From: Lentisphaeria bacterium
GTDB lineage: Bacteria; Verrucomicrobiota; Lentisphaeria; Victivallales; Victivallaceae
Length of the DNA stretch: 64,000 nt
Assembly (NCBI GenBank): GCA_017456285.1
Contig: JAFTJQ010000032.1
Span: 1 to 64,000, forward strand
Direction of reading: 5' to 3'
The translations under genes were made by a program, and so were the position numbers. Of this stretch, positions 1 through 64,000 are shown one piece after another. Positions within the stretch are counted from its first letter, which is position 1, and the number at the start of each line of letters is the position of its first letter. The notes under the pieces are model-generated. The model saw only the letters and a program-made list of their open reading frames with translations, ran no database searches and was not told the DNA's origin.

Positions 1-418
1 ACAAAAGTACGAATGTCCTCATAATCAACACGATTATTTTTTTCTGGATTCTTCGCTTCGCTCTGAATGACGAGTTTGGAATTGCTCTGCCACCGTCGCA
101 AAATCAAGTTGCCGTCATGCAGAGGAGCGAAAGCGACGAAGCATCCAGTCTACGAGCCATTAGGCTCGCTTTTAGTCGTGCCACAAGCACGACACCTACC
201 ATAATTCTTAATTCTTAATTCTGAATTCTTAATTTTTTTAGCACGACACCTGCCGTAATTCATAATTCCCCTGTCCTCCATAGCCTTTGGCGGAGGGGGA
301 TGCATTCTTAATTTTTTAACTGCGGAGATTGAGGGGCGGAATTAGCCCCTCAAAAAAAAGCGGCAACTGCTACTAAATAAAAGCAGCAAGCAATGCTGCC
401 TTCATCGCACAAGCAAAA
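1..418. repeat. Intergenic repeat region, copy A
   Basis: No gene is seen here. The stretch holds short repeated phrases that return at 56764-57236 and 60298-60562: a TCCTCCATAGCCTTTGGCG core at about 275-293, the ATGCATTCTTAATT phrase at about 301-314, several ATTCTTAATT units around 205-235, and a CGTCATGCAGAGGAGCGA-type phrase near 112. A perfect 9-bp stem (329-337 with 345-353) is followed by an A-run, so it is not a standard terminator on either strand. It is probably the edge of a family of dispersed non-coding repeats. Confidence 0.6.
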
Positions 419-1381
419 CTATCTCAAGCCGACAGCGACACGGACTTTTTCCATAGTTTTTTCTGCTTCTGCACTTGCCCTTTTGGCTCCGTCACGCAAA
501 ATATCCCAGACATAATCAGGATTTTTTGCCAATTCATCACGGCGTGCCTGCATCGGAGCAAAATGTTCCTGCATTTTCTCAAAAAGTGCCTGTTTAGCAT
601 GCCCGTAACCATAATTACCCCCTCGGTAATTTGCTTCCATTTGAGCAATTTCTTCGGGAGTGGCAAAAAGTTTATAGAGGGCAAAAATATTACATTTAGT
701 CGGATCTTTCGGGTCTTCCATCGGAGTACTGTCGCTGACAATGCTCATAACTGTTTTGCGAATTGACTTCGGATTGCCGAAAATCGGAATGGTATTATTG
801 TAACTTTTTGACATTTTCTGTCCGTCAAGTCCCGGCACGACCGCAACCGCTTCAGGAATAATCTCCTCAGGAATAGTGAAAACTTCTCCATACAAATTAT
901 TAAATCGGATTGCCAAATCACGAGTAATTTCCAAATGCTGTTTCTGGTCTTTGCCGACCGGAACAAGTTCACTTTGATAGAGCAAAATATCTGCCGCCAT
1001 CAAAACCGGGTAAGAAAAAAGTCCGTTATTCGGCACAAAACCTTTAGCGATTTTGTCTTTGTAACTATGTGCTCTCTCCAGAAAACCGACGGTAGTAATG
1101 TTATTCAAAATCCACATAAGTTCAGTTACCTGCGGCACATCGGATTGACGGAAAAAAACTGTCCGCTCCGGCTTAATTCCGCAAGCAAGAAAGTCCAAAG
1201 CCAAGCCGAAAACTTGGTCACGCAATTTCTGCGGTTCAGGACCGGTGGTCAGTGAGTGATAATCAGCAATAAACAAAAAGGCTTCGCCCTTATCCTGCAA
1301 TTCGACGGCAGTTTTCATCATTCCGAAATAATTACCGATATGGGGGATTCCTGACGGTTGAATTCCACTTAAAATACGCAT
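419..1381 (-). CDS. trpS: Tryptophan--tRNA ligase
   Basis: Class I aminoacyl-tRNA synthetase that charges tRNA-Trp with tryptophan in the cytoplasm. The 320-residue protein has the HIGH-type signature as PSGIPHIGN at residues 9-17 and the KMSKS motif at 189-193, both in the normal places for a Rossmann-fold TrpRS. Its length is typical of bacterial TrpRS. The start is supported by a GAAAGGA ribosome-binding site just upstream (minus strand). It stands alone, with repeat-rich DNA downstream and a divergent redox gene pair upstream. No leader or T-box-like element is visible in the 227-nt gap to the next gene. Confidence 0.97.
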   Translation of the reverse strand: MRILSGIQPSGIPHIGNYFGMMKTAVELQDKGEAFLFIADYHSLTTGPEPQKLRDQVFGLALDFLACGIKPERTVFFRQSDVPQVTELMWILNNITTVGFLERAHSYKDKIAKGFVPNNGLFSYPVLMAADILLYQSELVPVGKDQKQHLEITRDLAIRFNNLYGEVFTIPEEIIPEAVAVVPGLDGQKMSKSYNNTIPIFGNPKSIRKTVMSIVSDSTPMEDPKDPTKCNIFALYKLFATPEEIAQMEANYRGGNYGYGHAKQALFEKMQEHFAPMQARRDELAKNPDYVWDILRDGAKRASAEAEKTMEKVRVAVGLR

Positions 1382-1545
1382 AAAAAAATCCTTTCACAAA
1401 ATTATTTAAATTAAAATCACTATAATATAATTCAATTTCAGAGATTTTGCAAATCAAACTTGCCTTTATAATGGTAAATTTCTTATCTGATTAACTAATA
1501 GCTTCCGCTGATAAAGATTATTAATCGCTTTTGACAAAAAAAAAC

Positions 1546-1573
1546 TTGATATTTCTTTTTGGCATGCTATAAT
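1546..1573 (+). promoter_or_regulatory. Sigma-70 type promoter of the thiol-redox pair
   Basis: A -35 box TTGATA (1546-1551) and a perfect -10 box TATAAT (1568-1573) are separated by 16 nt. They lie 35 nt upstream of the ATG at 1609, which has the RBS AAAGGAG. The rest of the 1382-1608 gap shows nothing else recognisable. Confidence 0.6.
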
Positions 1574-1608
1574 ATTTTAGAGTAATAACACAACGAAAGG
1601 AGATTTTT

Positions 1609-2097
1609 ATGAAAAAACTTTTAACCGCACTTTTAATGGGAACGCTCGCATTAACTTCGTGGGCGAACAATTTTGAGGGCTTCCTCACGAGCAGCAAAGA
1701 GGCTTTCGCCCAAGCCAAAGAGGATGGAAAAATCGTTTTCGCCCTCTTCTCCGGTACGGATTGGTGTCCGCCCTGCATGAGATTGGAGAAAAATGTTATC
1801 AGCAAAAAGGAATTTACCGAACAACTGGAGAGTAAATATGTTTTCCTCCTGCTTGACTTTCCACGCTATCGGCGGCTCAAGGAATCAACTGCCCGGCAAA
1901 ATAATTTACTGCTTGAGCGATACAAAGTCGATTCTTTCCCGACCATCGTTTTAATCGGTGCTGACGGAGAAATGCTGCAAAAATTCAACATGATTCCAAA
2001 TTCTTCCGTAAAAAGTTTTATGATGTGGTTCAATCACGAAACTGCTGAAACGTGGAAAAACTATCAGCAGAAAACGGAAAAGCAATCACTTAAATAA
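1609..2097 (+). CDS. Secreted thioredoxin-fold protein
   Basis: The 162-residue protein starts with a signal peptide (residues 1 to about 19, ending SWA) and continues as one thioredoxin-like domain. The redox motif WCPPC is at residues 52-56, and a SFPT segment supplies the usual cis-proline. It likely acts outside the cytoplasmic membrane as a thiol-disulfide reductase or oxidase. It sits 9 nt upstream of a DsbD-like gene, so it may take electrons from that membrane protein. The start has a strong RBS (AAAGGAG) and an upstream promoter. The sequence resembles the thioredoxin_7 / DUF255-like secreted group rather than classical TrxA. The exact substrate cannot be read from sequence. Confidence 0.85.
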   Translation: MKKLLTALLMGTLALTSWANNFEGFLTSSKEAFAQAKEDGKIVFALFSGTDWCPPCMRLEKNVISKKEFTEQLESKYVFLLLDFPRYRRLKESTARQNNLLLERYKVDSFPTIVLIGADGEMLQKFNMIPNSSVKSFMMWFNHETAETWKNYQQKTEKQSLK

Positions 2098-2106
2098 CGG
2101 ACAATT

Positions 2107-3627
2107 ATGAAATTCAGATTGATTAAAACTTTTTTATTTTCGCTTTTGCTCTGCGTCACCCCTTTTCTCAAGGGGAAAGAAGCAGAAAATTTCATCTGGT
2201 CGCTTGAAAACGACAAAATTATCCTCAAAGTAGCAAAATCGTGCTACGTTTACGCCGATAGTGTCCGCATCACGGCAATCGGTGAAAACGGTCAAACTCT
2301 TGAGTTGATTGCCCCAAAAAAAACTAATTATTCAGATGAGATGTCAGGCGATGTTTTAATCTACGGTTCGGGAAATCACGTTTGGCAGGCTCCGCAAAAA
2401 ATCAAGGGGGCGAAATTGGAGTTTCAAGGCTGTCAAGCCCCTGCCGACGGTCAATCGGGAATATGCTTTATGCCGCAGGATTTGAGTTTGGGAAATTTTG
2501 GCGAAATTAAAGGAAAATCAAGCGATTCATCACCCTCGGCAATCACAAATTTGCTCGATGAATTTACAGTTGCCGCAATGCTGGAGGGGGAAGTAAACAA
2601 GGAAGAATTTATCCGATTTTTAACTCAAGATACGAGTAAGGAACTGCCGATTGCTGATCCCCTTGCTTCTAAAGGGATATACTTGATGATTTTGCTGACT
2701 TTTGTCGGGGGATTACTGCTCAATTTCACCCCGTGTATTCTGCCGATGATTCCGATTAATTTGGCGATTATCGGAGCATCAGGCGACAGCCGCAAGGGGG
2801 TGATAAGAGGTTTAATTTACGGTCTGGGAATGATGCTTGCGTATGGGGTTCTCGGGCTAATGGTAATTTTCGGCGGTGCGAAATTCGGGGCGTTAAACTC
2901 CTCAAGCATCTTCAATTTTGTAATTGGGGTAATTTTTATCCTGCTCGGTTTGGCAATGCTGGATGTCGTACATTTGGACTTATCGAAATATCAGAACAAA
3001 ATAGACTTCAATCGCTGGAAAAATTCGCAAAATTTTTTAGCATTTATCATGGGAATTACAGCGGCATTGCTGGCAGGAGCATGCGTTGCTCCGGTAGTGC
3101 TGGCAATGCTGCTTGCCACCAGTCAAATGTACAATAACGGCGAATACTACGGCTTGCTTTTGCCTTTTATTTTCGGTGCAGGAATGGCATTGCCGTGGCC
3201 GATTGCCGGTAAAACTTTAGCGATTTTGCCGAAGCCGGGGCGATATATGATCTATATCAAGTACATTTTTGCAATAGCAATTTTTGCAATGGCGATCTAT
3301 TACATTGTAATCGGTTTCAAATTGCAATCCCCTGAATTTAACAGCCAAAAAGAGATTGCCAAACTTGAAACTGCCCTCGATGAAGCAAAAAACAGCAAAA
3401 AAGCAATTTTAATTGACTTCTGGGCAAGCTGGTGCAAAAATTGCAGTTCCATGAAGAAAAATGTTATCCAAAGTGCTGAAGTTCAAGAACTTATAAAGAG
3501 AGAATTTATATTCTGCGAATTTCAAGCAGAAAAGTTTGATAATGAAGAAGTTAGAGAAATTTTAAATTATTTCAATATCAAGGGATTACCTGCTTTTGTA
3601 ATCCTATCGCCACCGGAACAAAAATAG
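2107..3627 (+). CDS. DsbD-like thiol:disulfide interchange protein
   Basis: DsbD moves reducing equivalents from cytoplasmic thioredoxin across the membrane. This 506-residue protein has all three expected parts. A signal peptide (1 to about 23) precedes an N-terminal periplasmic domain with the cysteine pair FQGC...GICF. A multi-helix membrane core (about residues 190-410) carries one cysteine in FTPCILPM and one in AGACVAPV, the two membrane cysteines of the family. The C-terminal thioredoxin domain has WCKNC. It forms an operon with the secreted thioredoxin upstream. Length is slightly below that of E. coli DsbD. It ends at a TAG stop. Confidence 0.9.
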   Translation: MKFRLIKTFLFSLLLCVTPFLKGKEAENFIWSLENDKIILKVAKSCYVYADSVRITAIGENGQTLELIAPKKTNYSDEMSGDVLIYGSGNHVWQAPQKIKGAKLEFQGCQAPADGQSGICFMPQDLSLGNFGEIKGKSSDSSPSAITNLLDEFTVAAMLEGEVNKEEFIRFLTQDTSKELPIADPLASKGIYLMILLTFVGGLLLNFTPCILPMIPINLAIIGASGDSRKGVIRGLIYGLGMMLAYGVLGLMVIFGGAKFGALNSSSIFNFVIGVIFILLGLAMLDVVHLDLSKYQNKIDFNRWKNSQNFLAFIMGITAALLAGACVAPVVLAMLLATSQMYNNGEYYGLLLPFIFGAGMALPWPIAGKTLAILPKPGRYMIYIKYIFAIAIFAMAIYYIVIGFKLQSPEFNSQKEIAKLETALDEAKNSKKAILIDFWASWCKNCSSMKKNVIQSAEVQELIKREFIFCEFQAEKFDNEEVREILNYFNIKGLPAFVILSPPEQK

Positions 3628-3658
3628 ATTTAACTTGTGAATAAACTTGAGCAAATAT

Positions 3659-3708
3659 AAGCAATGGACAAGTCGGAGTTTTTATCTCCGAGTTGTCCAT
3701 ATTTGCTT
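3659..3708. terminator. Long imperfect hairpin between convergent genes
   Basis: AAGCAA, TGGACAA and TCGGAG (3659-3678) pair with CTCCGA, TTGTCCA and TTGCTT (3686-3708), with single-base bulges, giving about 19 paired bases. It lies between the convergent dsbD-like gene (+) and the cyclophilin gene (-), where a two-way terminator is expected. There is no clean U-run on either side, so it may instead be a small palindromic repeat element. Confidence 0.4.
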
Positions 3709-3778
3709 ATGCTTTCAAAATTGCTTGACGCCATTTCAAAAACTGAATATAACGAAAGATTTTTTTAATTCAATACAA

Positions 3779-4279
3779 TTAATCGCTAATTTCCACGTCG
3801 TAGATTACCACATTTTCGGTCGGAACATCTTGGTGCGGATAACGTGAAGAGGTTTTTACTTTAGAAATTTTGTCAAGCACATCCTCGCCTGAAACTAATT
3901 TCCCGAAAACGCAATAGCCGAATCCTGACGGAGTAGGCGAACGGAAATCCAGAAAATCATTGTCAACGCTATTGATAAAAAACTGTGAAGTTGCACTATC
4001 AATAACGCTTGTTCGTGCCATAGCAATTGTGCCACGCTTATTGCTGATTTGATTCATCGCCTCATTTTTAATCGGAGCTTTAGTCTCTTTCTGGTTAAAA
4101 TCGGTATCAAATCCACCGCCTTGGATCATAAATCCGTCGATTACCCGATGAAAAATGGTGTTTTTGTAGAAACCATCTTTGGCATAACTTAAAAAATTTG
4201 CAACAGTTGTCGGTGCTTCTTTGTCAAAAAGTTCCAATTCCATATCGCCTAAACTTGTTTTAATTGTGACTTTACTCAT
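3779..4279 (-). CDS. Peptidyl-prolyl cis-trans isomerase, cyclophilin type
   Basis: Cyclophilins isomerise X-Pro bonds during folding. The 166-residue form begins [18 protein letters not shown] and contains the family core: [25 protein letters not shown] and [14 protein letters not shown]. No signal peptide is present, so it is probably cytoplasmic. The start at 4279 is preferred over an in-frame ATG at 4324, because a perfect AAGGAGA RBS lies 5 nt upstream of 4279 and the longer form would overlap the upstream gene. It is the last gene of a four-gene minus-strand operon with two aminotransferases and an Lrp regulator. Confidence 0.93.
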
Positions 4280-4308
4280 TTTTATCTCCTTAAGTATTTG
4301 ATTATCAA

Positions 4309-5493
4309 CTATTTTTGTTTGCATGACTCAACAAAAAGTTTAATTCTTTTCATTGCCTCGTAAATTTCATTAATGCTCGTTGCATAGCAGCAGCGGACAA
4401 ATCCTTCACCGCTGGCACCGAATGCCGCCCCCGGCACAACTGCAACTTGCTGTTGCTCCAAAAGCCCTTTAGCGAACTCTTTGGAACTTAAGCCCGTCGA
4501 AGTAATATTCGGAAAAGCATAGAATGCTCCTTTAGGCAAATGGCACTTAAGTCCCATCTCGTTAAAGGCTTTGACCATAACATTTCTCCGCTCGCAGTAT
4601 GAGTCACGCATTTTCATCATTGCTTTCTTTCCGTGGCGGAGAGCCTCAATCGCCGCCTCTTGACTGGTGGTGTTGGCACTCATAATTCCGTACTGGTGAA
4701 TTTTCATCATTGCATCAATAATTTCTGCGGGGCCGCAGGCGTATCCGACACGCCACCCGGTCATCGCAAATGCCTTTGAGAAGCCGTGGAGGAAAATTGT
4801 TCGCTCCCGCATTCCCGGCAATGCCGCAATTGAGTGGTGTTCGATATTGTCATAGGTCAATTCCGAATAAATTTCGTCAGTAATAACCACTAAATCGTGC
4901 TTAATTGCCAAATCTGCAATGCCTTGCAAATTCTCTAAATCCATTACCGCACCCGTCGGATTGCATGGGAAGTTAAGCAAAAGCACTTTGCTCTTCGGCG
5001 TAATGTATTTTACCAAAGTTTCCGGAGTTAAGGCAAAAGCATCTTTCTCATAAGTAGGAACAGAAACAGGAATACCGTGTGCCATAGTAATTTCAGCAGG
5101 GTAAGAGACAAAGCATGGTTCAGTATAAATGACCTCATCCCCCGGAGAAAGCAATGCTCGCATTGCAATATCAAGTGCTTCACTGACGCCGACAGTAACA
5201 ATACACTCATTTTCCCATGCATAACTTACATGATAATTACTTTTTATATACTTGACAATCTCCTTACGCAAAGCAGGAATACCCAAATTTGAGGTATAGG
5301 CGGTATGACCTTTCTCCAAAGAAAAAAGTCCGCTCTCAACAATATTCCACGGAGTGACGAAATCTGGTTCGCCTACTCCCAAACTTATCACATTGCCGCT
5401 CATATTATTAACCAGCTCAAAAAATTCTCTGATTCCGCTTTTGGGGAGAGCTGCAATGTGAGAAGCTACATAATTTTTTTTATTTTCACCCAT
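4309..5493 (-). CDS. PLP-dependent aminotransferase, class I/II (AspC/PatA-like)
   Basis: Fold-type I aminotransferase of 394 residues. It shows [10 protein letters not shown] (substrate/PLP region), [11 protein letters not shown] (PLP pyridine Asp), the Schiff-base lysine in [16 protein letters not shown], and a C-terminal arginine region ([10 protein letters not shown]). The N-terminus [10 protein letters not shown] is typical of aspartate/aromatic aminotransferases of subgroup I-gamma. It probably transfers amino groups between an amino acid and 2-oxoglutarate in the cytoplasm; the exact substrate is not clear. It lies 20 nt downstream of an Lrp-type regulator and is very likely co-transcribed with it. 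Confidence 0.9.
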
Positions 5494-5513
5494 AAATTAA
5501 ATACCTGTTTTTT

Positions 5514-5999
5514 TTAAGGACACACTTTTAACCGTTCATACTCATCGGTAAACTCAATGGTTTTACCTGCTTCCTTATACTTTTTCAACTGAAATGAAGT
5601 CGCAGTAGAAAGGACTCCCTCAATAGTTGAGAGTTTCTCCGAAACAAATCCCGCAACCTCCTGCAAAGTATCGCCCTCAACAGTCAGAAGCAAGTCATAT
5701 CCGCCAGAAACCAATGCCAATTCTTTGACTTCATCAAAGAGGGCAATTCTTTTTGCCACCTTATCGAATCCGCCGTCACGCTGCGGAGTAACTTTAACCT
5801 CGATAAGTGCCTGAACTTTTTTTGCACCGCTCAATGCCGCCTCATTGACAATCACAGTATAACCGCAAACGATTTTGTTTTTCTCCAAAGTTTGCACAAT
5901 TTCATCTGCTTCAGCGACGGAAATATTCAATCTATCGGCAATTTCCTGACAACTGATGCGGGAATTTTCACGCAACAAATTCAAAACTTTATTCTGCAT
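5514..5999 (-). CDS. Lrp/AsnC family transcriptional regulator
   Basis: The 161-residue protein has an N-terminal winged helix-turn-helix (about residues 1-60, with SCQEIADRLNIS) and a C-terminal RAM/ligand-binding domain (GGYDLLLTVEGDTLQEV). Lrp-family proteins sense amino acids as octamers or dimers. It lies between two aminotransferase genes with gaps of 12 and 20 nt, so it probably controls this operon in response to an amino acid. A RBS (AAAGGAG) precedes the ATG. Confidence 0.92.
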   Translation of the reverse strand: MQNKVLNLLRENSRISCQEIADRLNISVAEADEIVQTLEKNKIVCGYTVIVNEAALSGAKKVQALIEVKVTPQRDGGFDKVAKRIALFDEVKELALVSGGYDLLLTVEGDTLQEVAGFVSEKLSTIEGVLSTATSFQLKKYKEAGKTIEFTDEYERLKVCP

Positions 6000-6011
6000 A
6001 ATTTGCTCCTT

Positions 6012-7211
6012 TTAATTACTTGATTTCACTTCAGCAACGGCATTTTTGATGCTTTCACGGGAGTTTTCAATAACATTCTCACCGACACAGAAAGCGAACC
6101 GCACATAACCCTTTTTGCCGAATCCGCTTCCGGGTACTGCCAAAACTCGGTGTTTAGTTAAAATTTCAACAAAAACTTTCTCATCCTCAACCGGAGATTT
6201 TACAAAAAAGTAAAATGCGCCTTTGGGCATGGTGAATTCCAGTCCTGCTTCTTGCAAAACATCTGCCATTAAATTTCTGCGATTGCGGTAAACATTCATA
6301 TCTGCTTCACTATCAAGGCAATCCGCAATAATTCGCTGTGCCATCGCCGGAGCATTCACAAATCCCAAAATGCGGTTTGCAAGAATTAAACCATTCATCA
6401 ATTCAGCAGAATTTTCAATTTTCGGATTTACCGCGATGTAACCGATACGCTCGCCAGCAAGCGACAAAGTCTTTGAGTATGAACCAATTACAACTGAATT
6501 AGTACAAACATCGAAAACAGACGGAATTTCCGCTCCGTCGTAATTCAAAAAGCGGTAAGGCTCATCGGCAATCAAATAGATTACTGTACCGAATTCTTTT
6601 GATTTGCGTTCAATGATTTCTCCCAAAGCCTCCATCTCCGCTCGGCTGTAAATTTGTCCGGTCGGGTTATGCGGAGAGTTGATAATTACCGCACGGGTTT
6701 TCTCGTTAAAAGCGGCTTCCAATTTCGCCAAGTCAAGTTCAAATGTGAAATCTTTTGATTCAACAGGAACTAATTTACCGCCGAAATTTGAGGTATAAAA
6801 ACCATACTCAACAAAATAGGGCGATGGCACAATTACTTCATCGTCTTTGTCCAGCACGCTGCGGAAAAAAACATTCAAGCCACCTGCCGCTCCGCAAGTC
6901 ATAATCACATTGGACATCGGAATTTCATTACCCTGCTCTATTGAAAGTTTTTTCGCCAATTTTTCACGCACTTGAGGGAAGCCCGCATTAGGCATGTAAC
7001 CGTGTGCAAAAGGTTCCAGCGAGTGGGCGGCAATATTTTCAATACTTTTCTGCACACTCTGCGGAACAGGCAAGTCAGGATTGCCCAAGCTGAAGTCATA
7101 CACTTTGTCCGCACCGTATTTTTTCTTTAATTCAATTCCTGCCTCAAACATCTTTCTGATCATTGATGAATTAGCAAGAAAACCTTTAATTTGGTCATTT
7201 AATAATTTCAT
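6012..7211 (-). CDS. PLP-dependent aminotransferase, class I/II
   Basis: A second fold-type I aminotransferase, 399 residues, the first gene of the operon. It has NSPHNPTGQIYS, LIADEPYRFLNYDG, and the PLP lysine in GSYSKTLSLAGERIGYIAV. The N-terminal YDFSLGNPDLPVP is characteristic of a group of pyridoxal-phosphate aminotransferases often annotated as generic enzymes. It is only distantly similar to the other aminotransferase in the same operon, so the pair does not look like a recent duplication. The specific substrate is unknown. Confidence 0.88.
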   Translation of the reverse strand: MKLLNDQIKGFLANSSMIRKMFEAGIELKKKYGADKVYDFSLGNPDLPVPQSVQKSIENIAAHSLEPFAHGYMPNAGFPQVREKLAKKLSIEQGNEIPMSNVIMTCGAAGGLNVFFRSVLDKDDEVIVPSPYFVEYGFYTSNFGGKLVPVESKDFTFELDLAKLEAAFNEKTRAVIINSPHNPTGQIYSRAEMEALGEIIERKSKEFGTVIYLIADEPYRFLNYDGAEIPSVFDVCTNSVVIGSYSKTLSLAGERIGYIAVNPKIENSAELMNGLILANRILGFVNAPAMAQRIIADCLDSEADMNVYRNRRNLMADVLQEAGLEFTMPKGAFYFFVKSPVEDEKVFVEILTKHRVLAVPGSGFGKKGYVRFAFCVGENVIENSRESIKNAVAEVKSSN

Positions 7212-7325
7212 AACTTAATCCTTTCATTCAATCAAAAAAATCATTTCTTTAATTTAGCACATTTTTGCAATAGTACAAGTTGACTTTTTTATTTTTATAT
7301 ATAATAAAAGAAAAAAGGAGAATTT

Positions 7326-7637
7326 ATGGCAAAAAAAATGAAACGACGGCAGACGCAAACTGATGACAAAGTGCGAAATGATACCGAAAAAGCCTTGCTG
7401 CAACGAGCCTTGGGATTCGAACAGCAGGAGGTCTATCTGGAGGATATAATTGATAAAAAAAGCGGAGAAGTTATGGAACTTACCAAGCGGAAAGTCGTAA
7501 AAAAAACAATTCCCCCTGACGTAAGGGCTCTGCTTTTTTGGCTAAAAAATCGCTATCCTGAAAGTTGGCGGGATCGAGTGGAATTAGCCGATGACAGCGA
7601 CTCTTACGATTTTGATTCTGATGAAATGGAGTTATAA
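7326..7637 (+). CDS. Small protein resembling a phage terminase small-subunit C-terminal domain
   Basis: A 103-residue, highly charged protein. A lysine-rich N-terminus leads to KALLQRALGFEQQEVY, a GEVMELTKRKVVKKTIPPD segment, then ALLFWLKNRYPESWRDR. The order ALG(F/Y)...KKTxPPDxxALxFWLKNRxPxxWRD is one I associate with small phage DNA-packaging or helix-turn-helix proteins in gut phages and prophages. No other phage gene is nearby, so it may be a domesticated remnant. The start is supported by an AAAAAAGGAG RBS. The C-terminus is acidic. Its function here is unknown. Confidence 0.6.
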   Translation: MAKKMKRRQTQTDDKVRNDTEKALLQRALGFEQQEVYLEDIIDKKSGEVMELTKRKVVKKTIPPDVRALLFWLKNRYPESWRDRVELADDSDSYDFDSDEMEL

Positions 7638-7664
7638 AATTTAACTACGCCGTAATTATCACAC

Positions 7665-7716
7665 AAAAAAAGACTGCCGCATACCCATAAAAAAAGGTTT
7701 TGCCACAGTCTTTTTT
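7665..7716. terminator. Two-way terminator-like hairpin
   Basis: The stem AAAAAAAGACTG (7665-7676) pairs with CAGTCTTTTTT (7706-7716) around a 29-nt loop, giving U-runs in both directions. It sits between the convergent terminase-like gene (+) and the ferredoxin gene (-). Confidence 0.5.
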
Positions 7717-7729
7717 GCAATGCAATAAA

Positions 7730-7903
7730 TTACTGCAAAGAAATTGCTTCGTTGGGGCATTCGCCGGTGCAAGCACCGCAATCAATGCACTCTGCTTCGT
7801 TAACGCAAGCAACGCCATCAACCATAGAGATAGCACCTACGGGGCAAGCGCCTACGCAAGCTTCGCAACCAACACAATTGTCCTTATTTACACATGCAGC
7901 CAT
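7730..7903 (-). CDS. Ferredoxin, 2[4Fe-4S]
   Basis: A short 57-residue gene starting MAACVNKDNCVGCEACVGAC. Two classic cluster motifs are present, CVGCEACVGACP and CIDCGACTGECP, which bind two [4Fe-4S] clusters and make it a clostridial-type electron carrier. Such ferredoxins serve fermentative and anaerobic enzymes (hydrogenase, PFOR, radical SAM proteins), so the host is probably anaerobic. The RBS AAGGAG lies just upstream of the ATG. It is a single-gene unit. Confidence 0.95.
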   Translation of the reverse strand: MAACVNKDNCVGCEACVGACPVGAISMVDGVACVNEAECIDCGACTGECPNEAISLQ

Positions 7904-8065
7904 TTTTTTTCTCCTTGTTAAAAGTTAAATGTAAGCTGTTGTTTCCCATCTGACATTAATATATCACGGTTTATCAAAAATGCAAGAACTTTTTGAAAAT
8001 AACTCAATAAATATTATTATCGCCCTCAAAAGCAATAAAAATATCTTGAAAAAATCAAAAAAAAT

Positions 8066-8096
8066 AAACTCGCCCGATTTTTCATCAGACGAGTTT
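8066..8096 (-). terminator. Rho-independent terminator
   Basis: On the minus strand AAACTCG (8096-8090) pairs with CGAGTTT (8072-8066) and is followed by a T-rich run. It lies 26 nt downstream of the 58-residue protein gene. The stretch between it and the ferredoxin start (8097-8121 and 7904-8065) shows no other feature. Confidence 0.65.
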
Positions 8097-8121
8097 CATT
8101 TAAGACTAAAAAGGAATTCAA

Positions 8122-8298
8122 TTACTTTTTAGCTTTGTCCCAAGTAGCTTTGTTTACGAAAGCTGTCAGGTTACGGCCGTCAGCAGTTTTAGCTTTGAAA
8201 GCATAACGTTTGTTACCTTCTGCGCCATAGGCTACGAAATCAATTACTTCTGCTTCGACTTTTTTCTTTTCTTTGACATCATAGAAAGAATGTTTCAT
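8122..8298 (-). CDS. Small conserved-looking basic protein
   Basis: A 58-residue lysine-rich protein, MKHSFYDVKEKKKVEAEVID followed by GNKRYAFKAKTADGRNLTAFV and ending WDKAKK. Alternating hydrophobic residues suggest a small beta-barrel or SH3-like fold. An AAGGAGACAAAAA leader precedes the start, and a clean terminator follows the stop, so it is a real single-gene unit. I do not recognise the family with certainty. Small proteins of this style occur in PVC and Bacteroidota genomes, possibly bound to nucleic acid. No function is claimed. Confidence 0.75.
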   Translation of the reverse strand: MKHSFYDVKEKKKVEAEVIDFVAYGAEGNKRYAFKAKTADGRNLTAFVNKATWDKAKK

Positions 8299-8550
8299 TT
8301 TTTGTCTCCTTTTTAGTTAATAATTTAACGGGTTACTCTAATTATAGCTCATTTTTTTGAATAAGCAAGTCTTTTTTTGAAAAAAAATGAAAAAAAATCG
8401 ATTTTTTTTTGAAAAATCACGTTTTTAGGCGAAAAATCAACGATTTACAACTTTTAAGTCGCAAAATTCTTGAACTTGCAATTTTTTTCAAAAAAACTGC
8501 ATTTTTGAAAATTTAACAGTTGTAAAAAAATTTTACTGTCGCTTTCAGGG

Positions 8551-8578
8551 TTGCAAATTTTTTTTCTTATGATATATT
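8551..8578 (+). promoter_or_regulatory. Promoter of the alpha/beta hydrolase gene
   Basis: TTGCAA (8551-8556) and TATATT (8573-8578) are spaced 16 nt apart, 53 nt before the ATG at 8632. The remaining 8299-8550 is extremely A/T-rich with many A and T tracts, which could bend DNA or act as an UP element; nothing else is visible in it. Confidence 0.45.
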
Positions 8579-8631
8579 AAAACAACTTGCAACACTGATT
8601 TTTTTAATTCAACCAAAGAACGAGGTAATAT

Positions 8632-9438
8632 ATGAAAAAAATTGAAATTTGGAGCGACAAAAGCAAAAGTACTACTTTGAATGATGGTCATGAAGAACCG
8701 ACCTTTTTAGGTGAATTTCTGCTCGATAAGCCCGACACCGCCGCTGCGACAATTCTAATTCTCCCGGGTGGCGGCTATGACCACTTCGGCATGCACGAGG
8801 GCGAAGCCGTCGCCAAAAAATTTAACGAACTCAATTTTAATACCTACGTTCTCTATTATCGACACTATCCCCAATGGACTTACCCTGCTCCGCTCGAAGA
8901 TGCTTTGCGTGCCATGAAAATCATTCGCAACAATGCAGCTATTTACGGTTACGACCCAAATAAAATCGCCGCTCTCGGCTTTTCGGCAGGCGGACATTTG
9001 GCAAACTGCTGTGCCTTTAATCCCGAAAAAATTGATGCCGTCAATGGTGACGAGATTGATAAAATATCACCCAAAGTCAATGCACTTGTGCTTTGTTACA
9101 GCGTAATTAATATTTGTGACAGCAAGCGAAGCCACATCGGCAGCGGCAACGCCCTTTTCGGAACTAAAGAGATTACCGAACAGCGTAAACGCTTTAATTT
9201 TGAGCATGTTACACTTGATGACGACACTCCGCCCGTATTCTTTTGGCACACGGCAACGGATACCGGAGTACCGATTTACTATGCAAATTTGATGGCACAG
9301 CATTTATGGGCAAACAAAAAAACTGCTGAATTGCATATTTTCTCGCATTGCAATCACGGAATCGGTTTGGCGGAAACCTATGAAGATATCAGAATTTGGC
9401 CCGAATTAGCGGCAAATTTCCTAAAACAAAACCTATAA
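8632..9438 (+). CDS. Alpha/beta hydrolase, acetyl-xylan-esterase-like
   Basis: A 268-residue cytoplasmic alpha/beta hydrolase with no signal peptide. The oxyanion region is LILPGGGYDHFGMHEGE, the nucleophile elbow is GFSAGGH (catalytic Ser), the acid is probably the Asp in HTATDTGVPI, and the histidine is in SHCNHGIGL. The same arrangement occurs in small carbohydrate esterases (BD-FAE / AXE-like) that remove acetyl or feruloyl groups from sugars. It could act on imported oligosaccharides in line with the sugar-degradation genes further on. The RBS is GAGGTAATAT. Confidence 0.85.
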   Translation: MKKIEIWSDKSKSTTLNDGHEEPTFLGEFLLDKPDTAAATILILPGGGYDHFGMHEGEAVAKKFNELNFNTYVLYYRHYPQWTYPAPLEDALRAMKIIRNNAAIYGYDPNKIAALGFSAGGHLANCCAFNPEKIDAVNGDEIDKISPKVNALVLCYSVINICDSKRSHIGSGNALFGTKEITEQRKRFNFEHVTLDDDTPPVFFWHTATDTGVPIYYANLMAQHLWANKKTAELHIFSHCNHGIGLAETYEDIRIWPELAANFLKQNL

Positions 9439-9504
9439 CATTTTAATTATTAACAACTTACAAACACAAAACTTAAATTTATTGCAAAAAAAATCCGGAC
9501 ACAA

Positions 9505-9535
9505 AAAAACTCCGACCGTAAAAATCGGAGTTTTT
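9505..9535. terminator. Two-way intrinsic terminator
   Basis: A perfect 11-bp stem, AAAAACTCCGA (9505-9515) with TCGGAGTTTTT (9525-9535), and a 9-nt loop give a U-run on both strands. It serves the hydrolase gene (+) and the small basic protein gene (-). Confidence 0.85.
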
Positions 9536-9542
9536 GGAAAGA

Positions 9543-9695
9543 TTAATCCAATGACTTGGTTTTGGGAAGACCGAAAACTTTGTCCTCTGCGATGCGACCT
9601 TCAGCACGAAGCACATCCAATCTTTCAAAACGCTTCATAACGTTGCGTTTTTTGCGAATTTTTCCGCCGACGCGGAGACTTGCATGTTGTGACAT
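9543..9695 (-). CDS. Small basic protein of the Chlamydiae/Verrucomicrobia type
   Basis: A 50-residue protein starting MSQHASLRVGGKIRKKRNVM, followed by KRFERLDVLRAEGRIAEDKVFGLPKTKSL. The MSQHxSLxxGG...KxRNVxKRxERL pattern matches the small, strongly basic protein family known from Chlamydiae and Verrucomicrobia (I recall it as TIGR04137). It is thought to be translation- or ribosome-linked because it is so conserved, but its role is unproven. AGAGGTG precedes the ATG. It is a useful marker for the PVC group. Confidence 0.85.
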   Translation of the reverse strand: MSQHASLRVGGKIRKKRNVMKRFERLDVLRAEGRIAEDKVFGLPKTKSLD

Positions 9696-9861
9696 AATTT
9701 CACCTCTGTATGTTATTAATTTTACATTATTTTTTGCCAGCTACCTTGTTCGCACTTTTTTTCAAAAAGCGGCGACACATAAATGTCATTATATATAATA
9801 TGGCACAATTTTTTATTTTTTCAAGTGGAAATTTTATTTTTTTGATGTATTTTATAATATT

Positions 9862-11154
9862 ATGAAAAAAATTACGTTAATTTTATCCATTATTTACCTT
9901 TGGGTATTTTCGGCTTGTTGTGAAATTATCAACTTTGATATTTTCGCAACAACGGATATTCACGGCAATTTTCATCATGGAAAAAGTGGAATTATCGCAC
10001 TGGCGAACTTTTTTGAACAAAACGGGAGAAGCGAAAACTCAATTTTGATTGACTGCGGAGACTTAATTCAAGGGAATGCCGTGAATCGATTAGAAAAGGG
10101 CGAGTTGATTATTCAGGGAATAAATCTACTGCAATACGATTTTCTCGTCCCCGGCAATCACGATTTTGACTTCGGCTATGAGGCAATGCGGCAAGCCTTC
10201 TCGGCAAGTACCGCCGAAATTCTAATGGCAAATTTGCAGGTCGAAAATCTCAAAAGCGTCCCATTTAAAATTGTCGAAAAATCGGGCGTAAAATTCGGGT
10301 TTATCGGCATGACGGAGCGAAATCTCCGCTGGCGTTTCCCGACACAAAAGGCACTTAAATTCATCGACAACGATACTGCACTCAAAAATGCAGTAAAATC
10401 TCTGATGAAATCAAAAGTTGATATTATTGTTTTAATCATGCACGACGGTCTCTATTTCCGTGGCGGCACCATCTTTGAAATCATCAAAAAATTTCCGATG
10501 ATTGATATTGTTATCGGCGGTCATACTCATCAAGTTGAGCATGGCAAAAAGATTCGCAAAAGTTACTTTATCCAAAGCGAACCTTTCGGTAAAGGCATAG
10601 GGCAGCTTAAAATCGAATTTGACACAACTTCAAGAAAAATCAGACGCATTAAATCTGAAATTCACCTACTGGAAAATTATGATGCGTCAGATATTCCTCA
10701 GCAATTTAAAAGCCTTAATGAAAAATACAAAAAATTAACTCAAGAAGCCGCACAACCCTTGCAAATTGATACAAAATATTTTCGGGAAGATTTGAGTTTA
10801 CAAGAGAATTTAGCGTTAAGTGCGATGAAAAATTACGCTCCTGACGGCGATGTTTACTTAAATTTACTCGGTCGTGAGGTCTCAAAAGAGTACCATATTA
10901 ACAACATCAACCAATATACGCTCAAAAAAATTCTTTTCTACGAAGATATTTACACCATCATTGAAATTAACCAAAAGGATTTACCGCTGATTTTGTCGGA
11001 AGTAGAGCAAAGTTCAAAAAAATTCAATAGCAAACTACTCTATGTCACAGAAGACTCCTGCCGAAGCAAATCAAAAATTCGTCTTGTTACAACTTGGTAC
11101 ATCGCCGGAGGAATGGGTAAAAGCGACAGCAAAATCCGCAAGTTATGCCAATAA
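9862..11154 (+). CDS. Secreted 5'-nucleotidase/cyclic phosphodiesterase-like metallophosphatase
   Basis: The signal peptide (MKKITLILSIIYLWVFSACC; the Cys pair could be a lipobox) precedes a calcineurin-like phosphoesterase domain with all metal motifs: DIFATTDIHGNF, IDCGDLIQGN, PGNHDFDFG, IMHDG and IGGHTHQ. The second half is the shorter 5'-nucleotidase C-terminal domain, ending near a YIAGG motif. Relatives (UshA, YfkN) dephosphorylate nucleotides outside the cell. At 430 residues it is shorter than UshA (about 550), the difference lying in the C-terminal domain. Another reading frame at 11042-11230 overlaps its end but has no independent support. Confidence 0.87.
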   Translation: MKKITLILSIIYLWVFSACCEIINFDIFATTDIHGNFHHGKSGIIALANFFEQNGRSENSILIDCGDLIQGNAVNRLEKGELIIQGINLLQYDFLVPGNHDFDFGYEAMRQAFSASTAEILMANLQVENLKSVPFKIVEKSGVKFGFIGMTERNLRWRFPTQKALKFIDNDTALKNAVKSLMKSKVDIIVLIMHDGLYFRGGTIFEIIKKFPMIDIVIGGHTHQVEHGKKIRKSYFIQSEPFGKGIGQLKIEFDTTSRKIRRIKSEIHLLENYDASDIPQQFKSLNEKYKKLTQEAAQPLQIDTKYFREDLSLQENLALSAMKNYAPDGDVYLNLLGREVSKEYHINNINQYTLKKILFYEDIYTIIEINQKDLPLILSEVEQSSKKFNSKLLYVTEDSCRSKSKIRLVTTWYIAGGMGKSDSKIRKLCQ

Positions 11155-11273
11155 TTACTTTTTTCAGAAGATAATTGCAAAAAAATGCAACAGATTATTT
11201 GCGATTTTCGCAAAAGAGTGTATCTTATAGAGAGTGACAAAAAAATTGCAGGTCAATTCAGGTAATATATGCT

Positions 11274-11861
11274 ATGAGTAAAAGAGATTTTATCAGTGAC
11301 AATTTAATAAAAATTTCATCAGAGCTTCGGGAAGTAACAAAAAACGGTGCAAATTTACCGGTTTTTGACCCTGACAATGCCGCTAAAGTGCAGACAGGAA
11401 ACAGGGGAACAGGGTTTTCCAAAGCCCAGGCGAATCGTTTATCTGATGTCTATAAGGCAAAAATTGATATACTATCAAGAATCAGCAGAAGTTTAGCACT
11501 TTGGAGTGAAGCGGAACGCAATTTTGAAAACAGTGCAAATTTGCGAAAAAAGTTGATCGCAGAGTGGACAGAAAAACTCAAAGAGTTAAAAAACTTGCAA
11601 GAACCTGAAAATACAAGCGAATTAACTCAATATATTCGCACCGTGGAGAATTTCCGCATGGATTTTTTCACTTCGGAAGCACGCACGCTTGAATGCGGCA
11701 ATGAAGCGGTTAGTCCTGTCAAATCGACATCTGAGGTTGATATAAAGCAATTTTACAAGCAAACACGTTTAATTACTGTACTTTTTACAATACTCATTAT
11801 CGTGTCGGCGATAGGTGCCTGCTTGATTGCTGCGACAATTTGGTTTGCAATGAATTTGTAG
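11274..11861 (+). CDS. Tail-anchored membrane protein with helical cytoplasmic part
   Basis: A 195-residue protein, not recognised. Residues 1-165 are charged and helical, with a weak coiled-coil character (ERNFENSANLRKKLIAEWTE), and one membrane helix lies at the C-terminus (LITVLFTILIIVSAIGACLIAATIWFA split over about residues 168-194). There is no signal peptide. The ATG overlaps a GCTATG sequence and the nearest purine-rich RBS is weak (CAGGTAATAT). It is 48 nt before the nifU gene but shows no similarity to iron-sulfur factors. Confidence 0.7.
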   Translation: MSKRDFISDNLIKISSELREVTKNGANLPVFDPDNAAKVQTGNRGTGFSKAQANRLSDVYKAKIDILSRISRSLALWSEAERNFENSANLRKKLIAEWTEKLKELKNLQEPENTSELTQYIRTVENFRMDFFTSEARTLECGNEAVSPVKSTSEVDIKQFYKQTRLITVLFTILIIVSAIGACLIAATIWFAMNL

Positions 11862-11909
11862 TTTATAAATGGTATTTAATAAAAATTTTATATAGATAGA
11901 GGAAAAAAT

Positions 11910-12758
11910 ATGTGGAATTACAATAAAGATGTTATGGATCACTTCCTTAACCCCAGAAATGTCGGCGAAGTTGAAAATGCTGACGGTGTCGGTGAAGTGG
12001 GAAATATGAGCTGCGGTGATGCCTTGAAATTCACCTTCAAACTCGATGAAAACGGCAGAATTGCAGAGGCAAAATTCAAAACTTTCGGCTGTGCAAGTGC
12101 GATTGCTTCAAGTTCGGCTTTAACCGAATTGGTCAAAGGAATGACACTCGAGGAAGCCGCAAAAGTCACCAATCAGGACATTGTCAAAATTTTGGGTGAA
12201 CTCCCCGAAGAAAAAATGCACTGTTCAGTTATGGGCATGGAAGCATTGCAGGCGGCAATTGCCGACTATCGCGGCGAGAGTCTCGCTGATAATGAGGAGC
12301 ATGACGGTCAGATTATCTGCAAATGCTTTGGCGTAACTGATTCGACAATCAAAAACGTCGCAAAGACCAATAACTTGCACAAAGCCAGCGAAATTACCAA
12401 TTACTGCAAAGCCGGCGGAGCTTGCGGTGCTTGTATTGATAAAATCCAGGAAATTCTTGACGACATGTGGCAAGCTCCTGAAAATCAAGAACTTGCTCGT
12501 GATGCAGGAAGTTTCGACAAACTCTCAATCGTGCAAAAAATTATGAAAATTCAGGAAATTATCGACCGTGAAATTAAGCCTTTGCTTGAGAAAGACGGCG
12601 GTTCGCTTGAATTAGTCGATTTGCGTGGGAATTTGGTCTTGGTTCGTTTGCAGGGACGCTGTGCAAGCTGTCCGGCAAGCAACGTTACATTAAAAAATAC
12701 CGTGGAAGAAAAACTCAAAGAGTTTCTCTCTCCCGAATTGAAAGTGGAAAATTGTTAA
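11910..12758 (+). CDS. nifU: Iron-sulfur cluster scaffold NifU (three-domain)
   Basis: NifU carries nascent Fe-S clusters received from NifS to client proteins. All three domains are present in 282 residues. The IscU-like domain (1 to about 125) has cysteines in NMSCGDAL, TFGCAS and KMHCSV. The central BFD-like [2Fe-2S] domain has ICKCFGV and CKAGGACGACI. The C-terminal Nfu domain has RCASCPAS. The full NifU layout suggests a general anaerobic Fe-S system rather than nitrogen fixation, as no nif structural genes are seen. One base separates its stop from the nifS start. Confidence 0.95.
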   Translation: MWNYNKDVMDHFLNPRNVGEVENADGVGEVGNMSCGDALKFTFKLDENGRIAEAKFKTFGCASAIASSSALTELVKGMTLEEAAKVTNQDIVKILGELPEEKMHCSVMGMEALQAAIADYRGESLADNEEHDGQIICKCFGVTDSTIKNVAKTNNLHKASEITNYCKAGGACGACIDKIQEILDDMWQAPENQELARDAGSFDKLSIVQKIMKIQEIIDREIKPLLEKDGGSLELVDLRGNLVLVRLQGRCASCPASNVTLKNTVEEKLKEFLSPELKVENC

Positions 12759-12759
12759 A

Positions 12760-13944
12760 ATGGATAAAGTCATTTACTTGGATAATAACGCAACAACCAA
12801 AGTCGATGAACGCGTTGCTGCCAAAATGATGCCCTATTTGACTGAACGCTACGGCAATCCCTCAAGTATTCACAGTTTCGGCGGCAGCGTAATGCCGGAT
12901 ATCGAGGATGCCAGAAGAGCAGTTGCAAATTTAATCGGGGCAAACTTCCGCAACAAGGATAATTGTGCTACGGAAATTCTTTTTACCAGTTGCGGTACCG
13001 AAAGCGATAATGCGGCAATTATGAGTGCAATCGCTACTCAGGAGGGGAGGAAAAAGATCGTCACTTCCAAAGTTGAACACCCTGCAATCCTCTCGAAATG
13101 CAAAGAACTTGCACGTTTGGGATACACTGTCAGTTATATCGGGGTGGACAATCGCGGCCGCTTGGACATGGAGGAACTTAAGCGTGAAATCGATAATGAT
13201 ACCGCAATTGTCTCAATCATGTGGGCAAATAATGAAATCGGAAATATCTATCCGGTAGAGGAGATTGCTGAGTTAGCTCATGCCAAAGGAGCTTTATTCC
13301 ATACCGATGCAGTACAAGCCGTCGGCAAAGTGCCGATCGATATGTCAAAAAATTCTATTGATTTTTTGAGTTTATCAGGTCATAAACTCCACGCCCCCAA
13401 AGGGATAGGAGTTTTGTATATTCGCAGAGGAGTGCGATTCCGTCCGCTTATTGTCGGAGGGCATCAGGAGTTGGGGCGTCGTGCCGGAACTGAAAATACT
13501 GCATCGATTATCGCCCTCGGTGAAGCGTGCAAAATTGCAGCGGCTCAAGTTGCAGAAGAGGTCAAACTTTTGAGTTCAATGAGAGATAAATTAGAAGCTG
13601 AATTACTGAAACGAATTCCGAAAATCAGAATTAACGGCGACTTGGATTCCAGATTGCCCAATACCTCAAGTATCAGTTTTGAATACATTGAGGGTGAATC
13701 AATTTTGATGTTGCTCGACATTTTCCGCATTTGTGCATCCAGCGGAAGTGCTTGCACCACAGGGAGTTTGGAGCCTTCGCATGTATTGCGGGCAATGGGG
13801 TTGCCGTACACCGCGGCACACGGAACAATCCGATTCAGTTTTTCACGATACAACACCATGGAAGAGGTTGATACGGTTCTGGAGAAACTCCCCCCGATTA
13901 TCAGCAGACTTCGCGAAATTTCACCATATTGGAGCGAGAAATAA
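12760..13944 (+). CDS. nifS: Cysteine desulfurase NifS
   Basis: PLP enzyme that removes sulfur from cysteine as a persulfide and hands it to NifU. The 394 residues include DNNATTKVDERV at the start, the PLP lysine in LSGHKLHAPKG, HTDAVQAVGK, and the catalytic cysteine in the short loop SSGSACTTGSLEPSHVL, which is the NifS/IscS (group I) type. It is translationally coupled to nifU upstream (1-nt gap) and to a DUF493 gene downstream (TAATG overlap). This is one Fe-S assembly operon. Confidence 0.95.
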   Translation: MDKVIYLDNNATTKVDERVAAKMMPYLTERYGNPSSIHSFGGSVMPDIEDARRAVANLIGANFRNKDNCATEILFTSCGTESDNAAIMSAIATQEGRKKIVTSKVEHPAILSKCKELARLGYTVSYIGVDNRGRLDMEELKREIDNDTAIVSIMWANNEIGNIYPVEEIAELAHAKGALFHTDAVQAVGKVPIDMSKNSIDFLSLSGHKLHAPKGIGVLYIRRGVRFRPLIVGGHQELGRRAGTENTASIIALGEACKIAAAQVAEEVKLLSSMRDKLEAELLKRIPKIRINGDLDSRLPNTSSISFEYIEGESILMLLDIFRICASSGSACTTGSLEPSHVLRAMGLPYTAAHGTIRFSFSRYNTMEEVDTVLEKLPPIISRLREISPYWSEK

Positions 13945-14216
13945 TGACAAACGAGATGAAAGAACAAGAGATTATTTTCCCGGTGGATTGGACTTATCGG
14001 GTAATTATTGAGAGTGCCAAAGAAGACAAGGTGATTCCCGAATTGAAAAAACTTTTGCAGCAATTCGGAGTTTTGGATGACCTAAAAAACACAAGTGTTT
14101 CCACATCAGGGACATACAAAACTTTTGCATTCAGCAAACAACTTGGCAGCCATGAAGAAATGGAGAATATCGCCAATACCATTCATGCTTTGGACGGAGT
14201 TAAGGTGGTTATTTAA
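13944..14216 (+). CDS. DUF493 (YbeD)-like small protein
   Basis: A 90-residue protein with an alpha-beta ferredoxin-like pattern: FPVDWTYRVII, helix ELKKLLQQFG, strands STSGTYKTFAFSKQL, helix and a final strand VKVVI. This matches the YbeD/DUF493 group, an ACT-like fold with a suggested regulatory role. The start at 13944 overlaps the nifS stop by one base (TAATG), favouring coupling over the in-frame ATG 15 nt earlier. Conservation of this gene next to a cysteine desulfurase could imply a role in sulfur flow; that is inference. Confidence 0.7.
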   Translation: MTNEMKEQEIIFPVDWTYRVIIESAKEDKVIPELKKLLQQFGVLDDLKNTSVSTSGTYKTFAFSKQLGSHEEMENIANTIHALDGVKVVI

Positions 14217-14235
14217 TCAAAAAAATTAAATTTTT

Positions 14236-14257
14236 GAGAGAAATAACTCTCTTTTTT
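14236..14257 (+). terminator. Intrinsic terminator of the nifU-nifS-DUF493 operon
   Basis: GAGAG (14236-14240), a 6-nt loop and CTCTC (14247-14251) are followed by six T. It lies 20 nt after the DUF493 stop. The rest of the gap to 14404 is A/T-rich and probably carries the promoter of the next gene. Confidence 0.7.
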
Positions 14258-14404
14258 ATCAAAAAAAAACAAAAAACAAGAAAAAATCTCAATTTTTTTT
14301 GAATTATGCCTTGAAAATGGCGTTTAGTGTGATAGGTTATTGTATGTATATTGTTTTTATGATTTGTAAAGGATATTTAATATAACGAAAAATAAGGAAG
14401 TATT

Positions 14405-15631
14405 ATGAAAGTATTTAATATTATTCTCAGTATCTTTGTATTGTTGCTTGCAATTGCTTTGGCAGTGTCTTCATTCTTTCTCTATGAGAAAAGAGAACTC
14501 ATGCTTGAGGGTTGGGGAACTTTTAGCGAAACTGCTCAAAAGACAGCGGAAACTATGGACAAACAGAGCGGTACTAAATTAGCGGAAACCGTCAATACCG
14601 AGAATTTGGACCACACTAAATATTCTGAATATGAGAACTTGGAGTCTATGAAAGATATTCTCAAGGAATTAACCGAGGGTGCTGATAATTTAATGAGACA
14701 GAGAGACCAGTATGTAAAAGTTTTCCGCCAAATCGCTCTCGATGTCGATATGAAAGGCATCCCTGCAAACGACAAAATGACCGGCATCGAATCTTCTGAT
14801 ACCGAAATTGCTAAAGTCGAACAGGCAGTCGCTAACTTCAAAGGACGTCGGGACAAGTTGGTAAATGCTGTTTCAGGTTCTTCACGCATTGTCGGAGTGA
14901 ATTTGAACGTTAATGAAATGAAAAACGGCGATCCCGGCAAAGCATTGGCAGTATTAAATACCAAATTAAAGAGCATGAATGATCAATTAAACCGCTACAA
15001 ATCAATGGCAAATGAATTGGCAAGATTGAGCGGCAACAGTGCTAATGTCGGCGACAGTTTGACTGCCGCAATTCAGACCACTGATGCTATCAAACGCTCA
15101 TTCAATGAGCTTCAGAGAAAACTAACCGACACCCAGAATAAATTGCAGTCAGCTAATCGCCAGATTGCCCAGTTGCAGAATACCGTTTCTAACCGTGATT
15201 CAAATATCAGCAGACTTAATCAGAACTTGAATACCCAGAAACAGGAGAATACCGTTCTTAAGTCAATCATCGGCATGGATGCGGAAAATGTTGAAAAACC
15301 GTGGAAAGCAGGCGGTGAAGAAGCTCGCAAAGCAGTCGCTGCTAAAGTCATTGAAATCAATGAGCGTTTCGGCTTTATCGTAGTTGACTTGGGTACACTC
15401 AGTCGTGTATCACAGTGGCTCGGCAACAAAAACAATCAGGTTGACCCGAAAATCGAGAAAGGTATGAAACTCAATATCGTTCGTGACTTCGATACTCCTG
15501 ATGTCAAACTCATTGTCAAGGGTGCTGAAGTTACCAACGTTTCAGATAGATGCTCAATCGTCGAAGTTCCCGCAGACAGCATTGCTGAAGTCAAAGTCGG
15601 CGACACTGTAATTGTTGACTTCGCTCAATAA
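14405..15631 (+). CDS. Membrane-anchored coiled-coil protein
   Basis: A 408-residue protein. One N-terminal membrane helix (about residues 4-27) is followed by a long periplasmic helical region with heptad character (about 200-300, containing repeated LQNTV/LNQNLN segments) and a C-terminal beta-rich module (about 310-408: VIEINERFGFIVVDLG, SRCSIVEVP, EVKVGDTVIVDF) that looks like two small barrel or SH3-like units. The plan resembles envelope spacers or cell-division accessory proteins, but I cannot name the family. It starts an operon with two small membrane proteins. The RBS is AAGGAAGT. Confidence 0.8.
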   Translation: MKVFNIILSIFVLLLAIALAVSSFFLYEKRELMLEGWGTFSETAQKTAETMDKQSGTKLAETVNTENLDHTKYSEYENLESMKDILKELTEGADNLMRQRDQYVKVFRQIALDVDMKGIPANDKMTGIESSDTEIAKVEQAVANFKGRRDKLVNAVSGSSRIVGVNLNVNEMKNGDPGKALAVLNTKLKSMNDQLNRYKSMANELARLSGNSANVGDSLTAAIQTTDAIKRSFNELQRKLTDTQNKLQSANRQIAQLQNTVSNRDSNISRLNQNLNTQKQENTVLKSIIGMDAENVEKPWKAGGEEARKAVAAKVIEINERFGFIVVDLGTLSRVSQWLGNKNNQVDPKIEKGMKLNIVRDFDTPDVKLIVKGAEVTNVSDRCSIVEVPADSIAEVKVGDTVIVDFAQ

Positions 15632-15663
15632 AAAGGCAATTCACAAAAGAGAGGATTGGCAAG

Positions 15664-15867
15664 ATGGCTTCTAAAACTTTAGGTGTATTTATTATTTTGA
15701 TTTTTATTGCATTGGCGACAGCCTTTACATTTCAATACTTGGAAATGGAGTCTTACGGATTGCCGGCAACTTTGAAAGAACGTTTCTTCCCGGAAAAAGC
15801 GGAAGTCCCGGCTGCCGATGCAGAAGCTCCGCAGGAAAGTGCTGCAAATGAGGCAATTGCAGAATAA
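15664..15867 (+). CDS. Small single-pass membrane protein
   Basis: A 67-residue protein with one membrane helix (LGVFIILIFIALATAFTF, residues about 5-22) and a short acidic, Ala/Glu-rich outer tail. It follows the coiled-coil protein gene by 32 nt and precedes another small membrane protein by 7 nt, so the three probably act together at the envelope. RBS AGAGAGG. Family unknown. Confidence 0.7.
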   Translation: MASKTLGVFIILIFIALATAFTFQYLEMESYGLPATLKERFFPEKAEVPAADAEAPQESAANEAIAE

Positions 15868-15874
15868 AATTTCC

Positions 15875-16057
15875 ATGTCGGATACAAATAAAAAGTTTTC
15901 AGGAAATACCGCTTTAATCATGATTATGGCGGTATTTTGTCTTTTAGTATCAGTAATTATTTTTAGTGGCGGCTGTTCACCTCAAGAGCGGTCAGGAGTC
16001 GGAAGACTGCCGCACAATCGACCTGCAAATTGGGAATATCGATCTTTCGCAAATTAA
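15875..16057 (+). CDS. Small membrane-anchored or lipoprotein-like protein
   Basis: A 60-residue protein with a hydrophobic stretch (TALIMIMAVFCLLVSVIIF) ending in SGGC, a possible lipobox, followed by a short exposed tail ending LPHNRPANWEYRSFAN. The start at 15875 is chosen because it gives the hydrophobic segment a normal polar lead-in and lies 7 nt after the preceding gene; the RBS is weak. The NRPxxWE ending looks like a motif I associate with short envelope proteins of this phylum, which is an inference from memory. Confidence 0.6.
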   Translation: MSDTNKKFSGNTALIMIMAVFCLLVSVIIFSGGCSPQERSGVGRLPHNRPANWEYRSFAN

Positions 16058-16091
16058 AAGTGAATTTTATAGAGTTCAAAAAAGAGAACAA

Positions 16092-17069
16092 ATGGCAGTA
16101 TTAAAGGTTGACAATTTAAAAGTCTATTATCGCAAAAATGGTTTTTTGCAAAGCAAAAAAACTCCGTTAAAAGCAGTTGACGGCGTGAGTTTCGAATTGC
16201 ATGAAAATGAAATTTTGGGCTTGGTCGGTGAATCCGGTTGCGGCAAAAGCACCCTCGGACGTGCTTTAGTCAGATTGGAAGAAGTTGAAAGCGGCAGCGT
16301 AATGCTTGATGATGTTGATGTTTTGAAACTCAAGGGTAAAAAACTTCGTAAGTTCAGAAAAAACATCCAATTTATTTTTCAAGATCCATACAGTTCGCTT
16401 AATCCGAGAATGACCGTCGGTGAAATTTTAGACGAGGTTCTCGCAATTCATACCGAACTTGACAAGTCATGGAGAGAACGCAAAATCGCTCAACTTTTGG
16501 AGCAAGTCGGAATTTCAGCAACTGCCATGAATCGCTATATCCACCAATTTTCAGGTGGACAACGTCAGCGAATCGGAATTGCACGAGCTTTAGCAGTCCA
16601 GCCGAAAGTAATCATTGCCGATGAACCGGTTTCTGCACTGGACGTCAGCGTGCAATCGCAAATTATAAATTTATTAAGCGACATCAGGGAAAAAAGCCGC
16701 AGTTCTTTTATCTTCATCGCCCACGATTTAGCGGTAGTTGAACACATCAGCGACCGAATTATGGTTATGTATTTGGGGAAAATCGTCGAATCAGGCCCCT
16801 CGCATGAAGTGTGTGCCAATCCGCAACACCCCTATACCAAAGCACTGCTCTCCGCTGTACCGAAACTTGAATTAAATACAGCTCCGAGAATTATGTTAAA
16901 AGGGGATGTACCGTCAGCTTGCAGTGAAATCAAGGGCTGTGCATTCTATTCCAGATGCCCGATGAAACATCCTGAATGCCTGGAACATGAATCATTTTTA
17001 ATGTCGGCAAATGGCAGTGATGAGCATTATACAAGTTGCCTTTTCCCGGAGGAGGTGAAGAATTTATAA
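16092..17069 (+). CDS. Oligopeptide/dipeptide ABC transporter ATP-binding protein (OppF/DppF type)
   Basis: A 326-residue ATPase that would energise peptide or oligosaccharide import. Walker A is GESGCGKST, the signature is FSGGQRQRIGIARAL, Walker B is VIIADEPVSALD with His in IAHD. The C-terminal oligopeptide-transporter extension has the cysteine motif CAFYSRCPMKHPEC. The start at 16092 is chosen because it begins the conserved MAVLKVDNLKVYY; an upstream in-frame ATG at 15966 would overlap the previous gene. Neither its usual OppD partner, permeases nor binding protein is adjacent. Its stop overlaps the next start (TAATG). Confidence 0.92.
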   Translation: MAVLKVDNLKVYYRKNGFLQSKKTPLKAVDGVSFELHENEILGLVGESGCGKSTLGRALVRLEEVESGSVMLDDVDVLKLKGKKLRKFRKNIQFIFQDPYSSLNPRMTVGEILDEVLAIHTELDKSWRERKIAQLLEQVGISATAMNRYIHQFSGGQRQRIGIARALAVQPKVIIADEPVSALDVSVQSQIINLLSDIREKSRSSFIFIAHDLAVVEHISDRIMVMYLGKIVESGPSHEVCANPQHPYTKALLSAVPKLELNTAPRIMLKGDVPSACSEIKGCAFYSRCPMKHPECLEHESFLMSANGSDEHYTSCLFPEEVKNL

Positions 17070-18904
17070 TGAAAGTCAGCAAATTCGGAAAATATCTTAT
17101 TTATTTAAGCGTCATTGCTTTGATTTTGCGGCTCATTGTAGCATTCGGGCTTTTGAAAACTTCACCGACAGTTCTGAATCCCCCTGCAACGAGTGATCCT
17201 GCAACCTACATCCAATTAGCACGAGAGTTGGTTAAAGGCGAGTTCAATGGACCATTTTACTATCAACCGTTTTATTATGCCGGATTTTTAGCACCGCTTA
17301 TTCTGATTTTTGGGGAGAGTTTAATTGTAACAATCGTTGCACAAGCGATTCTCGGAAGTCTGACGGTGATTTTTACCGGCTTAATCGGACGGATAGTTTA
17401 CAGTGAAAAAACAGGATTTATTTCGGCAATTTTGGTAACTATCGCCAATATTTTAATTTTTTACACCCCGTATCACAAAATTGCCACGTTACAAACCTTT
17501 AATGTAACACTTTTCACACTGTTTCTAATTTTAGGAATTAAGGAAATTTCTACGAAAAAAAGTCTGATCTACTACCTTTTAGCGGGGTTGATTATGGGTA
17601 TAAGTTGTGCGACAAGAGGCAATATCTATCTCATGCTTTTCGGCATTCTCCCCCTAATTCTAATCAAAGGAGTGCAGGAAAAGAAAAAATTACACTCTTT
17701 GGCAATCATCGGTGTAATCATGGGGGCAATTGTTTTTGCTCAATTGCCGTTTATTATCTATAACAGCATTAAATGCGGAAAATTGTCGGGAGCATCAACC
17801 GCTTCGGCAGCAGTGCTGGCATTAGGCAATACCCCTGAAGCACCTGCAGGCGGAAGAAATTATTTTGACGGCAACGGCCCGATGGAATACCCTGAAAGTT
17901 ATGAAGTTTTTATGGCTCGCGACAAAGAGCGAAGCGTACCATTGCAAATAATGGATTACTTTTTTGATAAACCCTTGGAATACATCGAGTTAAGTTTCCG
18001 AAAGGTGCTGCTTTTTTGGAGTTGGGGAGAAATTCCGAATAATGTATCGTATTATGAAGGACTTGAGAAATCAATTATCCTGCGATACAATATTTTAGGT
18101 AACTCCTTTATTATCATGGTATTAGGTATTAGCGGCATATTGTTGATGCTTAAAAAGATGTTCAAGGAGCAAAATTATCCATTATTAATGCTTTTACTGA
18201 CGATTATTTTCTATCAATTATCAATTGCCTTTTTCTATAATTTAAGCCGATTCCGAGCACCGATTTTGGCAGATATGGCAGTTTTCAGCGGAATTTTCGT
18301 ATTGAAATTCATTGATGGGGTCAAGGATAAAAAGCAAATAAAGTATCTATTGTTGTCGTTATTAGGCGGAGTTTATGCGGTATTTTTTGCCTACAGCTAC
18401 TATCAAAGATACTATGAAGCTTCTGTCATGCGTTTTGTCCGCCCTGATGGAACGACTATTGAAACTCTGAATGATGCTGAAAAATGTATATTTGATTACG
18501 GTCCGAGAAGTTTCGGTGATTGGATGGGCTTTACTTGGGAGCGTGGCAAAAAGGTTGCGAAAAAGTTTCAAGTTGCGAATCCGGCACAAAAAGGCAAACT
18601 CAAATTCAAATTGGATAGTTTGGGAAACCGGGGTACGGCAATTATCAAAATTAATGATAAAATTCATCGATTCAATATTGCTGAAAGCAATGAGGGTTAT
18701 TTTACCGTGCCGATTCAACTGCGAAACGGCATCGTCACTATGGAATTAATTGAGTTTTTCGGCAATCCGAACTCGAATGAAGTTGATTTATCATTGGATA
18801 ATCAGAGGTTCTATTCCAGATCGGAATACAATGGCGAAGTTATGCCATTTGAATGGATTATGAGATTTTACTACACGGAGCAAGATAAAAATGGGAATAT
18901 TTAA
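17069..18904 (+). CDS. GT-C type integral membrane glycosyltransferase-like protein
   Basis: A 611-residue protein with about 11-12 membrane helices followed by a soluble C-terminal beta domain (about residues 440-611). The first lumenal loop after helix 1 has DPATYIQLARELVKG, which fits the acidic motif of dolichyl-phosphate mannosyltransferase/ArnT-like enzymes. These transfer a sugar from a lipid-phosphate donor to protein, lipid or glycan. The start at 17069 is coupled to the ABC gene by TAATG and has a GGAGGTGAAG RBS. Substrate is unknown. Confidence 0.75.
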   Translation: MKVSKFGKYLIYLSVIALILRLIVAFGLLKTSPTVLNPPATSDPATYIQLARELVKGEFNGPFYYQPFYYAGFLAPLILIFGESLIVTIVAQAILGSLTVIFTGLIGRIVYSEKTGFISAILVTIANILIFYTPYHKIATLQTFNVTLFTLFLILGIKEISTKKSLIYYLLAGLIMGISCATRGNIYLMLFGILPLILIKGVQEKKKLHSLAIIGVIMGAIVFAQLPFIIYNSIKCGKLSGASTASAAVLALGNTPEAPAGGRNYFDGNGPMEYPESYEVFMARDKERSVPLQIMDYFFDKPLEYIELSFRKVLLFWSWGEIPNNVSYYEGLEKSIILRYNILGNSFIIMVLGISGILLMLKKMFKEQNYPLLMLLLTIIFYQLSIAFFYNLSRFRAPILADMAVFSGIFVLKFIDGVKDKKQIKYLLLSLLGGVYAVFFAYSYYQRYYEASVMRFVRPDGTTIETLNDAEKCIFDYGPRSFGDWMGFTWERGKKVAKKFQVANPAQKGKLKFKLDSLGNRGTAIIKINDKIHRFNIAESNEGYFTVPIQLRNGIVTMELIEFFGNPNSNEVDLSLDNQRFYSRSEYNGEVMPFEWIMRFYYTEQDKNGNI

Positions 18905-19391
18905 CAGCAAATGGCCTTTCTATATCGGCGGTGGCGTATTGATTGCATCTATACTGCTTGGTTTGTACACAATTGACGGGAATTTAGGCATGAGTCAAAG
19001 TTTCACCGTTATCGGCGACTACTGTGCGGAAACGGCAGTCGAAGAGGAGTTCGGCACAATTCAGCTTGATTACTCTTTGGGATTGATTATCGGAATTATT
19101 GCGGGGGTACTTGTTGCGGCAATTTTCAGCGGTAACTTCAAACTTCAACTTTTAGCAAACTATGATTCAGGAATCACTATTCGTGCGTTCAAAACCGTTT
19201 TTTACGGTCTTATCGGCGGTTTTCTGGTTATGAGCGGTATTCAAATAAGCGGAGAGGCAATTTACGGTCAATTTATCTCCGCAATTCAGATGTCCGCAGG
19301 GGCTTGGATCTATATCGGGGCATTGTTGCTTAGCGGTGGGATTCTGGCAATTTTGCTTGATAATGGCGGACAAAGTTCAGGCGAAGAATAA
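18891..19391 (+). CDS. YeeE/YedE family membrane protein, first half
   Basis: A 166-residue membrane protein with four to five helices. GLIIGIIAGVLVAAIFSGNF and YGLIGGFLVMSGIQISG resemble the repeat unit of YeeE/YedE (sulfur transport, DUF395; TsuA imports thiosulfate). The start overlaps the previous gene by 14 nt and has GGAG upstream. Together with the next gene it makes a split version of the usual single-chain transporter. Sulfur import would fit the NifU-NifS operon nearby, but the substrate is inferred. Confidence 0.75.
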   Translation: MGIFNSKWPFYIGGGVLIASILLGLYTIDGNLGMSQSFTVIGDYCAETAVEEEFGTIQLDYSLGLIIGIIAGVLVAAIFSGNFKLQLLANYDSGITIRAFKTVFYGLIGGFLVMSGIQISGEAIYGQFISAIQMSAGAWIYIGALLLSGGILAILLDNGGQSSGEE

Positions 19392-19415
19392 TTTAAGGAG
19401 AGGGAGCAATAAAAA

Positions 19416-20024
19416 ATGAGACCATTGGATTTAAGTTCAACAGCCGAAGTCGGTGTAGCAATAGCAATCGGATTTGTAATCGGTTTTGCATTGCTGAAAT
19501 CCGATTTGATTTGGCGGAAAAGCGTACATGATATTCTGACACTCAAAGACGGCAGATTAGTAAAAACGGTACTTTTTATTTTGGGATTCGGGGCATTGCT
19601 TTTTTACTTCTGCGAGCGAAATAATTTAGTGAATATCCATGTAAGCATCAGTTATCTCTGGGCTTCGATCATCGGCGGAATTATCAGCGGAATCGGGCTG
19701 GTAATTTGCGGATTTACTCCAATTTCGGCAGTTGCAAACTTTTTTACCGGAAGAGTTTATACAATTTGGACAATTTTAGGAATGATTCTCGCTTTGCCGA
19801 TTGTAAAAATTTTTGACGACAAATTTCTATCTAACTTCTACGTTTCCGAGGGGCAGATGAATTTACCTGTAACCAACAGCAATCAAGGAGGATTTTTAGC
19901 AGAAGGGCTATCTGACAATCGATTTTTGTCATTCTCCAACGGAGCATTGATTGCATTTATTGTCTGCTTTCTTTTGATTGTAGTTGTCCAATTTACGATC
20001 GGGGACTCGACGGAAAAAGATTAA
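19416..20024 (+). CDS. YeeE/YedE family membrane protein, second half
   Basis: A 202-residue membrane protein with about five to six helices, again with YeeE-like segments (AIAIGFVIGFALLKS, WASIIGGIISGIGLVICGFTPISAVANFFTGR). The Gly/Cys-containing re-entrant loop VICGFTP is like the cysteine-bearing loops used for thiosulfate relay in TsuA. It lies 24 nt downstream of its partner and is probably a heterodimer subunit. RBS GGAGAGGGAG. Confidence 0.78.
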   Translation: MRPLDLSSTAEVGVAIAIGFVIGFALLKSDLIWRKSVHDILTLKDGRLVKTVLFILGFGALLFYFCERNNLVNIHVSISYLWASIIGGIISGIGLVICGFTPISAVANFFTGRVYTIWTILGMILALPIVKIFDDKFLSNFYVSEGQMNLPVTNSNQGGFLAEGLSDNRFLSFSNGALIAFIVCFLLIVVVQFTIGDSTEKD

Positions 20025-20047
20025 TTTTAAGCAAACGGGGGGATAAG

Positions 20048-21019
20048 ATGTTAAAAAAATATAATTATGTTTTCGGAGTAGTCGCTTCCAGACGGCTGGG
20101 TTTATCACTCGGAATTGATTTAGTGCCGAAAAAATACTGTTCGCTTGACTGCGTATATTGTGAAGCAGGTGCGACAACCAATTTAAGTTCGGAGCGAAAA
20201 GATTTCGTCAAAGCCGATGCGGTTATTGCTGAACTTAAAGAAGTTTTTGCCAATCCTGAAATTAAGTTTGATTATATCACCTTTTCAGGGGCGGGCGAAC
20301 CGACTTTGAACTCTGAAATCGGAAAAATCATTGACTTTATCAAAACTGAATATCCGCAGCACAAGTTGTGCCTTTTAACCAACGCCCTCGGCTTCGGAGA
20401 TAAACAACTCCTCAAAGAGATTGAGAAAATCGACTTGTGTATTCCATCGCTCGATGCCTCATGCGATGAGGAATTTCAGAAAATCAATCGCCCCGTTGCG
20501 ACGATTAAATTTGATGACTTCATTAAGAACTTAATTGATTATACCAACCGTGCCGCATGCAGAATTGTTTTGGAACTTTTTATTGTCCCGACGGTCAATG
20601 ACAGCGACGAATCAATCAAGCGTTTTGTGCAAATTATCAAGCAGATGAAAGTTGAAAAAGTACAACTTAATTCACTCGACCGCCCCGGCACTTGCGATTG
20701 GGTAAAACCCTCTGCAAAGGCAAATACCATGCGATTTATCGAAGCTTTGGAGGAATTTGTCCCCGTTGAGGCGGTAGGGGCATTTAAGTACAAAAGTGTA
20801 ACTTTGTGCAAATCAATTGAGATGTCGCAATTACAGCAAAATATTATTAATTTAATTCGCCGCCGCCCTGCGACTTTAGCGGATTTGAGTTTGGCAACTA
20901 ATTGCGAAAGCAAGCAGGTCAATCAGGCTTTGCAGGAGTTACTGCATGCAGGTTTAATCACCTCTGAACGACAGGAGCGTGGAGAATTTTTCAGTGCCAA
21001 CGTCAAAGTTGAAAAGTAA
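20048..21019 (+). CDS. Radical SAM protein with C-terminal winged helix
   Basis: A 323-residue radical SAM enzyme. The [4Fe-4S] cluster motif is CSLDCVYC (CX3CX2C) near residue 36, followed by FSGAGEPTL (SAM-binding GGE-like motif) and SLDASCDEEFQKINRP. After about residue 250 a winged-helix domain begins (RRPATLADLSLATN...LLHAGLIT). Similar proteins (COG0731-like) are annotated as wyosine-type or of unknown function. It is 23 nt after the YeeE pair, RBS GGGGGG. Reaction unknown. Confidence 0.85.
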   Translation: MLKKYNYVFGVVASRRLGLSLGIDLVPKKYCSLDCVYCEAGATTNLSSERKDFVKADAVIAELKEVFANPEIKFDYITFSGAGEPTLNSEIGKIIDFIKTEYPQHKLCLLTNALGFGDKQLLKEIEKIDLCIPSLDASCDEEFQKINRPVATIKFDDFIKNLIDYTNRAACRIVLELFIVPTVNDSDESIKRFVQIIKQMKVEKVQLNSLDRPGTCDWVKPSAKANTMRFIEALEEFVPVEAVGAFKYKSVTLCKSIEMSQLQQNIINLIRRRPATLADLSLATNCESKQVNQALQELLHAGLITSERQERGEFFSANVKVEK

Positions 21020-21060
21020 AAGTGTGCCGTCATTCAATAACAGCATGCTCCCCCGAAAAA

Positions 21061-21405
21061 CTATTTTCTGAACATAAAAAATACTGCCATCAACATACAG
21101 ATTCCGGCATAGAGATAATTCCAACTGATTTTCTCCCGTGCATAAATCAGCACATAAAAGAAAAATACCGTCAACGTAATGACTTCCTGAATAATTTTTA
21201 ACTGCGCCAGCGATAACTCTTCATGACCGATTCGATTGGCAGGTACTTGCAGCATGTATTCAAAAAAGGCAATTCCCCAACTTGCCAAAATAGCAATATA
21301 GAGCGGTTTTGCCGAGAGATTTTTCAGGTGTGAATACCAAGCAAAGGTCATAAAAACATTAGCACAAAGCAATAACGCAACAGTCTTTACAATTGTAATA
21401 TTCAT
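21061..21405 (-). CDS. DMT-like small membrane protein, DUF486
   Basis: A 114-residue protein with four membrane helices (NVFMTFAWYSHLK, PLYIAILASWGIAFFEYML, LTVFFFYVLIYA, NYLYAGICMLMAVFFMF). The AWYxHLK and WGIAFFEY(M/C)LQVPANRIG segments are the DUF486 signature. Its role is unknown; the fold is like half of a drug/metabolite transporter. The start overlaps the stop of the mutarotase gene by 4 nt (ATGA). Confidence 0.88.
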   Translation of the reverse strand: MNITIVKTVALLLCANVFMTFAWYSHLKNLSAKPLYIAILASWGIAFFEYMLQVPANRIGHEELSLAQLKIIQEVITLTVFFFYVLIYAREKISWNYLYAGICMLMAVFFMFRK

Positions 21406-22259
21406 TTTTTGCTGATCTCCAATGACATCGTATGGGTTTCACCGGATTTCAAAATTCGGCTGTCACTTTTGGCATTAGTTGTTTCAATACAAATCATATT
21501 CCAATACTCCTCATCTCCGAAATCCGCCATGCGAATCGACTTGGCAATCCACGGATTCCAAACGACGGTGGAGCGACTGCCTGATTTGCTGATTTGAACT
21601 TGATATGGTTTACCCTTGTCACTTAAAGTACAAGTTGCATCAGTATCTAAATAGACTCGATCAACCTCTTCCGCAATGCCGATTGCACCACTCTGCCTAC
21701 AAATTTTGCCGACTAATGAGTCAAAATAATCAGTATCTTCCAAACCTAAAACTGCCACATTACCGATATAGCTGACATTGAAATATGTGTGAAGTGCCTG
21801 ACTCAAAGTAAAATCAGAACTCCCTTGATTGCAAGTAGTTAAAGATACTTGCAAAGTTTTGCCGATCACAATAGTCATTGATAATGCCAATTTATTGCAA
21901 AATTCGGGGAGTTTAGATGAATCAAGCGACATTTTAACTTCCACTCTGCCGTCGGGCAAATCAATTATTGAGCAAACATCCCACTCAAGCAATCGCGCAA
22001 ATCCATGTGCAGGAGCGCCATCGATCGGGGCTGCTCCGAAATAGGGCCAGCAAACTGGGATACCGCCTCGAATTGCTTTGCCGAACTCAAAATTGCTTTC
22101 CGCACTTACCCAGAGCAACTCATCTCCGTCGCTTGCGAAGCTTAAAATATGTCCCCCGTAATTACTGAAACTGCACTTTGAATTTGCAGTAATAACATGA
22201 AAAATCCTTAATCCGCTTTCGGTATTTTCAATCACGACATTTTTTGATTCAATATTCAT
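21402..22259 (-). CDS. Aldose 1-epimerase family, D-hexose-6-phosphate mutarotase-like
   Basis: A 285-residue protein of the YeaD group, which interconverts alpha and beta forms of hexose-6-phosphates. Recognisable segments are SFASDGDELLWVS, AIRGGIPVCWPYFG, HGFARLLEWDV, the catalytic His in SQALHTYFNV, and VVWNPWIAKSI near the end, which carries the catalytic Glu region downstream. It is cytoplasmic. It lies 2 nt after the 363-residue unknown gene and is coupled to the DUF486 gene. Confidence 0.9.
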   Translation of the reverse strand: MNIESKNVVIENTESGLRIFHVITANSKCSFSNYGGHILSFASDGDELLWVSAESNFEFGKAIRGGIPVCWPYFGAAPIDGAPAHGFARLLEWDVCSIIDLPDGRVEVKMSLDSSKLPEFCNKLALSMTIVIGKTLQVSLTTCNQGSSDFTLSQALHTYFNVSYIGNVAVLGLEDTDYFDSLVGKICRQSGAIGIAEEVDRVYLDTDATCTLSDKGKPYQVQISKSGSRSTVVWNPWIAKSIRMADFGDEEYWNMICIETTNAKSDSRILKSGETHTMSLEISKK

Positions 22260-22261
22260 AC

Positions 22262-23353
22262 TTATTCCGTTTCAATAGCGTTTTCTAAATTTTTATTCAA
22301 AACTTGCAAACCGACCAATTCAGCAAGCAAATCATCCTGAATTGCAAATCGGAAATACAAATTATTCTTGCTCAATAGTTTAGTCGCCCAAATCGACAAC
22401 TCAAAAAAATCATCAATTCCCCAATGGAGCAACTGATTATCTCCGCTTCGCTCAAGGTGCGATGCATCGGTACATAGTGCCAAATTTGCCGCAAGTTCAA
22501 TGCTTTTATCGGTTTTTCGCAACATATTCCGCAAACTTCTCCGACACAATGGAGCAGCAATACAAGGTGTTGACGCTAAAGAATTTACATGTGAACAATC
22601 ATCCCCGATCAAATCAGATAAAGCAATTTTGCAATAATCAATATCGCTACTCGATTTCACATAATCATCCCAAGCAAAATAATACTTCAACCGCCATGAA
22701 CGCTTTCTCGGTGCATCTTCACTATTCTCAAATGCCAAAATCTGACGACTGAAAGTAATTTTTTGGCTATTTCCCTCAATCATAAAACGATTTGAGCAGT
22801 TTTCAAAATTTTCAGCCGCCAAATGACGCCAAAGGTCATTCCCTGCTCCGCACTCAAACTTAACTCCGTCACGGCAAGTAACATTGAATGCCAAAACAAA
22901 GCGATTTTCCTGATTGACAACTACATGCTCATCGGATAAATTAAATTTTTCCATTTTAACTTGATTATTTTCGATGAAAAAAACTTGCAGGGAGTTAAAT
23001 TCTCCGCAAATCTCAAAATCTTCCAGCTTGAGTTTCTCAACTGCTCCGATTCCCGGATTAACATCGACAATCACTCTCGCAAAGCTGTCGCAAAAATCAA
23101 AATTACGTCTGTTTTCAAACTCCGTACCGAACGGAATGGTTTGAAAAAGTTCTGCCGAAGCAGAATAGTTGTCCAAAGTTGAATGAACTTTTAATTTCTG
23201 AAGCAATGCTCCATCCTCATTAAAGCCATTACACTCAAAGTTTTTCAAAATAATTTGAGTACCGTTACGGTGATTAAAATGCAGAAATTCACTCTCTCCT
23301 GACTGCAAATTACACTCAAAATTACTGCCGATTATCTTATTTGTTTCAAACAT
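22262..23353 (-). CDS. Unrecognised 363-residue protein
   Basis: Not recognised. There is no signal peptide or membrane helix. Residues 1 to about 235 are rich in beta-strand patterns with many aromatic residues (EFLHFNHRNGTQIILKNFEC, FARVIVDVNPGIGAVEKL), while the last third is helical and cysteine-rich (PCIAAPLCRRSLRNMLRK). Cysteine content is high overall (about 14). It is tightly linked (2 nt) to the mutarotase gene, so a sugar-related role is possible but unproven. The start has only a weak upstream RBS. Confidence 0.7.
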   Translation of the reverse strand: MFETNKIIGSNFECNLQSGESEFLHFNHRNGTQIILKNFECNGFNEDGALLQKLKVHSTLDNYSASAELFQTIPFGTEFENRRNFDFCDSFARVIVDVNPGIGAVEKLKLEDFEICGEFNSLQVFFIENNQVKMEKFNLSDEHVVVNQENRFVLAFNVTCRDGVKFECGAGNDLWRHLAAENFENCSNRFMIEGNSQKITFSRQILAFENSEDAPRKRSWRLKYYFAWDDYVKSSSDIDYCKIALSDLIGDDCSHVNSLASTPCIAAPLCRRSLRNMLRKTDKSIELAANLALCTDASHLERSGDNQLLHWGIDDFFELSIWATKLLSKNNLYFRFAIQDDLLAELVGLQVLNKNLENAIETE

Positions 23354-23373
23354 TACTGCATGCCCCTCAAATT

Positions 23374-24402
23374 TTATTGCTTATAACCCCAGTCAAGCAA
23401 CGCCTCAACGAAGTCATCTCTATCGCCTGCACGCTTAAAGCCGGTAACAACTCCGAGCATCCTGCGGCCGTCACGCATGCAGCTAAATGCCAAACAGCTG
23501 CCTGCCTTGATCGTATATCCGGTTTTAAGTCCGTCCACCCCCGGAGTTTTGCGTTTTCTAACGAGGTTATTGGTATTGGTTAATTCTTTGGTATTATTGA
23601 CGGCAAAAGTTTGATAAGTTTTTGCCCACTTCATGTATTCAGGGTGCCGCAAAATCTCATTCGCCATTACCGCCACTTCCAAAGCGGTACTTAAATTGTG
23701 TTTATTTTTGTCAGGCAGTCCGTGCGGATTGATAAAAATTGTCTTTTTTAATTGCAATGATTGTGCTTTGAGATTCATTTTTTTTACAAATTCAGCGACC
23801 GAATAATCAGCAATGAAAGCTCCAGCCAGAGCCGCCGCATCATTGGCACTTCTAATAGTTGCCGCCTGGAGCAGTTCCTCAAGTTTATAAATTTTATTCG
23901 GGCTTAACCCCATTGCACCGACTCGGATTGCCGCACACTCACGGGTTGCTTTTACCTGTGAATCGAGGGTAATATTTTTATTGCCGTACTTAATTTCCTC
24001 CAGCACCAGCAGTACGGTCATGAGTTTACTCATTGAAGCAATCGGCACTTGCATTTCAGGATTTTTTGCCCAAATAACCTCATTGGTATTCAAATCAATC
24101 AAAATTCCTGCCGTCGGATAATTGGCAATTCTCGGAAATTTGATATTATTTGACTTCGCCTTTGCCCAACTCAACTGCTGCATAAATGGGATTAATTCAG
24201 ATTTTTTCAAAAATCTCGGTTCAGGAATACTCGACAAAGTTTTAGTTTTTACACTCTTTCCGGTCTTTTTTTCAACTTTCGTATCACTTGAATTACTTGA
24301 ACACCCGAATTTAGAAACAAGTATAATTGCAAAAACTGCAATTACTGCGACAATTCCCAGTAATTGCAATCTTGCTCGTAAGGTATAATCAATATTTTTC
24401 AT
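23374..24402 (-). CDS. D-alanyl-D-alanine carboxypeptidase (S11, DacA-like)
   Basis: Penicillin-binding protein that trims the stem peptide of peptidoglycan. The 342 residues begin with a membrane anchor (about 13-31, IVAVIAVFAIILVSKFGC) and include the three active-site motifs: SMSK (SxxK) in PIASMSKLMTV, SAND (SxN), and KTGYT (KTG). The usual C-terminal PBP5 domain appears absent. It follows a 54-residue membrane protein by 5 nt. The N-terminal helix has a Cys at its end and may be either signal anchor or lipoprotein signal. Confidence 0.92.
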   Translation of the reverse strand: MKNIDYTLRARLQLLGIVAVIAVFAIILVSKFGCSSNSSDTKVEKKTGKSVKTKTLSSIPEPRFLKKSELIPFMQQLSWAKAKSNNIKFPRIANYPTAGILIDLNTNEVIWAKNPEMQVPIASMSKLMTVLLVLEEIKYGNKNITLDSQVKATRECAAIRVGAMGLSPNKIYKLEELLQAATIRSANDAAALAGAFIADYSVAEFVKKMNLKAQSLQLKKTIFINPHGLPDKNKHNLSTALEVAVMANEILRHPEYMKWAKTYQTFAVNNTKELTNTNNLVRKRKTPGVDGLKTGYTIKAGSCLAFSCMRDGRRMLGVVTGFKRAGDRDDFVEALLDWGYKQ

Positions 24403-24405
24403 AAC

Positions 24406-24570
24406 TTACAATTCCGGTTCAATAGAGTATTCGGGCGGCACATTCAGAGGCAAAGACTCTTCACTGCTATCCCCGATAACAAAGACTTTGATAACTATTA
24501 TGTGGATAATAATTACCAACAGCACTAAAATGAAGAAGAATTTTAAGTTATTTTTCTTTTGATCTCTCAT
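24406..24570 (-). CDS. Small single-pass membrane protein
   Basis: A 54-residue gene between leuA and dacA. A polar lead (MRDQKKNNLK) is followed by one hydrophobic helix (FFFILVLLVIIIHIIVIKVF) and an acidic, Pro-rich external tail ending PPEYSIEPEL. Its stop lies 3 nt before the dacA start, and it begins 15 nt after the leuA stop. It could be a partner of the carboxypeptidase at the membrane. RBS is weak (GAGTAAAAA). Confidence 0.65.
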   Translation of the reverse strand: MRDQKKNNLKFFFILVLLVIIIHIIVIKVFVIGDSSEESLPLNVPPEYSIEPEL

Positions 24571-24585
24571 TTTTTACTCTATTCT

Positions 24586-26271
24586 TTACTTTTTTACCGC
24601 TCTATTCAATGCACTGATCAATGCCGCAATTGCAGCGCGGTCAATATTTGAATGAACTCCGACACCGTGGACTAAACGCTTCTCACCTTTTAATCTGATT
24701 CCGACAAAGGCAATCGCTTTAGCATCCGCATCATTGCCGAGTGAACGCTCGGAAAAATCCTCTAATGAGAATTCAGGTAGCGTTTTATCCTGTGCCAAAG
24801 CATTGTAAACCGCACTTATCGGTCCATTACCGACACCCTTGAGCGGAGTTTGCTTATCTCCATTTACCCAAGTGAAGCTCACACCGATTAAATCGCCGTG
24901 CTGCTCCAAAATATCACGAGTATAATTGTGATAATCGTATGGCCCTACGATATTTACAAAATTTTCATCAAAAATTTTCCGCAAGTCGGTGCTATCAATT
25001 TCACCACCCTTTTTGTCAATGTAATTTTGAACCACCTGACCGATTTCAGGGTGCATGACTTTGGGGGGATAAATTCCGAATTCTTTCTCAAGAATATAGA
25101 CAATACCTCCCTTGCCTGACTGACTGTTGATACGGATAAGTTTCTCGTACTGACGCCCGACATCAGCAGGATCAATATGCAAATAAGGCATCTTCCACCC
25201 CTGTTCAAAAAATTCCTGAATCTCTCCACTGCGATCCATTCCCTTGCGAATCGCATCCTGATGCGAACCTGAAAATGCAGTGAAAACCAATTGTCCCGCA
25301 TACGGGTGGCGGACATGCACATCAATTCCTGAACACTCCTCAACCACGCTGACGATGTGATCCAAATTAGAGAAATCCAATCCGGTTTCAATTCCCCTCG
25401 AATAGAGATTCATTGCGAGAATCATAATATCCAGATTTCCCGTTCTCTCGCCGTGACCGAAAATTGTTCCCTCTACCCTGTTCGCACCTGCCATTAAAGC
25501 CAATTCAGTTGCCGCAACTGCACAACCTTGATCATTGTGGGCATGCAGACTGATTGAAGTCTCATCCATGTAGGGATATTTGCGGATAAAGTACTCTATC
25601 ATATCCGCATACTGATTCGGAGAGCGACGCTCAACTGTCGCAGGGAGGTTCAAAATAAAGTCCTCTTTAGCGGACGGTCCCCAAACTTCCTTGACCTTTT
25701 TGCAAAGCTCAATGGTGAAATCCAAATCGCTGTCGGTAAACTCTTCGGGTGAAAATTCATAACTGATAATATCACTCATGCCAGCTTCGGCAACCATTTT
25801 TTTTACCAATTTCGTTCCGTCGATTGCCATTTGCTCAACCTCGGCACGGTCATGACTGAAAACAAATCTGCCGTGGAGGTCACTGGTTGCCACATAGCAA
25901 TGGATAATTGCCTGTTTTACCCCCTTGAGTGACTCGACGGTTCTGGCAATTAAATGCTCACGAGCTTGAGTTAAAACAGAAATTTTCACGTCATCGGGAA
26001 TTAAATTCTCCTCAATAAGTTTACGGACGAAATCGTAATCATCCTGCGAAGCAGAGGGAAATCCAACCTCAATTTCTTTGAAACCGATCTCCAAAAGCAT
26101 TTTGAAATATGCTAATTTTTTCTCCGGATTCATCGGGATAGGCAGTGATTGATTGCCATCTCTCAAATCCACTGAAGTCCAAGTCGGAGCTACGGTTATC
26201 TCTTTATCAGGCCAAGTGCGATTTACGATCGGCACTTTCGGCATCGGTTTGTATTTATTAAAGTTTGTCAT
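24586..26271 (-). CDS. leuA: 2-isopropylmalate synthase
   Basis: First step of leucine synthesis: acetyl-CoA plus 2-ketoisovalerate to 2-isopropylmalate. The 561-residue protein is of the longer LeuA type. Its HMGL-like TIM barrel has SVDLRDGNQSLPIPM, SYEFSPEEFTDSDLDF, LHAHNDQGCAVA (metal-binding His pair) and GHGERTGNLD. The C-terminal LeuA allosteric domain (about 435-561) is complete, so leucine feedback is expected. No other leu genes are adjacent. AAGG precedes the start. A Leu-rich reading frame lies upstream in the leader. Confidence 0.96.
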   Translation of the reverse strand: MTNFNKYKPMPKVPIVNRTWPDKEITVAPTWTSVDLRDGNQSLPIPMNPEKKLAYFKMLLEIGFKEIEVGFPSASQDDYDFVRKLIEENLIPDDVKISVLTQAREHLIARTVESLKGVKQAIIHCYVATSDLHGRFVFSHDRAEVEQMAIDGTKLVKKMVAEAGMSDIISYEFSPEEFTDSDLDFTIELCKKVKEVWGPSAKEDFILNLPATVERRSPNQYADMIEYFIRKYPYMDETSISLHAHNDQGCAVAATELALMAGANRVEGTIFGHGERTGNLDIMILAMNLYSRGIETGLDFSNLDHIVSVVEECSGIDVHVRHPYAGQLVFTAFSGSHQDAIRKGMDRSGEIQEFFEQGWKMPYLHIDPADVGRQYEKLIRINSQSGKGGIVYILEKEFGIYPPKVMHPEIGQVVQNYIDKKGGEIDSTDLRKIFDENFVNIVGPYDYHNYTRDILEQHGDLIGVSFTWVNGDKQTPLKGVGNGPISAVYNALAQDKTLPEFSLEDFSERSLGNDADAKAIAFVGIRLKGEKRLVHGVGVHSNIDRAAIAALISALNRAVKK

Positions 26272-26361
26272 ATTATCTAAATCCTTAAATTTTTTTACGT
26301 TCAGTTATTATAAATCAAATAAAAAATATTTTTCGCGAACAGCTTAAATTATCATCGTTAT

Positions 26362-26463
26362 CTATAGACACAGCAAAGCTGTCCGCATACTAAGTCGCTT
26401 GTGCAACAATAGTTCGGCAATAAACAATCGAAAACCAAAATATTTTTTATTAAAATTTGTCAT
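26362..26463 (-). CDS. Candidate leucine-rich leader peptide of leuA
   Basis: A 33-codon frame between the leuA promoter and leuA. It starts MTNFNK, as does LeuA itself, then reads to ...AELLLHKRL...ALLCL and TAG, with 8 Leu in 33 codons, including CTA-TTG-TTG in a row. Its RBS and first codons align with the leuA start region, so it looks like a partial duplication of it. After it, an ACAGC/GCTGT hairpin (around 26376-26391) competes with a downstream AAGCTGTTC (around 26343) for the same bases, which would suit attenuation. There is no direct proof of translation. Confidence 0.55.
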   Translation of the reverse strand: MTNFNKKYFGFRLFIAELLLHKRLSMRTALLCL

Positions 26464-26491
26464 TTTATTAAAACCTTCAACTTTTTTCGAT

Positions 26492-26520
26492 AATATAGCT
26501 TGCATATTATAAAATATCAA
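26492..26520 (-). promoter_or_regulatory. Promoter of the leader-leuA unit
   Basis: On the minus strand TTGATA (26520-26515) and TATATT (26497-26492) are exactly 17 nt apart. They lie about 29 nt upstream of the leader ATG at 26463 and about 220 nt upstream of leuA. Confidence 0.6.
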
Positions 26521-26587
26521 GTATTTTATAGTGAAAATATTAAGTTTTTTTGCATTTTTTTCTATTTTTGCGAAAAGGAACATATCA

Positions 26588-27136
26588 GTGAAAAATAAAG
26601 CATGTTTTTTAGATCGGGACGGAGTGCTTAATGTCGAAGTCGATTATCTGCACGAAACCGAAAAATTAGTTATCGAAAATGGTGTAATTGAAGCACTCAA
26701 AATTCTACAACAACACAACTTCAAATTACTGGTCGTAACTAATCAGGCAGGTGTTGCAAAGGGCCTTTATTCAATCGACGATGTGGAAAAAATCCATGCC
26801 GAAATGGCGAAAATTTTTGCCGAAGCAGGCGTGAAAATCGATAAATTCTACTATTGCCCGCACCACCCTGATTACACCGGAAAATGCAATTGCAGAAAAC
26901 CGCAGCCGGGAATGATCCTGCAAGGGGCAAAAGAGTTTGATATTGACTTAAAATCTTCCTGCATGATAGGCGACAGAATTACCGATATTCAAGCCGGAAT
27001 TGCCGCAGGGTGCGGACAAAATATTCTGCTTTTAAGCGGTTACGGTAAAAACACCGTCAAAGAAAATGACTGCACCCAAATTCCCATTGCCGAGAATCTG
27101 CTTGATGCAGTCAAAAAATATATTGTAAAATCTTAA
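26588..27136 (+). CDS. gmhB: D,D-heptose 1,7-bisphosphate phosphatase
   Basis: HAD phosphatase that removes the C7 phosphate in ADP-heptose synthesis for LPS core, so the envelope is likely Gram-negative. The HAD motif is CFLDRDGVLN, then VVTNQAGVAKGLY, the zinc loop CPHHPDYTGKCNCRKPQPG with its Cys/His set, and MIGDRITDI. A GTG start at 26588 is chosen: AAAAGGA lies 8 nt upstream and it begins two residues before the conserved core (182 residues, normal for GmhB). The longer in-frame ATG at 26531 adds a hydrophobic stretch not seen in the family. Confidence 0.9.
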   Translation: MKNKACFLDRDGVLNVEVDYLHETEKLVIENGVIEALKILQQHNFKLLVVTNQAGVAKGLYSIDDVEKIHAEMAKIFAEAGVKIDKFYYCPHHPDYTGKCNCRKPQPGMILQGAKEFDIDLKSSCMIGDRITDIQAGIAAGCGQNILLLSGYGKNTVKENDCTQIPIAENLLDAVKKYIVKS

Positions 27137-27139
27137 AAA

Positions 27140-28033
27140 TCAAGCCTTTTTGACAAAAAGTCCGCTTGTCCACTCTTTCTCGCTAAAGCGATCAATTTCC
27201 TCATAGCCGATTTCGCAAAATTCCTTTGAGAGATTATCAAATTCACTCGTTAGGATTCCTGCCAAAATCAATTTACCCTGCGGCTTGACCCAAGTAGTAA
27301 TATTGTTTTTGAAGCGAATCAATAAGTGTCCAAGGATATTAGCGGCAACCACATCGTATTGGTGATTTGCCTGATAATTTTCCGCGTCAGCAACGAAAAG
27401 ATTAATATCATCTTTTTTGAAGCCGTTAAATTCAATATTCTCCGATGCAACCATAATTGCATCAGGGTCGAAGTCAAACGATGTAACTTCTTGATACTTA
27501 AGTTTTTTTGCCGCAATTGACAAAATACCCGAACCGCATCCTGCATCCAAAAAAGTTTGACTCTCATCATTAGCGGCAAGTTTATCAATCATTTTTAAGC
27601 AATAGGAAGTTGTCGCATGCTGTCCCGTACCGAAACTCATGCCGGGGTCGATTTGCACAACGACTTGTTCCGGGGTCGGATTAAACTCCAGCCAGCTCGG
27701 CTTGATAATTAAGCGGTCAGAAATGTGGATAATATTGAAATATTTTTTCCAACTCTCTGCCCAATCCTCTTTTTTCATCTCAAAGTATTCGACTTCAGAA
27801 ATTTGAGTGCCGTATTCATTCCAAATTTTTACACTCTCAAGCAGAAATTGATAGTTTGCTTTGCCCTCCTCGGGGGTAAGTGCATAGACGGTATGAAAGA
27901 CATTTTTAGTCTCCTTATCCTCGTATGAGCTGAATTCAAGTTCAGCCGCATTCAAAAATTCCGCACTTGCACCGAAATCAGGTGCTTCATCCTTTAACTT
28001 AACACAATATAACAGATCATTTACTTTAGTCAT
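27140..28033 (-). CDS. prmA: Ribosomal protein L11 methyltransferase
   Basis: PrmA trimethylates L11. The 297-residue protein has the PrmA N-terminal substrate domain and the SAM-binding Rossmann fold: PGMSFGTGQHATTSYCL, DAGCGSGILSIAAKKL, and ANILGHLLI at the motif IV position. It is convergent with gmhB, with only a 3-nt gap between stops, so the two transcripts probably overlap. Confidence 0.94.
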   Translation of the reverse strand: MTKVNDLLYCVKLKDEAPDFGASAEFLNAAELEFSSYEDKETKNVFHTVYALTPEEGKANYQFLLESVKIWNEYGTQISEVEYFEMKKEDWAESWKKYFNIIHISDRLIIKPSWLEFNPTPEQVVVQIDPGMSFGTGQHATTSYCLKMIDKLAANDESQTFLDAGCGSGILSIAAKKLKYQEVTSFDFDPDAIMVASENIEFNGFKKDDINLFVADAENYQANHQYDVVAANILGHLLIRFKNNITTWVKPQGKLILAGILTSEFDNLSKEFCEIGYEEIDRFSEKEWTSGLFVKKA

Positions 28034-28089
28034 TCTCTATTTTTCCCTAATTAATTAATTTTGCAATTCAATTTTTAATTAATATAGCA

Positions 28090-29040
28090 TTATTTTTTAT
28101 TTTTGCAATGTTTTTTTAATTTCGAGATATATGCCTGCTCCGCCATATAACCACCGATAGTGCCGATTTTTTTGCCGTTAGCATCCAGAATTACCGCTGA
28201 AGGAACGCCGCCGCCGAACTGCAAAGAACGCCGAACTTTATCATTATGGGCTTTTTGGTCGGCAGGCATCGGTTTGCGACGGGGGTTATCAAGATAAAGC
28301 AATACAAAATGCTCCTCTGCCAATTTTTTGAACTTCTTTCTGCCTAATACATCCTGCCGCAACTTAACACACCAGCCGCACCAATCCGAACCGGTATTGA
28401 GAACATAAATATTTTTGCCGCTCTTTTTCGCTTCCGCCAAAGCCAAATCATAATCGACAAACCAATTATCATCAGGGCCGGGCAGCCAATTTTTATTTTT
28501 ATTTTTCGGGGTCTCACTTTTAGAGGGTTGTTCATCGTCAATCGGAACATCAGAGTCAAAAGCATCCGAATCTTCATCGTCATCACCGTCACATATTTTG
28601 GTTAATTCGGCGATATACTTTTTGGAACTTGAAAACTCCCTGATTTGCTCAACGACTTTGCCATTTGCCTCAAGTACAAGTGCACAGGGGATTTTATTAA
28701 TTATCTTAAATTTCCGCTGTACCATGCTGTTGTGCTTAATTTGATCTTTCGGCATTGAAACATGCCACGGGGAATCGATATAAAGAACGACAAAATTTTC
28801 GGCGATAAGTTTTTTAAGGTCGCTACTGCCATTCATCCACTTCAAAAGCTGTTTACTTTGTGCATTCCAATCCGAGCCGCAATTGAGAATCAAAACCATT
28901 TTATCCTCGGACTTCGCCTGCTTAAAAGCATCATCCAACTTAACATGCCAATTTTTATTACTTGGAGCAACCCACTCCGCCACGACTGAAAAACTGCATA
29001 AAAAACAGATAATTGCAATTATTAAATAACTTTTTCTCAT
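28090..29040 (-). CDS. Secreted protein with two thioredoxin-like domains, the first without cysteines
   Basis: A 316-residue exported protein (signal peptide to about residue 21, SVVA). Domain 1 (about 22-130) has the local sequence NCGSDWNAQSKQ, where the redox CxxC is replaced by NAQS. Domain 2 (about 205-316) has the intact motif NTGSDWCGWCVKL. The domains are joined by an acidic linker (DGDDDEDSDAFDSDVPIDDE). Both share the GSDW...YLD(N/S)P pattern with the thioredoxin at 1609. The start at 29040 is chosen because GGAAAGAG lies just upstream. One domain may bind partners while the other is catalytic. Confidence 0.85.
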   Translation of the reverse strand: MRKSYLIIAIICFLCSFSVVAEWVAPSNKNWHVKLDDAFKQAKSEDKMVLILNCGSDWNAQSKQLLKWMNGSSDLKKLIAENFVVLYIDSPWHVSMPKDQIKHNSMVQRKFKIINKIPCALVLEANGKVVEQIREFSSSKKYIAELTKICDGDDDEDSDAFDSDVPIDDEQPSKSETPKNKNKNWLPGPDDNWFVDYDLALAEAKKSGKNIYVLNTGSDWCGWCVKLRQDVLGRKKFKKLAEEHFVLLYLDNPRRKPMPADQKAHNDKVRRSLQFGGGVPSAVILDANGKKIGTIGGYMAEQAYISKLKKHCKNKK

Positions 29041-29249
29041 TTTTACTCTTTCCATATTCAACTTTTTCATCAATAAATATTTACGATATAATTAAGAAAG
29101 CACATTTTTCAAAAAAATCAATTTTTTAAACAACTTTCTGATTAAAAAAAACGATATTTTTTAATTATCCATTTTAATTATCGGAAAATTATGCTATATT
29201 TAGAAGTAATTTCAAAAAATTTATAAAAAGCAATTAAGGATTTGGAGCT

Positions 29250-29816
29250 ATGCAAATAATTTCAGGTAAAGCTCGCGGTGTTGTATTAGATAGTGTCGAT
29301 ACATTGGATATTCGTCCGACTTCGGCAAGGGCGAGGAAAGCACTTTTTGACAGTTTAGGTTCTTTCGAGGAGGCAATTGTACTGGATTTGTGTGCCGGCA
29401 GCGGAGCAATGGGGCTGGAAGCGGCTTCGCGGGGGGCAGAAATTGTCTATTCAGTAGAGAAAGACGCCCGTCATGTGCAAATAATTGAGCGTAACATCAG
29501 AAAATTACAGAAAACCGGAGTCGAAACGGAATTTCAGGTAATTCACTCTGATATTTTGAATATGAAAAAAATTACTGCGGAAATCGATGAAGTTGATCTG
29601 ATTTTCGGCGATCCGCCTTACGACATAAGTGCTGAACTTTTTTCTCAAATCGTTGCAGATGAAAACTTTAGAAACATGGCTCAAAATTCTTTAATCGTCT
29701 GGGAAATCCCTGATAATGCAGGGGCTGTCGGTGAATTTATACGTTGTAAATCGCTTTTTTCAGTATTTAATTTTCGAAAATTCGGTTCGACCGTTTTTTT
29801 GATGGCGGAATTTTAA
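29250..29816 (+). CDS. rsmD: 16S rRNA (guanine(966)-N(2))-methyltransferase
   Basis: RsmD modifies G966 in the small ribosomal subunit. The 188 residues begin with MQIISGKARGVVLDS, then RPTSARARKALFDSL, the SAM motif VLDLCAGSGAMGLEAASRGA and the catalytic motif FGDPPYD, all diagnostic. The start has an AAGGATTTGGAG leader. It is followed 17 nt later by comM. Confidence 0.95.
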   Translation: MQIISGKARGVVLDSVDTLDIRPTSARARKALFDSLGSFEEAIVLDLCAGSGAMGLEAASRGAEIVYSVEKDARHVQIIERNIRKLQKTGVETEFQVIHSDILNMKKITAEIDEVDLIFGDPPYDISAELFSQIVADENFRNMAQNSLIVWEIPDNAGAVGEFIRCKSLFSVFNFRKFGSTVFLMAEF

Positions 29817-29833
29817 GGTGACGAGGAGTTTTT

Positions 29834-31387
29834 ATGCTGGCAAAAACCATATCTGCTTCCGTAATCGGAATTGAAGCATTTGAAATTGAGATTGAAGTCA
29901 ATGTCCAAAGAGGCGGTGCAACCAATAATCCCATACTCTCCAATATGGGCAATATCGCAATCGTCGGCTTGCCCGATTTGGCAGTCAAAGAGAGCCGTGA
30001 ACGCATAAAATCCGCCTTTGTAAGCAGTGGATTTAAGGGAATTACCGACAATATCACCGTAAATTTAGCACCTGCCGACATCCGCAAAGAGGGTGCGGCT
30101 TTTGACTTGGCAATAGCACTGGCTATTCTCGGCGGGTCAAATCAGCTAAAGCGTGACCGCTTAAGCACCACCGCAATTTTAGGCGAACTGGCACTTGACG
30201 GAAGCGTAAGAGCGGTTAAAGGCGTACTGCCGATTGCCGTCAAACTCGCAAAAACCAATCGCATTGATGCGATGATTGTGCCGTTTGAAAATCGTGAGGA
30301 AGCCGCCAATGCCGCACCGAACCTAAAAATTTACCCGGTAAAACACCTTTTAGATGCCGTTAATTTCTTTAACTCCAACAACTTGGAAGCATTCAAAAGC
30401 AGTTTCAATCCCATGCAAGCACTCAATAGTATCTCGCCGATTGATTTTGCGGATGTTAAAGGGCAAATTCTGGCAAAAAGAGCTTTGGAAATTGCCGCTG
30501 CCGGCGGACACAATAGTTTAATGATCGGGCCGCCCGGAACCGGAAAAAGCATGCTGGCAAGCAGAGTTAATACCATTCTCCCGCCGATGACTTTTGAGGA
30601 GAGTTTGGAAGTTAGTCAAATTTACAGCGTACTCGGGTTGCTCAACAATAAAAACCTTATTTCTGAACGCCCTTTCCGTGCTCCGCACCATACAATCAGC
30701 GACATTGCCTTGATCGGCGGCGGCAAGGATATTCGCCCCGGTGAGATTACTTTGGCTCATCACGGCGTACTTTTTTTAGATGAATTTCCTGAATTTAAGC
30801 GGAATGTCCTTGAAGTTCTTCGACAACCGCTTGAGAATGGGGTTATCAACATTGCCAGAGCCTCCGGAAGTTGTACTTTTCCGGCAGAGTTTATGCTCGT
30901 TGCCGCCATGAATCCCTGCCCTTGCGGTCGGGGCGAAGTCGAACTCGGATGCACTTGCAAAATCGATGAAAAAAGACGCTATCTCAAAAAAATTTCAGGG
31001 CCTTTGCTCGATCGAATCGACTTGCATGTGGAACTCAAGCAACTCTCGCAGGATGAATTACTCAATGCTCCCAATGGCGAAAGCAGTGCCGCAATCAGAG
31101 CAAGAGTTATGCAGGCAAGAGCAATTCAGCTTGCCCGCTTGAAATCATTCGGCAAATTCTGCAATAGTCAACTCAATAGCAGAGAGTTACAACTTTTCTG
31201 CAAATTAAATAATTCAAGTATGAACTTGCTCCGTCAGGCAATCACTCAATTGAAATTAAGCCCCAGAGCATACGATAGAATTTTGAAAGTTGCCAGAACT
31301 ATCGCCGACTTGGCAAATTCTCCCGACATCAAAGAAGCCCACATTTTTGAGGCAATAAGTTACCGCAAAAGCGATATTATCTCATAA
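29834..31387 (+). CDS. comM: YifB/ComM family Mg-chelatase-like AAA ATPase
   Basis: A 517-residue protein: a Lon-protease-like N-terminal domain (about 1-190), the Mg-chelatase-type AAA core with Walker A GPPGTGKSM, Walker B VLFLDEFPEF, and the C-terminal cysteine-bearing helical domain (AMNPCPCGRGEVELGCTC...). ComM is a branch-migration helicase that helps integrate incoming DNA during natural transformation. Cytoplasmic. GACGAGGAG precedes the ATG. Confidence 0.93.
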   Translation: MLAKTISASVIGIEAFEIEIEVNVQRGGATNNPILSNMGNIAIVGLPDLAVKESRERIKSAFVSSGFKGITDNITVNLAPADIRKEGAAFDLAIALAILGGSNQLKRDRLSTTAILGELALDGSVRAVKGVLPIAVKLAKTNRIDAMIVPFENREEAANAAPNLKIYPVKHLLDAVNFFNSNNLEAFKSSFNPMQALNSISPIDFADVKGQILAKRALEIAAAGGHNSLMIGPPGTGKSMLASRVNTILPPMTFEESLEVSQIYSVLGLLNNKNLISERPFRAPHHTISDIALIGGGKDIRPGEITLAHHGVLFLDEFPEFKRNVLEVLRQPLENGVINIARASGSCTFPAEFMLVAAMNPCPCGRGEVELGCTCKIDEKRRYLKKISGPLLDRIDLHVELKQLSQDELLNAPNGESSAAIRARVMQARAIQLARLKSFGKFCNSQLNSRELQLFCKLNNSSMNLLRQAITQLKLSPRAYDRILKVARTIADLANSPDIKEAHIFEAISYRKSDIIS

Positions 31388-31421
31388 AATCAATTTTTCA
31401 ATCATAAAACTTGACAAAGCA

Positions 31422-31454
31422 AAAAGGCTGTTGCGAATTTTGCAACAACCTTTT
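31422..31454. terminator. Two-way terminator hairpin
   Basis: AAAAGG and TGTTGC pair with GCAACA and CCTTTT with a single-base bulge on each side and a 6-nt loop. It lies 35 nt past comM (+) and 26 nt past the pseudopilin gene (-), with T-rich ends both ways. Confidence 0.7.
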
Positions 31455-31479
31455 GAAAATTTAATCACTATTTTGTTAA

Positions 31480-32199
31480 TTAATTTTTCTGAAATCCTGT
31501 TCCGGTAGTTTCACCACCCTTGCAAACAAAAATTTCAGTTTCATGCTCTTCGCCGATAGCTTCAGGAGTCATCGCTTCGACGTGTCCGTCAGTCCATGCG
31601 ATATTTGCACGACCGCCGTGACGGGTATGAACATTGGCGGTACTATTTGATTTATTACCCCATTCGCAGAACTGCGGATAGGACATTCCCATACTGTTAT
31701 TTGACAAGCGGATGGTATCAGCCAAGTACATTTTTGATTCTTTCAATGCTTTCATATTAAAAATAACGTTACTGTAAGCATTTGCGCCTAAAGCAGTCAA
31801 GGTATTGTCCATGTAGGGATTCCAGTCGGTACTGTTTCGGGTAATGCCGTAAATAGTCTGGAAGCAATAGTTAGTGGCATAATTTGCCAAATCACTTTTT
31901 TCATTGCTTGAAAGCTGTGAGGGGCATGAGAAGTTTGCAACGCTGGTAATGTATCCTTCTACCCACAATGCCCAAGTATAAGTTGTATTACCTGCAGGTC
32001 CCCAAATCAACGGGTTACCATTTACGTCATCGGCATAAATTGCCATTTGAAGTGCGACTTGTTTCAAGTTGTTTGTGCAAGAGATTGCACGAGCCTTCTC
32101 ACGAGCTTTGTTGAGAGCAGGAAGCAACATTCCCGCAAGGATTGCAATGATTGCAATGACCACTATCACTTCAAGTGATAAAAAAAATGGTAAAATCAC
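31480..32199 (-). pseudogene. Pseudopilin-like gene lacking its native start in this orientation
   Basis: From about 32163 downward the minus strand encodes a complete Lentisphaera-type pseudopilin: [27 protein letters not shown], and near the end [20 protein letters not shown]. The expected start (MKK..KFTLIELL) is absent here. In its place is a GTG-led stretch ([12 protein letters not shown]) with no RBS, so the gene is probably silent as drawn. The missing start lies inverted just upstream (32164-32268). If that piece is flipped, the frame joins exactly to give a normal 240-residue protein. It is silent or reversible rather than decayed: the rest of the frame is intact. Confidence 0.8.
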
Positions 32200-32284
32200 T
32201 GAAAAACAGACAAAACGAAAGGAAAAATCATGAAAAAATCACTTAAATTCACCCTTATTGAGTTGTTGGTGGTTACTTCAATCA
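32148..32284. repeat. Candidate invertible segment with imperfect inverted repeats
   Basis: The left arm (32148-32163, read on the minus strand GTGGTCATTGCAATCA) and the right arm (32269-32284, read on the plus strand GTGGTTACTTCAATCA) match at 13 of 16 positions; weaker similarity extends inward over about 29 nt (21 of 31). The 105 nt between them carry the RBS (GAAAGGA), ATG and first 13 codons of a pseudopilin in plus orientation. A perfect 17-nt palindrome (TATCACTTCAAGTGATA, 32164-32180) abuts the left arm and may be a protein-binding site. No recombinase gene is in the window. Confidence 0.65.
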
Positions 32285-32343
32285 CTTTCAATATTATAGC
32301 ACATGATTTTAAATTGTCAATCCCCCAAAGCAGAAAAAATTGA
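32230..32343 (+). pseudogene. Orphan pseudopilin N-terminus on the plus strand
   Basis: A 37-codon frame starting [15 protein letters not shown], with a good RBS (CGAAAGGA) 9 nt upstream. After the prepilin signal the reading loses its family pattern (TSITFNIIAHDF) and stops at TGA. It is the expected start of the pseudopilin whose body is on the opposite strand. Read alone it would make only a short prepilin-like peptide. Confidence 0.75.
32293..32320 (-). promoter_or_regulatory. Consensus promoter facing the invertible segment
   Basis: On the minus strand a perfect TTGACA (32320-32315) and a perfect TATAAT (32298-32293) are 16 nt apart. Transcription would start near 32286, right at the edge of the right repeat arm, and run into the segment and the pseudopilin body. 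The promoter is outside the segment, so inversion would move only the RBS and start codons. Confidence 0.7.
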
Positions 32344-32422
32344 AAAATTAAAATCATAAAAGTATGATAGTGAAGAAATTTCAGACAAACTTGCTCCAAG
32401 TATGACCTGTCAACTCATAATC

Positions 32423-33367
32423 TCAATTGCAATGGTCTTCACAAGAAAAATCAGGACTTTCAAACTCCAGAGTTGAGTGATTGATATTGTAATGCTTAAA
32501 AAGTTCCTTTAACTCCTTTTTGGTCTGCTCCATCAGTCCGACATCTGCCAAAACCACATGAGCGGTTAAGGCATTTTCGGTGGTGCTTAATGCCCAAACA
32601 TGGACATGATGGACATCCAGAACATTGGCGGATTTTTTCATCATGGCAAAAATTTCTTCAAAATTCACCGCTTCGGGTGTACCGTCAAGCACTAATTTGA
32701 CACTCTCGCAGAGCAATCCTTTACTTCCGACAAGAATTATTAAGCCAATCACCAGCCCGATAATCGGGTCAATAATCACCCAATCAGTAAGAAGTATAAC
32801 TACTCCGGCAACAACGACCCCCAGAGATACAAGCGTATCCGCAAGCATGTGCAAATAAGCCCCCTTGATATTCAAATCATCCTTGCTGCCATCGGAAAGC
32901 AAAAATACCGTAAAACCATTAACAATTATCCCCACTCCCGCGGTAATGATAATCGCCCAGCCGCCGCTCGGAGCGGGTGAAATTATTTTTTCGATACTCT
33001 CATAGATGATAAATCCGACGACCGCCAGCAATACTACGGCATTAATCAATGAAGCAAGAATTGTTGCTTTTTTGAAACCGTAGGTGAAATTCGGCGTGTG
33101 ACTTTTTTTGTGCATGATTATCGCCGCAAGTGAGATTGCCAAGCCCCCGATGTCGCTCAAATTATGACCGGCATCGGCGATTAAACCAACTGAATTGTGG
33201 ACAATACCTAAAAAATACTCCATGCCGACAAAAAGTAGATTAATGATTATGGCAATAATGAATTTTGCCTCCATTCCCGTTTGAATTTTAGGTGCATGGT
33301 GTTGGGGATTATTATGGTGGTGATGTCCATGTTCATGATGATGATGACAACAATTTTTTTTATCCAT
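32423..33367 (-). CDS. Cation diffusion facilitator, zinc/cadmium efflux (CzcD/ZitB-like)
   Basis: Exports divalent metal ions from the cytoplasm in exchange for protons. The 314-residue protein starts with a histidine-rich, metal-binding tail (residues 5-24, alternating His), has six membrane helices with the two zinc-site HxxxD motifs LIADAGHNLSD and HMLADTLVSLG, and ends with a cytoplasmic domain containing VHHVHVWALS. It is 2 nt downstream of an ArsR/SmtB-type sensor and certainly in the same operon. Confidence 0.95.
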   Translation of the reverse strand: MDKKNCCHHHHEHGHHHHNNPQHHAPKIQTGMEAKFIIAIIINLLFVGMEYFLGIVHNSVGLIADAGHNLSDIGGLAISLAAIIMHKKSHTPNFTYGFKKATILASLINAVVLLAVVGFIIYESIEKIISPAPSGGWAIIITAGVGIIVNGFTVFLLSDGSKDDLNIKGAYLHMLADTLVSLGVVVAGVVILLTDWVIIDPIIGLVIGLIILVGSKGLLCESVKLVLDGTPEAVNFEEIFAMMKKSANVLDVHHVHVWALSTTENALTAHVVLADVGLMEQTKKELKELFKHYNINHSTLEFESPDFSCEDHCN

Positions 33368-33369
33368 AA

Positions 33370-33738
33370 TTAAAACTCCTCTTTTTCCACTTTTTCTGGT
33401 TCATTCAAATGGGTATGACACAGGTCAAAAAGGAGTTGAATATGGTAATCACTTAATGAGTAATAGATTGACTTCCCCTCACGTCTGCACTTGACCAAAC
33501 GCATTTGCCGAAGCTGTTTCAAGTGGTGGGATACCGCAGGTTGGGTCATTTTCATAATCTCCGTCAAATCGCAAACGCATAATTCAGACAGCAGCAGAGC
33601 ATTGATGATTTTAAGCCGAGTCGGGTCAGCAAAGCATTGAAAAATCTCCGCCATGCGGGCTAACTGCAAATCATCAGCGAGGCAGTTTACCACCTTTTTC
33701 ACTGAATTACGATGAATTTTTTTACATTCACAATCCAT
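33370..33738 (-). CDS. ArsR/SmtB-family zinc-type metal sensor
   Basis: A 122-residue winged-helix repressor. The recognition helix region is MTQPAVSHHLKQLR. Two known metal sites can be read: the alpha-3 type ELCVCDL, and the alpha-5 type DYHIQLLFDLCHTHLNE with the full DxH...HxxE spacing of SmtB/ZiaR/CzrA zinc sensors. An N-terminal Cys pair (CEC) adds a possible third ligand group. It probably represses its own gene and the efflux pump until zinc or cadmium is in excess. Confidence 0.94.
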   Translation of the reverse strand: MDCECKKIHRNSVKKVVNCLADDLQLARMAEIFQCFADPTRLKIINALLLSELCVCDLTEIMKMTQPAVSHHLKQLRQMRLVKCRREGKSIYYSLSDYHIQLLFDLCHTHLNEPEKVEKEEF

Positions 33739-33763
33739 AATTTCTCCCTTTTTTTACAAATAA

Positions 33764-33787
33764 ACATATAAGCATTTGTTTATATGT
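33764..33787. promoter_or_regulatory. ArsR/SmtB-type operator
   Basis: A 24-nt interrupted palindrome: ACATATAA at one end, TTATATGT at the other, with a GCATTTGT centre. This matches the 12-2-12 imperfect palindrome style of SmtB/CzrA operators. It lies immediately downstream of the -10 box, over the expected transcription start. Confidence 0.75.
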
Positions 33788-33816
33788 AATATACCTTATA
33801 TTTTCCGCTTTGTCAA
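33788..33816 (-). promoter_or_regulatory. Promoter of the arsR-type/CDF operon
   Basis: On the minus strand a perfect TTGACA (33816-33811) and TATATT (33793-33788) are 17 nt apart, directly abutting the operator. Confidence 0.75.
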
Positions 33817-33824
33817 GCCCAAAC

Positions 33825-33856
33825 TGCCATTTTCAGTAATTTTTTCTATTTTTTTT
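33825..33856. repeat. 32-nt exact repeat, first copy
   Basis: This 32-nt sequence is identical to 53176-53207, 19 kb away. In the second copy it codes on the minus strand for part of a decayed GH78 C-terminus. Here only the repeat is left, between the metal-efflux promoter and the truncated tRNA. Confidence 0.8.
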
Positions 33857-33927
33857 GAATTTTAACTTGAAAATTTTAAAAAGTGTGGCAAATCATAGGA
33901 AGTAATCTTTTGAAGATACTATGACAT

Positions 33928-33970
33928 GCGCTCATAGCTCAGTCGGTAGAGCAAATGACTCTCAATCACT
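33928..33970 (+). pseudogene. Truncated tRNA (5' half)
   Basis: The sequence GCGCTCATAGCTCAGTCGGT continues AGAGC and then an anticodon arm: stem AATGA, loop CTCTCAA (triplet CTC in the anticodon position, Glu), stem TCACT with one mismatch. After 33970 the variable loop, T-arm (GGTTCGA...) and 3' acceptor strand are missing and unrelated DNA begins. It therefore cannot make a tRNA, and marks a break or integration point at the left edge of the accessory region. Confidence 0.75.
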
Positions 33971-33975
33971 TGTCA

Positions 33976-34051
33976 GATGAAGCATTCGCTTTCGCAAATA
34001 TGAAGCATCTCCACTTTGTTCCGATATGAAGCACTCCGCTTTCGCTCCGTA
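33976..34051. repeat. Three imperfect ~26-nt tandem repeats
   Basis: Units begin AGATGAAGCATTCGCTTTCG (33976), ATATGAAGCATCTCCACTTT (33999) and ATATGAAGCACTCCGCTTTC (34025). Short ATATGA(A)GC..CGCTTTCG-type repeats of this style are scattered in many gut bacterial genomes. Up to 34238 the DNA then shows only a GTCATCCATAG...-like degenerate repeat and no gene. Confidence 0.6.
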
Positions 34052-34238
34052 TGACCTGTCATCCATAGCACTTTGTGCGACGGATGATGAGAAAATGAAA
34101 AAATGAAGAGCCGCGACACGCCCTTTCCGGCAAAGAAAAAGGCGACACCGTTTTTTTGAGCTTCCTATCTGTTTAATCTACCTTACTATTGATGTCATCT
34201 ATCCAGAATGTGTAAATACTCTTTAATTATATGAAAAA

Positions 34239-34520
34239 TCAGAAAAACAGATATTTCACAATGGCATGATAGTGGTTATCCGATTGGGCATCTGAACAGG
34301 AAAAGAAAAATCCGTGTTCAGTATTATCGTCATCCAAAAGGGTCAATTTATCTTCAATTTCAACATTTTCAGGCAGGAAATTTGCAAGAGCTTCTTTGGC
34401 AAAATTCCAAGCGTCATCGCAGTTGTCAAATTCGTCTGTCGGCAAGGTTACCACATTGGTTTCATGCTTTACTGATCCCGGAACAATTTTTATACAAAAA
34501 CATACAGCGTGCAACATCAT
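34239..34520 (-). CDS. Small hypothetical protein of the accessory island
   Basis: A 93-residue acidic protein, not recognised. It begins MMLHAVCFCIKIVPGS, has a central acidic helix (FDNCDDAWNFAKEALANFLPE), then strands ending YHAIVKYLFF, suggesting an alpha/beta fold. The start has a strong AAGGAG RBS 8 nt upstream. It lies 63 nt downstream of the 41-residue gene and is the last gene of the island operon. Small acidic partners of this kind are often immunity or antitoxin-like, but nothing here proves that. Confidence 0.65.
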   Translation of the reverse strand: MMLHAVCFCIKIVPGSVKHETNVVTLPTDEFDNCDDAWNFAKEALANFLPENVEIEDKLTLLDDDNTEHGFFFSCSDAQSDNHYHAIVKYLFF

Positions 34521-34583
34521 GATTTTTTCTCCTTATCGTTATGAAAGATTATTTTCGTTTATTAGCAAAATGAGGTTGTTTTT

Positions 34584-34709
34584 CTAAAAGACATTCCATG
34601 CAAAATCTGAAATCATATCCCATTGACATAATTCCATTGCTTGGGGATCATCTTCAAAGGCCTTCAGTATATCCAGCCCCCCCATTTTTTCCCATTTGTA
34701 CTTATCCAT
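34584..34709 (-). CDS. 41-residue protein with DP..ME..W repeat-like motif
   Basis: Reads MDKYKWEKMGGLDILKAFED, then DPQAMELCQWDMISDFAWNVF, stop TAG. AAGGA lies 8 nt before the ATG and it begins 11 nt after the upstream 585-residue gene. The W..(M/L)...D(I/W)...L...P..(A/M)..C.W pattern looks like one unit of the Trp-rich repeat proteins (DKCDWxxLxGxDWxxLLxxxPxxA) I associate with Victivallis-like genomes. A single repeat unit may be a remnant or an independent small protein. Confidence 0.55.
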   Translation of the reverse strand: MDKYKWEKMGGLDILKAFEDDPQAMELCQWDMISDFAWNVF

Positions 34710-34720
34710 AAAGCTATTCC

Positions 34721-36478
34721 TTAATTATTTTTCTTTTTTTTCTTAAATGCCGCTTTTTCTGCTTGTAATCTACCTCCTTTAAAATAATACCATACCAAAT
34801 GATCAAAGCCATTTCTGCTGATGTTTGTTTTTGATTCTCTAATCACAGCGTCAATTGCTTGCTGATATCTTGCATAATTTCTACTTTCTTTAATGGGAAT
34901 AGTATCTAAATTATATTTTTTTAAATAATATCCTAAAGCTTCATAAACATATTTATCATAAATAGAAAAATTATCCTGTTCTTTTTCCCCTTTAAACAGG
35001 TGATAGCATGAATAATGACAGAATTTACTGGCAAATGATAAATGACTTCTGCCTTTGCCGTTCTCAATTCCAGTTGGGGTTGATAAGATACTGATAAGAT
35101 TCTCTTGACTAAAATCCGGTTCTTTCAGATATTTAAGAAGAGTCTTTTCCTTATAGCATGTTACAATTTTATCTACCATAAATTTTCTGGCTGAGTTGCT
35201 TATTTTTCCATTTTTGTCTTTTATACAATCAGCAGTTAAATGAGTTCCGTTTTCCTTGTCTATTTTTTCTACTACATTTTTGACAATTTCTTCAAAAGAG
35301 TGTGTTGAATCCTCTTTTATTGGCTCTAATAAGTATTTTCCCATTTCCTTAATCCAATAAGGAGAATATTTTTTATTATCATAATTTGCTTCTTTAAATG
35401 AACTGTAATTTGAGTCCGTGCGTATAATCGATTCTACTTTCGCAACATTATCTCGTGTTAATTTTACAAGATGTATTCCATCGGATAATTCTTCGCATTC
35501 CAAATTATATTGTGCTGAAGCTTTTACTTCTTCCTGTATTTTATTCATTTTACTTTCTCCTTCTTGATAATTTTTTCTTAATTCTGCTAATTCTTTAAGG
35601 AATTTTTCTTTCAATGAATCTTCTTTGCAAATTTTCCAGATAACTTTGTCCACATAATAAGCACCGCTATGACAGAAATTATCATCCTTGGCTTGGCATA
35701 CATTACTTGCGAACTCGGCAACCCGCTTGACTAATGCCAAATCCATCGAATAGGAAATGCCGTCTATTACTGAAAACGCTTGACAGATATGTACATCCGG
35801 CTTGGCAATATTGCAAAAATGAGCTTCTTTCAAAAAATCACAAGACAAGGCAATACCAAAACCATAAATTACTTTCTGCATTTTCAAAATAGTTTTATAA
35901 GGTTCGTCCGCATTATTGTAAATTGTTTTTTCGTATGAAGACAATTTTTTGATATTAAATTCATTTTCAATGCTATTAAATTCATTTTCAATAACATTTG
36001 ATAATTTTTTGAAATTGTTAATTTGTTCTGATTCAAAATTATAGTCTGAGAGTAGTAATTCCGGTGATTCAATAATTTTTAATACACTTTCATTGAATTT
36101 ACAAAAATGTTTTAATTTATCATTCTCTTTATTCTTTTTACAAAAATCTTTGACCGTTTCAATAATGTTAATATCATCACTCAACCAATCTTCAACAATT
36201 TCCTCAACTGTTTTATTATTAGTGCTGTTATCATTTTTATCTCTGCCGCGAATCTTATTCCAAGTCGTACTGATATAACTTTTCAAAAAGCGAGAAAACA
36301 ATCTTTGATACGGCTCTCTTTTAATTAACGCAGATGTTTTTTTATTATCTTTTTCCGAAAGACTATAAAAATCAATATATTTATTTTTTCCCCTCTCAGT
36401 ATCTAATTCTGATTTAAATTTATTGTAATATTCGTTAATTTCTTTCCAAACTTTTGCATCATATTCTTTGCTGCTCAT
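34721..36478 (-). CDS. 585-residue island protein, possibly HhH-glycosylase-like
   Basis: Not firmly recognised. It is soluble, lysine-rich and helical. Two segments recall the helix-hairpin-helix glycosylase superfamily: GFGIALSCDFLKEAHFCNIA followed by KPDVHI (about residues 210-235), and SFASKFCHYSCYHLF ... FSIYDKYVYEAL (about 480-512), with Lys and Asp spaced as in AGOG/OGG-like active sites. The two halves might be a tandem pair. It starts inside the stop of the FtsK-like gene (ATGA overlap), so both products are made together. A long lysine tail (FKKKKKNN) closes it. Nucleic-acid binding is likely; enzymatic activity is a guess. Confidence 0.6.
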   Translation of the reverse strand: MSSKEYDAKVWKEINEYYNKFKSELDTERGKNKYIDFYSLSEKDNKKTSALIKREPYQRLFSRFLKSYISTTWNKIRGRDKNDNSTNNKTVEEIVEDWLSDDINIIETVKDFCKKNKENDKLKHFCKFNESVLKIIESPELLLSDYNFESEQINNFKKLSNVIENEFNSIENEFNIKKLSSYEKTIYNNADEPYKTILKMQKVIYGFGIALSCDFLKEAHFCNIAKPDVHICQAFSVIDGISYSMDLALVKRVAEFASNVCQAKDDNFCHSGAYYVDKVIWKICKEDSLKEKFLKELAELRKNYQEGESKMNKIQEEVKASAQYNLECEELSDGIHLVKLTRDNVAKVESIIRTDSNYSSFKEANYDNKKYSPYWIKEMGKYLLEPIKEDSTHSFEEIVKNVVEKIDKENGTHLTADCIKDKNGKISNSARKFMVDKIVTCYKEKTLLKYLKEPDFSQENLISILSTPTGIENGKGRSHLSFASKFCHYSCYHLFKGEKEQDNFSIYDKYVYEALGYYLKKYNLDTIPIKESRNYARYQQAIDAVIRESKTNISRNGFDHLVWYYFKGGRLQAEKAAFKKKKKNN

Positions 36479-37263
36479 AATGATATCCTTTCAATTAAAT
36501 GTTTTTCTATAATATTTTTACGCTCATCAGGTGTGATTGTGATATTTTGAATATGATACAATTTTTCATTACCGGGCGAAAACAACATATCGCCATTGCC
36601 GGTAAGACTTTTTGCATTTTTTCTATCGAGAATAAGGCGACTGGCATCAACAGTTTCAACTTTAAAACAAATTCTGGTTGGCAAATTACATTTAATCATT
36701 CCGGTAACAATTTCGTATGATAATGAATTTGTGCCGATAATCAGATGAATGCCTGCCGCACGGGCTTTGTCGGCGATTTCGGCTATTATATATTGAAGAT
36801 CTTCATACATTATTTCGGAAAGTTCATTTACCATAACTATAATGTACGGTAATTTTTCATCATTGTTCTGATTAAATGTGTAAATAGTTTTTTCTCCGGC
36901 ATTTGCAAGTATTTTGTATCGGCGTTCCATTTCATCATAAATATAATTTAATATTTTTTCTGCATTGTCAAGTTCAAGTGGTAAAATATGCGGTATTGCG
37001 GCATATTCTTCCCAACTTTCATCTTTATTGTTAATCAGTACAAACTTTAATTCATTTGCAGAAAAGCGAAGCAGTAAATTTAATATGATTGTGTCAAAAG
37101 CATTGTTTTTTTCATTTTGATTTTTACCTCCAATCAATATATGCGGAGCTTTGGCAAGATCAAAAACAAAAGTTTTGCCAGAATCATCTTTCCCCATTAT
37201 GATAGGAATCCTCATTTTATTTGCTTTTACTGGGAATTTCATGTTTGATATATTATTTGACAT
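36475..37263 (-). CDS. Stand-alone FtsK/SpoIIIE-like motor domain with degraded Walker motifs
   Basis: The 262 residues follow the FtsK motor domain closely: KAPHILIGGKNQNEKNN at the Walker A site, then LLLRFSANELKFVLINNKDE, YAAIPHILPLELDNAEKILN, EMERRYKILANAG, the Walker B site IIVMVNELSEIM, RAAGIHLIIGTNS, LPTRICFKVETVDASRLILD and GNGDMLF. Known FtsK has GATGSGKS and VIDELADLM; here the P-loop Lys-Ser and the Walker B Asp are gone. There is no membrane or gamma domain. ATPase activity is therefore unlikely; it may be a structural or DNA-binding relic. The start has a strong AAGGAGG RBS; the longer upstream start is rejected. Confidence 0.85.
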   Translation of the reverse strand: MSNNISNMKFPVKANKMRIPIIMGKDDSGKTFVFDLAKAPHILIGGKNQNEKNNAFDTIILNLLLRFSANELKFVLINNKDESWEEYAAIPHILPLELDNAEKILNYIYDEMERRYKILANAGEKTIYTFNQNNDEKLPYIIVMVNELSEIMYEDLQYIIAEIADKARAAGIHLIIGTNSLSYEIVTGMIKCNLPTRICFKVETVDASRLILDRKNAKSLTGNGDMLFSPGNEKLYHIQNITITPDERKNIIEKHLIERISL

Positions 37264-37359
37264 TATTAACCTCCTTTGGTTGTTTTGCTGATAATATAGC
37301 AAATCAATTATGACAAAAGTTGTCACAGTTGCAGAAAAATTAAAAAAATTTCTGTTTTT

Positions 37360-38364
37360 TTATATTTTTTTATTTTTTTTATGTACTTTTATGGTTTTGT
37401 CAGCGCGTTTGATAACTTCGTCTATGAGTTCAGGGTGATTGAGAAGTTTTGCTTCGCCGCCTTCGGCGAGGATGTAATTTACGATTTTGTATTCGGCGGC
37501 AGCGGGGATTGTGATAAAATAAAATTCGCCTTCTCTGCGTTCGTCAACGATATCGAACTGTTCGCCGATAAATTTGTACGCTCCGACAGTGAGGCGCAGT
37601 TGAATATCTTTGACCATTGGGAAATCAAATATTTCACGACGATTGACGGCTTCGATTATTTTTCGATCGGGAGTAAATTTGTCATTGCACAGATTAGCAG
37701 TTGCTATACGATGCAGAGCAAAAGTTCCGACAGATCGTTCGTTTTCAGGAATGTTTTTTCCGTTTTTGCTGCGACTGACGGCTTTGCTGTACCAATTCCC
37801 CTCATAAAATACCAGAGCGTGAGGCTCAATGACCCGTTCGGAAATTTTGCCCATGACCTGCTCATAGGTAATTTGCAGACATTGATGTTGTTGCCATGCG
37901 TGAAAAACAACAATAAATATTTCAGGAGAAATAACAACTTTTGAGCCGAGAGCGACCAGCGAAAGAAGCTGCGTATATTCGTCCATGCCTTTTTCATTGA
38001 TCGAAAGCAGAGAATCAACTGCGGAGCGGATGTTATCTTTGACCGGCGGCGGCATAATATTTTCGGCAAGCCTCGCACCGAGTACCGCGGACTGCATCTC
38101 ATTATCTTCGAGAAGCGGGATGTCAATACTCCAATCAGGAATGGTCAGATAGTACCCTTTATTGCTGTAATCGTACTCAATGGGAGCATTGTATTCGGAT
38201 TTAAGAAACTCAATATCACGCAGAAAAGTCCGGCTGGAAAGTTTACATACTCCTGCAATATCCATCTTTTTCATTTCCGCAATAAAGCGTGGAAAATTTG
38301 GATAACGGTTTTCTTTCAGCATCGCAATGAGATGCTTGATTCTCCGGATATTGTATTTTTTCAT
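37360..38364 (-). CDS. WYL-domain transcriptional regulator
   Basis: A 334-residue protein: N-terminal helix-turn-helix (about 1-60, RTFLRDIEFLKSEYNAPIEY), then a WYL domain (about 140-235: QITYEQVMGKISERVIEPHA, FYEGNWYSKAVSR) and a C-terminal WCX-like segment. WYL proteins bind nucleic-acid-type ligands and often control phage-defence genes. It lies 96 nt upstream of the FtsK-like gene in the same direction and could control that operon. Several sigma-type boxes occur before it, but none is clear. Confidence 0.88.
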   Translation of the reverse strand: MKKYNIRRIKHLIAMLKENRYPNFPRFIAEMKKMDIAGVCKLSSRTFLRDIEFLKSEYNAPIEYDYSNKGYYLTIPDWSIDIPLLEDNEMQSAVLGARLAENIMPPPVKDNIRSAVDSLLSINEKGMDEYTQLLSLVALGSKVVISPEIFIVVFHAWQQHQCLQITYEQVMGKISERVIEPHALVFYEGNWYSKAVSRSKNGKNIPENERSVGTFALHRIATANLCNDKFTPDRKIIEAVNRREIFDFPMVKDIQLRLTVGAYKFIGEQFDIVDERREGEFYFITIPAAAEYKIVNYILAEGGEAKLLNHPELIDEVIKRADKTIKVHKKNKKI

Positions 38365-38441
38365 TGAAACCTCAAAGTTACAACTGTGTTACTATAATAT
38401 ACATCCATAAATCTGATATGCAAATCGGCGTATGTAAAATA

Positions 38442-39488
38442 TTACTTTTTTACATACGCGGTTGCTCTGCCGGAACCCACTTTTTTGATCTCGCCATGGT
38501 CAAGCATCTCTTTCAGAGTCCGTTCAATCATGGAAATACTTATATCAGGACAGGTGTTGGCAATATCCAACTTGCTGATTTTGCCAATTTTCTGTTCAAA
38601 TATCAATCGGATGCGATCGGTTTTGTTGAGTTTGCCGGTAACAATATATTTAACTCTGTTTTCAAATTCACGATAAGATTTGAGAATGATGCCCAGCATA
38701 TAACGCATAAAAGGCATATAATCATTCGTACCATCGTTCCAATTTGCACTGCTCTGCTGCAATGTTTCATAATAGGTTTCTTTGGATTGTTCAATGAGTT
38801 TTTCCAAACTGATATATTTCCCGACAATATAACCATTCTGATAAAGCAGCAGCAAAGTAAGCAAACGGCTCATGCGTCCATTGCCGTCATTGAACGGATG
38901 AATGCAGAGAAAATCAAAAATAAACAATATTGCAAGCATCAATGGATCACAAACACCAATAGCAAGAGCGTTTTTGTAAGCATTGCAGAGTTCTTCCATT
39001 GCCTGTGGTGTTTCAAACGCAGTTATCGGAGTAAAACGGATATGCTGCTTGCCTTCTGAATCCGTTTCTGCAATCAGATTATCGCTGTTTTTCCAATGTC
39101 CTCCAATGCCGGGAGCTTGAAAGGAATACAAATCACGATGCAGCTGCAAAATTGAGTTTGGTGTCAGCGGAATATACTCATAACTTTCATGGATCGTTGC
39201 CAGAACATCCCGATATCCGGCAATCTCTTTTTCATTACGGTTCACAGGTTGGGATTTCTGCATTACCAGCTCTTTTAATCGGGCATCAGAAGTAAAAATT
39301 CCTTCAATACGGTTTGAAGCATCGGTGCTTTGAATGATTGCAACTTCAAGCAGCGTTTTCAAAATATCCTTTTGGGCAGTAATGTACAAATCCTGTTTTC
39401 CGCGATATTCGTGAATAGAGGATAAAAGGTTGCTGATTTCCGGAGTAAGCAATGTTCCCGGAAATACCGAATAATCAAATTTTCTCAT
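38442..39488 (-). CDS. Fic family protein (class II, N-terminal inhibitory helix)
   Basis: Fic proteins attach AMP (or related groups) to a Ser, Thr or Tyr of target proteins. The 348 residues include the catalytic motif HPFNDGNGRMSR (about residue 198-209) with all active residues, and near residue 57 an inhibitory motif SNRIEG, which fits [S/T]xxxE[G/N] and marks class II. A C-terminal winged helix (EQKIGKISKLDIANTCPDIS...) is present. It lies upstream of the WYL gene, same strand, and may be part of the island. Not obviously a toxin-antitoxin pair: no FicA-like partner is adjacent. Confidence 0.93.
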   Translation of the reverse strand: MRKFDYSVFPGTLLTPEISNLLSSIHEYRGKQDLYITAQKDILKTLLEVAIIQSTDASNRIEGIFTSDARLKELVMQKSQPVNRNEKEIAGYRDVLATIHESYEYIPLTPNSILQLHRDLYSFQAPGIGGHWKNSDNLIAETDSEGKQHIRFTPITAFETPQAMEELCNAYKNALAIGVCDPLMLAILFIFDFLCIHPFNDGNGRMSRLLTLLLLYQNGYIVGKYISLEKLIEQSKETYYETLQQSSANWNDGTNDYMPFMRYMLGIILKSYREFENRVKYIVTGKLNKTDRIRLIFEQKIGKISKLDIANTCPDISISMIERTLKEMLDHGEIKKVGSGRATAYVKK

Positions 39489-39601
39489 AAATCCAGCTCC
39501 GCTATTTTATCTTATCTGCCCATAATATAATACTATTCTGCATAATTTCAAGTGTATTTTGTGCAGATAATTCTAAAATTAGGCAAATAAGTCATAATAT
39601 C

Positions 39602-39692
39602 GCAGTAAATACTGCATAGAGTATTGATAAAATCAACTGCATATATTTTGAGCGAAAAGGGCGGCTGGAAGAAGTTTTGCAGTTGATTTTAT
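39602..39692. repeat. Inverted repeats in the gap between fic and the sugar operon
   Basis: The 39489-39795 gap has no gene. A small perfect hairpin GCAGTA-AA-TACTGC lies at 39602-39615. A perfect 15-nt inverted repeat, ATAAAATCAACTGCA (39627-39641) with TGCAGTTGATTTTAT (39678-39692), encloses 36 nt. The sequence ACTGCATATAT at 39636-39646 equals the core of the candidate AraC boxes near 52.0 kb. Likely uses: transcription end of the sugar operon or regulatory sites upstream of fic. Confidence 0.5.
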
Positions 39693-39795
39693 TTGCGTAA
39701 AAGTGCTTGTGTCAAAGGGATTTGCAACTTTTCTGCTTCTTCTGATTTTTCTCTGTGGAAAATGATTTAGCCACGCCCGAACAAAATTGTAACTT

Positions 39796-41478
39796 TTATT
39801 TTATTAAAATTTCCACTTTGTCAAAACATTGTCCATCAGAAGAAAAACTTGATAAAATCATTTTATTTTTTTTAACATCAACTCTCAATACCGAACAATC
39901 TGACGGTTGATTTTTCCCCGGACCTGCAACGGTAAGTGTCGGGAAAAGATAATTTTTCCCTCCCAATGAACTTTTTATTTCACTTTTATCCCAATAATAA
40001 ATTTGATCGCTCAATGGGGTACTCCTTGAATAAATATGGGTATGTCCGGCAAGGTACAAATCCAATTTAGACTTGGGGCTTATTCCCCTAAAATACTCAT
40101 CGACCAAAAATCTCGCAGCTTTATCCACTCCGCCGCCATCTCTTGAATACAATGCCCCATGAGCAAAGATAATTCGCCTTTTTGCCTCTCTCCATTTAGG
40201 CGATAACAGCATGCCGGCAATATCTTTTTTTTCTTTATCTAAAAAATCTTTTGCAAGTAAATAATTATCTCTCTCCGTATCAGGATACTCGCTGAATGTA
40301 TCCAATTTCAGAAATGCACAATCACCATAGCGGAAAACTCCATACAACTCTCCGAAAAGTTCTCGGAATTTTTCGGGATTATTACCCATAAGTTCGTGGT
40401 TGCCGCGTACCGCCGCCAAAGGTATTCGATGTCCGTAAGTTTCAGCAAATTCCTGTAGAATCCCTCCTAATAAATTCGGGTGAGAAAAACTATTTCCTAT
40501 ATCGCCTCCCCACAACAAAAAATCACAACTTTTCAAATCAGCGGCATTTGCCAGCTCCTGAAATTTCTGCTTCATCAATTCCGGCTCAAACTGCAAATCT
40601 GCCATAAATACAAAACTGAACTCATTTTGATTGGCTGACGGCATTGTAAATGAATAAAATTTATCTTTCTCAGGATAGATCAAATTAGCAGATTCATCAG
40701 GATCAAGTATTACAATTCGGTATTGATAAGTTTCTCCACCTTGTAAATCATTTAATTTCACACAATGAAATTGACTCTTGCGAATAATTCCATCGCAGGC
40801 ATCCCAGCAAATTTCGCTGTTTTCAGGATTATTTTTCCGCCGAAACTCAACTCCTGCACCAACTTTGCCGCAAGAACTGAACCGAACCTCTATTTGCCCG
40901 GAATCAATATTAGTTAAGTACGGTCCTACTTCAATTTCCGGCAAGGCAATACCTTGAAAATCCACCTTGCCGCAAGCAAAATTCCAGGTGTAACTGCCAC
41001 GTTTAACTTTAATTTTTAAAATATTTTTTCCCCTTTTTACCGGAAATAAAAAAATATGATTTTGAGGGGAAAAGAAACCATCGCCATTGCCTTTCTCCCA
41101 AGTTGAATAATATATCTCTCCATTGCATTCAGCCTCAAAGAACCAATCACATCCAATCCCAATTTGAGCAATGCCGTTGTCCGCGGCAAAAAACTCATTT
41201 ATTACAGTTCCCTCGAATCCGAATTTACCTTTTTCGCCAATTAATTTATCTAAATCAAAAGGCTTATCATTACATAGTTCAAATTCCCGAACAATTTTTT
41301 TGTCAGGGATATTCAAAGTAAATTGCCATTTTTCAGCAAATTCAATTTGAACAATATCAGCAGAATTAAGCTGTTTGATTACTGCGGCATTGTTTTCGAT
41401 AAAATTTTTTTGATAGTTCGCAGCATTCAAATTAAATAAAACTCCTAAATAAATAACCCATAAAAACCTTTTTATCAT
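39796..41478 (-). CDS. Secreted purple-acid-phosphatase-like metallophosphoesterase
   Basis: The 560-residue protein has a signal peptide (to about residue 19), a galactose-binding-like or lectin-like N-terminal domain (about 45-180, ending with SYTWNFACGKVDFQGI), a fibronectin-III/PAP N-terminal domain (about 185-280), then a calcineurin-like phosphoesterase domain with FMADLQFEP, WGGDIGNSF, VRGNHELMG, FAHGALYSRDGG and LAGHTHIYSRS. It probably removes phosphate or sulfate-linked groups from extracellular material. It is the last gene of the minus-strand sugar operon and a paralogue of the protein at 45429-47183. Confidence 0.87.
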   Translation of the reverse strand: MIKRFLWVIYLGVLFNLNAANYQKNFIENNAAVIKQLNSADIVQIEFAEKWQFTLNIPDKKIVREFELCNDKPFDLDKLIGEKGKFGFEGTVINEFFAADNGIAQIGIGCDWFFEAECNGEIYYSTWEKGNGDGFFSPQNHIFLFPVKRGKNILKIKVKRGSYTWNFACGKVDFQGIALPEIEVGPYLTNIDSGQIEVRFSSCGKVGAGVEFRRKNNPENSEICWDACDGIIRKSQFHCVKLNDLQGGETYQYRIVILDPDESANLIYPEKDKFYSFTMPSANQNEFSFVFMADLQFEPELMKQKFQELANAADLKSCDFLLWGGDIGNSFSHPNLLGGILQEFAETYGHRIPLAAVRGNHELMGNNPEKFRELFGELYGVFRYGDCAFLKLDTFSEYPDTERDNYLLAKDFLDKEKKDIAGMLLSPKWREAKRRIIFAHGALYSRDGGGVDKAARFLVDEYFRGISPKSKLDLYLAGHTHIYSRSTPLSDQIYYWDKSEIKSSLGGKNYLFPTLTVAGPGKNQPSDCSVLRVDVKKNKMILSSFSSDGQCFDKVEILIK

Positions 41479-41485
41479 ATTTTAA

Positions 41486-43150
41486 TTAATTCTCCATAAT
41501 TGCTTGATTTATTCTTGACCGCACTTTGAGCAGCCAATCATTATCCTTCGGATAATTACTGCATTTTAACGGCGAAATCCCGCAGTGAAGAAGCTCTACA
41601 ACTTTTTCCCGCCCAATTTTCTTTTCCAACAACTGCAATGCCCTCAAATCCTGCAAAGCCTCAGCAAAAATTTCATAATGCAATGAATCAACGGGGCCGT
41701 TATCTCCCGGATAAACCCGACAAACATCTCCGCCGGTAAATCCTTTCCCCGCCTCCGGGTCTTTGTATGGATCAAGATCATAATTCAGAGAATTTTGCGA
41801 AAACCAAAAATTATAGCTCCAATGCAAAAATCCTTCAATTTGATAGATATACATCAAAATTCCGATAATTCTATTTCTGATTGACGGCATCCCGAATGCA
41901 CAATTAGGCACTCCATTTTTGTAATTACAGCCACAATAATAGAGCCAACGCTGCGGCAAATTCTCATCAGTAAAATCATCAATAACCTCTACCGTGGGGA
42001 TGGGAATTTCAATAACTCCTTGACGATATAACTCAACATGCGACAAAGCATCTATAAGCGGATAATTCTCAATTAATTGCCTCAGCAAATTACTTGCATA
42101 AGAATATTCTTGCAGCATTTTATCAGTCGGCTCATCAGAAATATGGAAAAACGTGTTTTCTTTATTCAAATCATATTTTTTGAATACTTGCAGTAATTGC
42201 GGCATCAAACTTTGTAAAAAATTACGGTATTCTGCCGAATTTGCCGCAGTATGCCAGCCGAAAATTTTCTCATTATTACCACTTGCCGTCTCTGCAACTA
42301 TTTTCGGACAAGCCTTTGCCCCCCATTGAGTAAAGGCATGGGGCATTTCAAAATACTTGAACCTGCACTTTTTTGCTAACTGAAGGTAGCGCTCCAATCT
42401 GCTGAAATCAAATTGGTATTCATTATTAAAATATTTTATTTGCAATAATTGTGCTGTCGGTCTCTCCTCATTAATTGCCGTATCTAACGGCGCTGTCCAT
42501 AATGGTGTCATGATCATATTTATTCCGTGAGCAACCATATTTTGGAAATAAACTTCAAGCAGTTTCCAATATTCCTCACTCCAAATATCAACATTATATT
42601 TAATTGCCAGACAATCATAATGAAACCAATTAGTGCAAATAAGCTGCTGTTCAGGAAGTTCAAAAGGCAAAACCTCTATAATAATTGAAGTGTAATGGTG
42701 CATTTCCGGAGGAAGCCAAATTTTCAAATCCTGCGGAGTGAAAATATGAAATTTAATCTCATATTTTCCGGGACTCATATTTTGAGGAATATCAACACTG
42801 CACCAAAAAGAATGCCAATTTTTTGCAGAAATTCTCGTTCGGTTATCCTGCATTTTTAATAATGGATCAGGATATAAGCCGGGCTCACTTGAAATTATGT
42901 ATGGGTCGTCCGCAACTGCCGGATTGAAACTTGGTACTAATCCGACTTCGCGAATTGCAAAAATATCTTGATCTGCCCACGGCAATTCATAGTCTATTTG
43001 AATATGAGTGATTTCCGACGCTTGACAAACTAATTGAAAAGCGATCTTTTCCCCTCTTGCCCCGCTAACTGTATAAATCTCTTTACAAGTCAAATTCTGA
43101 CGACAGAAAACTTTCTCCAAACTGCTTACAAATTTACTTTGAAAAAACAT
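41486..43150 (-). CDS. DUF4091 glycoside-hydrolase-like protein
   Basis: A 554-residue protein with no signal peptide. An N-terminal beta-sandwich (residues 1-170) is followed by a TIM-barrel-like region (FFHISDEPTDKM, candidate acidic residues) and the DUF4091 C-terminal signature: WSYNFW, DPYKDPEAGKGF, GGDVCRVYPGDNGPVDSLHYE, EALQDLRALQLLEKKIG. DUF4091 proteins are common in sugar-utilisation loci of Lentisphaerae and Planctomycetes. It lies 23 nt after the symporter gene, suggesting cytoplasmic action on an imported sugar. Confidence 0.85.
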   Translation of the reverse strand: MFFQSKFVSSLEKVFCRQNLTCKEIYTVSGARGEKIAFQLVCQASEITHIQIDYELPWADQDIFAIREVGLVPSFNPAVADDPYIISSEPGLYPDPLLKMQDNRTRISAKNWHSFWCSVDIPQNMSPGKYEIKFHIFTPQDLKIWLPPEMHHYTSIIIEVLPFELPEQQLICTNWFHYDCLAIKYNVDIWSEEYWKLLEVYFQNMVAHGINMIMTPLWTAPLDTAINEERPTAQLLQIKYFNNEYQFDFSRLERYLQLAKKCRFKYFEMPHAFTQWGAKACPKIVAETASGNNEKIFGWHTAANSAEYRNFLQSLMPQLLQVFKKYDLNKENTFFHISDEPTDKMLQEYSYASNLLRQLIENYPLIDALSHVELYRQGVIEIPIPTVEVIDDFTDENLPQRWLYYCGCNYKNGVPNCAFGMPSIRNRIIGILMYIYQIEGFLHWSYNFWFSQNSLNYDLDPYKDPEAGKGFTGGDVCRVYPGDNGPVDSLHYEIFAEALQDLRALQLLEKKIGREKVVELLHCGISPLKCSNYPKDNDWLLKVRSRINQAIMEN

Positions 43151-43173
43151 ATTTTATTCCATACTATATTAGT

Positions 43174-45432
43174 TTACAAAACTTGTCCATTATCATTTTC
43201 ATCACATTTTTCCTGATTTTTCAAATTGAAAAAAAGTTTTTTTAGATCAATAATTCCTCCCCACATCAGCCAGACAGTAGAGACAACTCCAACAATCATC
43301 GGAATAATTAAAGCACTGATAAGAAATCTGATTGACCACCATTCCAAAGGCCACGGTGAGATAATATTCCAAAGTGCAATCAAAATAAATGCTATACCGA
43401 ATTGATAGACAATCGAATAATAAAACATCGCATAAGCAATTATTTTATCCCCTTTGGTATAGTCAGAATTAATACCAACGATATTTTGAAAAATATTACG
43501 CAATGACCAATTAATTTTTTCAGGAGCAAGCGAATATTTATCCTGATATTTACCTCGATGAAGCAATTTATCCAGATCATAAGGTTTATATGTTATTAAA
43601 CTTCCGATAACATAAGCCAATACTGCCATGAACATGGCAATAAAATAAATTTCATAGGAGTTAATCGGAAATTTTACTGCATCAATTCTCCACTCCACCC
43701 ATGGAGATAACGGCTTCGACACACTTTGTAAAAAATTATCCAATGGCTCAACCCAACCATATTTTTCCAAAAACGGATAGATGTGCTTTGCCCAATGACG
43801 CTGCATGAAAAATGCCGCTATCGATGTCCCGCTGCCGAATATTATTGCACCCCATGCCCCGATTAAATTCCCAAATCTGCTGTACAAACCGAACAAAACT
43901 ATCGGACCCGCACCGCCAAGCCATAATGCTCCGACAATCGTTAAAAACATAGCAATAAAATCCAATTGTGCCATAAAAAGTGATGCAACTATAAATATTA
44001 CTCCAACTCCGAGCGTTACAATCCTCAACAGCATAATATGAGTTCTGCTGTCCAAATGCGTTTTAAATAATGGCAAAATCACATCTTGCATAATGGTTGT
44101 CGAAGCATTAAAAATTCTGCTGTCATCAGTTGAAATCAAAAGCATAACCATCAAAAGCATAAATATCCCGACAAGTCCGATCGGCAGAATTTTCCCCATA
44201 AGTGTCGGCATCATCATTTGAGTGTATAATGAACGGTACTGTTGAAAATTATATCTTCCCTCCGGAGTGTCTCCCAAACTTTTCCGTACCGCATTGTGAT
44301 ATAAAGCATCTATATTATTATCATTTGATTGCGGTTTAGCAAAGTCCGATTCGGTAAGATTTTGAGAAACTTCTTTAATATTATCAAGAGCAGTTGTTAA
44401 TTCTTTTTCATCCCTGAGCAAACTGCTTAAAATTTGTTTTGACATGCTTTCTCGAATTTCGGAACTGGTGATATTAAATTTATTAGCAGTTGCAAATTTA
44501 TAATTATTCATGAAACTGATTGTCAACATGGAAATAACCAATATCAGAACCATTGAAAAACCATTCCTGAATGTTCCGATCACCCCTGCTATTTTCTGTT
44601 CATGCGGAGTCAAAGCACAACTGGTAGCATCATTCCCAATCCAGCTCCCGCGATTAATGATTGATGAAATCACCATTACCAAAACTGCCACCAAATTAAA
44701 ATCATTCAGCTTTTTAATATCATAGGGATTCAAAAAACTTTCGCCCTCCACCCGGTTGCTTAAAACCGTCATTAAATCCCCGTTCCACGAAAATGCAACC
44801 AGTATATAGCCGGCGATCAAAATAAAAATCGGATAACACATCAAACCTTGAACACAATCACTTATTAATAATGATATTCTTCCTCCCGGTAAAATAAAAA
44901 TCAATGATAATGCTACACATAAAACAACTAAAATTGCATAACATGGCAAGTTTATTCCAAAAATCATAACAGAATGAGGCAACCCCAGAAAATAGATGAA
45001 AAAATTTGTTGTAATCGCCGGACCTACCGCATTAACCGCAATATCGGTTATCCCTCTTAACAACGCACAAAAAACCCGAAAAAATTTACTCCCGTAACGG
45101 AGTTCCAAAAACTGCCCGAATGATAAACACCTCGTCTCTCTCCAACGGTAAACTATAAAACCCGTCAACCCCATAAAAATCCCTATCGGAGTAGCAATTT
45201 CCGCCCAAAACCAGACCGCCCAGCCGGTTTGATAAGTAATTTCACAATTAGTGATAAGAAAAATTACTGATAATGCCGCACTCATATCGCCGACACTCAA
45301 TAAATATCTGCCGGCCACTCTCCCCGCAGAGATAAAATTAACCACTGATTTTGCATACCGTTTGACATATACAGCCATGTACATTAGCAGAGCTAACGGT
45401 ACAATTACAATTATCCAGTCTAATAGACTCAT
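43174..45432 (-). CDS. Sodium:solute symporter, long form
   Basis: A 752-residue sodium/solute symporter family protein with about 14-15 membrane helices. The SSS core is visible (SVGDMSAALSVIFLITNCEI, LRGITDIAVNAVGPA, LISTDDSRIFNASTTIMQD). It is much longer than typical sugar or amino acid symporters (about 500), with a soluble insert (about 315-405) between helices and extra C-terminal helices. It likely imports the product of the extracellular hydrolase of this operon. Its start overlaps the upstream phosphoesterase stop by 4 nt. Confidence 0.88.
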   Translation of the reverse strand: MSLLDWIIVIVPLALLMYMAVYVKRYAKSVVNFISAGRVAGRYLLSVGDMSAALSVIFLITNCEITYQTGWAVWFWAEIATPIGIFMGLTGFIVYRWRETRCLSFGQFLELRYGSKFFRVFCALLRGITDIAVNAVGPAITTNFFIYFLGLPHSVMIFGINLPCYAILVVLCVALSLIFILPGGRISLLISDCVQGLMCYPIFILIAGYILVAFSWNGDLMTVLSNRVEGESFLNPYDIKKLNDFNLVAVLVMVISSIINRGSWIGNDATSCALTPHEQKIAGVIGTFRNGFSMVLILVISMLTISFMNNYKFATANKFNITSSEIRESMSKQILSSLLRDEKELTTALDNIKEVSQNLTESDFAKPQSNDNNIDALYHNAVRKSLGDTPEGRYNFQQYRSLYTQMMMPTLMGKILPIGLVGIFMLLMVMLLISTDDSRIFNASTTIMQDVILPLFKTHLDSRTHIMLLRIVTLGVGVIFIVASLFMAQLDFIAMFLTIVGALWLGGAGPIVLFGLYSRFGNLIGAWGAIIFGSGTSIAAFFMQRHWAKHIYPFLEKYGWVEPLDNFLQSVSKPLSPWVEWRIDAVKFPINSYEIYFIAMFMAVLAYVIGSLITYKPYDLDKLLHRGKYQDKYSLAPEKINWSLRNIFQNIVGINSDYTKGDKIIAYAMFYYSIVYQFGIAFILIALWNIISPWPLEWWSIRFLISALIIPMIVGVVSTVWLMWGGIIDLKKLFFNLKNQEKCDENDNGQVL

Positions 45433-47183
45433 TTCTCAATTCCCCCCTCTGTAAATAATGGAATTTCTGTATAAATTTCTGTTATTTTTCCTGTTTTATC
45501 AATTTCAAAATGGTCAAAAATTTTACCATTAACATCCATTGCTTCAACTGTTATTTTCCCATTGCTGAAGGAAAATAAGATTCCGCTTATATCCAATCCC
45601 TTGCCGGTATAAGGACCGTCATTTACAATATAAATTAATTTATTGGTTTTATCATTAAGCGGCAAAATACCCTCTCTGCAAAATGCCCTTTGAGCGTTAC
45701 TTCCTTTTTGCACTGAACGGCAATATCTATGGGTGTGTCCTGCAACATAGAGATCAATTTGATTGTCAATATCCTCCCCCCATAAAATTCCATTGCAAAT
45801 TTTATTTATAGTGTCAGTCATGCGGCTGGGAATAACGCCGGGGGCATGAGATAAAACGACTCGAAATTCAGAATTTTGGAAATCAGTTTTTTTTACAACT
45901 TCACGCAGAAAATTCCGCTGTTCCTGAATCAAAGCATCATCATCCAAATAAGCATAAAAAGGGTGATATTTCACCTTGGAATAAGCGTGATCGCATCCAC
46001 TGTCAAGCACGATAAAAAATACTTTGCCTGCTTGAAATGAATAGTAGTTTTTTCCATTTTTTCCGCCGAAAAAATCAACAAACTTCAATGCTTCATTACC
46101 CAAATATTCATGATTACCACGAACCATAATTAAGTTCGGAAGCAACTCTCTCTCACTTTGCAGAATATCTAAAGTCGATGTGAGCAATTGCTCTTCCGCA
46201 TTGCCGATAAAATTTGCAGTATCGCCGATGTGGACGAAAAAATCACAATTATTTATCTCTGTGTTTTTCTTGAAATTATCCCAAGTTTTTTTCAAATCTT
46301 CTGAATCTATTTGAGTATCTCCGACCAGAAAAAGTTTATAATTATCTTTTTTATGTCCCAAGCTCCTGAATCGATAAATTTTTTGCGGATATTCAAAGTT
46401 AAAATGACGGTCAGGAGCCAAAACCGCCCGAAATTCATAAACAGTATCTTCCAATAGATTATTTAACTCAAAAACATGTAAATTTGTATCAGTTCTAAGT
46501 AAGCCTGTTTTAGAATTTTTTAAGCGAATCCAACCGGCTTCACCCTCTTTGCGATATTCCAGAAATGCCGCCATCGCCTTATTAGTCATAAAATTAATAG
46601 TTGCACTTCCGATATCTGACTTGACAACCCATGGAATATGTGATAAAGCCACTTCATTTTGGACAATATTGCAGAAAATTCCCCACCCTTTAGAGCCGGA
46701 AAGAACTCGCAAAGCAAGCAGATTTTCGCCCTTTTTAACTTTTAGCGGAATTTTATAATTATTTTTTGCAACAGCGAATAAATTTCCCTGTGAGCAATTA
46801 TAAATCAATTCCCCATTGAGATAAAGTTCAAAATACCAATCGGCACCAATTCCTAAGTATATTAACTGCTCTTTCTCTGCATGGATTTGTGCCAGCATAA
46901 TTCCTGCTTGACGATGGGTAATTTTATCCACTTTTGCCAATTTTGCAAAGTCAATAAAATTCCCGTCGTTTTTAATTTTTGCACTTTCGCATGGAAATTT
47001 ATTACTTCCTTTGGATAAATCAAGTGCAGTTTTACTTGACAAATCTCCTTGCAGAAAAACTTGAAAGTCCGATGCCAGCGAAATTTTATCCGTTTCAATG
47101 TCGTGCTTGTCAAAATTTACACAACCACAGCAAAATAAAATTATACTGCAAAAAATAATTATAAATCTACTGCTCATATTCAT
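45429..47183 (-). CDS. Lipoprotein metallophosphoesterase, paralogue of 39796-41478
   Basis: The 584-residue protein has a lipoprotein-type signal (IIIFCSIILFCCGC, lipid-attachment Cys about residue 19-21), the same lectin-like plus fibronectin-III modules as its paralogue, and a phosphoesterase domain with LVGDTQIDSED, HIGDTANF, VRGNHEYLG, SHAPGVIPS and VAGHTHRYCRS. Placing two such enzymes in one operon, one anchored and one apparently free, suggests stepwise treatment of a phosphorylated substrate. The ATG overlaps the stop of the hydrolase gene by 1 nt (TAATG). Confidence 0.86.
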   Translation of the reverse strand: MNMSSRFIIIFCSIILFCCGCVNFDKHDIETDKISLASDFQVFLQGDLSSKTALDLSKGSNKFPCESAKIKNDGNFIDFAKLAKVDKITHRQAGIMLAQIHAEKEQLIYLGIGADWYFELYLNGELIYNCSQGNLFAVAKNNYKIPLKVKKGENLLALRVLSGSKGWGIFCNIVQNEVALSHIPWVVKSDIGSATINFMTNKAMAAFLEYRKEGEAGWIRLKNSKTGLLRTDTNLHVFELNNLLEDTVYEFRAVLAPDRHFNFEYPQKIYRFRSLGHKKDNYKLFLVGDTQIDSEDLKKTWDNFKKNTEINNCDFFVHIGDTANFIGNAEEQLLTSTLDILQSERELLPNLIMVRGNHEYLGNEALKFVDFFGGKNGKNYYSFQAGKVFFIVLDSGCDHAYSKVKYHPFYAYLDDDALIQEQRNFLREVVKKTDFQNSEFRVVLSHAPGVIPSRMTDTINKICNGILWGEDIDNQIDLYVAGHTHRYCRSVQKGSNAQRAFCREGILPLNDKTNKLIYIVNDGPYTGKGLDISGILFSFSNGKITVEAMDVNGKIFDHFEIDKTGKITEIYTEIPLFTEGGIEK

Positions 47184-50100
47184 TATTTCCTGATAATTTC
47201 ATACGCCATTGCAGGTTCTTCTCCAATAGTATTATCAACTGTAAATGAAATCACATTATTTTTTACAGTATATGGGACTTTTCGCAATTTTTTGCCGACC
47301 ATATTGAGTGCATAAATTTCAATCTCTCCTGCAGCATAATTGGTCAAAGAAATTTTTGCACTTGCTTTACGAATTAAAGCAGGCGCGGCATTCCAGCTAT
47401 ATACCCGTAAATTATCACGGTAAAGTTTATAATTGTTATTGCCATGCTTTATATCTGTAATATGTAAAAGCAAAATTTTCTTACTGTCAGCAAGATTTTT
47501 TCCATCCATCGCCGAAGCCGCATAGGCTGAAAAAAGTTTATTATCACTTACTTGCAAAAGCTTAGCTGCACCAGATTTTTCTTCCAAAGTAATTGCTTCA
47601 GTTTTGGGAGTAATAACAATACAGCGATTTTTCGCAGGCAAAACCCGCAAAGCTCCATTATCTGATACAATCTCTTTTTGGGCATCGACACCAATTTTTC
47701 TTAAAAGTGCATTATCGTCATTATTGAAAACTTCATCCACATTGAAGGTATTTTTGCTCTTTTGAGCATCAATTTTAATCGAAGTTGAACTGACTAATGC
47801 CAAGCGATTGAAGGCATCAGGAGTTCTATCGTTGTTATTCTTTCTATCAGGATGACGCCAAGTCATAGCATTCGAACTGCAAGTAATATCATTAGGCACT
47901 GACAAATAATAATTATTTACCGCTTTCGGCATATCTCCACGCAAATATAAAAGGGCAATCAGGCGGTTGCTTAATGAAGTTACAGGATCATTGAAACATG
48001 AAAAAACTGAAAAAGATTTGGCTTCCTCCTTCAAATAATTCTCATAAGAACGCAAATACATCCCCGGACTGAAATCATAAATGCCGTCAACTTCATGCAA
48101 GCCCAGCAATGCCCCGACTAATGCACCTGCTTCCAAACGATAACAATTTGGAATACAATACTTATATTCAGTAATCATAAATGGTTTTCCGCTTAATCTG
48201 GAAGCAAAAGGATAGAGCAATTCCTCATAAAATGTCGCTCCTGCACTCTTGTTTTTGAATTGCATCGGCAATCCCCAGCCGCCTTTCGGAAAAGTCGGAT
48301 GATCCAAATAAAAGTGGATATCCACATAGTCATAATTATTCCTGACAGGGGCCTGTGCCAGAACGTCGCCGCAATTCATATCAGTTTGCGGAGCATTCAC
48401 ACCTAACGAAGCGAGAAATTCCTTCATATCACGGAAACTATCATTCTGCATATCAGTGATAAATTCAGTCAGTAATTCAACATTTTTGAAATCATTTTCC
48501 ACACTGTTTTTTTCACACCATTCTGCGAATCTGGCTTTGACAATTTTATCAAAAAATCCGCCGGGTTTGGCATTATGCAGAATTTCCCAGTTATAGAATT
48601 GTCCATTTTCATTGATATGGCTGATTGATAACAAGGCAGGATCTTCTGCCAATGTCATTCCGGTATAAGGATTAACCGTAGTCAGCATGATTCTTGCAAA
48701 CTCTTTCAAATTGTTTCGGGTTTCTTTGTCAATCATGCACAGAACTTTGATTCCCTCGGTAGAATCCAAGTTAAAACCATTTTTACGGGAAACAAAAAGG
48801 TCGATAGTTGAATAAAATCCGGCCTCTTTGAATTTCGCAAAAGTACGGAATAAATCATCAAGTCTTTCGGTGTTAATTTTCAACTCTTTCCCTTGCAGAA
48901 CCAATGCACCGTCATGGTGATGAAAACGAATGGAATTAAACCCCATTTTCTTAAATCTGGGAATAAATACTGCTAAATCCTTATCCAGCATTTGAGCTGC
49001 ATCTTCACAGATATTTGCACCGAAAAATCGAGCCTGTACACCGGGGCGTTTTTCAAATTCAAATCTGCCGTTTCTAATTACAACCTTGCCGTATTTTCCT
49101 GCAGGAGCATCAGACATAAAGGAAAAATCCAAAATAGAATTGTCTATCGGAGTTTGCCAAAGTTTAATTTGCCGGTAATCTTTAGAACTTGCAATATTCC
49201 AATCTTTTTCGGAGCGGTTCTCCATACTGAAAGGAATATCGTGAGTATTTACTCCGTTAATTGCCAAAACTATCCATTGGACATTGTCAGGACTTTTTTC
49301 AAGAACAATATTTTTTATCTCTTTATTATCAATCGCAAATCTGCTTAATTGCACCCCGACATCGGCACAACGTGGATTATCCGCCACAAAGGCTGGGCAG
49401 GCGTTAACTAAATTCTGCGGCTTCCACCAGTTACCGACATCACGGCCGACTTTCACTTCAATAATTTTTTCGCTGCCGTCAAGATATTGAACAATAATTT
49501 TACCTGCAATTTTATCCTTGACTACCCAAGCCGCCGAGTGGATAAAATAGAGATAATTAAATTTCCTGTTCTCCCCATTCAAAATAACTTTTTCTGCCAT
49601 TTTAGGAGCAAAACTATTAGCAAAAATCAAACAACTTTTACCATTGTTTTTCCCGGGATTGATAATATCAAAATCCATATTTACCAATCTCTGCATGCCA
49701 ACTTTCATCGCCCGGAAATCATTGTCCGCCCCCTCATCTGTCCAACCGCCTTTACCGTCTTTGGCAACTTCATCGGCGAAACCCATATTGACAGAACTCC
49801 GGAGGTCAAAAGGATATATTTCAAAAGGAGTCAAACTTATATCAAAAGAAGCCTTGTATTCTCCATTATCATCTTTATTCAGGTATAATCGCAAATTACC
49901 CATGGCATGTCCGTATTTAAGTCCCCAGACATGAGCTTTGAAATTAGTAATTTTGACCATCCCCTGAATCATCGGAATTCTGATTTCAGAATACAAATTA
50001 TCCATATCATAGATAAAATTTTCTTTAGAAACTTTGGGGGTAATTTTAATTTGTTTTGTAATTTTTTCTCCATTTAAGGTATAATCCAACTCAAATTTCC

Positions 50101-50515
50101 GATCATGCATATTATCATTAAAAGTCAAGTCGACATAGGGCTTAAAATCTTTTTCTGCCTTGACGTTTTTAATTGTAACATTGTATTGAAAATGATTTTT
50201 CCCCAAATTTATTACGGATGAATACAACTCACAACTGATTTTCCCATCATCTGCAAGATATACTCCGCCGATATTGTTTTTACTTTTAAGCTGTAATTGC
50301 TTCTGTCCGTTATCAAATCTGCCCAAGCCGATAATTGTCATGGAAATATGATCATCACCTTTTTTAGGCCAAGCCGGAAATCGATCCGCTTCAAAGCAAC
50401 TGAAAATATCAACTTTATTGAATTTTCCAACCCGATAATAAGGCGCTTCTCCGGCGGCAAAAACTCCGCCGATTACGGCACACCAAAGGTAAAGGCACAA
50501 AATAACCTTCTTCAT
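47183..50515 (-). CDS. Very large secreted clan-A glycoside hydrolase-like protein
   Basis: A 1110-residue exported protein (signal peptide about 1-20, GGVFA). The N-terminal 400-430 residues are beta-rich carbohydrate-binding-like domains. A TIM barrel follows (NSIRFHHHDGALVLQGKEL on). Candidate catalytic residues are the Glu in HINENGQF (about 632) as acid/base and the Glu in MITEYKY (about 781) as nucleophile, in the order of GH5/GH2-like enzymes. The C-terminus adds a beta-sandwich. The specific sugar is unknown. It is the main candidate for polymer cleavage in the operon. Confidence 0.82.
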   Translation of the reverse strand: MKKVILCLYLWCAVIGGVFAAGEAPYYRVGKFNKVDIFSCFEADRFPAWPKKGDDHISMTIIGLGRFDNGQKQLQLKSKNNIGGVYLADDGKISCELYSSVINLGKNHFQYNVTIKNVKAEKDFKPYVDLTFNDNMHDRKFELDYTLNGEKITKQIKITPKVSKENFIYDMDNLYSEIRIPMIQGMVKITNFKAHVWGLKYGHAMGNLRLYLNKDDNGEYKASFDISLTPFEIYPFDLRSSVNMGFADEVAKDGKGGWTDEGADNDFRAMKVGMQRLVNMDFDIINPGKNNGKSCLIFANSFAPKMAEKVILNGENRKFNYLYFIHSAAWVVKDKIAGKIIVQYLDGSEKIIEVKVGRDVGNWWKPQNLVNACPAFVADNPRCADVGVQLSRFAIDNKEIKNIVLEKSPDNVQWIVLAINGVNTHDIPFSMENRSEKDWNIASSKDYRQIKLWQTPIDNSILDFSFMSDAPAGKYGKVVIRNGRFEFEKRPGVQARFFGANICEDAAQMLDKDLAVFIPRFKKMGFNSIRFHHHDGALVLQGKELKINTERLDDLFRTFAKFKEAGFYSTIDLFVSRKNGFNLDSTEGIKVLCMIDKETRNNLKEFARIMLTTVNPYTGMTLAEDPALLSISHINENGQFYNWEILHNAKPGGFFDKIVKARFAEWCEKNSVENDFKNVELLTEFITDMQNDSFRDMKEFLASLGVNAPQTDMNCGDVLAQAPVRNNYDYVDIHFYLDHPTFPKGGWGLPMQFKNKSAGATFYEELLYPFASRLSGKPFMITEYKYCIPNCYRLEAGALVGALLGLHEVDGIYDFSPGMYLRSYENYLKEEAKSFSVFSCFNDPVTSLSNRLIALLYLRGDMPKAVNNYYLSVPNDITCSSNAMTWRHPDRKNNNDRTPDAFNRLALVSSTSIKIDAQKSKNTFNVDEVFNNDDNALLRKIGVDAQKEIVSDNGALRVLPAKNRCIVITPKTEAITLEEKSGAAKLLQVSDNKLFSAYAASAMDGKNLADSKKILLLHITDIKHGNNNYKLYRDNLRVYSWNAAPALIRKASAKISLTNYAAGEIEIYALNMVGKKLRKVPYTVKNNVISFTVDNTIGEEPAMAYEIIRK

Positions 50516-50566
50516 GAATTATTCTCCTTCTGAAATTTTATCTTTAATTATGAAAAATATTATTAA

Positions 50567-51259
50567 TTATTGAGTTACTGCATTACCGGCAGAATCAACG
50601 AAAGTTTTAATCTGCATTGAGCCCCAGGATATTACAACTATTCCCAAAACATCACCTTTAAAACTCTTCCAAGTATGGCGTTCAACATGACCGTCCCAAA
50701 AAGACATATTGGCAGCATCGCCGTGGCGTAATTGAATTTTATTCATACCATCGTTAGCGTGGACTTGCTCTGCCATTTGTGAATTTTGTTTGAATGAATC
50801 AGCAAGCATTAGCAAGCTGCCCGGATTTTTAATTTTGTGCATAATGGCAGTTTTTGTTTTCGGTTCAGAAGTTGAAGCGTATGGACTGCCATTAGCAGTT
50901 GCATACGGGTCATTTGAACCAAAATAATAACCAAAGCCCTGAGTATACCAGTTTTCAACTTTCAAAGAGGGGCATGAATAGAATTTTTCTTTGCCGTCAG
51001 CATTCTCACCCTGCTTAACTTCCCCCATGGTTACAGTCCAATGAGTTTTATCTCCGTCAGTCCAGAGAGTAATACCATCATTGGAATCGCCATACATAAT
51101 AACAGTCAATGCTGAAGTTTTTAAGTTATTTGTACAGCTGATTGCCCGTGCTTTTTCGCGAGCCTTATTCAAAGCCGGCAACAGCATCCCTGCCAAAATT
51201 GCGATAATTGCGATTACAACTAAAAGTTCAATCAAAGTGAAATTTAATGATTTTTTCAT
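50567..51259 (-). CDS. Lentisphaera-type pseudopilin-like protein
   Basis: A 230-residue prepilin-like protein. The N-terminus [19 protein letters not shown] has the type IV prepilin form with Glu+5 after the presumed cleavage before Phe, then [20 protein letters not shown]. Near the end come [20 protein letters not shown], the DG-H motif of DUF1559-like proteins. Such proteins occur in large numbers in this phylum and are often next to sugar-degradation genes; their role is unknown. RBS AAGGAAG. Confidence 0.9.
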
Positions 51260-51303
51260 AATAATTCTTCCTTATTTTTTTGTTAATTTTTCATCTATTT
51301 ATA

Positions 51304-51981
51304 TCATTGAAGTTCGGATAAATCTTCATTCAAAAAAGTTTTTTTCTGCAAGATTCCCCAGGTTAAAACCGCACTTGGAATTGCTTTAAATTCCTCAAAA
51401 CTTTTCGCTTCGGCATGACCGTCATAAAAAGCCATATTAGCTTTGCCGTTGTGACGCAAATGAATTTTATTGCCGGCACTGTTGGGGTGAAAAGCATCTC
51501 CGCTCTGCCCGTTGTCTTTTACTTTATAACTATCAGCAAAAAGCAAAAAAGTTTCCGGTTCAATAATTTTGCTTATATCCACCATTTTGTTGCCATTTTC
51601 AATTATACTCGGAGAACCATGTTTTTTTACATAAGGTAAATCATTGCCTGCGAAAAAGAATCCATAAGTTCTGCTGTACCAATCAGATGGGTTCAAGTCG
51701 GGGCAAGTAAAACCATTTTTTATTGCTTCCACATTGCCGACATCACGATAGACATTGCGAACCCAGCAGTGCTGTTTGGCAGTAGCTAAAAGAACTTTTT
51801 GGTTATGACTCTCCGCATAGGCACTAACACATTGCATTGACTTCTGCAAATTAGCAATACATCCGACTGCTTTTGCCTCCTCCTGTGCCTGGCTGAAAAA
51901 TGGAATTGCTAATGTGAATAACACACAGGCAACCGTCATCAGGACGATCATTTCAGTCAAATTAAATTTCATTTTTTGCAT
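51304..51981 (-). CDS. Lentisphaera-type pseudopilin-like protein, divergent
   Basis: A 225-residue relative of the gene 44 nt downstream, starting MQKMKFNLTEMIVLMTVACV. The prepilin helix retains Glu in the +5 position (FNLTEMIVL) but is more divergent (Thr/Met/Val in place of ELLVVIAII). The C-terminal motif LRHNGKANMAFYDGHAEAKS is intact. First gene of the minus-strand sugar operon, it shares a 218-nt control region with the AraC regulator. RBS AAAGGAGG. Confidence 0.88.
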   Translation of the reverse strand: MQKMKFNLTEMIVLMTVACVLFTLAIPFFSQAQEEAKAVGCIANLQKSMQCVSAYAESHNQKVLLATAKQHCWVRNVYRDVGNVEAIKNGFTCPDLNPSDWYSRTYGFFFAGNDLPYVKKHGSPSIIENGNKMVDISKIIEPETFLLFADSYKVKDNGQSGDAFHPNSAGNKIHLRHNGKANMAFYDGHAEAKSFEEFKAIPSAVLTWGILQKKTFLNEDLSELQ

Positions 51982-52026
51982 TTTTTCCTCCTTTGTTTTA
52001 AGTTACGTCTGTAAATAAAATTTATT

Positions 52027-52148
52027 TACTGCATATATAATAGCATAACTAACGAAAAATAACAATAGTCTTTTTGTAAAATAAAAAGTAATTTTATATT
52101 TATTGTATTTTTACAATATTCAACTTGATTTATCTTATATATGCAGTA
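52027..52148. promoter_or_regulatory. Inverted 14-bp boxes in the divergent AraC control region
   Basis: TACTGCATATATAA (52027-52040) recurs as its exact reverse complement TTATATATGCAGTA (52135-52148), about 94 nt apart. They lie between the divergent sugar operon and araC-type gene, where an AraC regulator normally binds, and could allow looping. The -10-like TATAAT of the minus strand promoter overlaps the left box. No ligand can be inferred. Confidence 0.65.
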
Positions 52149-52199
52149 TATTAAATAAAAGCAATATAATTTTTTGTATAGATATGAGGAATTTTGTAA

Positions 52200-53033
52200 A
52201 TGAAAAATATAGATTCATTCAACTATTTAAGACCCAATTCAGGAAATCTGCCGCTACTGCCATTGCCCTTCTATGCTTACTGCACCGGAATACATACTGC
52301 CACTCCGAATTACACTCAATATAATGCAGAAATTACGCCCTTTGTCGAATTATTATGGTGCGTAAAAGGGATTGGGGAAATTGAACTTTACGGTAGAAGA
52401 TACGAAATGCATCCTAATGATATATTTTTCTATCTTCCCTATGAAGCACATAATCGTAAAGCTCTTTCCCCCGAATGGCAAGTGCGGTGGCTCGCATTTG
52501 ACGGACCTTTCGCCGAAAGCATAATACTGGCCTACCGCTACGCAAGGCATCAAAAAGCCGCTATGCCTTACCCTGCCGAAACCTTTGGTGAAATTGAGAA
52601 GTTAATTGTGGACAATTCACCATTTGCCATGCGGAAATTATTATCCTTAATCTTATATGTCCTCGCATGTGCGGGGGGAACAGATTCAAGCAGTACCTAT
52701 ACGGGGCAATACTTTAAGCATGCACAACACTTGATTCATTCGCAAATAAGTGATCCTCTGCTTGACATTAATTCGCTCTGCGCTGCTCTTAAAATTTCAC
52801 GGGTAAAACTGACCAAAATTTTCAATGAATCAACCGGAGTCCCGCCGGGGAGATATATTTTAAACCGCCGCCTTGATCTTGCGCAGTCATTACTGACTGG
52901 TACAGATTTGCCCATATCGGAAATTGCTGAGCGATGTGGATTTAATAACCCCCAGACTTTTTTAAAATTTATTCAGCGATCATTAGGGGCATCTCCTTTG
53001 GAAATCAGAAAAATCAACAGAGTAAAATCCTGA
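52200..53033 (+). CDS. AraC-family transcriptional regulator
   Basis: A 277-residue regulator with an N-terminal cupin-like sugar-sensing domain (about 35-115, GEIELYGRRYEMHPNDIFFY) and a C-terminal pair of HTH motifs (SLCAALKISRVKLTKIFNES and PISEIAERCGFNNPQTFLKF). It is divergent from the sugar operon starting at 51981, with shared inverted boxes between them, so it likely activates that operon when its sugar is present. A GAGG lies 10 nt before the ATG. Confidence 0.93.
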   Translation: MKNIDSFNYLRPNSGNLPLLPLPFYAYCTGIHTATPNYTQYNAEITPFVELLWCVKGIGEIELYGRRYEMHPNDIFFYLPYEAHNRKALSPEWQVRWLAFDGPFAESIILAYRYARHQKAAMPYPAETFGEIEKLIVDNSPFAMRKLLSLILYVLACAGGTDSSSTYTGQYFKHAQHLIHSQISDPLLDINSLCAALKISRVKLTKIFNESTGVPPGRYILNRRLDLAQSLLTGTDLPISEIAERCGFNNPQTFLKFIQRSLGASPLEIRKINRVKS

Positions 53034-53068
53034 TAAATATTTAGATTAATCTGTATTTATTCATATTT

Positions 53069-53205
53069 TCAAAAAATCAGAGAATAACTGCCGCTTGCAA
53101 ATTTTTTGAAACTGCCGTCAGCCATTTTTACGTCAGCTGAAACTCCCGACGGAATTTCAAAATCATAGATTATTTTGCCATTTTCAGTAATTTTTTCTAT
53201 TTTTT
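53069..53205 (-). pseudogene. Decayed C-terminus of a GH78 alpha-L-rhamnosidase
   Basis: On the minus strand about 45 codons read KKIEKITENGKIIYDFEIPS, then GVSADVKMADGSFKKF and SGSYSLIF before TGA. The ENGKI...(E/D)FEIP.G..A.V...DG......SG.Y pattern is the usual C-terminal tail of GH78 proteins. Just upstream an in-frame TGA closes the frame, so the rest of the gene is lost. It points to a rhamnosidase gene once located here. Confidence 0.7.
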
Positions 53206-53207
53206 TT
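53176..53207. repeat. 32-nt exact repeat, second copy
   Basis: Identical to 33825-33856. Here it overlaps the GH78 remnant. Sharing an exact 32-nt piece with the edge of the accessory island suggests copying or rearrangement between the two sites. Confidence 0.8.
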
Positions 53208-53228
53208 CAGTTTTTCTCTGAAAACCGC

Positions 53229-53257
53229 TTGATTTTTACTTGAAAACATGCTAAAAT
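53229..53257 (+). promoter_or_regulatory. Promoter of the pseudopilin operon
   Basis: TTGATT (53229-53234) and TAAAAT (53252-53257) are 17 nt apart, 42 nt upstream of the ATG at 53300, whose RBS is GAGGTGAT. Confidence 0.5.
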
Positions 53258-53299
53258 ATGGGTGAAACTATCAGAGTATAATATTTTTGAGGTGATAAA

Positions 53300-53902
53300 A
53301 TGCGTAAATATGCTGAATTTACATTAGTTGAAATGCTTGCGGTTGTGGCAATTACTGCAATTGTGATTGCACTGTCAATCGGCGGATACAATATGGCGAT
53401 GAAGTCTTCACGGGAGGCGGCGACCAAGTCAACAATTCTCAAGCTCGAACTCGTGCTTAATGAACTTCATAAAAAATACGGCATTTTCCCCCCCGAAGTA
53501 AGCGGAGCAGGAATTCCCAACGGATATGCATACAATAATTCATCTAATCGTTATTTTATTATTGACCTCGATGACCGCAGTATCAATGGCTACACCCATT
53601 TGAATAATCACAGTTTAGCGAGATATATCTCTGATTTTGTGAAGATGATTGACCTTGAGGATATGAATGTTTTGCGAGAGGATAATTGCTACACATTGCT
53701 TGACGGCTGGGATCAGCCATTAGTTTACAGAACCCATGCAAATAAAATTAACCAAGGTGCATTTGATATTATTTCAGCAGGGAATGACCTGATTTTTAAC
53801 ATTGCGGACATTGCTACGGAAAAAGGAGGCGATTTGGATTATGACATTGATGACTTCCCAGAGGCAATTGATGATATTACGAACTTTAATTTGGACAAAT
53901 AA
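53300..53902 (+). CDS. Type II secretion pseudopilin, GspG-like (first)
   Basis: A 200-residue prepilin-like protein. The N-terminus YAEFTLVEMLAVVAITAIVI has Glu+5 after Phe+1, the substrate form for prepilin peptidase. LELVLNELHKKYGIFPPEVS and a DGWDQPLVYRT segment fit major pseudopilin G. This opens a six-gene operon of pseudopilins. No GspE, GspD or GspF is in the window, so the rest of the machinery must be elsewhere. Confidence 0.85.
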   Translation: MRKYAEFTLVEMLAVVAITAIVIALSIGGYNMAMKSSREAATKSTILKLELVLNELHKKYGIFPPEVSGAGIPNGYAYNNSSNRYFIIDLDDRSINGYTHLNNHSLARYISDFVKMIDLEDMNVLREDNCYTLLDGWDQPLVYRTHANKINQGAFDIISAGNDLIFNIADIATEKGGDLDYDIDDFPEAIDDITNFNLDK

Positions 53903-53919
53903 CCCATAAGGAGGTAGAT

Positions 53920-54591
53920 ATGAAAAAATTTAACTTTACTTTAACTGAACTTTTAACCGTAATTGCAATTATTGCGATTTTGGCAGGCTTGCTGCTCCCG
54001 GCAGTTAACAAGGCTCGACTCAAAGCTCGTGAAACCCAAGCCCGTGCCGATATTCAAGCACTCAAAACTGCAATTGTTTCAATGAAAACTACTTATGGCA
54101 AAATGGCTTCAAATGATTTCTTCAGCGGTGTAACATCAGGCACTTATGCTACATCGAACTTTTCTGCCAGCGGCACACACCACCAGTGGAAATTCGGGGG
54201 CAAAGACGGTCAAACAAGCAACACCGATGCTTATGTTGCTTACATGCGTGAATTAATTGGTTTCAACACTACAATTAACCGCAAAAGAACTTCTTTCATG
54301 GAAGTACCGTCAAATTTCGCAGGTGCTTCGACTGAAGCAAATAGAAAATTGATGATCGACCCGTGGGGCAAACAATATGTCATCGCTATTTATAACTACG
54401 AAAATGCCGATGCCGACGGTCGCAGATTCCCGAGAATGCGTATTCCGTCATACAATCACGCCACTGACTCAAATGTGGCAGCTCGTGAATTTTTCGGAGA
54501 TCTCTTCATCTATTCAAAAGGTGTAGATACTAAAGACAATAGTGACACTAACGGCACCAATAAAGATAATATTATCAGTTGGAAAGAATAG
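53920..54591 (+). CDS. Type II secretion pseudopilin, GspG-like (second)
   Basis: A 223-residue protein starting [20 protein letters not shown] with the standard prepilin helix, then DIQALKTAIVSMKTTYGKM and IDPWGKQYVIAIYNY, the DPWGxxY motif of GspG. It starts 17 nt after the first GspG-like gene with AAGGAGG as RBS, so the two are likely co-assembled. It ends with TAG. Confidence 0.88.
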   Translation: MKKFNFTLTELLTVIAIIAILAGLLLPAVNKARLKARETQARADIQALKTAIVSMKTTYGKMASNDFFSGVTSGTYATSNFSASGTHHQWKFGGKDGQTSNTDAYVAYMRELIGFNTTINRKRTSFMEVPSNFAGASTEANRKLMIDPWGKQYVIAIYNYENADADGRRFPRMRIPSYNHATDSNVAAREFFGDLFIYSKGVDTKDNSDTNGTNKDNIISWKE

Positions 54592-54620
54592 AGTTAAAAA
54601 AATTATTTTGTGAGGTGAAA

Positions 54621-55289
54621 ATGAGAAAATCTTGCAAAAAATCGAAGTTTACTTTAATTGAAATGCTTGCGGTAATTGCGATCATCGGAGTTCTGCTTAC
54701 CGTTGTTCTCCCCGGTTTTCTTCGGGCGATGAAGGGCAATGAACTTGTGCGTGCAGGTCAGACTTTAAGTGCGGCTTTGCAGAAAGCCCGTGCAGAAGCA
54801 ATTATCTCGAGAAGAACCGCCAGTGTAATTTTTTACGAAGATCGGACTCGCCAGTATATCGGAGTTCGTTATTACAGCCAAAGTGAACATACTGAACTTA
54901 TTAAATGGTATGAACTCGACAAAGATATAAAAATTGCCCGAGTTTTCAGCCAGGGAACTGACCCGTTTTTTAATTACGATACAAATGGGATAAAAACAAC
55001 TGAGAGAAGTTGGCTTGAGCCATACCGCTTCAGCGGCTCTACCAACAGCAGTTTTGCCGCTCTGGCAACTGAGACTATCACATGGAAGCGGCAAAGCAGC
55101 GGAGTAACCATGAGAGTTTTGAGCTTCAACTCAAGCGGAAAAGTAATAGCGGCAAGCAGCAACAACAATTTGTATTTCGGAATTGTAAATAAAATTGAAA
55201 TCCCTGCAAGCGGGTCAACAACTCCGATAGAGTCTGCTAAATTGGAACTTAACTACTTTACAGGAGAAGTGAGATGGCTGCAAAATTAA
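54621..55289 (+). CDS. Type II secretion pseudopilin, GspH-like
   Basis: A 222-residue minor pseudopilin. KKSKFTLIEMLAVIAIIGVL is followed by LRAMKGNELVRAGQTLSAALQKARAEAIISR, the GspH/FimT pattern, then a beta-rich domain. The start at 54621 is chosen because GAGGTGAAA lies just upstream and it puts the cleavage site correctly; the in-frame ATG at 54579 overlaps the previous gene. The end overlaps the next gene by 16 nt. Confidence 0.85.
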   Translation: MRKSCKKSKFTLIEMLAVIAIIGVLLTVVLPGFLRAMKGNELVRAGQTLSAALQKARAEAIISRRTASVIFYEDRTRQYIGVRYYSQSEHTELIKWYELDKDIKIARVFSQGTDPFFNYDTNGIKTTERSWLEPYRFSGSTNSSFAALATETITWKRQSSGVTMRVLSFNSSGKVIAASSNNNLYFGIVNKIEIPASGSTTPIESAKLELNYFTGEVRWLQN

Positions 55290-56002
55290 GAAAATTTAAC
55301 TTTAATATGGTGGAAATCGCCGTTGCAATTGCGGTCGTTGCTTTCGGTATCGCTGCGATTATGGGAGTTTTTCCGACGATTTTGAAGCAGGGGAAAAGAG
55401 CTTCAGAGAGCGACAAAACTGCCGATGTGGTATCGCTTGTAAAGGCTTTCGTCGATGCTGAATACAGTGCCGCTACACCACAAAACCGCCCCGTATTTGA
55501 CGCTTCAGGGAATCCGGTAATTGACCCCAATACAGGTTTACAGCAACTAACAACCATTAATGCATGGCAGAGTTTCTATGATTTATTCAGAGACAGCCAT
55601 ACAGATAATGGCACTCCTGACGAAAAAACCAAAGCAATTGATATTGAAAGAGCCGACCAATTCGCTCCGATAATTTTTGAAAATGCAGACGGTGCGGCAA
55701 TGATTCACGAAGATGAGTTATTTTACGCTCCATTCAGAGTCAGCTACTACAAGGGAATTTACAATGCTTCAAATTCCATCGTCGAAAACAGCAACAAGCA
55801 ATTGCTTGCATCCTATGATGTCAGCGTTTGGAAAGAACCGATTGCAAACTTGAATATCAATGGTAACTTCCTCGAAGAGGGCGAGGAATATAATGGTTAT
55901 GCCCCGGGGTTAACGGTTGTAATCAGAGTTGCCAGTCCTGCCGGTGTGGATGAGGAATTACAGGAAGTAAGTTACTACAAATTTGACTACATGAGGAAAT
56001 AA
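55274..56002 (+). CDS. Minor pseudopilin, GspI/PilV-like
   Basis: A 242-residue protein starting RKFNFNMVEIAVAIAVVAFG, prepilin form with Glu+5. IAAIMGVFPTILKQGKRASESDKTADVV is typical of the GspI/PilV-like minor pseudopilins seen in PVC genomes. It overlaps the end of the GspH-like gene, indicating coupled translation. Confidence 0.82.
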   Translation: MAAKLRKFNFNMVEIAVAIAVVAFGIAAIMGVFPTILKQGKRASESDKTADVVSLVKAFVDAEYSAATPQNRPVFDASGNPVIDPNTGLQQLTTINAWQSFYDLFRDSHTDNGTPDEKTKAIDIERADQFAPIIFENADGAAMIHEDELFYAPFRVSYYKGIYNASNSIVENSNKQLLASYDVSVWKEPIANLNINGNFLEEGEEYNGYAPGLTVVIRVASPAGVDEELQEVSYYKFDYMRK

Positions 56003-56040
56003 AAATTAGTAGTTTCTTAATAACAGGAGCTTGAAGTATT

Positions 56041-56763
56041 ATGAAAAAAATTAGATATAATTTCAGCTTGATAGAGCTTTTAGCGGCGTCAGCGATTTTT
56101 GCGATCCTGATGGTCGTAACTATGAGTATATTCAGTTTATCCATGGACGTACTCTCCAAAAATGTCAGCAACAGCAAAATCAGTGCAAGCACCAAAATTG
56201 CACTTGATTACATTGAGGATATGTTAAAAAATTCCTATCGTGAGGATCTATTCAGTGATAGTGCCAAAGACTCTCATCTGCGTGGCGGAGAATTATTCAC
56301 GTCTTCAAATAATTCAATTGAATTTGCTTCAACAGCGGCGCCCGATTATCTGGCATTTAGAAGCATTGCCTCATTTGAAGCTAAAGAGTTGAATGAAGCA
56401 CGTTACGGTCTATTCGGAATTGCTTTGAATAAGCAGGAAAATTCACAGAATTACGGAAACTTGCTGGTGGTTTTTGATGTCGGTAATGACGGAATTGCCA
56501 ATGACAGCAGCAACTGGGCAGCCTACGAGACTAACTATACTACTTTGCTTAATAATGTTACTCGCTTCAGCATCACTGCCTACGACAATGAATTCGGCAC
56601 CAACGACTTGGATGCCACAAATATTAAATATTTACAGATAAACTTGGAAACCCTTGCCCCTGAAGACTTTGAAATTTGGCGAAACATGAATACAGGAGGG
56701 GCAAAAAACGACTTTTATAATGAAAAAGCATTTGTTTTTTCCAGAATCGTAACACTGCCGTAG
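56041..56763 (+). CDS. Minor pseudopilin, GspJ/PilW-like
   Basis: A 240-residue prepilin-like protein, NFSLIELLAASAIFAILMVV, with a following helix and beta domain resembling GspJ. It ends at TAG, and the 470-nt gap to the next gene is filled by a repeat. RBS weak. Confidence 0.82.
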   Translation: MKKIRYNFSLIELLAASAIFAILMVVTMSIFSLSMDVLSKNVSNSKISASTKIALDYIEDMLKNSYREDLFSDSAKDSHLRGGELFTSSNNSIEFASTAAPDYLAFRSIASFEAKELNEARYGLFGIALNKQENSQNYGNLLVVFDVGNDGIANDSSNWAAYETNYTTLLNNVTRFSITAYDNEFGTNDLDATNIKYLQINLETLAPEDFEIWRNMNTGGAKNDFYNEKAFVFSRIVTLP

Positions 56764-57236
56764 AGAAATTAATCCTCCTTCGCCAAAGGCTATGGAGGAT
56801 AGCGAAATTAAGAATTAAGAATGCATCCTCCGTCGCTAAAAGCTATGGAGGACAGTGGAATTAAGAATTATGGGTGGTGTCGCTTGGATAGCGACTTAAG
56901 GATATAGCGTGCTTCGCACTTACAACTGGATCCTTCGGGGCTTTGCCCCTCTGGATGACGGCAGTTGAACATGCCACGGGGGCAATGACGAGCCGAACTC
57001 GTCATTCAGAGGAACGCAAGTTCCGAAGAATCCAGAGAAAAACCCGTGGGTGGGTGCAGGGAAATAAGGTGTGGAGCTTTTTGCTCCACGAAAAATATGC
57101 TGGATGCTTCGCATGGCATAACGCCACGCTCTGCATGACGTAGGTGTGCGATGCCACGGGGGCAATGACGAGCCGAACTCGTCATGAGAGAGGAGTGAAA
57201 CGACGAAGAATCCAGAAAAAAAGGAAAGGATTTAAT
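56764..57236 (+). repeat. Repeat block B, upstream of the GspK-like gene
   Basis: No gene. The block contains sequences that recur inverted at 60298-60562: 57101-57140 equals the reverse complement of 60401-60440 over 40 nt, and 56901-56931 equals that of 60436-60466 over 31 nt. Within it an exact 35-nt unit occurs twice (56971-57005 and 57151-57185). The phrase CGTCAT..GA..GAA...GAATCCAG recalls repeats common between genes in many bacteria. The RBS of the next gene (AAGGAAAGG) follows at its end. Confidence 0.8.
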
Positions 57237-59558
57237 ATGAAAAAGACAAACATTAGAGAGCGTGGGTCAGCAGTGATTCTGGCACTGGCACTGCTGTCAC
57301 TGATGATGATACTTATTATGAGTTTTGTTACTAATGCACTGCTCGACAGCCGTGTAGCAGAGACAAAAAAACAATTGCACAATGTTCAGAATATCAGCGA
57401 TATGGCACTTAACCGTGCTTTGATGAGTCTGAAATATTGTGTTGCTAATAATATCAATACTCCGTACCCGATTGACCGCTTCAATAACTTCGTAAGTTGG
57501 GTGGAAAATGATCAACTGCCATCTCCTTTAGATAGCGAAAATCCAACTGATGATGACGGTTATATTGAAGTTCACAGCACCTCTCACAGCGATACTGAAA
57601 CTGCCGCATTGAAACGTTCTTACGGCGGTCTCAAAGGCGCAATGGATACCAAATTATTCCCCAATAGCGATGATATTTTTCTCTATCGCTATCCGACAAA
57701 TCGTAATGCTCTCGATGATGCAAATGAAACTTGGGTTGCTAATGCAGGCAGATCATTCATTGAACAGCCCAGATGGGTATATTTGCAGGATGACAACAAT
57801 AACGACATCGGTCGCTTTGCATACGCGGTTTTGCCTGATAAGGGGCAAGTCAATGCGGCAATGATTATGGATAGTCCCGCAACTTTGCCCGAAAGAAAAG
57901 GTAAATCTATTGACTTTGACATTACAAATTTGCTCAATAATGAATATGATTTTTTTAATTCAACTCAAACTGATTTTGAAAGCATCAACGGTTTGAAACT
58001 CAGTCAAAAAAGCGGTGCTACTGTCATTGACGACCAATTGCGTACTCTCACAAATTCAAGCAAATTAATTGATGCAGCAATGTTTGTTGGAGAACTTGCA
58101 AATGGAGATTTTAATAATAACTCTGATAAAAACAAGGATATTAATGCTCTTTACCAAAAAATGACTTTCAATTTGGCAGGTTATCCGAGCGACAGGCAAC
58201 CTGCCGACGGCACTGATAGAATTAATTTGAATAATCAGACTTTTTGGAACGGCACAGATATTGATGGCATAAAAACTGCTATCCCCTATTTGGGAAATAT
58301 CGGCGTTGCGACTAATAACTTTGCCGGGACTGATCCTGCTGCAACTTTCCGCAATCAAGTTACGGCAAATATGAAAGATTTCCTTGACGATAATGATGAT
58401 ATTACAAGTGATGATGATATACCTGCAGGTTCTTGGACTTTAGATACTGCCCCCTCTTACACCGGAAATGAGAAAACTCCGTATATTTCTGAATTTGCCT
58501 TGAATTTGCGTGCTGCACCTGAAATGAACGGAACAAAAACTAAAATTAATTTAACTCTGAATCCTCAAATTAAATTGGTGGATTTGTATGGTTCTGATAT
58601 TGCAACTCAATTACAATTCAAAATTGACAGCGTAAGAGGAAAATTTAAAGTAACCAAATATCAGGCAACTTTCAATGTGCCGTATAACTACAAGGATATA
58701 AATGATGATACTCAAATGGGTACGGCATCTATTGCTATTAATTTGGATGATGATAGTGTTCCTGAGGCTTTACGTTTTGACTTTAAAAATACTTCAGACG
58801 GAAACATTATTGAATTTAATTTGCCGTCTGCCGGGGAATACAATTCAACAACTTTTGATGATTTGAACTCACCTAAATCTAAAACATGGACAGAAAAAAA
58901 TTCAGGTAGTACAGACAAAATAACTTATTACCAAAATGCAATTTCTTTCAATGATACAACCGTCAATGAAGCAACTCTATCTACCGATACTGCCGTATGG
59001 ACGGATACTTATGTAATTGATAAAATAAAAGAGGCATTTAACTTATGGACTCCGCCTGCAGGGCAGAGCGCTCCGGAATTAGAATCTTCTTTTACCCCGA
59101 CCTTGAAAAGTATTGATAAAATTTTACAAATTGATAGTGTCTGTGAAGTAAAAATGGGAAATATGTTGTTAACTGACACCACAAATTCAAGAAATATCGA
59201 TTATGTAAATTTTAATGCGAATGAGATTACTCAAAATCCCAATCCTGACGATGCAGGAGATTTAACCGCACTCAGTTTTTTAACCAATAGCGGAACTGAT
59301 GATAGCGGAACTTATACAATGTGTCTCGCCCATATCAATGCAGACCCCAGAGCGAATTTGAATGCGAAAGATTGGGAACGAAGAACCGAAACTGGAAATG
59401 GTGCTGTTAATTTAAGTACAAATTCAAATACCCCAAATTTTGAAAACATGCTTAAATCAATGAAATATCTGGGAATTGTTGAGAGATTTAATAATCCTGA
59501 TGTCAATACCCCGATTAAATTTAGCACTTTGGCAGGAATTTCTCGCGGCGAAGCATAG
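57237..59558 (+). CDS. Very large GspK/PilX-like pseudopilin, ends at an in-frame TAG
   Basis: The N-terminus RERGSAVILALALLSLMMIL and a following helix (RVAETKKQLHNVQNISDMAL) are of the PilX/GspK type. 773 codons are read before TAG at 59556-59558, followed in the same frame by 227 more codons and TAA at 60242. The start at 57237 is chosen because AAGGAAAGG precedes it and upstream in-frame codons belong to the repeat. GspK is normally about 300 residues; this size is unusual and the middle is not recognised. It caps the pseudopilin operon. Confidence 0.75.
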   Translation: MKKTNIRERGSAVILALALLSLMMILIMSFVTNALLDSRVAETKKQLHNVQNISDMALNRALMSLKYCVANNINTPYPIDRFNNFVSWVENDQLPSPLDSENPTDDDGYIEVHSTSHSDTETAALKRSYGGLKGAMDTKLFPNSDDIFLYRYPTNRNALDDANETWVANAGRSFIEQPRWVYLQDDNNNDIGRFAYAVLPDKGQVNAAMIMDSPATLPERKGKSIDFDITNLLNNEYDFFNSTQTDFESINGLKLSQKSGATVIDDQLRTLTNSSKLIDAAMFVGELANGDFNNNSDKNKDINALYQKMTFNLAGYPSDRQPADGTDRINLNNQTFWNGTDIDGIKTAIPYLGNIGVATNNFAGTDPAATFRNQVTANMKDFLDDNDDITSDDDIPAGSWTLDTAPSYTGNEKTPYISEFALNLRAAPEMNGTKTKINLTLNPQIKLVDLYGSDIATQLQFKIDSVRGKFKVTKYQATFNVPYNYKDINDDTQMGTASIAINLDDDSVPEALRFDFKNTSDGNIIEFNLPSAGEYNSTTFDDLNSPKSKTWTEKNSGSTDKITYYQNAISFNDTTVNEATLSTDTAVWTDTYVIDKIKEAFNLWTPPAGQSAPELESSFTPTLKSIDKILQIDSVCEVKMGNMLLTDTTNSRNIDYVNFNANEITQNPNPDDAGDLTALSFLTNSGTDDSGTYTMCLAHINADPRANLNAKDWERRTETGNGAVNLSTNSNTPNFENMLKSMKYLGIVERFNNPDVNTPIKFSTLAGISRGEA

Positions 59559-60242
59559 AAAACTTTGAATATCATCAAAGCTTCAACTGCGAATAATCCA
59601 ACTTTTGCTGACGGTGATGCCAAAATTTTGGATAAGCTTGATATTGAAACTGCCGATAATGACCCATTGAGCGATAGTTTCTACAAGGTCAATGCCAATA
59701 CCGCTGCTCCCGATATTTGGAAAGGCTTATTAACTGACTTGAAGTTCTATGATGCAAATGCTATCGGCGGAGAGTCAAGCAATCCCGATGAGGCGATTTT
59801 TGACGGAACTTTCGATGAAGATCATCTGATTTTAGGCAATGGCGGTATTACGGGAATTGTCGGCAATCTGGTTAGCAACAAAGATGATACAGAATGGCAA
59901 TTACGCAATCGAGGCGACGTATTGAGAGTTATTACTGAAACTTGGAATGAATTGTATAGTTCAGATAAACTTTACGGTGATGACAATAATATCTCAATTG
60001 AAAACCTTGATAATGACCAGAAAAAACGTCTTTACGGTTTGGTTGACAACTTAATTCCGATTGTTAAAGTCGAAAAATTCCCCGAAGAGTTCCAGATTTT
60101 GATTGTCGCCCAGAGTTTGAATCCGAATTCATTGGCGGCAGATGTTGTTGACAAAATAACTGCCGAGGAGAAAATTTTGGTAACTGTCAGACGTAACGGC
60201 GATAACTTCACTATAGTCAAAAAAGAGAAGATGCTGTACTAA
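59559..60242 (+). CDS. In-frame continuation of the GspK-like gene after TAG
   Basis: 227 codons in the same frame directly after the TAG at 59556. The sequence (KTLNIIKAS...SFYKVNANTAAPDIWKGLL...) looks like real coding DNA: it keeps a GspK-like FYKVNANTA segment, has normal codon use and a good terminator after the stop. No RBS or ATG is near its start, so it needs readthrough or a recent nonsense mutation to be explained. It is probably the C-terminal part of the same protein. Confidence 0.6.
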   Translation, partial: KTLNIIKASTANNPTFADGDAKILDKLDIETADNDPLSDSFYKVNANTAAPDIWKGLLTDLKFYDANAIGGESSNPDEAIFDGTFDEDHLILGNGGITGIVGNLVSNKDDTEWQLRNRGDVLRVITETWNELYSSDKLYGDDNNISIENLDNDQKKRLYGLVDNLIPIVKVEKFPEEFQILIVAQSLNPNSLAADVVDKITAEEKILVTVRRNGDNFTIVKKEKMLY

Positions 60243-60265
60243 ATAAATTAGAAATTACAAATTGT

Positions 60266-60297
60266 GTGGCACGAATTTATTTCGTGCCACTTTTTTT
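60266..60297 (+). terminator. Strong intrinsic terminator of the pseudopilin operon
   Basis: A perfect 10-bp stem GTGGCACGAA (60266-60275) with TTCGTGCCAC (60281-60290), 5-nt loop and seven T. Confidence 0.9.
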
Positions 60298-60562
60298 ATA
60301 GCGTGTCTTGCGACACTTATACTGGATTGCTCGGACAGCTCTCGCTCCTCTCTCATGACGAGTTGGGCTTGTCATTGCCCCCCGTGGTATCGCACACCTG
60401 CGTCATGCAGAGCGTGGCGTTATGCCATGCGAAGCATCCAGTTGTAAGTGCGAAGCACGCTATATCCTCAAGTCGCTATTCAAGCGACACCACCCATAAT
60501 TCTTAATTTCACTGTCCTCCATAGCCTTTGGCGACGGAGGATGCATTCTTAATTCTTAATTT
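60298..60562 (-). repeat. Repeat block C, downstream of the GspK-like gene
   Basis: Inverted partner of block B. It contains the 40-nt and 31-nt exact inverted matches, the TCCTCCATAGCCTTTGGCG phrase and ATGCATTCTTAATTCTTAAT. Short open frames here are repeat translations and not genes. Confidence 0.8.
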
Positions 60563-61348
60563 TTATTTAAGTGGGTGCTTGTCAATAATTAATTTCGCAA
60601 CCTTTCGCCCCGACATGAGCATTCCGCCGAAAATCGGCCCCATTCGGTAACCGCCCATAACATTATTAGCACTCATTCCGCATGCATACAAGCCCGGAAA
60701 ATATTCTCTGGTATTTTCAACGGTGGACGCTTCGCCATTCTCCACCCACATCGGTTTTTCTCCAATAATATCACCAGTTGGCGTATCGAGTTGAATTTTT
60801 GCTTTTTTGACTGCGAGGTTCAGAATTTCGCTCGGATGTCCTGTTCCGTCGATGACATTTTCGGCAATGACGGTCAATGGGTCAACATGCATACCCAAAC
60901 GCTCTACGGGCGTCCAATTGATAACTAAACCATTGACCTTGCCGTTTTTAAAAACGAGGTCTTCCACGCTAACAGAATTAAAAATCGTTGCCCCTGCCTT
61001 TAATGCACCAAAAATCAATCCGCTTGCCATTTCCACTGAATCAAGGGTGTGATAAGTTTCCGCATTCTCCAGTTTTCGGTGGGTGATTTGAAAATCATCC
61101 AAAATATCAAGTGCTTCATCCTGCACAACTACTTCATTAAAAAGCATTCCACCGCCCCATGTGCCGCCGCCGGGGGCAAGTTTCCGCTCAAAAATTGCCG
61201 TTTTTAGCCCTGCTTTTGCCAGATCACGGGCGGCAACCAATGCGGACGGGCCGCCGCCGACAATGGCGACATCGAGTTTCAAACCGTTAATGAGTTTCTC
61301 ACTGAATTTACTGATGATTGCTGTTGAGATAATGTTTTCCGCAGACAT
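60563..61348 (-). CDS. Sulfide-dependent ADP-thiazole synthase (Thi4 type)
   Basis: Makes the thiazole half of thiamine from NAD, glycine and sulfide. The 261-residue protein has the FAD/NAD-type [29 protein letters not shown], and [17 protein letters not shown]. At the sulfur-donor position (about residue 154) it has His in GMHVDPLT, not the Cys of suicidal yeast Thi4, matching the catalytic archaeal (Methanocaldococcus) type that uses free sulfide. The TPP riboswitch upstream confirms its role. RBS GGAAAGGA. Confidence 0.93.
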
Positions 61349-61449
61349 ACGAAAAAATCCTTTCCGGAGCTTCTTTCTGCTCCATTTTTGGGCATGTCGG
61401 TGCGGAAAGCACCATAAAAAATGTAACTAAAAATATTTTTCATTTCTTT

Positions 61450-61530
61450 TTCCTACGCCGGCATTACCCGTTTCAGGTTCAAAGGGTCTGATCTCAGCCG
61501 TTGTCCCCGTGACAACAGCACCCCTATGCT
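61450..61530 (-). ncRNA. TPP riboswitch (THI element)
   Basis: On the minus strand the conserved parts appear in order: GGGGTGC, GGCTGAGATCAGACCC, TTTGAACCTGA and AATGCCGGCGTAGG. It binds thiamine pyrophosphate and should reduce expression of the Thi4 gene 100 nt downstream. The 61349-61449 spacer carries two hairpins (GGTGC/GCACC and GGAGC/GCTCC) just before the RBS GGAAAGGA, so control may act on translation. Confidence 0.95.
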
Positions 61531-61533
61531 ACA

Positions 61534-61562
61534 ATAACAGTTAATATACCCCACCCTGTCAA
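61534..61562 (-). promoter_or_regulatory. Promoter of the thi4 riboswitch unit
   Basis: On the minus strand TTGACA (61562-61557) is perfect and TGTTAT (61539-61534) matches 4 of 6, with 17-nt spacing. Transcription would start just before the riboswitch. Confidence 0.6.
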
Positions 61563-61672
61563 AAAGTCAAATATTTTTCTAAAAGTTCTCAAATAATATC
61601 TTGTTTTTCTCTGTTTTTAAGGTATATTACAACAAAATGCAAATTAGAAAATTTTTTGATACAGGAGTTTTT

Positions 61673-64000
61673 ATGAGCAAAATTTTGACAACTGACATCA
61701 GAGTAAACAACTTTGTAAATCCTATCGGTATTAATGGCGACACCCCGGAATTTTCATGGCGGATTTCAGGAGCCGTCAAGCAGAGTGCATGGCAGATTCG
61801 TGCCGCACACAGCACTGAAGATTTATCCGCAGGTAATTTCATTTGGGACTCCGGCAAGGTTATCAGCGATTCAATGTCCGCAATTCCTTACGGCAAAGGC
61901 AATTTGCAGAGCAGAGAATATATCTGCTTTCAACTCTCGCTCTGGGATGAAAATGATGTGCAGGGCGAATGGAGCGATATACACTTTTTCGAGGCAGGAC
62001 TGCTCTCTGAAAAAGATTGGGATGCTCAATATTTCGGATTCCCCGCAGGCTGGGCAGGTGCGGCAATCGCTTTCCAGAAAATTGAGGAATTAAAGAAAAA
62101 ATACAAAAAACTCCGTCTGTATGTCGCAGGAAGCTGCGTTGACTCCTACTTTAACGGTCATAAACTCGGCGGCAACAGTTTATTGCAGCCGCCGCAAACC
62201 GATTATTCGCAGAGTTTCCACTACATGACTTATGACCTTACCGATTTGGCAGTTATCGGACGCAACAACTTATCATTTTACGTCGGTTACGGCTGGGCAG
62301 GGAGCGTACAGTTGCGTTACAGATTTGAGGGCGACGGCGAATTAATCACCCGTTCACACATCTCCTCTATGCCGGTCTGCACCAAATCGCCGATTGTCAG
62401 AAATAGTTTTTTCGGTGGCGAAGAGTATGATGCAACTAAAGAATTGCCTGCAAATTGGCGTGAAGCCGATGCTAAATTTTTTCCAGATTACCGCAGTGCG
62501 ATGCGTTTAACGACCTCAACTGCCAACACTCCGCGCGGTTTTGAAGAAGAACCGATCACCCCCCAAGAAGAGATAAAACCTGTTCTCTGGGAAAAACTCG
62601 GCGACGGACACTACACAGTTGATTTCGGACGCAACTTCGCAGGATTCTGTCGATTGAAGGTCAAAGCCCCCGCAGGAACAACCATTAAAATGCTTTTTTC
62701 GGAGATGCGTAACGACGACAAAACTGCCAATCAGGCAAATCTCCTCGGAGAAGTCGCCATGGATACTTATACTGCCGCAGGCACAGGTGATTGGGAGATA
62801 TTTGAACCACGATTCACTTATCACGGATTCCGCTATGTCGAAGTAATCGGTCTAACCGAAGAATTTACCACTGAAACGCTGACAGGAGTCGTTATCCGCA
62901 ACAACTGCCGTCGTGCAGGCGATTTCAAATGCAGTAATCCATTGGTCAATGAGATATTCAAAATAATTTTACGCTCCGAAGAGAGCAACCTATTCGCAGT
63001 TCCTACCGACTGCCCCCAACGAACCGAACGCATGGGCTGGCTCAATGATATGATGGCAAGAAATGAGAGTGCATTATACCTTTTTGATGAATCAAATCTG
63101 ATTTCCAAGTGGTTGCAGGATATTGCCGAAGCTCAAGACCCCATTACGGGCGAAGTGCCGATGACTGCCCCGTTGTATTGGGGATTTGATACTGACCCTG
63201 TGTGTTCCAGTTTCATTGAAGCAACTTTGAATAATTACAAGTTCTACGGCAAAAAGGTGCAGATGCAGAAACTTTATCCGAAGTTGCGACACTGGATTGA
63301 TCGCCTGCTCTCGCTCCGACGCGAAGACGGAATTTTCTACAAAGGTCCGGTCGGCGACTGGGTTCCGCCATTAAAATTCAATAACGGCAGAGGCGTTGCC
63401 AATAATGTTACAGTCCCAAGAGAACTTGTTTCAACGGCATTGATTTTTTACGCAATCAATCAATTAAGCCAAATCGCTTCTATCCTCGATAATAAGCAGG
63501 AAGTTGCTTACTTGCAAGCCAAAGCCGACGAAGTGCAAAACGCTTTTCTCAAAAAATGGCATTCAGCACACGGCAGACTCAATGAGGAAAGCCAGGCGGC
63601 TTATGCTTATGCAATCTACTGCAAACTTTTCCCCGAAGCGGAAAGACAGAGTGCCGCCGACCGATTGGCAGAACTTTTTGCCGATAATAATTATAAACAC
63701 ATTACCGGTAATATCGGTACAAAATACCTGATTGAAGTGCTTGCTCAATACGGTTATGCCGAACATGTATGGAAACTTATTAACTCTGAAGATTATCCCG
63801 GCTGGGGATTTATGATTGCCAATGGGGCAACAACTCTTTGGGAACGCTGGGAACTCTCGGAGGGCAGAGGCATGAATTCCCATAATCACCCGATGCTCGG
63901 AGCGCCTTGCGGCTGGCTTTTCCGCCATATTGCCGGTATCCAGTTGCATGAAGATTCCTGCGGTGGAGATAAAATTATCCTGAATCCGATATTCGTCAAT
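61673..64000 (+). CDS. Alpha-L-rhamnosidase GH78-like, cut by window end
   Basis: Removes terminal rhamnose. 776 codons are open from the ATG (RBS AGGAG 6 nt before) to the last base, so the C-terminus is outside the window. The N-terminal domain and a beta-jelly-roll (YVAGSCVDSYFNGHKLG, FRYVEVIGL) precede the (alpha/alpha)6 barrel with DCPQRTERMGWLNDM (acid region), VGDWVPP, YLIEVLAQYG and GATTLWERWEL, all GH78 signatures. There is no signal peptide, so it may work on imported oligosaccharides. Confidence 0.9.
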   Translation, partial: MSKILTTDIRVNNFVNPIGINGDTPEFSWRISGAVKQSAWQIRAAHSTEDLSAGNFIWDSGKVISDSMSAIPYGKGNLQSREYICFQLSLWDENDVQGEWSDIHFFEAGLLSEKDWDAQYFGFPAGWAGAAIAFQKIEELKKKYKKLRLYVAGSCVDSYFNGHKLGGNSLLQPPQTDYSQSFHYMTYDLTDLAVIGRNNLSFYVGYGWAGSVQLRYRFEGDGELITRSHISSMPVCTKSPIVRNSFFGGEEYDATKELPANWREADAKFFPDYRSAMRLTTSTANTPRGFEEEPITPQEEIKPVLWEKLGDGHYTVDFGRNFAGFCRLKVKAPAGTTIKMLFSEMRNDDKTANQANLLGEVAMDTYTAAGTGDWEIFEPRFTYHGFRYVEVIGLTEEFTTETLTGVVIRNNCRRAGDFKCSNPLVNEIFKIILRSEESNLFAVPTDCPQRTERMGWLNDMMARNESALYLFDESNLISKWLQDIAEAQDPITGEVPMTAPLYWGFDTDPVCSSFIEATLNNYKFYGKKVQMQKLYPKLRHWIDRLLSLRREDGIFYKGPVGDWVPPLKFNNGRGVANNVTVPRELVSTALIFYAINQLSQIASILDNKQEVAYLQAKADEVQNAFLKKWHSAHGRLNEESQAAYAYAIYCKLFPEAERQSAADRLAELFADNNYKHITGNIGTKYLIEVLAQYGYAEHVWKLINSEDYPGWGFMIANGATTLWERWELSEGRGMNSHNHPMLGAPCGWLFRHIAGIQLHEDSCGGDKIILNPIFVN

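Follow-up and report, generated by a model that had tools for sequence, protein, structure and literature searches.

The window, by which we mean the whole 64,000-nucleotide stretch of DNA analyzed here, comes from a member of the Lentisphaeria (phylum Verrucomicrobiota in GTDB). On its minus strand, a promoter-like TTGATA-17-TATATT sequence, the RBS GAAGG and a short, leucine-rich leader reading frame precede leuA, in that order, and the leader stop codon is separated from the leuA start by 90 nt. Positions of these and the other features discussed below are collected in Table 1.

Leucine codons make up 8 of the 33 codons of the leader frame, 3 of them adjacent, and the Leu share of the window genes is 9.2% (17,142 codons). 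The enrichment is unusual (P = 0.009), by itself moderate, and not decisive alone. A short frame with Leu codons upstream of a biosynthetic gene, conserved in relatives, is an arrangement characteristic of ribosome-mediated attenuators. An earlier note on this DNA had described the Leu-rich frame, its own RBS and a promoter with 17-nt spacing, and we found all 3 where they were expected. However, as a promoter the TTGATA-17-TATATT sequence is a weak candidate when taken alone, since our scan detected 5 sites of this type in comparison with 2.7 +/- 1.7 in shuffled sequences. The same CTTGATATTT box is present upstream of several relatives' leaders.

Table 1. Features of the leuA leader region in the window, with the basis of each assignment
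Feature	Positions	Strand	Basis
Promoter-like TTGATA-17 nt-TATATT	26520-26515, 26497-26492	-	consensus scan 10/12; box recurrence in relatives
Leader RBS GAAGG	26478-26474	-	sequence
Leader peptide ORF MTNFNKKYFGFRLFIAELLLHKRLSMRTALLCL, 33 codons and stop TAG (26364-26362)	26463-26362	-	sequence; equivalent ORFs in relatives
16-nt start element GACAAATTTTAATAAA	26461-26446	-	genome pattern search, alignments, gene naming
Three-Leu run CTA TTG TTG	26412-26404	-	sequence; not kept within same genus
Conserved block CGACTTAG, read CGA CTT AGT (Arg-Leu-Ser), proposed control site	26397-26390	-	7-mer survey, phase test, own-genome count, relatives
Stem P1, 5' arm TGCGGACAGCTT, within ORF, 10 nt after C of CGA	26387-26376	-	stem search, shuffle z-score, permutation test
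Small hairpin ACAGC-TTT-GCTGT, alternative to P1	26382-26370	-	29/200 shuffles as good
Stem P1, 3' arm AAGCTGTTCGCG	26345-26334	-	stem search, shuffle z-score, permutation test
A-rich then U-rich stretch AAAAATATTTTTTATT after P1, candidate non-canonical termination region	26333-26318	-	
leuA, 2-isopropylmalate synthase	26271-24586	-	NCBIfam NF002991, E 3.9e-219

The CGA CUU A block in leaders of related genomes

In named genomes, close relatives of this leuA come from Lentisphaeria bacteria. We compared regions upstream of leuA in the family of the source organism (f1; 78 genomes, with leuA kept in 56), in other families of its order and class, and in families elsewhere in the phylum. The relatives are often MAGs with short contigs (the L007 contig begins inside the leader), and the starts of their leaders were assigned by rule. 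Among 130 leuA upstream regions, CGACTTA was the most widespread 7-mer that is not of low complexity, placed behind a T-run only. It occurred in 12 of the 43 family or genus groups and in none on the reverse strand, whereas the top 7-mer in 20 shuffled sets reached 10 groups and was A/T-rich. An open ATG frame ran through the block in phases 0, 1 and 2 in 22, 3 and 0, respectively, of the 26 cases considered. In the genome of the source organism CGACTTAG occurs 8 times, and only the copy in the leader is read CGA CTT AGN; the remaining 7 lie inside long genes in another phase (GAC TTA G). As a codon pair, CGA-CTT is absent from the 17,142 codons of the window genes, where 1.4 occurrences would be expected.

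Leaders with the in-frame CGACT block were observed in 8 of the family's genera (g1, g4, g5, g6, g9, g13, g14 and g18), and in families f12, f13, f14, f15, f18, f25 and f41, as exemplified by L091 (MKVFVQYQLRLSRLLPVLLRG), L094 (MKRHAENLRLRGLRPSPWG), L203 (MNVAVQNLLRLTKLDNLLLG) and, from the Opitutae, L112 (MRDTSQALRLTNTHDR). In most cases the block begins 8-10 codons after the leader start. The CGA and CTT codons are fixed at their synonymous sites while the neighboring residues vary freely, a variant with CGA CTG being found in genera g14, g18 and g13. Although it encodes S, R, T or I, the codon that follows the CTT form keeps its first A, which places the nucleotides under constraint in addition to the peptide.

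One way to challenge the leader was to ask if relatives keep leuA and lose the Leu-rich frame, and the answer was mixed. In the same-genus genome G019, the leader (L006, MDIYCKIEMLFAETLRLSNGRRV) retained the frame, CGACTTAG and the stem described below, but only 3 of its 23 codons are Leu and the LLL run is gone. Judged from these comparisons, the Leu run is not the conserved part of the leader; the in-frame CGA CUU AGN is. None of the 28 loci sampled across the remaining families of the order has the leader. It is also missing from those members of family f1 in which leuA lies close behind a larB/purE-like gene (MEGALPSVV...; L014-L016, L022-L025 and others), and it is therefore dispensable.

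Two further kinds of leuA leader were seen in the survey. In families f20 and f30 (L183-L193) the leaders carry Leu runs (NNLLLGLLLLDGNDPAEAVCL; SLELLLLAGETLREFCAC) without CGACTT, and this type is itself conserved between species. In 2 Gammaproteobacteria MAGs (L137, L145) the leaders end LLRLPL and LLRLPALPAK, encoded with CTA CGA CTG CCG, which is possibly a related Arg-Leu block outside the phylum.

Start and origin of the leader

The leader and leuA begin alike, as the earlier note had remarked: 17 of the first 18 nt are identical, whereas among 1,081 pairs of window gene starts the best shares 15 nt. The 16-mer GACAAAYTTTAATAAA has 3 exact copies in the genome, marking the starts of the leader, of leuA (26269-26254) and of a cimA-like gene that adjoins ilvB on contig C13, and the reversed-sequence control had none. 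Because exact copies are found only at these 3 LeuA-family starts, local exchange or duplication among such starts is likely, affecting no more than the first codons and the context upstream of them; the shared start is possibly a local feature of recent age. A BLAST match on C13 to the leader start and promoter, considered as a second leader, proved to be the start region of the divergent cimA-like gene.

The further proposal that the leader itself originated as a duplicate of the leuA start was not supported. Leaders of relatives have unrelated starts, the 16-nt start is carried by the cimA-like gene too, and the leader is older: it does not derive from the leuA start, since its functional 3' half is common to genera whose leaders start differently. 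Nor is a separate origin of the mechanism in this phylum, as the same note had supposed, demonstrable, the leader being old and widespread in the phylum and Leu-rich frames occurring upstream of leuA across many phyla. As the 28 loci from the order's other families are without a leader that other families of the class possess, these absences suggest loss rather than a recent gain in family f1.

We also noted a perfect 15-nt complementarity between the leader start AATAAAAAATATTTT and AAAATATTTTTTATT, which lies after P1 (26456-26425 and 26334-26318, minus strand). This complementarity consists of A/T only and could be due to chance.

The P1 stem, alternative pairings and terminators

Downstream of the block, the window RNA can form a 12-bp stem, P1, between TGCGGACAGCTT and AAGCTGTTCGCG (z = -3.4), and this stem is conserved in relatives. 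Across the family, P1 is 9-13 bp long, usually begins 10-12 nt past the C of CGA, and has the leader stop codon in its loop; exceptions are L040-L044, where it lies farther downstream, and L009 and L035, where it is weak. Its arms covary between genera, in that only 27 of 40,320 permutations of arms among 8 genera matched the observed sum, in a test for which P1 had been found on the same sequences and every permuted pairing was re-optimized. P1 overlaps the codons past the control block, and thus the RNA has the alternative structures over the end of the leader frame that are seen in attenuators.

Two mutually exclusive pairings that share GGACAGCTT had been proposed in the earlier note. Both can be drawn, and the 12-bp stem is the conserved one of the pair. 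In contrast, the 5-bp hairpin ACAGC-TTT-GCTGT is no better than chance in the window, as 29 of 200 shuffled sequences gave one as good. Another stem, P2, whose loop contains the P1 3' arm, was observed in L043, L044 and L006; in the window it is weak (-5.1 kcal/mol, poorer than most cross-species pairings), and the corresponding pseudoknot model had modest and partial support in the family (636 of 40,320 permutations).

A terminator scan revealed no canonical terminator in the window, nor in most of family f1. The combination of P1 with the following AAATATTTTTT scored above 30 of 30 shuffled sequences, with the U-run offset, and AAAAATATTTTTTATT is possibly a non-canonical termination region; Rho-dependent termination in this genome is also possible. 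Canonical terminators with T-runs are present downstream of the same leader in members of other families in the class (L088, L091, L093 and L094; 0-1 of 30 shuffles as good). These 4 are canonical four-segment attenuators, and resemble the window in their in-frame CGACTTAG leader and in the gene that follows; they differ from it in possessing T-run terminator stems.

Probable leucine-dependent control of leuA and its alternatives

Leader attenuation is a textbook mechanism in enteric bacteria. Enteric leuL has a Leu-codon leader frame before leuA, with 4 rare Leu codons in a row and stems that overlap the end of the frame. The window arrangement is like that of the leuABCD leader (Rfam RF00512, Leu_leader) in its Leu-codon leader before leuA and its stems over the end of the frame. 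It differs in having the CGA-CUU-A block in place of 4 rare Leu codons, no clear terminator, and a leuA of the PRK03739 type. Rfam assigned no family to the leader: RF00512 was unmatched in the window stretch at E <= 5 and, at E <= 0.5, in 17 related loci. The LEU element of Actinobacteria has a Leu-codon leader peptide before leuA and a possible pseudoknot, as does the window; in its base stem, Leu codons are paired with the leuA Shine-Dalgarno sequence, and mutation of its leader had an outcome that did not fit classical attenuation (PMC1262725). A base stem of that kind was not seen in the window: it is absent among the best stems from the block to leuA, and inspection of the leader revealed no CCTT-type partner for AAGGA.

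We consider it highly probable that the window leader is a leucine-responsive leader-peptide attenuator of leuA and belongs to an old Verrucomicrobiota family. Control of leuA through a Leu-codon leader, the central suggestion of the earlier note, is supported by the leaders that occupy the equivalent position in at least 8 genera of the family and in further families across the phylum, several with canonical attenuators. Against it weigh the lack of a canonical terminator in the window and most of the family, the weak P2, the few Leu codons in L006 and the dispensability of the leader. A ribosome with CGA in its P site and CUU in its A site has a footprint that extends to about the base of P1, so that its position can decide whether P1 forms. 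We infer, then, that the leader would be transcribed and translated from its own start, and that when charged Leu-tRNA is low the ribosome would slow at the Leu codons, chiefly at the conserved CGA-CUU with Arg-CGA in the P site and Leu-CUU in the A site. The onset of P1 being close to the leading edge of a ribosome halted there, such a halt would decide P1 folding, and P1 folding would decide leuA expression. With ample leucine, the ribosome would translate as far as the stop codon within the loop of P1 and depart, P1 would fold and leuA would be attenuated. The output step in the source genome is put forward conditionally because that genome has no clear intrinsic terminator.

For CUU the genome contains tRNA-Leu(GAG), and CGA would be decoded by its tRNA-Arg(ACG) by way of inosine. 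Together with the observations that insertion of CGA codons in the his leader of Salmonella makes translation slower and readthrough higher (PMC4046918), and with the stress that attenuator theory lays on which synonymous control codon is used (PMC1183508), this tRNA set makes it plausible that CGA-CUU is a slow, leucine-sensitive step. A more specific proposal, which we advance tentatively and hold to be somewhat doubtful, is that CGA-CUU-A is a dedicated leucine-sensing unit in which a poorly decoded Arg codon precedes the Leu control codon and amplifies slowing at the edge of the switch stem. If this is true, what senses leucine in the phylum would be a conserved pair of codons, not a Leu run. 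A general rule that CGA precedes the control codon was rejected, as some trp leaders use CGT, CGC or no Arg codon before Trp; the Arg codons of trp leaders may derive from stem sequence.

It is unlikely, in our estimation, that P1 and its surroundings act mainly on leuA translation or mRNA stability rather than on transcription. Such action would accord with the missing intrinsic terminator in most of the family and with involvement of the Shine-Dalgarno box in the base stem of the actinobacterial LEU element (PMC1262725); however, the leader has no partner by eye for the leuA Shine-Dalgarno AAGGA, and terminators of transcription are clear in the class's other families. We regard as still less probable an arrest peptide, in which a nascent Arg-Leu motif would sense leucine or Leu-tRNA in the exit tunnel, in place of slow decoding of Leu codons. 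TnaC senses tryptophan in this manner, and outgroups conserve the short motif L-R-L followed by S, T or R at 8-10 codons after the start. Yet nucleotide conservation at the synonymous sites and at the A of the next codon exceeds what a peptide would need, and the residues beside the motif vary freely. Very improbable, in turn, is a programmed +1 slip from CUU to UUA governed by leucine supply. The slip is known from yeast Ty1, every leader that keeps the CTT form has an A after CUU, and a stem begins ~5 nt downstream, but some variants carry CTG and the +1 frame ends at unrelated distances between species (+13 to +259, or not at all), with no common product or stop; a regulated frameshift was rejected for want of a common end point. 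That no regulatory leader exists and the Leu-rich frame arose by chance is scarcely credible, for the moderate Leu enrichment would permit it but position, frame and CGACTTA are conserved across families.

The leader is of long standing in the phylum, and over large distances the synonymous positions of the codon block that marks it are frozen. It offers a directly testable case of an amino-acid sensor whose sensitivity seems to depend on codon context instead of on how many control codons there are, and the CGA-CUU block provides a simple sequence tag for locating such leaders. We found no account of leuA leader attenuation in Lentisphaeria or Verrucomicrobiota in the literature searched, which was covered incompletely.

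Upstream of ilvB there were only scattered BCAA-rich frames, with no CGA block. Leader attenuation of trp genes also seems widespread in the order Victivallales, in parts of which Trp-rich leader frames precede trpE (L335-L337, L350-L356), with GWRWQWR (CGA TGG CAG TGG) and SNRWQWRW among them; other trpE leaders in the order are of the GWWRWR and GWWWRS types. The source genome (G000, 98% complete) gave no trpE match and is possibly that of a tryptophan auxotroph. In genome G067, 2 Trp-rich leaders lie in tandem before trpE (L355).
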